From an uncultured Bacteroidales bacterium (GTDB lineage: Bacteria; Bacteroidota; Bacteroidia; Bacteroidales; Paludibacteraceae), in contig CAIKVR010000307.1 of NCBI GenBank assembly GCA_903830915.1, positions 1 through 32,431 of the forward strand: a stretch of 32,431 nt of DNA, given 5' to 3'. The translations under genes were made by a program, and so were the position numbers. The first letter of the stretch is position 1. Every line of letters begins with the position of its first letter. This document shows positions 1 to 32,431 of this stretch, piece after piece. The notes beneath the pieces were generated by a model. The model did not search any database. It saw only the letters and a list, made by a program, of their open reading frames with translations, and was not told the origin of the DNA.

Positions 1-2
1 CT

Positions 3-1016
3 TCTTTAACTATTTTCGGAACATTATCAACAATATCTTTTGATTCTTTTAATCCTAAACCTGTTGCGTTTCTAACAATTTTTAAGATTGCAATTTTTTT
101 ATCCGCTGGAACAGTATCTAAAATTAAATCAAATGAAGATTACTCAAAATGTAAACTTTGTAAAGAGCCTATAGATGAGTCTTTTGGTGTTATTCAGGCT
201 CGACGAATGGAATTAGAAATTGGATTTCAAATAAATGAATCTCAAAAACTACTTGAAATCAACAAAAGAACTTTACTTGAAATGGAAGCAAAATACAGTG
301 CTGAATTAGCAAAATTGCACGATTTTCAAAACCAAGTCAACTCTGCATTACAAGATGTAAAATCTTTTAGTGAGGAAAGCATAGACAGCCTAAATAACTC
401 GTTAGGTTTTATTAAAGGTGAGATTCTTCAATATAGAACTATGCTTGAAAATGCCGAACTTTATGAAAGATTGCAAAATAAGAAAAATGAATTAGATAAA
501 GAAGTGAATTATCTTAAAGGTTATAAATTTAATGCCGAGAAAAAACAAGCTAATCTGAAAGAGCAAATAAATAACAGAGTTCGTGAAGAAGGTGTATATC
601 TTCTAAATAATGATTTAGACAGACAAGATGAATTCAAAAATGCAAGTGATTTCTATATTGATTATTCAAACAATATTGCTTTTTTATCAAATAAATACTC
701 CAAATACTCAGCAAGTTCAAATTTCTATTTGAAAGTTTCTGCAAGATTTGCTCTATTTCTTGCATCTCTTTCTATTGAGGGAATGAGATTCCCTAGATTT
801 ATTTTTGCAGACAATATGGAAGATAAAGGAATTGAACAAAAAAGAGCTCAAAATCTTCAAAAGTTATTAATTGACAGAGTAAGTTTATTTGATGAAAACC
901 AATATCAAATGATATATACGACCTCATACATAACAGAAGAACTTAATGTTAGTGAATATGTAGTTGGTGAATACTACACAAAAGAAAATCCAAGTTTGAA
1001 GAACATAATAAAGTAA
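3..1016 (+). CDS. SMC/Rad50-like ATPase, C-terminal part (5' truncated by window)
   Basis: The reading frame is open from base 3 with no stop, so the gene begins left of the window; the ATG at 207 is internal. The visible 337 residues begin before a CxxC motif (codons at 150 and 159, Cys-Lys-Leu-Cys) that looks like a Rad50-type zinc hook at the tip of a coiled coil. A charged helical arm follows, then a C-terminal head piece with a serine-rich segment (about 700-735) where an ABC signature would lie and a hydrophobic strand ending in FIFADN (about 798-815) in the Walker B position. ABC/SMC-type heads of this kind occur in DNA repair and in many phage-defence systems. The catalytic Glu expected after the Walker B Asp is not obvious (Asn there). 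The Walker A half and partner genes are outside the window, so a specific system cannot be named. Confidence 0.75.
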
Positions 1017-1029
1017 TATATTGGCTGAC

Positions 1030-1118
1030 CTCAGTTGAGTTCTGTGTGTAAATGTTCGGCGTAGTCTCCAGACTACATCGTGGCTTAAAGAAAACCCTGC
1101 TAGTGCTGATTTGTAATC
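1030..1118. repeat. REP-like palindromic intergenic repeat, copy A
   Basis: Between the ATPase fragment and the next gene lies a hairpin with arms GTAGTCT/AGACTAC (1061-1076), preceded by CTCAGTTGAG (1030-1039) and followed by a smaller GATT/AATC hairpin (1108-1118). A 26-base stretch at 1049-1074 is identical to 2738-2763. This resembles REP sequences of Bacteroidetes, which are spread by RAYT-type transposases, but no such gene is in the window. Confidence 0.6.
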
Positions 1119-1229
1119 CATGCTAATAAAATAAATGAAGAGAGTCTAATTCACAGACCGGTATTATCATAAAAATAAAAGTAATTAATCAAATTATTTT
1201 ATAAATACTAACAATTAAAACTCAAAATC

Positions 1230-1787
1230 ATGATTAAGAAAATTTCTATCTCGTTGCTTTTAGTCGTTTGCAGTTTTGCAATCAATGCACAAGATGTAAA
1301 AAAGGAAGTAGAAAAAGTAACTACAAAAATGGATTTGTTTAGTTCTAAAACAGGTACAATAACAAAGTTTATTGATACTAAGTTACCTAACCTTAAATCG
1401 ACTTATTCCAGTTGTGAGACCCGTATTAGAAAAATTAGTAATGGAAGTAATCCTGTTTATTTCTATCAAATAGAAAAAGAAGGGAAATATGCAAATAGTA
1501 AAGCATCAATTGAATATAATGACTTGCTTGAAGTTTTAAAGGCATTAGTTGTACTCAAACTAGAAGTTGAAAAAGATATTGCAACTACTCCAGATTATTT
1601 GGAGAATAAATTTGTAACAGTTGATGGATTTCAAATTGGCTATTATGTAAGCAATGGCAAATCGACATGGTATATTAAACTCGAAAAGTATGGTTCAGAT
1701 AATACGTTATTCATAGATAATGTGGATACAATTGAAGCTGCTTTAATCCAAGCTAAGGCAAAAATTGATGAATTGAAGAAACTATAG
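1230..1787 (+). CDS. secreted protein of unknown function
   Basis: This 185-residue protein has a clear signal peptide (Lys-rich start, hydrophobic core to about residue 18, then INAQ with likely cleavage near residue 20-21), so it should be exported to the periplasm or surface. The mature part is Lys-rich and mixed helix/strand, with two Tyr-rich strand pairs (about residues 70-80 and 133-150) and a helical C-terminus ending KAKIDELKKL. I recognise no family. It is a single gene between the ATPase fragment and another exported protein, with no clear promoter in the preceding AT-rich 80 bases. Real coding is supported by the signal peptide and uninterrupted frame; function is unknown. Confidence 0.6.
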   Translation: MIKKISISLLLVVCSFAINAQDVKKEVEKVTTKMDLFSSKTGTITKFIDTKLPNLKSTYSSCETRIRKISNGSNPVYFYQIEKEGKYANSKASIEYNDLLEVLKALVVLKLEVEKDIATTPDYLENKFVTVDGFQIGYYVSNGKSTWYIKLEKYGSDNTLFIDNVDTIEAALIQAKAKIDELKKL

Positions 1788-1860
1788 CCAGATGTTATAT
1801 TTGTTCTACTTTAGTTTTGAAACCGAACCCCGAAATTAAAACTGTATTAAACCACTTATT

Positions 1861-2688
1861 ATGAATAAATCAATAATAGTTTTTGTTATAATTCTATTTA
1901 ATGTTGGGATTTCCTATTCTGCAAATCCAATTGTGACTGATTCTACATCAATTCTGGCCTATACAAATGAATTTACTTCTCTTGGTAAGAATGTAAGTGA
2001 TTATTGTACTTTATCATCAGACAAAAGTGTTGATGCCGGAACCATACTACTTGTTACTGGTATTAAGGAATGTGAATATGGTACTTATAGTCATTCAAAG
2101 TCCGATTTTTATGAAGTCTTTTATAAAAATGAAACTTACTATATTGAAAAAAGCAAATTATCCTTTATTGATAGCTTAGATCGGTTTGATGCAATAAAAA
2201 ATTTACCCGAAGGTCAATATCAAAGATTCAATGAACATTCTAAGTATCTTGGGAAATTATTATATGTTGATAAATCGACTAAAATTTTCAATTTTCTCGA
2301 TAAATGTAAAAATCAAGGACTAGCTATTTTAGATTATTCTATTTATGACGAAAGTGAGTATACCGAAGGTACAAGTTTTAAAATAGAGTATTATAATCCC
2401 ACAAAGAAAACTATTAAATACATATACACGTATTTAATAGGAAAGAATGCAGTCGGTGATCCCGTTAGTAAAGCAGGAAAGTCTATAATTAAAGTTTCTT
2501 CGATTGGTCCAATTAAGTCAAAAGAAAATGGGTCATATAGCTTTAAATATGTGTGGTTTTCGGATTTAGTTGAAACCGTAAAAATCAGTTCAATCGTCGT
2601 CCAGTATATGGACGGAAGCACCGTAACAATTAAGAATCCAAAATCAATTATTTTACCTACATCAGATTATAAATATCTGTTTGAATAA
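1861..2688 (+). CDS. secreted protein of unknown function, possible SH3-like segment
   Basis: This 275-residue protein starts with a signal peptide (hydrophobic residues 4-18, cleavage near SYSA). Residues about 55-100 (ILLVTGIKE ... FYEVFYKNETYYIEKSKL) have the strand pattern of bacterial SH3-like or MORN/variant-SH3 modules, where a residue run 'YYIEKSKL' often closes the barrel; this is a pattern impression, not an identification. The C-terminal half is rich in beta strands and aromatic residues (about 165-250) and may be an Ig-like or FN3-like fold. It lies 73 bases behind the previous exported protein and could be co-transcribed with it. No catalytic motif is seen. The stop is followed at once by REP-like repeat copy B. 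Confidence 0.55.
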   Translation: MNKSIIVFVIILFNVGISYSANPIVTDSTSILAYTNEFTSLGKNVSDYCTLSSDKSVDAGTILLVTGIKECEYGTYSHSKSDFYEVFYKNETYYIEKSKLSFIDSLDRFDAIKNLPEGQYQRFNEHSKYLGKLLYVDKSTKIFNFLDKCKNQGLAILDYSIYDESEYTEGTSFKIEYYNPTKKTIKYIYTYLIGKNAVGDPVSKAGKSIIKVSSIGPIKSKENGSYSFKYVWFSDLVETVKISSIVVQYMDGSTVTIKNPKSIILPTSDYKYLFE

Positions 2689-2690
2689 AA

Positions 2691-2780
2691 CTCAGTTGAG
2701 CGTAGTGTGTGTTCGGCCCTAAGTTGAGCGTAGTGTCTAAATGTTCGGCGTAGTCTCCAGACTGCGTTGTGCTAAACGGA
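2691..2780. repeat. REP-like palindromic intergenic repeat, copy B
   Basis: This copy carries CTCAGTTGAG at 2691-2700, a degenerate second version at 2720-2736, and the 26-base core at 2738-2763 identical to 1049-1074. Its hairpin arms are CGTAGTCT/AGACTGCG, with one G-T pair in place of a perfect match. It sits directly after the stop of the second secreted gene, so the two secreted genes are bracketed by the same repeat. Confidence 0.6.
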
Positions 2781-2844
2781 ACGCTTAGGCTTTCCATATT
2801 GAAACAAAACTCCTCTTCTTTCCTATTTATTAAGAATAATATCT

Positions 2845-2852
2845 TATTTTTG
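2845..2852 (+). promoter_or_regulatory. probable -7 element of the XRE/ABC-3C operon
   Basis: TATTTTTG fits the Bacteroidetes -7 consensus TAnnTTTG and lies about 35 bases before the GTG start at 2888. The matching -33 TTTG is not well formed upstream, which would suit a promoter needing an activator or one kept weak by the XRE protein. This is pattern-based only. Confidence 0.5.
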
Positions 2853-2887
2853 CATCACGAACCTGAAATAATCAAAACCTCACTTCC

Positions 2888-3133
2888 GTGGCAGACAAGG
2901 CATACATAACCCCTAACGTACTTCAATGGGCAAGAGAATCGGCCAGAATGACCGGGGAAGTTGCTGCTGCCAAAGTTTCAGTATCGGTTGAAAGGCTTAA
3001 AGAATGGGAAGTTGGATTCGATCAACCTACCATTCATCAGGCTCAGACCTTGGCGAAAGCCTACAAACGTCCTTTTGCATTATTCTTTTTGCCTGAAATT
3101 CCGGTCGGATTTAAACCCATGAAGTTAAAGTAA
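2888..3133 (+). CDS. XRE-type helix-turn-helix protein (lone N-terminal module of XRE-ImmA proteins)
   Basis: This 81-residue protein starts with GTG; no in-frame ATG precedes the conserved region. Residues 8-60 are a helix-turn-helix of the XRE class (WARESARMTG...VSVERLKEWEVG...PTIHQAQTLAKAY). The tail RPFALFFLPEIP is the linker that, in the common XRE-ImmA/IrrE fusion proteins, joins the DNA-binding domain to a zinc metalloprotease. Here the protein stops after the linker and there is no HExxH peptidase; 9 bases later a nuclease-like gene begins. It is therefore either a compact regulator of the operon or an adaptor for the next gene product. As the first gene of a five-gene cluster with a -7 element just upstream, autoregulation is likely but inferred. 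Confidence 0.8.
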   Translation: MADKAYITPNVLQWARESARMTGEVAAAKVSVSVERLKEWEVGFDQPTIHQAQTLAKAYKRPFALFFLPEIPVGFKPMKLK

Positions 3134-3142
3134 TCATTAATT

Positions 3143-4015
3143 ATGAGCAATCAATTAAATAATAAAGACCGAATGAGAAGTTACGCCAGTATCTTCTCCG
3201 GTGCTTCATTTGCTCAGTTGTTGAAAACTGATGATTTAGACTTTATAACAAAGAAAGTTGTACGGTACGACCAACACAATCTTGGGAAAAAATTCAGTAC
3301 TTACTCAGAATATCTGACTTATATATACAATATACTTACGAAAGAATACCGCTGTGAGTATGTTTATAAGAATGAAATCATTAACGAACTGCTCCTTAAA
3401 AAATACGGAACACATAATACGGTAGCCATTAATGAATTTAAGGTGGGTAATTCCGTGGCGGATATGGTTATGTTTAATGGTATAAGTAAAGCTTTTGAAA
3501 TTAAAACAGAACTTGACTCAGACAAACGTCTGAATGGGCAGTTGGCTGATTATCGCACCATTTTTAAAGAAAGCTATATTGTAACGCATGAATCTCTGGT
3601 TGATAAATACCTGAATTTGTGTGGAAAAAGTGGTCTTATTGCCATAGAGAAACAAGGTCGTTCGCTGAAAATGGTAGAAGTGCAGAAGGCTCAGATTGAA
3701 GATGTGATAAACTCTGATGTTTTGATTCGCAGTCTCAGAACTGATGAGTATAAGAATATTATACTTGCTTATTTTGGCTGTCTCCCCAATGTAAATAGTT
3801 TCGGTATGTTTAGTGCATGCGCAGAGTTGATGAAGCAGATCCCACATAATGAACTTCATAACTTGTTTATTTCAGAACTCAAAAAACGAGAATCAAATAC
3901 CGATTTCTTGAAGAATTATTACAAAGAATTACGTCAGGTATGCCTGAGTATGCGAATAAACCCCAAAGAATATACTGAACTGAATCAACTCTTAAATCAA
4001 ACTATATCTATTTAA
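3143..4015 (+). CDS. sce7726-family PD-(D/E)XK nuclease-like protein
   Basis: This 290-residue protein resembles the sce7726 family. The core of the restriction-endonuclease fold is visible: Glu98 (INEF), Asp107 (GNSVADMVMFNG) and Glu119-Ile-Lys121 (FEIKTELD), followed by a helix with RLNGQLADY. That E...D...ExK spacing is the PD-(D/E)XK active-site pattern, so metal-dependent DNA or RNA cleavage is predicted. The start follows the XRE stop by 9 bases and the stop is one base from the next ATG, so it is translated as part of the operon. In other genomes sce7726 proteins usually sit beside an sce7725 ('beta') protein; none is present here, and the neighbours are ABC-3C genes instead. The family call is made from motif and layout; activity is unproven. 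Confidence 0.72.
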   Translation: MSNQLNNKDRMRSYASIFSGASFAQLLKTDDLDFITKKVVRYDQHNLGKKFSTYSEYLTYIYNILTKEYRCEYVYKNEIINELLLKKYGTHNTVAINEFKVGNSVADMVMFNGISKAFEIKTELDSDKRLNGQLADYRTIFKESYIVTHESLVDKYLNLCGKSGLIAIEKQGRSLKMVEVQKAQIEDVINSDVLIRSLRTDEYKNIILAYFGCLPNVNSFGMFSACAELMKQIPHNELHNLFISELKKRESNTDFLKNYYKELRQVCLSMRINPKEYTELNQLLNQTISI

Positions 4016-4016
4016 A

Positions 4017-4985
4017 ATGAATAGACCAAATTACTTTAATGCCATTGAAGAACGTATAAACCTTCTTGCACTTCGGATAATATCCAGAGGCAGATTAAAT
4101 ATACTGGATTTTCATGGTCATTCTGAATACTTTTATCAATACTTATTGAATGAAGTTTATGGTTTGAAAGTGGTCAATGAAAATGATTTTAAACAAAATG
4201 TAGAAGCGATTGATCTGATAGACCATACAAATAAGTTTGTTTTGCAGGTTTCATCTACAGCAAGCAAACAAAAAATTGAATCCTCTCTTTCGAAGGACTC
4301 TATCAAAACATACAAGGGCTACACCTTTAAGTTTGTTTCAATTGCAAAAGATGCGGATGAATTAAGAAAGGATACGTTCAAGAATCCTCATGGAATTAAG
4401 TTTAACCCAACAATAGATATTATCGATAAGAACTCAATTCTTTCAAGAATAAGAGGTTTACAGATAACCGATCAGGAAAGGATTTACTACTTTATAAAAA
4501 AGGAACTGGTTGCTGAAATTGACCCACTGAAATTGGAAACCAATTTAGCAACAGTAATTAATATTCTTTCAAGAGAAGACTGGGATAAAACGGAACCCAT
4601 TGCTGAAATAAACAGTTTTGAGATTGAGCGGAAAATTACATACAATAAATTAAATGCTGCTAAAACAATTATTGACGATTATTCAGTGCATTATGGCAGA
4701 CTAGATAAGATTTATTCTGAGTTTGATTCACTTGGGAGCAACAAAAGCAGCTCAGTTCTTTCGACAATTCGACAAGAATATGCAAAGAACAAAAGCATTT
4801 TATACGAAGATCAACTCTACTTTCAAGTTATATCAAATGTACAGGAAAAGGTATTAAACAGCTCAAATTACACAGCAATTCCATTTGACGAGTTGGAACT
4901 CTGTATAAATATCCTCGTGGTTGACGCATTTATAAGATGCAAAATATTTGAAAACCCAGAAAACTATAGCTATGCTACTACCTGA
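4017..4985 (+). CDS. SMEK-domain protein of an ABC-three-component system
   Basis: This 322-residue protein has the N-terminal SMEK module seen in ABC-3C conflict systems: a helical lead (EERINLLALRI, residues 11-21), the segment FYQYLLNEVYGL (39-50), then NVEAIDLID (61-69) and LQVSSTASKQKI (76-87). Asp66, Gln77 and Lys84 fall where a PD-(D/E)XK-like fold places D-(E/Q)x-K residues, so a nuclease or nucleic-acid-binding role is possible; that is inference. Residues about 160-310 are helical and probably contact the ATPase and middle component. It starts one base after the nuclease stop and its 3' end overlaps the next gene by 14 bases. SMEK proteins are normally encoded directly before the middle component and ATPase, as here. 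Confidence 0.75.
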   Translation: MNRPNYFNAIEERINLLALRIISRGRLNILDFHGHSEYFYQYLLNEVYGLKVVNENDFKQNVEAIDLIDHTNKFVLQVSSTASKQKIESSLSKDSIKTYKGYTFKFVSIAKDADELRKDTFKNPHGIKFNPTIDIIDKNSILSRIRGLQITDQERIYYFIKKELVAEIDPLKLETNLATVINILSREDWDKTEPIAEINSFEIERKITYNKLNAAKTIIDDYSVHYGRLDKIYSEFDSLGSNKSSSVLSTIRQEYAKNKSILYEDQLYFQVISNVQEKVLNSSNYTAIPFDELELCINILVVDAFIRCKIFENPENYSYATT

Positions 4986-5199
4986 CAATATACACCCCGA
5001 AAATAGCATCTATTACAATGGCGCTTTTGTTATTGAAGCTCTTAATAATGAGAGAAGTTTCGAGATTCTTGATTTGTATCAGGAAGTAAAACTAAAAAGA
5101 TCGATGACATTCTCTGTATTTATTTTGTGTCTGGATTGGTTATATTTGTTAGATGTTGCAAAAATAAACTCAAAAGGAGAAATCGAATTATGTTCATAA
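4972..5199 (+). CDS. ABC-three-component system middle component
   Basis: This small protein of 75 residues starts best at the ATG at 4972 (MLLPDNIHPENSIYYNGAFV). A start at 4948 is also open, but the family usually begins with a short strand then an early 'h-P' motif, and 4972 leaves only a 14-base overlap with the SMEK gene. The order is an N-terminal beta segment, a helix ending in ILDLYQEVK, and a winged-helix-like hydrophobic end (FILCLDWLYLLDVAKI) followed by GEIELC. This is the pattern of the middle components of ABC-3C systems, thought to bridge the ATPase and the effector. Its last 10 bases overlap the ATPase start (ATGTTCATAA), indicating translational coupling. Confidence 0.72.
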   Translation: MLLPDNIHPENSIYYNGAFVIEALNNERSFEILDLYQEVKLKRSMTFSVFILCLDWLYLLDVAKINSKGEIELCS

Positions 5200-6896
5200 A
5201 AACATTAATTATATCAAGTGGAGCTAAAGTTATTCGTGAAATTGAGTTTCATAAAGGGCTTAACTTAATTGTTGACGAGAGCGAGCATCAAATTACAGGA
5301 AATAGTGTAGGCAAAACGACCGTATTAAAATTGGTTGATTTCTGTTTGGGAGCAAACCCGAAACACATCTATGTTGACCACGAAACAAAAAAACAAGAAT
5401 ATAAACTTGTAAAGGATTTCTTAATTAATAATAAGGTTCTTATTACTCTTATACTAACTGCTGATTTGGACTTAGGAACGGAGGATATTGTAATTGAAAG
5501 AAATTTTCTTGCCCGAAGAGAAATTGTAAGGAGAATTAACGGAGAATCACTGACAGAAGAAGAATTTGATATAAAACTAAATAGTATTCTTTTTCCTGAA
5601 CATCGTGCAAATAAACCTACCTTCAGGCAGATAATTTCACACAATATTCGATACAAGGACGAGAGTATTAATAATACCCTCAAGACGCTTGATAGCTACA
5701 CCACAGATGCAGAATATGAGACCCTTTATCTTTTTCTGTTTGGTTGTGAGTTTACCAAAGGTAATAGTAAACAAGAAATACTAACAAAAATAAAGCAAGA
5801 GGAAACATATAAAAACAGGCTTGAAAAAAATCAGACAAAAACAACTTATGAAACAGCTTTATCACTTGTAAATAACGACATTGAAAAGTTGAATCATAAA
5901 AAGAGCAGTTTTAATCTGAATGAAAATTTTGAAGAAGATTTAGATAAACTAAACGTTGTAAAATACGAAATAAATAAAACTAGTGCAGTAATTGGGAAAC
6001 TCAACATTCGCAAAGACCTTATTCGGGAGGCGGAAGAGGAACTGAAATTGAGCAAGTCTAATATTGACTTAAGGCAGTTGGAAATTATTTACGAACAAGC
6101 TACATCTAAAATAACATCATTACATAAGTCATTTATTGATCTTGTTTCGTTTCACAACACTATGATAGGCGAAAAGGTGAAGTTTATTACGAAAGAATTA
6201 CCTGCAATTGAGAAATCCATTACTGAACAAACTAATGTCCTTAAGCGACTACTAGAGGATGAAAAGAAACTAACAACTGAAATATCTAAAAGCGAATCGT
6301 TTGAAGAACTTGAAGGTATTATTGCCGAATTGACTGAAAAACACAGAAAAAAAGGCGAATATGAAAGTATTATTCAACAACTAAATGAGGTGGAGTCAAA
6401 CCTAAAAGGTCTTAATAATCAATTGACTGAAATAGATAATGAGCTTTTTAATGAGGACTTTGAACAAGTTGTAAAAACTCAACTTTATAAATTTAACACG
6501 TACTTTGCTACCATCTCCAATGAGTTGTATGGCGAACAATATGCAGTAAAATACGATATTACCACAAATTCGAAACGTCAAAGAATATACAAGTTTAGCG
6601 CTTTCAATGCAAATATGAGTTCAGGTAAAAAGCAAGGTGAAATATCTTGTTTCGACCTTGCATACACACTATTTGCAGATGAGGAAAATATACCATGCCT
6701 GCATTTTCTTTTAAATGACAAAAAAGAATTAATGCACGATAATCAACTTGTAAAAATCTCAGAGTTTGTAAATAGAAATAATATTCAATTCGTAGCCTCT
6801 ATACTTAAAGACAAACTTCCTGGTGAACTAGATAAAGATGAGTATTTTGTGGTTCAATTATCTCAGACCAACAAACTGTTCAGGATAAAAGAATAG
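5190..6896 (+). CDS. DUF2326-type ABC ATPase of an ABC-three-component system
   Basis: Start taken as ATG 5190, preceded by AAAGGAGAA, giving 568 residues; an ATG at 5127 lies inside the middle component and adds a non-conserved 21-residue tail. The N-terminal head begins FIKTLIISSG and has a Walker A motif GNSVGKTT (37-44). A long Lys/Glu-rich coiled coil (about 190-430) separates it from the C-terminal head, which carries the signature-like SSGKKQGEISCFDLAY and a Walker B-like strand HFLLND followed by Lys rather than Glu. This split-head SMC-like layout and order match DUF2326 proteins. ATP-driven conformational change that licenses the effector is the model for the family. There is no Cys zinc hook in the arm, unlike the ATPase fragment at the left edge. 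Confidence 0.85.
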   Translation: MFIKTLIISSGAKVIREIEFHKGLNLIVDESEHQITGNSVGKTTVLKLVDFCLGANPKHIYVDHETKKQEYKLVKDFLINNKVLITLILTADLDLGTEDIVIERNFLARREIVRRINGESLTEEEFDIKLNSILFPEHRANKPTFRQIISHNIRYKDESINNTLKTLDSYTTDAEYETLYLFLFGCEFTKGNSKQEILTKIKQEETYKNRLEKNQTKTTYETALSLVNNDIEKLNHKKSSFNLNENFEEDLDKLNVVKYEINKTSAVIGKLNIRKDLIREAEEELKLSKSNIDLRQLEIIYEQATSKITSLHKSFIDLVSFHNTMIGEKVKFITKELPAIEKSITEQTNVLKRLLEDEKKLTTEISKSESFEELEGIIAELTEKHRKKGEYESIIQQLNEVESNLKGLNNQLTEIDNELFNEDFEQVVKTQLYKFNTYFATISNELYGEQYAVKYDITTNSKRQRIYKFSAFNANMSSGKKQGEISCFDLAYTLFADEENIPCLHFLLNDKKELMHDNQLVKISEFVNRNNIQFVASILKDKLPGELDKDEYFVVQLSQTNKLFRIKE

Positions 6897-6946
6897 TCAT
6901 TTTGATAAAAACAAAGTGTCAGTTAAAGTAATAGTTGATAATTAGA

Positions 6947-6972
6947 TAGAACCTTTAACAGGAAAGGTTTTA
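6947..6972. promoter_or_regulatory. 10-bp inverted repeat overlapping the next promoter
   Basis: Arms 6947-6956 and 6963-6972 pair over ten positions (one G-T) around a six-base spacer, with AACCTTT/AAAGGTT as the perfect core. The right arm runs into the -7 element of the DUF559 gene. It may be an operator, or a weak terminator of the ABC-3C operon, though no T-run follows. Confidence 0.4.
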
Positions 6973-6978
6973 TCTTTG
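6971..6978 (+). promoter_or_regulatory. -7 promoter element of the DUF559 gene
   Basis: TATCTTTG matches TAnnTTTG exactly and is 15 bases before the ATG at 6993, so the leader would be very short. No convincing TTTG lies 19-20 bases upstream. Confidence 0.5.
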
Positions 6979-6992
6979 CGAAACAATAACAG

Positions 6993-7403
6993 ATGGAAGG
7001 CAAACCGGGAGAATATTATACAGCAAATCCCTATGTGTATGCACATATTAAAGATGCACGTAAAGACCTCCTGACAAATCCAACCTGTGCCGAACATATA
7101 TTGTGGGAGTATCTCAGAAATAAAAAAACAGGATATAAAATAAGACGTCAACATGTGATTGACAAATATGTGGTTGATTTTGTGTGTTTGTCGAAATATC
7201 TTGTGATTGAAATAGACGGTGGAATTCATTTGCAGCAAAAAGAGCAGGACAAGTTACGCACACAGGATTTAAATTGTTTGGGATATAAGGTTATTCGATT
7301 TACTAACGAGGAGGTTTATGACAATCCGGAGTTAGTAGCGTTGAAAATTAAAGAAGAATTGGATAAAATGACTTCAGACCTCGAGACCTCAGACCTCCCC
7401 TAA
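6993..7403 (+). CDS. DUF559 (Vsr-like) endonuclease-domain protein
   Basis: This 136-residue protein belongs to the DUF559 group, related in fold to very-short-patch-repair endonucleases. The family pattern is clear: helical AEHILWEYLRNKK (about 35-47), RRQHVIDKYVVDFVC (54-68) and VIEIDGGIHLQQKEQD (74-89), where the Asp of VVDF, Glu/Asp of EIDG and the His form the expected metal site, then GYKVIRFTNEEV (102-113). The last ten or so residues (after about 126) are encoded by an intergenic repeat unit (CAGACCTC copies), so the native C-terminus has probably been replaced or extended by the repeat. It has its own promoter and stands between two defence loci. A nuclease role in repair or DNA conflict is likely; the substrate is unknown. 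Confidence 0.85.
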   Translation: MEGKPGEYYTANPYVYAHIKDARKDLLTNPTCAEHILWEYLRNKKTGYKIRRQHVIDKYVVDFVCLSKYLVIEIDGGIHLQQKEQDKLRTQDLNCLGYKVIRFTNEEVYDNPELVALKIKEELDKMTSDLETSDLP

Positions 7404-7451
7404 CCCCTCAGACCTCATCCGTCCTTCGGACACCTTCTCCAAAGGAGAAGG
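7374..7451. repeat. intergenic repeat with CAGACCTC units and hairpins, copy 1
   Basis: GACCTC-type octamers occur at 7375-7382, 7383-7390, 7390-7397 and 7409-7416, partly inside the end of the DUF559 gene. They are followed by a GTCC/GGAC hairpin (7421-7431) and a perfect eight-base hairpin CCTTCTCC/GGAGAAGG (7433-7451). The order GACCTCA, then a CTCTCC/GGAGAG-type hairpin, then AGAAAG recurs at 20374-20412 and, reversed, at 7583-7614. Confidence 0.6.
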
Positions 7452-7582
7452 AAAAAGGTAGATAGTTTTTGGAGGGGGATGTCGGGTGATTGAGATTTGT
7501 AAGATTGATTAAGAATTGAAATATAAATACAAACAATAAAAATACAAACATATTAAAACGAGGGAAACTTCCTAAACCAGAT

Positions 7583-7614
7583 CTCTCCCTCCTTGGAGGG
7601 AGCTGGAGGGAGGT
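7583..7614. repeat. intergenic repeat, copy 2 (inverted)
   Basis: Perfect hairpin CTCCCTCC/GGAGGGAG (7585-7602) followed by AGCTGGAGGGAGGTC. Read on the minus strand this is GACCTCC-CTCCAGCT-hairpin, the same order as copy 3 at 20374-20412 (GACCTCA-CCCCAGC-hairpin). Confidence 0.55.
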
Positions 7615-7686
7615 CAAAAACAACTAAACAACGAAACAGAAATAAATTACATTTAATTCAAAATAAATAGCGTTTGCTTTTATTCT

Positions 7687-7808
7687 CGCAACAGAAATTT
7701 CGCCAAAATTTTACACAGAGATCACGAAAAAGCATAAGAACAACGTCTGCGCAAACGCGCGGACTTGTCTTATTTTTTCGTGTGGTGTTTGGCGACACCT
7801 CTGTTGCG
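7687..7808. repeat. 122-base imperfect palindrome (MITE-like or structured element)
   Basis: Outer arms 7687-7705 and 7790-7808 share CGCAACAG and TCGCCA with a few mismatches between. Inner arms 7723-7752 and 7757-7782 pair from CACGAAAAA to GCGC with small bulges, leaving a four-base loop. It has no coding capacity for a transposase and no target-site duplication was identified, so a MITE is only one option. Confidence 0.55.
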
Positions 7809-7813
7809 GATAA

Positions 7814-7843
7814 GATTTAGTCCGCGTTTTTTGCGGACTAATC
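7814..7843. repeat. hairpin with TAGTCCGC arms
   Basis: GATTTAGTCCGC (7814-7825) pairs with GCGGACTAATC (7833-7843), an 11-base stem with one bulged T. No T-run follows on either strand, so it is not a typical terminator. Confidence 0.5.
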
Positions 7844-7928
7844 TTTCCGAATAATGGCAAGGCTATCGCCGGAGCCATGAAATATCTTCCCCACATTTTT
7901 CTATGTTCACTATGTTTTCTCTGCAGTG

Positions 7929-7953
7929 AGGGCTTCGCGTTGTGTGAAGCCCT
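7929..7953. repeat. hairpin AGGGCTTC/GAAGCCCT
   Basis: An eight-base perfect stem with a nine-base loop, about 60 bases before the hsdM start. It is close enough to lie in the hsdM leader and could affect its expression, but no promoter was placed to confirm this. Confidence 0.4.
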
Positions 7954-8012
7954 TATCTGCATTCGGACGGCTCCGGTATTAAATCCACAACTAATTTAAT
8001 ACTTAATACACT

Positions 8013-9584
8013 ATGTCGGAAGACCAGAAAAAGCAGCTAGAACAACAACTTTGGAATATTGCCAACACCCTGCGGGGCAAAATGAATGCAGATGAATTTC
8101 GGGATTATATTCTGGGATTCATTTTCTATAAGTACCTGAGCGAAAAAATGTGGCGCTATGCCGACGGAATTTTGAAAGAAGACAATATCCGCTTTGTTGA
8201 TATCGACGAAAACAGTGCATTGGGTATGGAATACCTGGAAGCTATCCGACACGAAACGCTCGGTAAGTTGGGCTATTTCCTGAAACCATCGGAACTGTTT
8301 AGCGAAATAGCCCGGCGCGGTATGTCGACAAGTTCTTTGTCTAACGATAATTTTATTTTGGGCGACCTGCAACGTATCCTCACCAATATAGAGCAAAGCA
8401 CGATGGGGACGGACAGTGAAGATGATTTCGATAACCTGTTTGAAGACCTTGACCTGACCAGTACCAAACTGGGACGAACCGAAACCCAAAAGAACGAACT
8501 TGTGTCCAAAGTGCTTTATCATTTAGACCAGATTGATTTCCATTTGGAAGATACCGAACTGGATGTGTTGGGCGATGCGTATGAATACCTGATTGGTCAG
8601 TTTGCCAGCGGTGCGGGTAAAAAAGCCGGCGAATTTTATACGCCGCAGGAAGTCAGTAAGATTCTGGCGCGCATTGTTACCACCGGCAAAGCCAAGTTGA
8701 AATCGGCCTACGATCCAACCTGCGGTTCGGCTTCGCTTTTGCTTCGCCTGGCCAAAGAAACACAGGTAACCAATTTCTACGGTCAGGAGCTGAACCGAAC
8801 CACGTATAACCTGGCTCGTATGAATATGATTTTGCACGGTGTGCATTACCGCGAATTTGATATACGGCAGGAAGATACACTGGAACACCCGCAACACCGC
8901 GGCATGCATTTCGAAGCGGTGGTGGCGAATCCTCCCTTTTCGGCACAGTGGAGTGCCAATCCGCTGTTTATGTCCGACGACCGCTTTAGTCAGTACGGCC
9001 GGTTGGCTCCTTCGAGCAAAGCCGACTTTGCTTTTGTGCAACACATGATCGATCATTTGGCCGACAATGGTATAATGGCAATGGTGTTGCCTCATGGTTC
9101 GTTGTTTCGGGGAGGAGCGGAGTTACAAATACGCCGCTACCTGATTGAAAACCGGAATTACCTCGATGCTGTGATTGGCTTACCTGCCAATATCTTTTAC
9201 GGCACAAGCATTCCTACCTGTATTCTGGTGTTCAAGAAATGCCGCGAATACCCCGACGATGTATTGTTTGTGGATGCCAGCCAGCACTTCGATAAAGTAA
9301 AGACTCAAAATGTATTGCGTGAAGAAGATATCGACCGGATAGTAAACTGTTACCGCCAACGGAGCGAAACGGAGAAATTCAGCAAGCGTGCCACCCTGGC
9401 AACCATTGCTGAAAACGACTATAACCTGAATATACCCCGCTATGTGGACACCTTCGAAGCAGAGGAACGTATTGATATTAATGCATTGGCGGGTGAGCTT
9501 GTGGAACTCGACAAGCAAATGGCAGAAACCGATAAAACCATTGCTGCTTTTTGCCAGGAACTTAATATCTCAACGCCGTTTTAA
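8013..9584 (+). CDS. hsdM: type I restriction-modification DNA methyltransferase subunit M
   Basis: This 523-residue protein is the adenine-N6 methyltransferase subunit that, with HsdS, methylates the host sequence and, with HsdR, forms the restriction complex. The N-terminal HsdM_N domain (LEQQLWNIANTLRGKMNADEF, then GFIFYKYLSEKMW) is followed by FYTPQEVS (about 208), the SAM-binding motif I DPTCGSASLLL (about 234) and catalytic motif IV NPPF (about 306). The motif I form is slightly divergent (DPTCGSAS rather than DPxCGSGG). Length and the EDTELDVLGDAYEYLI segment fit the type IC-like group. It is followed three bases later by hsdS. The gene is clearly richer in G+C than the ABC-3C genes upstream and than hsdS. 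Confidence 0.96.
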   Translation: MSEDQKKQLEQQLWNIANTLRGKMNADEFRDYILGFIFYKYLSEKMWRYADGILKEDNIRFVDIDENSALGMEYLEAIRHETLGKLGYFLKPSELFSEIARRGMSTSSLSNDNFILGDLQRILTNIEQSTMGTDSEDDFDNLFEDLDLTSTKLGRTETQKNELVSKVLYHLDQIDFHLEDTELDVLGDAYEYLIGQFASGAGKKAGEFYTPQEVSKILARIVTTGKAKLKSAYDPTCGSASLLLRLAKETQVTNFYGQELNRTTYNLARMNMILHGVHYREFDIRQEDTLEHPQHRGMHFEAVVANPPFSAQWSANPLFMSDDRFSQYGRLAPSSKADFAFVQHMIDHLADNGIMAMVLPHGSLFRGGAELQIRRYLIENRNYLDAVIGLPANIFYGTSIPTCILVFKKCREYPDDVLFVDASQHFDKVKTQNVLREEDIDRIVNCYRQRSETEKFSKRATLATIAENDYNLNIPRYVDTFEAEERIDINALAGELVELDKQMAETDKTIAAFCQELNISTPF

Positions 9585-9587
9585 GCT

Positions 9588-10751
9588 ATGGAAAAGAATA
9601 TACCAACATTACGGTTTCCTGAGTTTGTGGGGGAGTGGGTTGTAAAGCGATTAGGAGATGTGGCAAGTAGAATAGTTTCAAAAAACAAAGAAAAGAATAC
9701 TAATGTATTGACTATCTCAGCACAATATGGTCTAATTAGTCAATTAGAGTTTTTCAACAAATCAGTATCTGCAAAAGATGTGTCAGGATATTATTTGTTA
9801 AGCAGGAATGATTTTGCATATAATAAAAGTTATTCTAATGGTTATCCAATGGGAGCCATAAAGAGGTTGTCAAGATATGATAAAGGAGTGGTATCGACAC
9901 TTTATATATGCTTTAAAAATACCACAGAATTTGATAATTCATTTGCAGAACAGTATTTTGAAACAGGAAAACAAAATGAAGAAATTGAAAAAGTAGCGCA
10001 AGAAGGTGCAAGAAATCATGGGTTATTAAATATTGGAGTTTCTGATTTTTTCAATATTGAGGTAACAATACCTGAAATCACTGAACAAACCAAAATAGCT
10101 TCATTTCTTACCGCAGTAGATAATAAACTATCTCAATTGAAAAGGAAAAAAGAGCTTTTGGAACACTATAAAAAAGGAGTGATGCAAAAATTGTTTTCTC
10201 AGGAGTTGCGATTTAAGGATGAGAATGGGGAGGATTATCCGGAATGGGAAGAGAAGCCCTTAGGAGAATGCTTAGGTTATATTCAACCAACAAATTATTT
10301 AGTCTCAAGTACTGAATATGATGATTCTTTTAATATTCCAGTGTTGACAGCTGGGAAAACTTTTATTCTAGGTTATACAAATGAAACAACAGGGATATTT
10401 AAAGATAACTTACCAGTAATAATTTTTGATGACTTTACAACTGCAACTCAATTTGTTGATTTCCCTTTCAAAGCAAAATCTTCAGCTATGAAAATTCTTA
10501 TTGCCAATAAAAACGTAAATATAAAATTTATGTATGAGGCTATGCAAATATTGGATTATGAAATTGGAGGCCATGAAAGACATTGGATATCTAAATTTTC
10601 TCAGTTAAACTTATTAATCCCAACGCTAAAAGAGCAAACCAAAATCGCCAACTTCCTTTCAGCCATTGATGAAAAGATACAATACAATAATCAACAGATA
10701 GCGAAAATGGAGAGTTGGAAAAAGGGATTGTTGCAGCAAATGTTTGTATAG
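9588..10751 (+). CDS. hsdS: type I restriction-modification specificity subunit S
   Basis: This 387-residue protein determines the recognised DNA sequence. It has the usual two target-recognition domains: TRD1 (about 10-165) opening with LRFPEFVGEW, a central conserved helical spacer (EQTKIASFLTAVDNKLSQL through KKGVMQKLFSQ, about 165-205), TRD2 beginning DYPEWEEKPLGE (about 216), and a distal helical repeat (EQTKIANFLSAIDEKI...WKKGLLQQMF, 347-386). The two spacer copies are an imperfect direct repeat in DNA, the normal substrate for TRD exchange. Both TRDs are AT-rich compared with hsdM and hsdR. No silent hsdS cassette or invertase gene is in the window, so shuffling by inversion is not supported. 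Confidence 0.95.
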   Translation: MEKNIPTLRFPEFVGEWVVKRLGDVASRIVSKNKEKNTNVLTISAQYGLISQLEFFNKSVSAKDVSGYYLLSRNDFAYNKSYSNGYPMGAIKRLSRYDKGVVSTLYICFKNTTEFDNSFAEQYFETGKQNEEIEKVAQEGARNHGLLNIGVSDFFNIEVTIPEITEQTKIASFLTAVDNKLSQLKRKKELLEHYKKGVMQKLFSQELRFKDENGEDYPEWEEKPLGECLGYIQPTNYLVSSTEYDDSFNIPVLTAGKTFILGYTNETTGIFKDNLPVIIFDDFTTATQFVDFPFKAKSSAMKILIANKNVNIKFMYEAMQILDYEIGGHERHWISKFSQLNLLIPTLKEQTKIANFLSAIDEKIQYNNQQIAKMESWKKGLLQQMFV

Positions 10752-11191
10752 ATACCGCCCCATACCCCTCCCGAAAAAAATCGGGATAAATTGCGGGGCT
10801 TAAAGAGTGGTACTACGAAGCGATATACATTTTGTAGGAGAGTTTTACCAGACGAAAGAATGATTAATTGGTTAAATAATTATCCATTTTGACACCTAAT
10901 TAATTTTTACAATGCTCGCAAACGACCGACCTCGTCCGGTGAGCCGAAAAATGGAGTGAAGTAGGCGTAGTAAACTTTTTTGTTTGAGTCTCGACGTATT
11001 TCGTTGAGGCGAGTTTAAAAGTTTTCAGCCTGCAAACGACTAATTTTTCGAGTGAAGCGGGCGTAGTCTTGAACTTTTTTGCTTCGTTTTTTGGATCAAG
11101 CCAAAAAATGAAGTAGGGTTTAAGGGGCGAAGCCCCTGATATTCAATTTTATATTGACAATAGCTAATATAACGGATAATCATTATTAATT
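10752..11191. other. 440-base non-coding gap between hsdS and hsdR
   Basis: No gene is seen. It contains a TCCCGA/TCGGGA hairpin followed by TAAATTG (10769-10793), two diverged copies of a unit with GCAAACGAC and GAGTGAAG-GGCGTAGT (10918-10971 and 11032-11067), and a small AGGGGC/GCCCCT hairpin (11123-11137). The TCGGGATAAATTG part recurs inverted at 14308-14319. An hsdR promoter was not identified. Confidence 0.6.
10918..11067. repeat. two diverged direct-repeat units between hsdS and hsdR
   Basis: GCAAACGAC occurs at 10918-10926 and 11032-11040. GAGTGAAGTAGGCGTAGT at 10954-10971 matches 11050-11067 at 16 of 18 bases. Each is followed by an ACTTTTTTG tract. The spacing inside the units differs (36 versus 18 bases), so one has lost or gained sequence. 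Confidence 0.5.
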
Positions 11192-14032
11192 ATGACCAGT
11201 CAACCCGAACAATTATTGGAAAATAACCTGATGGCTCAATTGCAGCTGTTAGGCTATTCGTTTGTGTCCATAGCAGATGAAACAGATCTGCTTGCTAATC
11301 TGAAAACGCAGTTGGAGAAACACAACGGGGTGGAGTTTACAGCTAAAGAGTTTGAACGGGTGCTGAATATCCTCAGCAAGGGTTCGGTGTTCGATAAAGC
11401 CCGCACACTGCGGGAGAAACAGCACATTGTGCGTGATAACGGGCAGAGCCTGTATTTTGAGTTTATCGGTACGGATAACTGGTGCCAAAACCGGTTTCAG
11501 GTGACCAATCAGGTAAGCATGGAGGGTAAATACAAAAACCGTTACGATGTAACCCTGCTGATAAACGGTTTGCCACTGGTACAGATAGAACTGAAACGTC
11601 GTGGTATAGAACTGAAAGAAGCGTTTAATCAGGTATGCCGGTATCAGCGCCATTCCTACGGGGCATCGGTGGGGCTGTTTCAGTACGTGCAGATATTTGT
11701 TATCAGCAACGGGGTTAATACCAAGTATTTTGCCAACAACCGCCGCGACAGCTTTAAACAAACCTTTTACTGGAGCGACGAAAACAACCGCATTGTTACC
11801 CAGTTGGAGAAATTTGCTTTCAGCTTTCTGGATACCTGCCACATTTCCAAAATGATATGCAAGTACATTGTGTTGAGCGAAGCCTACAAAGTGCTGATGG
11901 TGCTTCGTCCGTACCAGTATTATGCGGTGGAAGCCCTGATAGAACGGGTGAAGAATACTACCAAAAACGGCTATATCTGGCATACTACCGGTAGTGGTAA
12001 AACACTTACTTCGTTCAAAGCTGCTCAGATATTGATGAATATGCCGCAAGTGCGCAAGGTAGTGTTTGTAGTCGACCGCAAAGACCTGGACTATCAGACC
12101 ACCAAAGAGTTTAACTCCTTCAGCAAAGGCAGTATTGATGGCACCGACAATACCAATGCGTTGGTCAAACAGTTTTCGGACGATACCAAACTTATTGTTA
12201 CCACCATTCAGAAACTGAATACGGCCATCAGCAAAAAACACCATCAGTCAAAAATGGAAAAGCTGAAAGACGAACGCATTGTGTTTATCTTCGACGAGTG
12301 CCACCGCTCCCAGTTTGGCGAAACACATACGCGGATAAAGGCTTATTTCAATAATATCCAGCTGTTCGGCTTCACGGGTACGCCTATTTTTGCCGAAAAT
12401 GCTGTAAAGAATGAACTGGGCAAACGAACAACTACCGAACTGTTCGGGGAGTGTTTGCACAAATACGTGATTACCGATGCCATACGCGATGAGAATGTAC
12501 TGAAATTTTCGGTGGAGTATGTGGGACGCTATAAGAAAAAAGACAGCAGCACCAATATAGATATCGAAGTAGAAGACATCGACCGGAGGGAACTGATGGA
12601 GTCGCCCAAACGACTGGAGAAAATTTCCGACTTTATTATTGCAAATCACGGTCGCAAAACCCATAACCGGGAATTTACGGCTATGTTTTGCGTGAGCAGT
12701 GTAGATACGCTCATCAAATACTACGAACTGTTTCAGACTAAAAAACAGGCGGGTGCTCATACGCTGCGTATAGCCACCATCTTTAGTTATGGCACCAACG
12801 AGGACGATAAAGATGCGAACGGTTTTTTGTCGGAGGATATAACGATGGGTGATGAGGGTGCAGCTGTAAACGCTCATAGTCGCGAGAAACTGGACGAGTT
12901 TATAGTACACTACAACACGATGTACGGTACCAACTTCTCGACCAAAGACAGTGAGTCATTTTATAACTATTACAACGATATCAGCAAAAAGGTAAAGGAA
13001 CGGCAGATTGATATTTTGCTGGTGGTAAATATGTTCCTGACTGGCTTCGACAGCAAAACCTTGAGTACGCTGTATATAGACAAAAACCTGAAATACCACG
13101 GCTTGATACAGGCCTATTCGCGCACCAACCGCATACTCAACGAACAGAAAAGCCAGGGAAATATCGTTGTGTTCCGTAATCTGAAAAAAGCAACTGACGA
13201 TGCGGTGTCGCTTTTCAGCAATGGTGGAGGTGAAGAGATATTCAAACCACCATACGAAGTTTGTTTGAAGAAATTCACCGAAGCGTTTGTGTACCTGCTC
13301 AAAGTGGCTCCCACTGTGGATAGCGTGTCGGAGCTAAAAGACGAAGAACAGGAACTGGAATTTGTAAAAGCTTTCAGGGAGTTGATGCGCATTAAAAATG
13401 AACTCAGCACCTTTGCCGATTTCAGCTTCGACCATCTGGTTATGAACTCACAGCTGTTCGACGATTACAAAAGCAAATACCTCGACTTATACGATAAGGT
13501 GCGAACCGACAACCAAAAAGAAAAGGTGTCGATACTGGAGGATGTGGACTTTGAACTGGAACTGATTCACCGCGACGAAATCAACGTGGCTTATATCCTG
13601 AAACTGCTGGCAAATATGAAAGGCGGTACAGCAGCAGAACGGGAGAAACGCAAAAAGGAAATTATTGATATGATAGCCGGCGAAGCACAGTTGCGCAGCA
13701 AGCGGGAATTGATAGAACAGTTTATTCAGGAGAATATGCCGTATATCGACGAGGCTGATGATATCCCCGATGCCTTTGAGCGTTTCTGGACCGAACAGCA
13801 ACAAACTGCTTTCAGCAAGCTGTGTGCGGAAGAAAACCTGTCGGATGCCAAAGTGGAAAAAGTCATTTCTGATTATATGTATGCCGAACGTGAACCCTTG
13901 CTGGACGAACTCCTCGAACTACGTAACGGCAATAGACCAACACTTCTCGAACGCAGAAAGACGGGTACCCGCATTCTGGACAAGATAAAGGCATTTGTTG
14001 AAACTTTCCTTACGGGAATTAATAATGACTAA
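11192..14032 (+). CDS. hsdR: type I restriction endonuclease subunit R
   Basis: This 946-residue protein is the ATP-dependent translocase and nuclease of the type I complex. The N-terminal nuclease shows RYDVTLL (Asp about 118) and IELKRRG (Glu133-Leu-Lys135), the PD-(D/E)XK site. The helicase motor has Walker A TTGSGKT (about 266-272), the DEAD-like DECHRSQFGE (about 368) and FTGTPIF (about 394), then a second RecA domain with VVNMFLTGFDSKTL and AYSRTNRI. The helical C-terminus that binds the methyltransferase is complete, so no truncation is seen. It is separated from hsdS by 440 bases of repeats, so it may have its own promoter. G+C is high as in hsdM, supporting common origin of the two. 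Confidence 0.96.
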   Translation: MTSQPEQLLENNLMAQLQLLGYSFVSIADETDLLANLKTQLEKHNGVEFTAKEFERVLNILSKGSVFDKARTLREKQHIVRDNGQSLYFEFIGTDNWCQNRFQVTNQVSMEGKYKNRYDVTLLINGLPLVQIELKRRGIELKEAFNQVCRYQRHSYGASVGLFQYVQIFVISNGVNTKYFANNRRDSFKQTFYWSDENNRIVTQLEKFAFSFLDTCHISKMICKYIVLSEAYKVLMVLRPYQYYAVEALIERVKNTTKNGYIWHTTGSGKTLTSFKAAQILMNMPQVRKVVFVVDRKDLDYQTTKEFNSFSKGSIDGTDNTNALVKQFSDDTKLIVTTIQKLNTAISKKHHQSKMEKLKDERIVFIFDECHRSQFGETHTRIKAYFNNIQLFGFTGTPIFAENAVKNELGKRTTTELFGECLHKYVITDAIRDENVLKFSVEYVGRYKKKDSSTNIDIEVEDIDRRELMESPKRLEKISDFIIANHGRKTHNREFTAMFCVSSVDTLIKYYELFQTKKQAGAHTLRIATIFSYGTNEDDKDANGFLSEDITMGDEGAAVNAHSREKLDEFIVHYNTMYGTNFSTKDSESFYNYYNDISKKVKERQIDILLVVNMFLTGFDSKTLSTLYIDKNLKYHGLIQAYSRTNRILNEQKSQGNIVVFRNLKKATDDAVSLFSNGGGEEIFKPPYEVCLKKFTEAFVYLLKVAPTVDSVSELKDEEQELEFVKAFRELMRIKNELSTFADFSFDHLVMNSQLFDDYKSKYLDLYDKVRTDNQKEKVSILEDVDFELELIHRDEINVAYILKLLANMKGGTAAEREKRKKEIIDMIAGEAQLRSKRELIEQFIQENMPYIDEADDIPDAFERFWTEQQQTAFSKLCAEENLSDAKVEKVISDYMYAEREPLLDELLELRNGNRPTLLERRKTGTRILDKIKAFVETFLTGINND

Positions 14033-14519
14033 CCCATCTCCCCCTCGTTTATAACGATGGGTGCATGGTTAAGCGTTTCAAACGCAAAAACCAGGTCGGC
14101 ATGTTCCATCCGTATCCTGTTATTTTTATAAGTAAACCCGAGAATAGAAACCAATGTACTCCGAAAAGAACACCAAAGACCGCATCAAACGTGACCTCAC
14201 TCTGGCACTGATTGTTATTCCGCTGGCATTGCTAATGGTGGCAGTAAGTCACCGGCGTGAGATATGGCAGTTTATAGTCAATAGTTTATAAATTGACGAC
14301 TTAGCTGCAATTTATCCCGCCTTGACGGGAGTGGCTTGGGGTGGTTTTGCTAATTAAGTCCAGTAGGAGTAAGACCGGTGACATTCCGGCATATCCGATG
14401 CCATATCACGATTTTTTAAGATAAATATTAGAACTTTGGTAGTACTTTGGTAGAACCTTGTGAGAAGATGTCAGAAAATTTATGTATAATATTGCAGCGT
14501 CAATTAATTATACAGAATT
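14033..14519. other. intergenic stretch between hsdR and the C39 exporter gene
   Basis: Contains a weak ACCCATC/GATGGGT hairpin at the end of hsdR (14032-14062), a small possible membrane-protein gene (14154-14291), a TCCCG/CGGGA hairpin (14315-14330) whose left flank CAATTTATCCCG repeats the gap upstream of hsdR in reverse, two copies of ACTTTGGTAG near 14430-14455, and a poor promoter-like TAATATTG at 14487-14494. No double-glycine precursor peptide was found. Confidence 0.5.
14154..14291 (+). CDS. possible small membrane protein (45 aa)
   Basis: ATG at 14154 opens a 45-residue frame: a charged N-terminus (SEKNTKDRIKRD), one strongly hydrophobic segment LTLALIVIPLALLMVAV, then a basic tail SHRREIWQF. 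Codon choice (CGC, CGT, CTG, CCG) resembles hsdR and the exporter genes rather than AT-rich spacer. No strong ribosome site is seen and no family is recognised. It lies between hsdR and the peptide exporter and has no GG leader motif, so it does not look like an exporter substrate. It may be chance. Confidence 0.4.
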   Translation: MYSEKNTKDRIKRDLTLALIVIPLALLMVAVSHRREIWQFIVNSL

Positions 14520-16718
14520 ATGCGCTACTCATTTCCTCACTATTTCCAACACGATGCCATGGATTGCGGTCCTACCTGCTTACGCATGGTGGCTGCACAT
14601 TACGGGCGGGTATTCTCGTTGGAAGGGTTGCGTGAAAAATCGCAAATAACCCGTGAAGGAGTATCCATGCTGGGTATTAGTGAGGCAGCAGAACGTATAG
14701 GTTTCAGAAGTACGGGAGTAAAAGTATCGTTTGAAGAATTAAAAACAGCACCGTTGCCTTGTATTGTCCACTGGAATCAGGTGCATTTTGTAGTGGTTTA
14801 TGATATTAAAGGAAAACAGGGGAAAGAAAAAATATACTTAGCTGATCCGGCTGCCGGAAAAATTGTTTATACTAAAGAAGAGTTTTGCCGGTGCTGGCTA
14901 AGCACCAAAGACGAGGGTGCAGATGTAGGGGTGGCTTTATTGCTCGAACCTTCACCCGACTTTTACGAACGGGAAGATGAGAAAGTTAGCCGGAAAGGCT
15001 TTTCATTTCTATTCTCTTACCTCCGGCCGTATAAAAAACTGGCTGTTCAGCTTTTTATGGGTTTGCTTTTTGGCAGTTTGTTGCAGCTGATACTGCCTTT
15101 TCTTACCCAATCCATTGTCGACTTTGGTATTTCGGCACAGAATATCGGATACATTTATCTGGTATTGATTGCACAATTGGTGCTAACTTTCAGCAGTTCA
15201 GCAGTGGGTTTTATACGGGGTTGGATATTGCTGCATTTGGGTACACGCATTAATATAGCATTGATTTCCGACTTCCTGATTAAAATGATGCGCCTGCCTA
15301 TGGGTTATTTCGATACCAAAATGGTGGGCGATATTCTACAGCGCATCAACGACCATACCCGTATACAAAACTACCTTACCAATTCCAGCCTGAGTATTTT
15401 GTTTTCTGTTTTCAATCTGTTTATTTTTAGCATTGTATTATTTCTTTACAGTTTCAGCATCTTTGCCCTCTTTTTTGTGGGCAGTGTCTTGTATTTCGGA
15501 TGGGTATGGCTGTTTATGAAACGCCGTGCCGAACTGGATCATAAAAGTTTTGCTCAGAATTCTGCCAACCAAAGTAATGTAATACAGTTGGTCACCGGTA
15601 TGCAGGAAATAAAACTCAACGGCTGCGAACAACAAAAGCGTTGGGAGTGGGAGCGGATACAAGCCAAACTGTTCCGGCTTCGGATTAAAGGAATGGCACT
15701 TTCGCAATATCAGGAATCGGGAGCAGTACTGATAAACCAAACCAAAAATATTGTAATCACGGCATTGGTGGCTAAGTTGGTTATTGATGGACAAATGACG
15801 CTGGGAATGATGATGGCGGTACAATATATTATCGGGCAACTGAATGGCCCGGTTGATCAGCTGATCACTTTCACCCGCGAAACGCAGGATGCCCGCCTCA
15901 GTCTGGAACGTCTGAGCGAAGTGCATGATAAAGAAGATGAAGAAAATAAAGACGAACAATGCATACACGAAATACCTGTTCACAAAGATATTAATCTGCA
16001 TAATATCACCTTTGGATACGATGCTACTTCCATAGCTGAACCTGTTATCAAAGGAATTCACCTGAATATCCCCGTTGGTAAACAAACAGCCATAGTAGGG
16101 ACAAGCGGCAGCGGTAAAACTACCCTTATTAAACTATTACTGGGCTTTTATCCTCTGCAAAAAGGTGATATTCTGTTGGGCGAAAATAACCTGAAAAACT
16201 ACAGCATCCGCGAATGGCGGAAACAATGTGGCGTAGTAATGCAGGATGGATTTATCTTTTCGGACAGCATAGCCAAAAACATTGCACCGGGTGTGGAAGT
16301 TATTGACAAAGAACGCTTGCTGAATGCAGTCATTACCGCCAATATCCGTGAGTTTATTGAATCTTTGCCTCTATCTTATAATACCAAAATTGGTAACGAA
16401 GGACATGGATTAAGCCAAGGACAGAAACAACGGATATTGATTGCCCGTGCAGTGTATAAAGACCCGGCCTTTGTTTTTCTGGATGAAGCTACCAATGCGC
16501 TGGACACCAATAACGAACGGGTGATTATGGATAATCTGCAACGATTTTTCAAAGGGCGAACGTCGGTAGTCATTGCTCATCGCCTGAGCACCGTCAAAAA
16601 TGCCGACCAGATTGTAGTGCTGGAAAAAGGCGAAATTGTAGAAACAGGAACCCATCAGCAACTGACCCAAAAACAAGGAGCTTATTATCGGTTGGTGAAG
16701 AATCAGTTGGAACTTTGA
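14520..16718 (+). CDS. C39-peptidase ABC exporter (bacteriocin/peptide type)
   Basis: This 732-residue protein fuses three modules. The N-terminal C39 cysteine peptidase has Gln10, catalytic Cys16 (MDCGPTCLRM), His89 (QVHFVVVYD) and Asp109 (LADPAAG), so it should cut leader peptides after a double glycine during export. Residues about 160-440 are the six-helix exporter domain. The C-terminal ATPase has Walker A GTSGSGKTT (about 527), signature LSQGQKQR (about 631, Gln for Gly in LSGGQ), Walker B VFLDEAT (about 651) and the His switch AHRLS. The family works as an inner-membrane dimer with a HlyD-type adaptor, encoded 19 bases downstream. No substrate gene is evident nearby and no outer membrane factor is in this pair. 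Confidence 0.92.
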   Translation: MRYSFPHYFQHDAMDCGPTCLRMVAAHYGRVFSLEGLREKSQITREGVSMLGISEAAERIGFRSTGVKVSFEELKTAPLPCIVHWNQVHFVVVYDIKGKQGKEKIYLADPAAGKIVYTKEEFCRCWLSTKDEGADVGVALLLEPSPDFYEREDEKVSRKGFSFLFSYLRPYKKLAVQLFMGLLFGSLLQLILPFLTQSIVDFGISAQNIGYIYLVLIAQLVLTFSSSAVGFIRGWILLHLGTRINIALISDFLIKMMRLPMGYFDTKMVGDILQRINDHTRIQNYLTNSSLSILFSVFNLFIFSIVLFLYSFSIFALFFVGSVLYFGWVWLFMKRRAELDHKSFAQNSANQSNVIQLVTGMQEIKLNGCEQQKRWEWERIQAKLFRLRIKGMALSQYQESGAVLINQTKNIVITALVAKLVIDGQMTLGMMMAVQYIIGQLNGPVDQLITFTRETQDARLSLERLSEVHDKEDEENKDEQCIHEIPVHKDINLHNITFGYDATSIAEPVIKGIHLNIPVGKQTAIVGTSGSGKTTLIKLLLGFYPLQKGDILLGENNLKNYSIREWRKQCGVVMQDGFIFSDSIAKNIAPGVEVIDKERLLNAVITANIREFIESLPLSYNTKIGNEGHGLSQGQKQRILIARAVYKDPAFVFLDEATNALDTNNERVIMDNLQRFFKGRTSVVIAHRLSTVKNADQIVVLEKGEIVETGTHQQLTQKQGAYYRLVKNQLEL

Positions 16719-16737
16719 ATAGTTTATAGTTAAGAAA

Positions 16738-18096
16738 ATGGAAGTAGAAGAAATAAAAGACGAAACTAAATCAGCTCACGGCAATTTATCCAGCTTACGG
16801 GAGGGGGTAGGGGTTATCGAATTACGCAGTGAGGAAGTACAGGAAATTCTGTCACGCCCTCCCCATGCACTTATTCGTTATGGTATAACGATTATTTGTA
16901 GCGTACTAATGCTGTTGTTTGTCGGGAGCTTCTTTTTTCGTTACCCCGATGTAGTATCAGGCGATGTAACGATTACTACTGAAAACCCACCGGTATGGAT
17001 TGTTGCAAAGTCGACCGGAAAAATTAAAGAATTGTTGTGCTCTGATAAACAAAAGGCAATGCAGGGCGATGTCTTGGCGGTTATTGAAAATCCTGCTTCC
17101 ACGGCAAACGTTCAATCACTTCAAAAATTATTGGTATCCGTTCTTATTTCTGACTCGTGTTTCTTTTTTCCAAAAGAATTACTTTCAAAATCGTATGACC
17201 TTGGTGGCTTGCAATCGTACTTCTCGGCATTCACTAAAGCAGCTATGAATTACGATAACTTCTTAACCTTAAATCTTACTTTACAGGAAAAAATCTCCCT
17301 GCAAAAACAAATGGCTGGTCGCAACATTTATTTTGCCAATATGCAAAAACAATTGGAAATGAAGAAACAGGAACTTGTCCTTTCGAAGTCTGCATACAAC
17401 AGGGACAAGTTACTTTTCAGTCAGAAAGTAATATCAGCTTCCGAAATGGAAACAGCCGAACAAACATACCTGAACAAGCAACAGGATTTTCTTCAATTGC
17501 AAACAAGTATTTCCCTGCAAAATGTTGAATCTTCGCAAATGAAAGAATCGGTCAACAAGCTATCTATTCAGTATTTACAGGAAAAACATCAAATGTTTTC
17601 TGACTTGAAATCTACTCATCGTGAACTGTTGGCTGCCATTGCCAATTGGGAACAAAACTATTTGTTGATAGCCCCGCAATCGGGTGTTGTTACCTTCAAT
17701 ACTTTTTGGAAACGTAATCAGTTTGTCAATGCCGGAGATAAAGTATTTGCCATTGTTTCGCATCAACCCGGGCAGTTGATTGGTAAGATAAAAGTTCCTG
17801 CTTCAGGTTCAGGTAAAATACAGATTGGGCAGAAGGTAAATATCAAAGTAGCAGGTTATCCGTATATGGAATATGGTTTCCTAAAAGCTGAAACTAAAGG
17901 TATATCCCTTGTTGCCAACAACGATTATTATATGGTTGAAGTAGGATTTCCAAAAGGTCTACGCTCAACAGTAAATAAAGAATTGAAGTTTAACGGAGAA
18001 ATGAACGGTACTGCTGAAATAATCACGGAGAATCGCAGTTTGATAGAGCGTATCTACACACCAATAAAACTACAGGCAAAGAAATCTGTGGAATAA
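16738..18096 (+). CDS. HlyD-family adaptor of the C39 exporter
   Basis: This 452-residue protein has a short cytoplasmic N-terminus, one membrane helix (about 43-63, IRYGITIICSVLMLLFVGSFFF) and a periplasmic body. A lipoyl/barrel-sandwich half is seen before the coiled coil (VWIVAKSTGKIKELLCSDKQKAMQGDVLAVIENP, a divergent G-D-VL pattern) and after it (LLIAPQSGVVTFN...GDKVFAIV, about 303-338). The two are joined by a long Gln/Lys-rich hairpin (about 180-300). This is the membrane-fusion partner for the C39 exporter encoded directly upstream, and would bridge it to an outer membrane channel. The only TolC-like channel nearby is in the next operon, so sharing is possible. Confidence 0.88.
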   Translation: MEVEEIKDETKSAHGNLSSLREGVGVIELRSEEVQEILSRPPHALIRYGITIICSVLMLLFVGSFFFRYPDVVSGDVTITTENPPVWIVAKSTGKIKELLCSDKQKAMQGDVLAVIENPASTANVQSLQKLLVSVLISDSCFFFPKELLSKSYDLGGLQSYFSAFTKAAMNYDNFLTLNLTLQEKISLQKQMAGRNIYFANMQKQLEMKKQELVLSKSAYNRDKLLFSQKVISASEMETAEQTYLNKQQDFLQLQTSISLQNVESSQMKESVNKLSIQYLQEKHQMFSDLKSTHRELLAAIANWEQNYLLIAPQSGVVTFNTFWKRNQFVNAGDKVFAIVSHQPGQLIGKIKVPASGSGKIQIGQKVNIKVAGYPYMEYGFLKAETKGISLVANNDYYMVEVGFPKGLRSTVNKELKFNGEMNGTAEIITENRSLIERIYTPIKLQAKKSVE

Positions 18097-18211
18097 ATAC
18101 AAATTTTTGAAACATCTGATAGTTAATATAAGTTAACTTTAAATCTGTTTTTATTCAAAAATCCGTCTAAAATAAGGATTCTTTGAAATTTAAATTGATT
18201 AATTTTCTATA

Positions 18212-18229
18212 AATACAGTACTATGTATT
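18212..18229. promoter_or_regulatory. inverted repeat AATACA-N6-TGTATT on the -33 element (candidate PadR operator)
   Basis: A perfect 6-6-6 dyad overlaps the -33 element of the promoter for the MacAB-TolC-like operon. A seven-base direct repeat GTACTAT sits at 18218-18224 and 18235-18241. PadR-family repressors commonly bind AT-rich dyads containing TGTA/TACA at their target promoters, and a PadR gene is part of the operon. The pairing of this site with that protein is inference. Confidence 0.5.
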
Positions 18230-18258
18230 GCAAGGTACTATAATTCCATTTATATTTG
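18228..18258 (+). promoter_or_regulatory. promoter of the MacAB-TolC-like operon
   Basis: TTG at 18228-18230 and TATATTTG at 18251-18258 are separated by 20 bases, a good match to the Bacteroidetes promoter. The leader of about 90 bases carries two copies of TGAACTTTCAAAC and a partial third (18312-18347). Confidence 0.75.
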
Positions 18259-18355
18259 CACCGTGATTCAAAATTAGTTGGTAGTAAATAGTTGATAGTC
18301 GGTATTAAAACTGAACTTTCAAACGTTGAACTTTCAAACTTTCAAACATATTTAA

Positions 18356-19030
18356 ATGATTACACTTAAAGACATAAACAAAACCTACGACATGGGGCAA
18401 GCCTCGCTACATGTGCTAAAAGGAATTAATTTGCAGATTGAAAAAGGCGAGTATGTTTCCATTATGGGTGCATCGGGTTCGGGAAAGTCTACATTGCTAA
18501 ATATTCTGGGCATTCTGGATAATTACGATACGGGTGAATATTGGCTGAATGGTACGTTGATAAAAAATTTGACGGAAAAACAATCTGCAGTATACCGCAA
18601 CGAAATGATTGGTTTTGTTTTCCAGTCGTTCAACCTGATTAATTTCAAAAATGCACTGGAAAATGTAGCTTTGCCGCTTTATTATAAAAACGTAAGCCGC
18701 AAGAAACGAAATATCATTGCCATGGAATATCTCGACCAAATGGGATTGAAAGATTGGGCATACCACTTACCCAACGAGATGTCGGGCGGACAAAAGCAGC
18801 GTGTGGCTATTGCACGTGCCATCATTTCCAAACCACAGATTCTACTGGCTGACGAACCAACCGGGGCTTTGGATAGCGTAACCACAGTGGAAATGATGAA
18901 AGTGTTAGGCGATTTAAACGCCAACGGTCTGACAACAATTATTGTAACACACGAAAAATCGGTTGCCGACGAAACAAAATCAATCATCCACATTAAAGAT
19001 GGACTGATTGAGAATATAGAGAGAAAGTAA
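18356..19030 (+). CDS. MacB/LolD-type ABC transporter ATPase
   Basis: This 224-residue ATPase powers a type VII (MacB-like) ABC transporter. All motifs are intact: Walker A GASGSGKST (about 38-46), Q-loop FQSFNLI, signature MSGGQKQRVAIARA (about 142), Walker B ILLADEPTGALDS (about 162) and the switch His in VTHEKS. The GALDS and 'LADEPTG' forms are typical of MacB/LolD/FtsE-like ATPases. It is the first gene of a seven-gene run and precedes two FtsX-type permeases, so it should drive both. Confidence 0.93.
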   Translation: MITLKDINKTYDMGQASLHVLKGINLQIEKGEYVSIMGASGSGKSTLLNILGILDNYDTGEYWLNGTLIKNLTEKQSAVYRNEMIGFVFQSFNLINFKNALENVALPLYYKNVSRKKRNIIAMEYLDQMGLKDWAYHLPNEMSGGQKQRVAIARAIISKPQILLADEPTGALDSVTTVEMMKVLGDLNANGLTTIIVTHEKSVADETKSIIHIKDGLIENIERK

Positions 19031-19111
19031 AATAGTAGACGAGGAAATGGTACACAAGGAAACTAGGAACAAATTAATAGATTAACGAACCAATCAACCA
19101 ATAACAAAAAT

Positions 19112-20374
19112 ATGTTCTCAATCAATACTTTACAGGAAATATTCGCCACACTTAAGCACAATAAGTTGCGGACAACGCTTACAGGATTATCGGTTACATG
19201 GGGAATTTTTATCCTTATTGTACTGCTGGGAGCCGGCAACGGGTTGAAAAATGGAGTGACCAGTAATTTTAGTGAACGCGCTTCGAATTTGGTTCAGATG
19301 TGGTCGGGAACTTCTTCACTACCATACGATGGATTGAAAGCTGACCGTCAACTGCCATTTGCAGAAAGACAAATCTCGGATGTAAAAACTGAAATGAAAG
19401 AAACCGACAGACAAACCGGGGTTATTGAAAAACAACAAACTTTTACCTACAAAAGTGAATATGGGAGTTATGGAATTAAAGGTGTAAATCCGACTTACAA
19501 TGATATTTTCAAACTGAAATTCTCCGATAATGGCGGACGATTTATAAACGAACTGGACTTGAAAGCCTATAAAAAAGTAATTGTTATCGATAAAAAGATT
19601 GAAGATGTGCTTTTTAAAGGTAAATCATCGCTTGGACAGTATATAAAAGTTGGAAATATTATGTTTCAGGTTATCGGAGTAAACACAAAAGCTGAACGGT
19701 GGGGCGGTTCAAACGGGTATATTCCTTTCACTACAGCACAGTTGATTTATAACCCTGACAAAAAGTTCAATAACATGGCTTTCACGGTGAACGGACTTCA
19801 GACCGAAGAAGCAAACAATCAATTTACCGACAAATTAAAATCAGAGATGGCTTCCAGCCTTCGTTTCGACCCGAAAGATCCACGTGCATTGTGGATTTGG
19901 AACTCACAAAAAGACTACATTGAAACATTGAAAATATTTGGTGGAATTACACTTTTTGTTTCCATTATCGGAATCTTTACGTTGATAGCTGGAATTGTTG
20001 GAGTAAGCAATATCATGTTGGTTTCTGTAAAAGAACGCACCCGTGAGATTGGTATCCGTAAAGCCATTGGAGCTCCACCGGCATCTATTCTACGTTCTAT
20101 TGTACTTGAATCAATTATTATAACCACCATTTTTGGATATATTGGGATGATGCTTGGAATCGGACTTACTGAACTTATCAACTATTTTTTGGTTCAATCA
20201 GCTGCTCAAAGTGCTTCTGATACAGGAATGACAGTTTTTAAAAACCCTACTGTTGAACTTTCAATCGTACTTATCTCAACCAGTATTTTAATTATTGCTG
20301 GGGTAATTGCAGGGTATATGCCAGCCAGACGTGCCGTTCGGATTAAACCGATTGAGGCAATGAGGGAAGAATAG
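19112..20374 (+). CDS. FtsX/MacB-type permease, first of two
   Basis: This 420-residue permease has the MacB layout: one membrane helix near the N-terminus (TLTGLSVTWGIFILIVLLGAG, about 22-44), a large periplasmic MacB_PCD domain (about 45-275), then three helices of the FtsX domain (about 277-420). The coupling segment VSVKERTREIGIRKAIGA contacts the ATPase, and the protein ends RAVRIKPIEAMREE as usual. Transporters of this class move substrates from periplasm across the outer membrane, or act in envelope stress. It is paired with a second permease of similar plan, so a heterodimer is likely. Substrate unknown. Confidence 0.9.
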   Translation: MFSINTLQEIFATLKHNKLRTTLTGLSVTWGIFILIVLLGAGNGLKNGVTSNFSERASNLVQMWSGTSSLPYDGLKADRQLPFAERQISDVKTEMKETDRQTGVIEKQQTFTYKSEYGSYGIKGVNPTYNDIFKLKFSDNGGRFINELDLKAYKKVIVIDKKIEDVLFKGKSSLGQYIKVGNIMFQVIGVNTKAERWGGSNGYIPFTTAQLIYNPDKKFNNMAFTVNGLQTEEANNQFTDKLKSEMASSLRFDPKDPRALWIWNSQKDYIETLKIFGGITLFVSIIGIFTLIAGIVGVSNIMLVSVKERTREIGIRKAIGAPPASILRSIVLESIIITTIFGYIGMMLGIGLTELINYFLVQSAAQSASDTGMTVFKNPTVELSIVLISTSILIIAGVIAGYMPARRAVRIKPIEAMREE

Positions 20375-20412
20375 ACCTCACCCCAGCCCTCTCCAAGAGG
20401 AGAGGGAGAAAG
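20374..20412. repeat. intergenic repeat, copy 3, inside the export operon
   Basis: GACCTCACCCCAG is followed by a perfect hairpin CCCTCTCC/GGAGAGGG (20387-20406) and GAGAAAG. It lies between the two permease genes and is the same family as 7374-7451 and, inverted, 7583-7614. No T-run follows, so it need not end transcription. Confidence 0.6.
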
Positions 20413-20462
20413 AAGAAAAAATATTTTACAATTTAGTCATTTACAATTTACAATTAATTTGG

Positions 20463-21776
20463 ATGAATAGTTCAATTAACATAGAAAATCCGAAAAAACC
20501 TACCACGTTACAATTATGGTTGAGGGGAATTTTCGACATAAACCGCTGGCAGGAAATATGGTTTACCATAACGCACAATAAATCAAGAAGTTTTCTGACC
20601 GCTTTCGGAGTATTTTGGGGAATGTTTATGCTCGTGGTGATGGTGGGTGCAGGAGTTGCACTTCAACGTGGAATGTCGGCTAATATTGAAGGATTTGCAA
20701 CAAATTCATGCTTTTTCTGGACAGAATCGACCACCGAAGCATATAAGGGTTTCAAAAAAGGCAGAAACTGGAATATTGTAAACGAAGATTTACCGATTCT
20801 GATTCAAAAAGTACCTGAACTTCAATACATGGCACCTGTACTTTTTGGTGGAAATTCAGCAAATAATACTTCTAGGAAAGATAAATCTGGAACTTTCAAC
20901 ATCAAGGGAAATTTTCCTTCGTACAATAAAATTGTTGAAAGTAAAATGATTTATGGGCGTTATATTAACGATATCGACATGACTGAAAAGCGAAAAGTAT
21001 GTGTGATAGGTGAGCGTGTGTATGAAGTGCTTTTTGACAAGGCTGAAAATCCTATAGGTAAAAACATACAGGTAAATGGTATTTATTTTCAGGTGATTGG
21101 GGTTGCGCGAAATAAATCGACCGTGAATATCGGTGGAAAAAGCGAAGAGTCGGTAATCCTGCCATTCAGCACCATGCAACAAGCATTTAATCAGGGGAAT
21201 AAAGTACATTTTATAGCAGCCACAGCTCAACCGGGCATTAAAGTGAAAGTTATTGAAGATAAAATTTCCGAGGTTTTGAGAGCTCAACATGAAATTTCAC
21301 CCACTGATAAAGCAGCTTTGACTGCCATGAATATAGAGGATCAGTTTACCATGTTTTTGTACCTCGGTTTAGGAATTGGATTTTTAATCTGGTTTGTAGG
21401 AATGGGAACGCTCATTGCAGGTGGAATTGGTGTAAGTAACATTATGTTGGTAACCGTTAGGGAACGAACCAAAGAAATTGGTATCAGAAGGGCATTAGGC
21501 GCTACTCCGCGAAATATCATTACTCAAATTCTGACAGAAAGTATTGTATTGACTATTATTGCAGGGATATCCGGTTTAATGCTCGGTGTGGGACTCCTTC
21601 AACTTGTGGGTTATGCACTCAGTCAGGGCGACCAGTTTTTCAAAGATCCCCAAATCAGCTTTACCGTTGGAGTAGCTGCATTCTTTATTTTATTGGTTAT
21701 TGGCACTTTAGCCGGATTTATTCCCGCAAACCGTGCTATGAGCATAAAACCAATTGAAGCAATCAGGGAAGAATAA
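20463..21776 (+). CDS. FtsX/MacB-type permease, second of two
   Basis: This 437-residue protein follows the same plan as its neighbour: an N-terminal extension (GIFDINRWQEIWFTI), helix 1 (FLTAFGVFWGMFMLVVMVGAG), a periplasmic MacB_PCD domain, then FtsX helices with the coupling segment VTVRERTKEIGIRRALGATPRN and the closing IKPIEAIREE. The two permeases are clearly paralogous but diverged in the periplasmic part, which is where substrate and adaptor contacts are made. It lies 88 bases after the first permease across a repeat. A heterodimeric pump with the shared ATPase and adaptor is inferred. Confidence 0.9.
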   Translation: MNSSINIENPKKPTTLQLWLRGIFDINRWQEIWFTITHNKSRSFLTAFGVFWGMFMLVVMVGAGVALQRGMSANIEGFATNSCFFWTESTTEAYKGFKKGRNWNIVNEDLPILIQKVPELQYMAPVLFGGNSANNTSRKDKSGTFNIKGNFPSYNKIVESKMIYGRYINDIDMTEKRKVCVIGERVYEVLFDKAENPIGKNIQVNGIYFQVIGVARNKSTVNIGGKSEESVILPFSTMQQAFNQGNKVHFIAATAQPGIKVKVIEDKISEVLRAQHEISPTDKAALTAMNIEDQFTMFLYLGLGIGFLIWFVGMGTLIAGGIGVSNIMLVTVRERTKEIGIRRALGATPRNIITQILTESIVLTIIAGISGLMLGVGLLQLVGYALSQGDQFFKDPQISFTVGVAAFFILLVIGTLAGFIPANRAMSIKPIEAIREE

Positions 21777-21866
21777 TACAATTTACGATTTAAATATTTA
21801 CCGCTCGGCTCGCCGCTTGGCTTGCCAAGAATTTATAATTATAGGAATAACAAATAAAAAAGCATT

Positions 21867-22997
21867 ATGAAAAAAGTATTAAAATTCGCGTTACTCATCC
21901 TTGTTGGAGCATTAGTAATCTGGACATTCTGGTTTTTATGGCAAAAATCCCGTCCAAAAGTAAAAAAATATGAAATTGAAGTGGTAAAAACCGGAAGTAT
22001 CGAGAAACATACGGTAGCAACCGGAAAAGTTGATCCACGCAATGAAATTCTCATTAAACCTCAAATGTCAGGGATTATTGCAGCGGTTTATAAAGAAGCT
22101 GGCGATCAGGTAAAAGCCGGTGATGTGATAGCTAAAATCAAGTTAATTCCGGATATGGTTAGCCTAAACAGTGCTGAATCACGTGTTTCACGGGCTCAAA
22201 TCTCGTTCGACCAATCGAAAAAGAATTACGACCGTGATTCAAAACTTTTTGCGGATAAAGTTATTTCGAAAGAAGAATTTGAGAGAACGCAACTTCAGTA
22301 CAACAACGACAAAGAAGAACTAAAAACTGCTAAAGACAACCTGAGTTTGATACGAGATGGAGTTTCGAATGATAAATCGCAGATAAGCAACACACTGGTT
22401 CGTTCCACCATTAACGGAACTATTCTGGATATCCCCATCAAAGTAGGAAATTCGGTGATTCAGTCGAATAATTTCAACGATGGAACTACAATTGCCACGG
22501 TAGCCAATATGAATGATATGCTTTTCGTAGGAAAACTGGACGAGACCGAAGTTGGAAAAGTTTCAGTAGGAATGCCGATGAACATTACCATTGGAGCATT
22601 GCAGGATCAGAAACTGACTGCCAAGCTTGAATATGTTTCCCCGAAAGGGAAAGAAGAAAACGGAGCTATTATGTTCGAAATGAAAGCTGCAGTAAAAGTT
22701 CCAAAAGGAGTTTATGTGCGTGCCGGCTATAGTGCCAATGCCGAGATTTTACTCACCAAACAGGAAAGTCTGATTACCATACCTGAAAGCTGCGTGGAAT
22801 TTGGTGGCGACACAGCCTTTGTTTACGTACTTAAAACCAAAGAACCACAGGCATTTACAAAGAAACAGGTTAAACTCGGATTATCCGATGGCATAAAAAT
22901 AGAAGTGAAAAGCGGTCTGAAACTGAAAGACAAAATCCGTGGTGCTGAAATTCTGGAAAAGAAACCTGATGCTCCAAAGAAAGAAGAAAAGAAATAA
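21867..22997 (+). CDS. MacA-like membrane fusion protein
   Basis: This 376-residue RND/HlyD-type adaptor has an N-terminal membrane anchor (residues about 5-25, with ALLILVGALVIWTFWFLW), a lipoyl half (MSGIIAAVYKEAGDQVKAGDVIAKI, about 69-91), a short coiled coil with SRVSRAQISFDQSKKNYDRD and the opposing KEEFERTQLQYNNDKEELK, the second lipoyl half (STINGTILDIPIKVGNSV), then a beta-barrel and C-terminal domain (LTIPESCVEFGGDTAFVYVL-like). A Lys-rich tail ends the protein. It should link the permease pair to the outer membrane factor encoded next, as MacA does with MacB and TolC. Confidence 0.9.
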   Translation: MKKVLKFALLILVGALVIWTFWFLWQKSRPKVKKYEIEVVKTGSIEKHTVATGKVDPRNEILIKPQMSGIIAAVYKEAGDQVKAGDVIAKIKLIPDMVSLNSAESRVSRAQISFDQSKKNYDRDSKLFADKVISKEEFERTQLQYNNDKEELKTAKDNLSLIRDGVSNDKSQISNTLVRSTINGTILDIPIKVGNSVIQSNNFNDGTTIATVANMNDMLFVGKLDETEVGKVSVGMPMNITIGALQDQKLTAKLEYVSPKGKEENGAIMFEMKAAVKVPKGVYVRAGYSANAEILLTKQESLITIPESCVEFGGDTAFVYVLKTKEPQAFTKKQVKLGLSDGIKIEVKSGLKLKDKIRGAEILEKKPDAPKKEEKK

Positions 22998-23028
22998 TTT
23001 CCAATTAGCTAATTTTCAATTAATAAAA

Positions 23029-24315
23029 ATGAAAAAAAACATAATAATTGCGTTGCTTTTTGTGCCCTTATTAATGATGGCACAAAAACCATGGACGCTT
23101 CAACAATGTGTGGATACGGCACTGACAAACAATCGTACAGTGAAACAACAGGCACTGGCAAAAAATAATAAGGATATTGCTTACGAACAAGCACGTCAGA
23201 ATCTGCTGCCAAACCTGAATGCTTCGGCCAGTCAAAACTGGAACTTTGGACAATCAGTAGATAAGTTTATAAATCCGAAAAATTCTACATCGGCAGGTTT
23301 AAATGCCCAACTTACTTTATTCGATGGAATGAAAATGAAGTATAGCATTGATGCCAGTAAAGAAGATATGATGGCTGCCAATGCCGATTTGGAGAAAATC
23401 AAACAGGACATAACCATGAATGTGGCACTTGGTTTTATGCAAATTCTGCTGAATAAGGAACTACTTCAGATTGCAGAAGATCAACTGGCTCTTACCCGTA
23501 CCAAAATTGAACAGCGCAAAGGATTGGTAGCTGCCGGAAAACTGGCTGAAGGCGAACTTCTTGATTTGCTGGCACAGGAAGCCAAAGAAGAAATGAACCG
23601 CTTACAGGCTGAAAACACATTGAAACTATCGTTGCTTGATTTGGCTCAATATCTCGAGATTGACAATTTTGAGAAAATGGATGTGGTTGCTCCCGATAAT
23701 TTATCCGAATCGGATTTGCAATTGCTGACAGCTGATGCGGTATTTCAAAGCGCTTTAACCCACCGACCTGAAATAAAAGGTGCTGAATATAGGTTAAAAA
23801 GTAGCGAATATAACGTTTTGATTGCCAAAGGGAACTATTATCCTTCGCTGAGTTTAGGTGCTAATTATGGTACAAGTTATTATAATCTGAGCAATTTACC
23901 AACCAATAACAGTTTCGCACAACAATTGAGTGATAACATGAGTGCGCAAATAGGATTGAGTTTGAGAGTACCTATTTTCAACAAATTTGAAGTGCGCAAC
24001 GGTGTTCGTTCGGCTGAACTGGGAGTGAAAAGCAGCAAAATAAGCATGGATAATGCTAAACTTGAACTAAAAAAATCGATTCAACAAGCATATTACAACG
24101 CTTTAGGTGCAAAAAGTCGTTGGGATGCTTCCAAAAAATCTGAAGTGGCCAGTCGCGAAGCCTATCGGTTTACGAATCAGAAATATGAAGGTGGAAAAGC
24201 AACTTTGTACGAATTGTATCAGGCCAAAAGCAATATGACCCAAGTACTGTCCGAAGGAGTTCAGGCAAAGTATCAGTATTTTTTCAGAGTAAAAATGCTT
24301 GAATTACTGAAATAA
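23029..24315 (+). CDS. TolC-family outer membrane efflux protein
   Basis: Start placed at ATG 23029 because it opens a normal signal peptide (MKKNIIIALLFVPLLMMAQ); an in-frame ATG at 22939 would overlap the adaptor gene and put 30 charged residues in front. The 428-residue protein shows the TolC repeat: WTLQQCVDTALTNNRTVKQQ (about 20-39), long helices, strand pairs NLNASASQNWNFGQS, the middle HRPEIKGAEYRLKSSEYN (about 247), then a second repeat with FTNQKYEGGKATLYELYQAKSN near the end. It forms the outer membrane channel of the pump, and may also serve the C39/HlyD pair upstream, which has none. Confidence 0.92.
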   Translation: MKKNIIIALLFVPLLMMAQKPWTLQQCVDTALTNNRTVKQQALAKNNKDIAYEQARQNLLPNLNASASQNWNFGQSVDKFINPKNSTSAGLNAQLTLFDGMKMKYSIDASKEDMMAANADLEKIKQDITMNVALGFMQILLNKELLQIAEDQLALTRTKIEQRKGLVAAGKLAEGELLDLLAQEAKEEMNRLQAENTLKLSLLDLAQYLEIDNFEKMDVVAPDNLSESDLQLLTADAVFQSALTHRPEIKGAEYRLKSSEYNVLIAKGNYYPSLSLGANYGTSYYNLSNLPTNNSFAQQLSDNMSAQIGLSLRVPIFNKFEVRNGVRSAELGVKSSKISMDNAKLELKKSIQQAYYNALGAKSRWDASKKSEVASREAYRFTNQKYEGGKATLYELYQAKSNMTQVLSEGVQAKYQYFFRVKMLELLK

Positions 24316-24324
24316 TGCCCCTTA

Positions 24325-24412
24325 ACCCCTAAAGGGTGAATATATAATGCATTAAATTATTTAAACCTATAACTCCCTCTGAGAAGTCCCCCTTTAGGGG
24401 GATTTAGGGGGC
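24325..24412. repeat. intergenic hairpins before the PadR gene
   Basis: Two C-run/G-run hairpins, ACCC/GGGT (24325-24337) and CCCCC-TTTA-GGGGG (24388-24401), are separated by an AT-rich spacer and followed by a second TTTAGGGGG. They sit inside the transcription unit and could process or attenuate the message ahead of the regulator. This C/G-run type is separate from the GACCTC repeat family. Confidence 0.5.
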
Positions 24413-24426
24413 AAAAACAAAAAAAA

Positions 24427-24777
24427 ATGAACGCAGACAATATCAAATCGCAAATGCGTAAAGGCTATCTGGAATATTGCATTTTGCTTATTCTCAGGAA
24501 AAAGTCTGCTTACACTTCGGACATTATTGCCGAACTGAAAGACGCAAAACTAATTGTGGTGGAAGGAACTTTGTATCCTTTGCTCACCAGGCTCAAAAAC
24601 AGCGAATTGCTGGATTACCGTTGGGAGGAATCAACACAGGGACCTCCACGTAAATACTATGAAATGACCGAAAAAGGGGCAGAATTTCTGAATGAACTGG
24701 AAAGTGCCTGGGAAGAAATCAATGATGTTGTACGTAAAATCAAAGCATCTCCAAACCCTTCGAAGGGAGCTGCTTAA
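24427..24777 (+). CDS. PadR-family transcriptional regulator
   Basis: This 116-residue protein has the PadR winged helix: MRKGYLEYCILLILRKKSAYTSDIIAELK (about 10-39), EGTLYPLLTRLKNSELLDYRWEES (about 47-70) and GPPRKYYEMTEKGAEFLNEL (about 73-92), with a short C-terminal dimer helix. Members are often repressors that sense small molecules and control transporters. Its place after the pump genes and before a PspC protein fits local control; the dyad at 18212-18229 is a candidate site. In Bacteroidetes, PadR genes are frequently directly followed by PspC genes, as here. Confidence 0.93.
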   Translation: MNADNIKSQMRKGYLEYCILLILRKKSAYTSDIIAELKDAKLIVVEGTLYPLLTRLKNSELLDYRWEESTQGPPRKYYEMTEKGAEFLNELESAWEEINDVVRKIKASPNPSKGAA

Positions 24778-24851
24778 AGAACTAATTTCAATTATATAAT
24801 TAAAAAAACAGTTCCATTAGCCTTTTGGCTTATGACTAAAAATAAAAAGTT

Positions 24852-26531
24852 ATGAAAAAGACATTAACAGTGAACCTGAATAGCATCGTTTTTCACATCG
24901 ACGACGACGCATTCGATATGTTACAGCGCTATCTTCACGAAATTGCAGATCATTTTCAGTCGGAAGATGAAAAGAAAGAAATAATGGCTGATATTGAAGC
25001 CCGAATTGCTGAGCTTTTTTCTGAAAAACTTCAGAAAAACAAGAATGTGGTTACACTTTCGGATGTAGAGGAAATCATAGAAATTATGGGCAAACCAAGT
25101 CAGTATACGGACGAGGAGGAAGAAGCACCCAAAGCGCAGAAAGATGACAAAAAACAACAAAAATCACGCAGGTTCTATCGTGATCCGGAAAATTCAATTT
25201 TAGGCGGTATTGCGGGCGGTCTCGCAGCGTATTTTAACATCGACGTAACCTGGATTAGAATCATTCTGGTGGTGCTCGTATTTTTGGGTGTTGGATTTAT
25301 TATACCAATTTATATAGTAGTTTGGTTTGTGGCCCCGGCAGCAGTTACTGCTTCGCAACGCCTTGAAATGCAGGGCGAAGATGTGACTGTGGAGAATATT
25401 AAAACAGAGATAAACAACGTGAAAAACTACATGGAAAGCGAGAAATTCAAACATTCTGCTTCGTCAGTTGGTGAGCGGATTCTGCTAATTCTACGCTGGT
25501 TTTTCAAAATAATTTTCGGTTTTATTGGCGTAGTTCTTGGCATGGTGGGTATAATCGTAATTGGTGCATTAATTCTGGCACTATTCCTAGTGATTTTTGA
25601 ACCAACTGTACTTCATGGTTTTGGATTAGATGGATTCTCAAATTTGGGAATGATTAGTCCTGAAAAAATGATATTCTTAGTCATTTCGTTGATTTTACTC
25701 ATTGGTGGACCGATATTTATACTCATTTATTGGGCTATTCGCTTGATTTCAGGACATCATCAATCTAATCATAGCATTTCGTGGGTAATTCTGATACTTT
25801 GGTTTGCCGGTTTGTTTATGTTCTTCAGTGTTGGTGGGAGTGCACTGGTTCATTTTCGCAATAACGAAGGACATCCATTAAGTTTTACATGGAGTGATGA
25901 AGATAAACCTCTTGTTGATGAGGTACGTAGGCTAGATCCCTTTCATGCAATTGAAATATCCGGTAATTTTGAATTGATACTTAAAAAAGATTCGGCACAT
26001 AATGTTGTTGTTTCCAGTCCTGAAGATTTTAATTTAAAAGTAATTACCAAAGTCGAAAATGGTGTACTGCATATATATTCTGAACATTTCTTACTTAACA
26101 GAACTCTTAAAATATCAGTTTCGTCTGATTCGTTGAAAAACATTTTAGCTAAGGGCGCTTGTAAAATAAACACAGAAAATCAATTGGTAAGTAAAGAATT
26201 TTCACTTGTATTACTGGGTGCCAGTGAAGCTGATTTGGATCTAAACATTGCAGGCACACTTAATTTGGAAACCAAAGGTGCTTCAAAAGTAGATATAAAA
26301 GGAACCTGCCATACTCTAAAAGTCAACGGAGTGGGTGCAAGCGAAATCGAAGCTACCGAATTGATAGCTAAGAATGCTGATATTCTTGTCACGGGCGCAA
26401 CTCATGCCAATGTATACGCCACCGAAAGTCTGAATGCAGAAGCCAAAGGTGCCAGTGACATTGATTGTAAGGGTCATCCAAAATCAATAAAAAAAACAGA
26501 GCATGTCAGTTCAAGCATTCATATTGAATAG
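24852..26531 (+). CDS. PspC-domain membrane protein with C-terminal head-GIN (DUF2807) domain
   Basis: This 559-residue protein starts with a conserved cytoplasmic helical segment (TLTVNLNSIVFHIDDDAFDML...IMADIEARIAELF, 3-57) typical of these Bacteroidetes proteins. The PspC domain is at about 105-165: RRFYRDPENSILGGIAGGLAAYF followed by two membrane segments. Four or more further membrane helices lie at about 210-325. The periplasmic or surface part (about 360-559) is a DUF2807 beta-solenoid with repeated GAS-E-D / GASKVDIKG units. PspC proteins take part in envelope-stress sensing; the GIN domain is proposed to bind other molecules. Gene order after padR suggests they act together. A strong terminator follows the stop. 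Confidence 0.9.
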   Translation: MKKTLTVNLNSIVFHIDDDAFDMLQRYLHEIADHFQSEDEKKEIMADIEARIAELFSEKLQKNKNVVTLSDVEEIIEIMGKPSQYTDEEEEAPKAQKDDKKQQKSRRFYRDPENSILGGIAGGLAAYFNIDVTWIRIILVVLVFLGVGFIIPIYIVVWFVAPAAVTASQRLEMQGEDVTVENIKTEINNVKNYMESEKFKHSASSVGERILLILRWFFKIIFGFIGVVLGMVGIIVIGALILALFLVIFEPTVLHGFGLDGFSNLGMISPEKMIFLVISLILLIGGPIFILIYWAIRLISGHHQSNHSISWVILILWFAGLFMFFSVGGSALVHFRNNEGHPLSFTWSDEDKPLVDEVRRLDPFHAIEISGNFELILKKDSAHNVVVSSPEDFNLKVITKVENGVLHIYSEHFLLNRTLKISVSSDSLKNILAKGACKINTENQLVSKEFSLVLLGASEADLDLNIAGTLNLETKGASKVDIKGTCHTLKVNGVGASEIEATELIAKNADILVTGATHANVYATESLNAEAKGASDIDCKGHPKSIKKTEHVSSSIHIE

Positions 26532-26549
26532 ATTAACTTTGATTTAATG

Positions 26550-26584
26550 AATCCTGTCATGCAAATGCATGACAGGATTTTTTT
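26550..26584 (+). terminator. rho-independent terminator after the PspC gene
   Basis: A perfect 14-base stem (26550-26563 with 26566-26579) is followed by a T-run to 26584. It ends the unit that starts at the promoter near 18250. Confidence 0.9.
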
Positions 26585-26592
26585 ATTAAGTG

Positions 26593-26623
26593 TTTGTCAA
26601 TTTCAAAAGTTTATGTATTTTTG
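26593..26623 (+). promoter_or_regulatory. promoter of the LRR lipoprotein gene
   Basis: TTTG at 26593-26596 and TATTTTTG at 26616-26623 are separated by 19 bases, an exact match to the Bacteroidetes consensus, 44 bases before the ATG. Confidence 0.82.
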
Positions 26624-26666
26624 TCGAAATGATTTATAAAATTTCCAATTATTTAACAATTATTTT

Positions 26667-28271
26667 ATGAAGAAAATTTCATTATCACTACTTGCTGCCA
26701 TTTTGATGATTTTTAGTTTTACAGGATGTGGAGACAAAGATGTTTTTTCATTTGTAAACAAAACCGTAGTTATTGAGAAACCCGGAGGTTTGGCGAATGC
26801 CCTCAATTTAACTAATCTGAGTGGCATCAATAGCTTGAAAATTAGTGGAAAAATAGATAGTCGCGATTTCAAAACAATTCGTGACCATATGTCAGAATTA
26901 AATGAACTTGATTTGTCGGGTGTAACAATTGAAGCATACAAAGGCTATGAAGGTACTGGAGGAATTGAAATTTACGAATATCAGGCAAATTCGATACCCA
27001 ATTATGCATTTTATAATCCGATAACAAACATCAGTCTGACTTCGTTAAATAAAATAACATTCCCACAAAATATCAAAGTCATAGGCGCATCAGCTTTTGT
27101 TGGTTGTACCGGATTAAAGTCATTAAACCTTCCTGCTGAATTGAAAAATATTGGCAACCGTTGTTTTACACGCTGTAGTGGATTAACTGAGAAAGTGATT
27201 ATACCAACTAAAGTGGATACTATCGGTTATTCTGCTTTTGCATTCTGCTCCGCACTTACATCAGTTCAACTTTCTGATTCACTGTTATTTATTGGCGAAT
27301 CTGCTTTCTATAGTTGCACAGCGCTTGCAGGCATATTAAATCTGCCTTCAAAACTTATGACTATTAATGATGGTGCTTTTGAAAATTGTAGTAGTCTGAC
27401 AGCAATAAATATATCTACAACACTCAGCAGTCTGGGAAATGCTGTTTTTAAGGATTGTGTTTGTCCGATAAATGTTGTACCTGACAACCCAAATTTTTCA
27501 AGTATTGAAGGTATTTTGTTCGATTATTTTCAAACAACTTTAAAATATTGTCCGACTAGCAAAACTGGATCTTTTGAAATTCCAAGCACAGTAAATTCAA
27601 TAGATTTTGCAGCTTTTTCAAATTGCACTAAGCTTACGTCAATTATCATTCCCACCTCCGTTAATTTCATTTTCGACTATGCTTTTTCTAATTGTACAGG
27701 TTTATCAGGCACTTTTACAATTCCAAATTCAATTTCTTATTTTGGGTATTATGCTTTTAAAGGCTGTACCGGTATAACTAACTTTAATGTAGCAACCGAT
27801 AATCCATCTTTTACAAGCATTGACGGTGTTTTGTTCGATGTTGGTCAAACTACCCTGAAACAAATTCCACCTGCCAAGACTGGTAGTTTTAGCATTCCTG
27901 AAACCGTAGGAACTATTGATTCAGGTGCTTTCGTAGATTGTACAGGGTTAACTTCGATAATTATTCCTTCTTCGGTAACCACCATTGGCGAAAGCGCTTT
28001 TATGAATTGTACTGGGTTAAATTCGATAAATATTCCCGCTTCTGTAACTTCAATTTCCAGCCATGCTTTTGTAAATTGTAACGGGTTAAATTCTATTTAC
28101 GAGTACTCGACCACCCCTATTCAATTTATAGTTGACAATAGAACTGAATCATGGTCAGTGTTCTATAACGTTAATACCAAAACTTGTCGTTTGTATGTTC
28201 CTGCAGGGACAAAAGGTGTTTATCAACAAGCAAGTCAGTGGAAAGATTTCGCAAATATTATCGAAATGTAA
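26667..28271 (+). CDS. BspA-type leucine-rich repeat lipoprotein
   Basis: This 534-residue protein has a lipoprotein signal (hydrophobic core to FTGC, Cys21), so it is lipid-anchored in the envelope, perhaps exposed at the surface. From about residue 135 it is built of LRR_5/BspA repeats of about 23 residues with the consensus ...IxIPxSVTxIgesAFxnCTGLxsI, at least a dozen units, some separated by insertions of the form DNPxFxSIxGVLFDxxQTTL (about 275 and 380). The end resembles the usual closing cap (RLYVPAGTKGVYQQASQWKDFANI). Such proteins mediate binding to hosts, other cells or polymers. It has its own promoter and terminator, so it is a single-gene unit. Confidence 0.9.
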   Translation: MKKISLSLLAAILMIFSFTGCGDKDVFSFVNKTVVIEKPGGLANALNLTNLSGINSLKISGKIDSRDFKTIRDHMSELNELDLSGVTIEAYKGYEGTGGIEIYEYQANSIPNYAFYNPITNISLTSLNKITFPQNIKVIGASAFVGCTGLKSLNLPAELKNIGNRCFTRCSGLTEKVIIPTKVDTIGYSAFAFCSALTSVQLSDSLLFIGESAFYSCTALAGILNLPSKLMTINDGAFENCSSLTAINISTTLSSLGNAVFKDCVCPINVVPDNPNFSSIEGILFDYFQTTLKYCPTSKTGSFEIPSTVNSIDFAAFSNCTKLTSIIIPTSVNFIFDYAFSNCTGLSGTFTIPNSISYFGYYAFKGCTGITNFNVATDNPSFTSIDGVLFDVGQTTLKQIPPAKTGSFSIPETVGTIDSGAFVDCTGLTSIIIPSSVTTIGESAFMNCTGLNSINIPASVTSISSHAFVNCNGLNSIYEYSTTPIQFIVDNRTESWSVFYNVNTKTCRLYVPAGTKGVYQQASQWKDFANIIEM

Positions 28272-28302
28272 AATACTTTTCTCATTTATTACAAATTATT
28301 TC

Positions 28303-28369
28303 CCGCTGATTACACTGGTTTTGCAGAATTCTTCTTTGCGAAAATCAATGTAATCAGCGGTTTTTTTTT
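28303..28369 (+). terminator. terminator after the LRR lipoprotein gene
   Basis: CCGCTGATTACA (28303-28314) pairs perfectly with TGTAATCAGCGG (28349-28360), with further pairing inside the loop, followed by nine T's. Confidence 0.85.
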
Positions 28370-28426
28370 GAACAAAAGACTACTGAGTTTGTTTTTAATC
28401 ACAAACCAATTAAAAACAAATCATTT

Positions 28427-28993
28427 ATGAAATTGAATATTGCAACTTTATTTCTTTCTGTTTTTTCCGTATTCAGCTCAAATGCTCAGGAAAAAGCCAA
28501 TGCCGCTAATCAGAGTTTTTACGACTTCAATGCTAAATCGATAGATGGCAAAGAAATCAATATGAGTCATTATAAAGGGAAAGTGGTGTTGATTGTGAAC
28601 ACTGCCAGTAAGTGCGGTTTTACACCGCAGTATGAAGGACTGGAAGTGTTGTACAAAAAGTATGAATCAAAGGGACTTGTGATTCTGGGTTTCCCCTGCA
28701 ATCAGTTTTTGAGTCAAGAACCCGGCAATGAAGCCGACATCGCCAAATTTTGCTCCTTGAAATACAATGTAAACTTCCCAATGTTTGCAAAAATTGATGT
28801 TAACGGCGACAATACACATCCAATTTATAAGTATCTGAAAACGGTACTCGGTGGCACGATGGGAAATGACATTAAATGGAATTTTACTAAATTCTTGCTC
28901 GATCGCAGTGGTAAGCCCGTTAAACGCTTCGCTCCTACTGTAAAACCGGAAGAGATTACCGATGATATTGAGAAACTGCTTGCAAAAAAATAA
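28427..28993 (+). CDS. secreted glutathione peroxidase-family protein
   Basis: This 188-residue protein reduces hydroperoxides with thiol donors, usually thioredoxin in bacteria. A signal peptide (cleavage near NAQ, residue 21) sends it to the periplasm. The family core is complete: NTASKCGFTPQYEGL with peroxidatic Cys63 (Cys, not selenocysteine), FPCNQF with Gln93 and Cys91, and KWNFTKFL with Trp151 and Asn152, forming the catalytic tetrad. Cys91 is a candidate resolving residue; the family's other common resolving position is not clearly occupied except Cys109 in KFCSLKY. It is a single-gene unit ending at a bidirectional terminator. Confidence 0.95.
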   Translation: MKLNIATLFLSVFSVFSSNAQEKANAANQSFYDFNAKSIDGKEINMSHYKGKVVLIVNTASKCGFTPQYEGLEVLYKKYESKGLVILGFPCNQFLSQEPGNEADIAKFCSLKYNVNFPMFAKIDVNGDNTHPIYKYLKTVLGGTMGNDIKWNFTKFLLDRSGKPVKRFAPTVKPEEITDDIEKLLAKK

Positions 28994-29008
28994 GCTAAAA
29001 CTGGAAAT

Positions 29009-29044
29009 GCAAAAGCTCTGCAAATAATTTTGCAGGGCTTTTGC
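29009..29044. terminator. bidirectional terminator between convergent genes
   Basis: GCAAAAGCTCTGCAAA (29009-29024) pairs with TTTGCAGGGCTTTTGC (29029-29044) with one G-T pair. It lies between the rightward peroxidase gene and the leftward oxidoreductase gene, with A- and T-rich flanks, so it may serve both. Confidence 0.7.
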
Positions 29045-29066
29045 GTTTAATGCTTTAATCCAGTTT

Positions 29067-30680
29067 TCAGATTTTGTTTTTCAAGACTCTGTCAGAAGCT
29101 AATTTAGCTGTCAGAATAGATATGGGGAAACCTGCAGGGCTGTATGTCCATTGTCCCGCTTGAAAAATCGAAGGTAAGGGTGTTTCGACTGATTTAGCAA
29201 TTCCAAGCATGCTACTTATCGCAGGTATATACGGATTGGTAAATGCCCAACCGGTTATTCCACCATCCGTATTTCCTGTCAGCTTTTCGATGGTAAGTGG
29301 TGATGATGAAAAGCTACCGATGATTTTATCTTTCAGCCCGGGAAAAATACTTTCTTCCAAAATCTGAATGGTAACTTGTTCCAGAAATTCTTTTATTTCG
29401 GCATTCCAGCCAAATTCGTCAATCTTTTTGCTCAAACTATAATCGTAAAGTAAACTTACAACTAGTCCGGCTTGTCCTTCGGGTGCTAAATCAGCATCCC
29501 GTAATGCTGGAATAGCTATTTCAAAGGTATTTAGTCTGAAATAATCTTCCAGGTATTTCTTGACTTTTGATTTCAATTCAAAATTATCCTTATCAATATT
29601 TTTCGCTTTCAGAAATTCTTCAATATCATCTTTTTGAACAATTGACAAGCCTCGTTTATCGGGTGTATAGAAAAAATGTCCGGTGCAGATTTTCGCAAAA
29701 TACTCTATCTTTTCCTGTACCGACAAATAAACAGTAAACACGGAATCACCACCTCTCATATCCTTCAATAATGAACGTTTCTCTTCAATTTTACGGACTA
29801 ATTTTGTATTGTTTAGTTTTTCCAGCGGAATGATGTTATACATCTGTTTCAAATCACCTGCCCAAATCAGATTTGTGTAATCGGTGCGATTTCCTTCGGT
29901 GTCAAGCACGTATTTTTCTTCGGGTTGCAGGCTCTGTATGCTAACGGATGTTTTTATCGTAGCACCGTGCTGAATAATATAATCTTCGAGTTTCTTAATT
30001 AGCGTTGCCGTTCCGCCTTTCGGGTAATGATAGTCGAGATACAGGCTGAAATAACTCAGGGCGAATGATGTAGGCGTTTTCTGGAAGAAATGTTGAGCAA
30101 TAATATCAATAAGCGATTGGTTGGTTGTAAACCGTTTCAGGTATTCTTCCACCGGCTCGTTGATTTTTTTAATTTTCCGAATGGTGAAAATGAATTTAAA
30201 CATCCAGGGCAGAATCACTTTCATCAAATATTCCCTGTCCTCGGTCATATTCAGAAATGCCGGATTATCAATCCCGTAAAGCACATCCATATAACCCATT
30301 ATTTTTTTTATTTCCCCTATAATGGCTGTAATATCATTGGCATTATCAGGATATTGCACTTTCAGAAACTCCTCATATTCAGTTACACTTTCTTTGCCCT
30401 GCAATCTCATCACGCTGTCGGCTATGCCAATAGAGATATTGCTCTTGCTAAATTCAATATCAATGCCCAACTGTTTGAGCATGGGAAACACAATTCCCGA
30501 ATTCTCAATGGAGCGCAATCCTCCGTCGAAATAAATACCATTACGTTCAAAGGTTTGTACCAATCCGCCAACCTTTTGCTGTCTTTCAAAAAGCACTACC
30601 GATTGTCCGGCTCGTGCCAGATATGCTGCGGCTGTCAGTCCTGCAATGCCACCGCCTACCACTACTGCATCATACTTCAT
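29067..30680 (-). CDS. CrtI/phytoene desaturase-like FAD-dependent oxidoreductase
   Basis: This 537-residue protein has an N-terminal FAD-binding fold VVVGGGIAGLTAAAYLARAG (6-25) with the following LFERQQKVGGLVQTF (about 30-44), the pattern of the CrtI / carotenoid isomerase / retinol saturase branch. Residues about 210-245 hold FFQKTPTSFALSYFSLYLDYHYPKGGTATLIKKLEDYI, the conserved segment of the group, and the C-terminus carries AGQWTYSPAGFPISILTAK, which closes the FAD site. Likely reaction is redox or isomerisation of a hydrophobic unsaturated substrate; no carotenoid synthesis genes are adjacent, so the substrate is unknown. It overlaps the upstream SDR gene by 11 bases and is the last gene of a leftward operon. 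Confidence 0.85.
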   Translation of the reverse strand: MKYDAVVVGGGIAGLTAAAYLARAGQSVVLFERQQKVGGLVQTFERNGIYFDGGLRSIENSGIVFPMLKQLGIDIEFSKSNISIGIADSVMRLQGKESVTEYEEFLKVQYPDNANDITAIIGEIKKIMGYMDVLYGIDNPAFLNMTEDREYLMKVILPWMFKFIFTIRKIKKINEPVEEYLKRFTTNQSLIDIIAQHFFQKTPTSFALSYFSLYLDYHYPKGGTATLIKKLEDYIIQHGATIKTSVSIQSLQPEEKYVLDTEGNRTDYTNLIWAGDLKQMYNIIPLEKLNNTKLVRKIEEKRSLLKDMRGGDSVFTVYLSVQEKIEYFAKICTGHFFYTPDKRGLSIVQKDDIEEFLKAKNIDKDNFELKSKVKKYLEDYFRLNTFEIAIPALRDADLAPEGQAGLVVSLLYDYSLSKKIDEFGWNAEIKEFLEQVTIQILEESIFPGLKDKIIGSFSSSPLTIEKLTGNTDGGITGWAFTNPYIPAISSMLGIAKSVETPLPSIFQAGQWTYSPAGFPISILTAKLASDRVLKNKI

Positions 30681-31614
30681 AAATATCTTCCTTGTCTAAT
30701 TGGACTAATTCTTTGCTTCGTTGAAAAATTTGCTTACCAAGTTCTCTATTAAGGGCATGAGGTGCCGGAATCTCTTCGTTGGTGAGGTTGAAAAACTTCC
30801 CGCTGACACCTTCCATCTCGGGAGATGAAGCCAGATAATAAATAGCCTCGCCCGATATTTCAGGTTTCTTTAGCGTTGGTTGAATCAAAAACTTTGAAAA
30901 CAAATTATACAATACCCCATTATTATGACCTATATTTGATTTAACAGCTCCGGGGTGCATGGCGTTTATCGTTACAGCCTTTCCCTGCAATAAATCATTC
31001 AATTCCCAAACGGTCATCAATTGAGCCGTTTTAGAGGCACCGTAACCACCATAACCACCATACTTGCGTTTTTCCCAATTCAGATCATCAATTTTCAATC
31101 CATTGAAGCGATGACCTTCGGAATTCACCTGAATAATCCTGGATGGTGCGCTTTCAACGATTCGTTTCAGCAATAAACCCGTTATCAGAAACGATGCCAG
31201 ATGATTTACCGCAAAAGCAGTTTCATAACCATCCACCGTGAGTTGGCGTGTGGTCATGTGTACTCCGGCATTATTTACCAGTACATCAATGTGTGGATAG
31301 TTTGCCAAAATAGCTTCTGTCGCTTTTCTTACCTCAGTCAGATTTGCAAAATCAGCAATATAATAATCAGGCTTGCATGCAGAAAAGGCACAAATTTCAT
31401 CGCATAATTTTTCGGCTTTAGCTTTGTTTCGAACGATAGTTACAATCTTTGCTCCGGCTTTTGCGAGTCGGATTGCAGCCTGATAACCAACACCCGATGT
31501 TGTTCCGGTTATCACACAGATTTTTCCATCCATCGATGTGTTAGAAACTTTTTGAGGAAGTCGACCGGCACGAATAAAGTCTAACTCCGGCGGAAATTCA
31601 AATTTCTTACTCAT
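30670..31614 (-). CDS. short-chain dehydrogenase/reductase
   Basis: This 314-residue Rossmann oxidoreductase shows the nucleotide-binding motif TGTTSGVG (36-43), NNAG (114-117), the catalytic Ser165 (VNSEGH) and Tyr191-x3-Lys195 (YGASK). An N-terminal extension of about 28 residues precedes the Rossmann fold. The layout (DLN after the Ser, then HPGAVKSNIG) is close to the retinol dehydrogenase / WW-oxidoreductase-like group, which uses NADP(H) on hydrophobic alcohols or ketones; this matches the retinol saturase-like neighbour. The ATG overlaps the previous stop by one base and its own end overlaps the next gene by 11, so the three are translationally coupled. Confidence 0.9.
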   Translation of the reverse strand: MSKKFEFPPELDFIRAGRLPQKVSNTSMDGKICVITGTTSGVGYQAAIRLAKAGAKIVTIVRNKAKAEKLCDEICAFSACKPDYYIADFANLTEVRKATEAILANYPHIDVLVNNAGVHMTTRQLTVDGYETAFAVNHLASFLITGLLLKRIVESAPSRIIQVNSEGHRFNGLKIDDLNWEKRKYGGYGGYGASKTAQLMTVWELNDLLQGKAVTINAMHPGAVKSNIGHNNGVLYNLFSKFLIQPTLKKPEISGEAIYYLASSPEMEGVSGKFFNLTNEEIPAPHALNRELGKQIFQRSKELVQLDKEDIYEV

Positions 31615-32066
31615 TATCCAAATTTTTTGATTAAAAACCGACGATACATTTTATTCCAATGTGGAATATTATTGAAAATATCACCCCATAAATCATAGTA
31701 ATCACGTTGTTGCAGTATATAACCATCTTTACTGATAGTAAGTTTGGTTGAACCGTACATAGGTGTGCTGGGATATTTTTTGAACATCATGGTCATAATC
31801 CAGTCGAAAATGATGATATTGTCGTTCTGAGCTATCGACACAATTTCCATGTTCAGTTGGTGGGTGCGCCTGGTCAGGCGATTACACATGGCGGTAAAAT
31901 CTTCAATACCTTCTATTCGCTGAATAGTGTCCTGAAAAACGATTTCTTTGTGATAATACGGAAAAATATGCGACCAATCTGGTTTTCCATCTGTATTATA
32001 AGTCTTTGACCAAAGATCTTTTACTGTTTCAATACTTATTGGCTTAATTGTTGAATTTTCTTCCAT
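31614..32066 (-). CDS. SnoaL/NTF2-like protein
   Basis: This 150-residue protein has the NTF2-like cone fold pattern of SnoaL-type proteins: DWSHIFPYYHKEIVFQD (about 28-44), IEGIEDFTAMCNRLTRRT (about 49-66), then strands NIIIFDWIMTMMF and KLTISKDGYILQQRDYYDLWG (about 108-128). Many members are small isomerases, cyclases or lyases acting on polyketide or steroid-like substrates; in other operons they pair with SDR and FAD oxidoreductases, as here. Residues Asp and Arg/Asp near the strand ends could be catalytic but cannot be assigned. It is the first gene of the leftward operon. Confidence 0.8.
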   Translation of the reverse strand: MEENSTIKPISIETVKDLWSKTYNTDGKPDWSHIFPYYHKEIVFQDTIQRIEGIEDFTAMCNRLTRRTHQLNMEIVSIAQNDNIIIFDWIMTMMFKKYPSTPMYGSTKLTISKDGYILQQRDYYDLWGDIFNNIPHWNKMYRRFLIKKFG

Positions 32067-32092
32067 ATTATAAGCTGTATTTTAGTTAAATG

Positions 32093-32100
32093 CAAAGATA
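32093..32100 (-). promoter_or_regulatory. -7 element of the leftward operon
   Basis: On the minus strand this reads TATCTTTG, an exact TAnnTTTG, 26 bases before the ATG. The best TTTG-like -33 is four to five bases too far upstream, so strength is uncertain. Confidence 0.55.
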
Positions 32101-32131
32101 GCTAAATTTCCGAATAAAAAAAGTCAAATAT

Positions 32132-32163
32132 ATTGCTACAATTAAACAGAATTATTACTTTTG
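32132..32163 (+). promoter_or_regulatory. promoter of the rightward gene at the window edge
   Basis: ATTG at 32132-32135 and TACTTTTG at 32156-32163 are separated by 20 bases. It is divergent from the leftward operon promoter, with only 31 bases between the two. Confidence 0.65.
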
Positions 32164-32228
32164 AAATTTTAAATTCTAAAACAAAACAATAAACACAAAG
32201 TTCAAATCAATCTAAAAATAGACTATTT

Positions 32229-32431
32229 ATGTCGGTTCAGGCAAAAATCATCACTTTTTTTCTGGGAATAATCAACGCAAAAAAGTTGGTAGAAAAATCC
32301 TTTAAAAATCCGGCAAGATCATCAAAACCTTTGACTCCGAAGCATTTAAAAGTTGAATTCAATGTCTCTGAATTTCAGGTAATGACAAAATATGTTGTTA
32401 GTGTACAGCCCAAAGCCAAAGCCAAAGCCAA
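32229..32431 (+). CDS. probable alpha/beta hydrolase, N-terminal part (cut by window end)
   Basis: ATG at 32229 opens a frame that stays open to the end of the window (67 codons). The start SVQAKIITFFLGIINAKKLVEKSF, then a Pro/Lys-rich linker and a beta strand (LKVEFNVSEFQVMTKYVVSVQPK), is the N-terminal cap plan of Bacteroidetes alpha/beta hydrolases of the lipase/esterase type, where the catalytic domain with HGGG follows. The catalytic part is outside the window, so the call rests on resemblance of the cap. The last bases hold a triplet-phase tandem repeat AAAGCC, encoding Lys-Ala repeats. Confidence 0.55.
   Translation, partial: MSVQAKIITFFLGIINAKKLVEKSFKNPARSSKPLTPKHLKVEFNVSEFQVMTKYVVSVQPKAKAKA

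Follow-up and report, generated by a model that had tools for sequence, protein, structure and literature searches.

The closest described relatives of the locus analysed here include the following. ABC-three-component (ABC-3C) systems are known from comparative work (Krishnan et al. 2020), as relayed in PMC10586767 and PMC12409362. An integrative element from an isolate of Pseudomonas aeruginosa is reported to carry the sce7726, sce7725 and RES families together with a DNA-binding protein (PMC9394441), and a region in Leptospira to contain both sce7726 and sce7725 (PMC12457778). According to PMC12799240, a separate nuclease gene was acquired just upstream of the core system in Hachiman, AVAST, Lamassu and DRT. 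Among the papers listed in literature searches on sce7726, sce7725, RES, Lamassu/SMEK/DUF2326 and ImmA/IrrE-DUF4411, no described five-gene system appeared. An earlier sequence-only reading of this DNA named no described system with this exact order.

Organization of the Locus and Its Promoter

The window, i.e., the whole analysed stretch of 32,431 nt from an uncultured Bacteroidales bacterium, contains a row of five co-directional open reading frames (2888–6896, forward strand), separated by gaps of 9 and 1 bases and joined by overlaps of 14 and 10 bases. These coordinates agree exactly with the five same-direction genes and the spacing given by the sequence-only reading. Judged by its motifs, one putative promoter with an operator-like repeat remains in front of the row (2824–2854, forward strand). 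It consists of a TAnnTTTG box at 2845, located 43 nt upstream of the first GTG, and an inverted repeat at 2831–2846 with the arms TAAGA and TCTTA. The loose motif is also matched at 4232, 4328 and 5141, all inside genes of the row. The sequence-only reading had placed the row behind a single −7 element. No such box was found within 100 nt before sce7726 or before SMEK in the window. Of the related loci, 56/79 have it within 100 nt upstream of sce7726 (against 6.3% of random 100-mers), as do nine of 13 chosen loci upstream of the SMEK-MC6-ATPase trio, or 8/12 without the congener G785 (against 7.9% of random 100-mers). We infer that the whole row is most likely one transcript.

Counterparts of this promoter were identified in two congeners, before an intact XRE-ImmA/IrrE gene in G797 and before the trio in G785, where blastn gives 94% identity over 32 nt. 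A 25-nt search pattern with two degenerate positions, drawn from the G000, G797 and G785 sites themselves, was matched without mismatch only in these three among 48 genomes of the genus (own genome included), and with three mismatches in six further ones.

The XRE Fragment

The first frame (2888–3133, forward strand, GTG start) covers just the initial ~79 codons of an XRE-ImmA/IrrE gene of ~392 aa, a truncation that the sequence-only reading had missed. All ten homologs fetched from the order, and the copy in G797, are full-length (391–397 aa), and the match stops around residue 79; at significant E-values, the ten match here only via their N-terminal ~79–84 residues. In Pfam, the window frame gives the HTH alone (HTH_3, 1.4e-6), and the M78 peptidase domain, present in the G797 copy on which it was tested, is absent. 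The frame had been taken for the system's own repressor. It is a cut-off XRE-ImmA/IrrE gene and not a compact repressor gene, yet the fragment, its peptidase lost, may have kept the ability to bind the repeat in the promoter. The order sample contains another two XRE matches in short frames, of 67 aa (G125) and 152 aa (G055), and truncated copies may therefore not be unique to this locus.

The sce7726 Nuclease

The second frame (3143–4015, forward strand) encodes a putative PD-(D/E)XK-type nuclease of the sce7726 family (NF033832, 8.1e-47). Residues D107, E119 and K121 are invariant in 22/22 aligned sequences, the window included, and the predicted model has an alpha-beta-beta-beta-alpha-beta core (pLDDT 90.6). 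The gene is intact and looks constrained, with a dN/dS of 0.06 against the congener G792 at a saturated dS. No CTD docking family was present among its Pfam hits at E-values up to 1. At the limits used, neither this protein nor the ATPase of the row had a relative among solved structures.

The gene neighborhood was determined for the best 80 of the 152 sce7726 relatives found. In 76 of these 80 loci, sce7725 lies directly downstream, and two of the remaining four stop at a contig edge; 67/80 have a RES-type gene among the next three genes. No trio gene was found within the fetched flanks (0/80). An XRE gene was equally absent (0/80, 73 of them with at least 500 nt upstream), and none of these loci showed the XRE-sce7726 pair. 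Among 14 sce7726 loci of other genomes in the order sample, nine carry sce7725 downstream, the rest being three weak matches and two cut contigs, and SMEK is near none of them (0/14). Behind the window sce7726, sce7725 and RES are absent and SMEK follows instead. There was no match to sce7725 elsewhere in the own genome either, which shows little by itself given that this genome is incomplete. Genomes bearing sce7726 carry CTD10 more often than expected (5/14, compared with 27/392 overall, P = 0.0014), each time on different contigs. This co-occurrence perhaps merely reflects genomes rich in defence genes.

The ABC-3C Trio

The last three genes, all on the forward strand, had been assigned to ABC-3C, and the family matches bear this out. 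They encode SMEK, the predicted effector, with a SMEK_N nuclease-like part and a CTD10 docking domain (4017–4985; PF21941, 1.5e-35; PF20275, 3.1e-34), middle component 6 (MC6; 4972–5199, ATG start; PF20293, 2.1e-26) and an SMC-like DUF2326 ATPase (5190–6896; PF10088, 4.1e-22). For MC6, an alternative TTG start at 4948 is also in the open frame, and the ATG of the ATPase at 5190 sits within an ORF spanning 5127–6896. By these matches, SMEK-CTD10, MC6 and the DUF2326 ATPase are an ordinary ABC-3C trio. In PADLOC, the best model for the ATPase is PDC-M68B (3.6e-35), with LmuB, the ATPase type of Lamassu type II in the PADLOC sense, second at 1.2e-14. Of the residues singled out by the sequence-only reading, Lys42 of the ATPase can be read from the sequence as the Walker A lysine and Glu119 of sce7726 stands (22/22). 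Lys84 of SMEK does not, being Arg in L168; Lys86 is the invariant one (7/7 sequences, window included).

On its own, the trio is predicted to act as a Lamassu-like sensor, in which the ATPase would detect foreign or aberrant DNA, MC6 would serve as a link and the CTD10-tethered SMEK nuclease would be unleashed, probably resulting in abortive infection. Elsewhere in the order sample, none of the CTD10 loci gave a hit to the sce7726 profile (0/29). Two near-identical prophages (L166 and L167) carry the trio with a pair made of a distant sce7726-like gene and Beta_protein 1.6 kb downstream.

Congeners and Origin of the Row

The three parts of the row are held separately by the congeners G792, G797 and G819. 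DNA matches to the XRE part end at 3102 and those to sce7726 at 4017, while trios other than that of G785 begin to match at 4013–4014 or later. In G785, the trio stands behind the same rare promoter and a 35-nt sce7726 tail, a counterpart of the window junction between the sce7726 tail and the SMEK start (3986–4017, forward strand). Neither XRE nor the bulk of sce7726 is left there, apparently owing to a deletion, and the three trio ORFs are open. Because promoter and tail are both kept, the sce7726-trio fusion existed in G785 too; within the genus, it was either retained by two genomes or arose in them repeatedly. Compared with the end of the G792 sce7726, the G785 tail agrees at 35/35 bases, and compared with the window at 28/32, which would not be predicted by a single old fusion. 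The junction pattern was found in no viral contig (0).

Starting from these observations (three parts, their separate occurrence, the break points, the missing promoter boxes and the second genome), the row is very probably a defence operon that arose by fusion, with a self-contained ABC-3C trio at its core, in which sce7726 is a captured passenger rather than an ABC-3C effector. Upstream of the trio, an XRE-ImmA/IrrE gene would have supplied its promoter and a 5' fragment, and sce7726 would be one gene from a separate sce7726-sce7725-RES cassette, without its usual partners. Insertion of sce7726 and the trio by an element is a candidate route, as both are flanked by an exact 12-nt direct repeat (3123–3134 and 6921–6932, forward strand) that might be a target-site duplication; only 6/4000 shuffles reach 12 or more. 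However, this repeat was found post hoc, no remainder of the XRE gene turned up downstream of the right copy, and the repeat was not seen after the G785 ATPase.

It is unlikely that the trio instead recruited sce7726 to serve as an additional nuclease, with the XRE fragment as regulator, making the five genes one system in this genus. The joins at gene ends, the lack of the usual box upstream of both sce7726 and the trio, the intact sce7726 active site with its low dN/dS and the junction in two genomes would fit such a recruitment. There is also a precedent, since defence systems including some Lamassu gained a separate upstream nuclease gene (PMC12799240), but that nuclease comes with a core-fused protease, and no protease family hit was obtained here. 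In addition, G785 keeps the trio ORFs open without XRE and most of sce7726, sce7726 has no docking domain and the order was not found elsewhere. Such a recruitment of a free-standing sce7726 and an XRE operator/promoter would have taken place at the same junction in two genomes of one genus, perhaps twice independently given the better match of the G785 tail to G792, and would make a five-gene, doubly armed variant with the nuclease swapped in and out; we give this only a small chance. An assembly chimera of unrelated metagenome pieces is highly improbable. The assembly is indeed fragmented (436 contigs, 87% complete) and the left contig edge looks mixed by eye, but both joins fall at gene ends and G785, a separate assembly, has the same promoter, sce7726 tail and trio at the same junction, which indicates that the row is not a plain artefact. 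Least probable of all is a toxin-antitoxin-like XRE-sce7726 pair merely keeping the trio in the genome: an HTH protein is followed after 9 nt by a nuclease-family protein, but this pair was seen in none of the best 80 of 152 sce7726 loci, and the HTH protein comes from a truncated gene that originated at a different locus.

Under the preferred fusion, the sequence-only reading was right that an XRE-nuclease part was added to an ABC-3C operon and, most likely, that the row is a single transcription unit. Its assignment of the first two genes to this system is not supported, nor is the role of sce7726 as second effector, for which a docking domain and a recurrent order are both missing. Proximity of sce7726 to SMEK/DUF2326 genes was counted at 0/80 sce7726 loci and 0/29 CTD10 loci, with only the tail in G785: the trio regularly occurs without sce7726, and sce7726 regularly occurs without the trio, before sce7725 (76/80). 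This is essentially the pattern under which the sequence-only reading itself would regard the association as accidental. The locus illustrates clearly how close spacing within an operon can point to a single system where relatives reveal three, and neighbour-based defence-system callers would report a questionable system of five genes at this site. It also illustrates how defence modules come apart and join inside one genus, in which the separate forms are present alongside what is apparently a deletion derivative.

Comparison with Known Systems

The promoter region and HTH part of the window are 85% identical over 275 nt to the XRE-ImmA/IrrE and DUF4411 (PIN-like) pair of G797, of which the window has lost the peptidase part and the DUF4411 gene. 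The window sce7726 shares 81% identity with its counterpart in the sce7726-sce7725-RES cassette of G792, but lacks sce7725 and RES behind it. Compared with the systems in PMC12799240, the nuclease belongs to another family and the row yielded no protease domain; nuclease gain is mostly recurrent in those systems, whereas the present one is confined to a single genus as far as seen. With ABC-3C systems of the SMEK_N-CTD10/MC6/DUF2326 type, a Lamassu-type branch, the row has in common all three genes together with their order, their overlaps and their family assignments. The same trio is found on a Priestia megaterium plasmid, annotated as an ABC-three component system. To this known arrangement, the window row adds two upstream genes and a borrowed promoter.

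Composition of the five-gene row

ORF calls on the window bear out the five frames between 2888 and 6896 (plus strand), with the gaps and overlaps first proposed for them. Profile searches gave clear matches to HTH_3 in the XRE frame (2888-3133), sce7726 (NF033832; 3143-4015), SMEK_N and CTD10 (4017-4985), MC6 (4972-5199) and DUF2326 in the ATPase (5190-6896). In PADLOC, the ATPase matches PDC-M68B first and LmuB second, and the sce7726 protein matches a model named cll (1.2e-19). The sequence-only reading had taken all five genes as one system. Its assignment of the last three to an ABC-three-component (ABC-3C) system stands, SMEK-CTD10, MC6 and the ATPase being a self-contained unit. The inclusion of the first two genes is not supported, as the sce7726 profile matches none of the 29 other CTD10 loci, in called genes or in six-frame ORFs of at least 50 aa.

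The window is one entire contig of a draft genome (436 contigs, 87% complete). Directly behind the operon, a DUF559 gene and a type I restriction-modification set (6993-14032) form a defence island. At the contig edge (1-1016), the minus strand from 1 to ~130 resembles, by eye, the end of ribosomal protein L7/L12, and the plus strand carries an LmuB-like ATPase gene of which the 3' part is present (PADLOC LmuB 4.5e-8, profile 360-604).

The ABC-3C trio in other genomes

CTD10 was found in 28 of the 393 order genomes, own included, in 31 rows (the window and 29 other loci, one split over two rows); several flanks end at contig edges, and 10 of the 29 ATPases are cut off or too diverged for the ATPase query. 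The trio loci were pooled from these 29, from genome G750, two congeners, eight viral contigs and one plasmid. Among the 31 pooled loci with a matching ATPase, 28 of which have at least 2.5 kb before it, none has sce7726 upstream of the trio. The SMEK protein matches 13/395 genomes of the phylum sample (own included), only G750 closely (50%); its trio locus, the one examined from this sample with 11 weaker genomes left out, has no sce7726. A trio of the same type, annotated as ABC-three component, is found on a Priestia megaterium plasmid, with no sce7726 match within the 13 kb examined. The exceptions are two near-identical prophage contigs, L166 (region 4819-11033) and L167, in which a distant sce7726-like gene (weak, 9e-9), facing a Beta_protein (PF14350) gene, lies ~1.6 kb downstream of the trio.

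In the one CTD10 relative tested (L075), an HNH-like domain, below the curated cut-off, occupies the place of SMEK, which is consistent with an exchange of effectors through fusion to the CTD. No CTD docking domain was matched on the window's sce7726 protein in the Pfam search. A second protein of the window's own genome (G000:C47:902-1378, L240) distantly matches (27%) residues 2-160 of the SMEK protein.

The usual cassette of sce7726

A sce7726 alignment was scanned against a one-genome-per-species collection, and the best 80 of 152 relatives were examined with flanks of up to 6 kb (at least 500 nt upstream in 73/80). The gene sce7725 directly follows sce7726 in 76 of these loci, and a RES-type gene, recognized by its likeness to the RES-domain gene of locus L016, lies within three genes in 67; the families were identified on two copies each (NF033831 and PF08808). 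Thus, sce7726 is normally the first gene of a strongly conserved three-gene cassette, sce7726-sce7725-RES, found mostly in Bacteroidota as judged from database record titles. Of the four loci without adjoining sce7725, L103 and L132 stop at a contig edge, and L109 and L125 carry other genes. Neither trio genes nor XRE occur in any of the 80 loci, and a conserved sce7726-SMEK order is not seen in this neighbour count.

Modelled with a pLDDT of 90.6, the sce7726 protein shows an alpha-beta-beta-beta-alpha-beta core, which we take to be PD-(D/E)XK, with D107, E119 and K121, invariant in 22/22 aligned sequences, on the second and third strands.

The XRE frame is a truncated gene

The XRE frame matches 32 of 393 order genomes, own included. 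Among the other XRE rows (n=32), the frame is 376-413 aa long in 30 and short in two (G125:C3:44573-44689, 67 aa; G055:C132:32830-32982, 152 aa), which are possibly other truncated copies. The ten closest homologs are all 391-397 aa long, and their match to the window stops at about residue 79; the next gene is PIN-like by its appearance. In congener G797, the copy tested for domains, an M78 peptidase domain is followed by a DUF4411 gene. The remaining part of the gene was found nowhere in the window. Compared with G797, dN/dS of the stub is low (0.12-0.15), the periods before and after truncation being inseparable in this value.

Joins, promoter and probable fusion

DNA similarity to XRE genes stops at 3102. 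Similarity to the sce7726 locus of congener G792 (L080) spans 3140-4017, its left limit being a contig edge, and similarity to all trios except that of G785 starts at 4013-4014 or later. A 12-nt exact direct repeat (3123-3134 and 6921-6932) brackets sce7726 and the trio. An intergenic repeat family (1029-1082 and 2718-2771, 83% alike) recurs in C119 and C265 of the window's own genome and in several congeners.

In 56/79 loci, the 100 nt preceding sce7726 contain a TAnnTTTG box, compared with 6.3% of random 100-mers taken from the same loci; for the trio, the figures are 9/13 chosen loci (8/12 without G785) and 7.9% of random 100-mers from trio loci. The window has none in the 100 nt upstream of either, and the box at 2845 precedes the XRE frame; expression of the trio thus most probably relies on the XRE promoter, and we infer that the row is one transcript. 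The operator-like inverted repeat of this promoter (2824-2854) is shared with the XRE-ImmA/IrrE promoter of G797 and the trio promoter of G785. Across the genus (48 genomes, with the window's own), a pattern with two degenerate positions taken from these three sites was found without mismatch only in the same three genomes; three mismatches added six genomes, and a reversed control gave one.

Searches of 60 genomes and of the 48 genus members (own included in both sets) revealed the separate parts: an intact XRE-ImmA/IrrE gene in G797, the sce7726-sce7725-RES cassette in G792 and G808, and, in G802, shortened frames of sce7726 and sce7725, behind which no RES match appears before the contig ends. 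The trio of G819 has a box of its own, 18 nt upstream. G822 gave a weak match. The G792 contig (L252:5914) ends 3 nt short of the start of sce7726, as though the sequence upstream differed within that sample. In front of the G785 trio (84% DNA identity, three ORFs all open) are the core of the promoter and 35 nt that agree base for base with the 3' end of G792 sce7726 (E 2.8e-13, three sequences compared); this tail matches the window at 28/32 positions. The simplest account would be that the fusion arose once, in an ancestor, and that G785 later lost XRE and almost the whole of sce7726. This leaves the closer likeness of the G785 tail to G792 unexplained, for which a second fusion or a later exchange is possible. 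Since the unit is flanked by different genes in G785 and in the window, it may have moved as one piece.

Proposed function and relation to known systems

Most likely, the trio alone would sense DNA and unleash the SMEK nuclease. The nuclease role is predicted from the conserved residues D66/D69, Q77 and K86, a REase-type match in PADLOC (5.5e-21) and general knowledge; the structural model of SMEK, built on 7 sequences, is a weak one (pLDDT 78.9). The sce7726 gene would be a captured passenger, and the XRE fragment may have retained binding to the inverted repeat at 2831-2846. Two results count against a passenger: the low dN/dS of sce7726 (0.057, with saturated dS, a value that does not separate the time before the fusion from the time after it), and the presence of CTD10 in 5/14 other sce7726 genomes of the order sample versus 27/392 overall (P = 0.0014, genome size and defence richness uncontrolled), always on separate contigs.

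In the literature searched, no description of the five-gene operon and no functional description of sce7726-sce7725-RES were found. The row is a local mosaic made of known components. The families of the cassette are also reported from a Pseudomonas aeruginosa isolate, where an integrative element carries them (PMC9394441).
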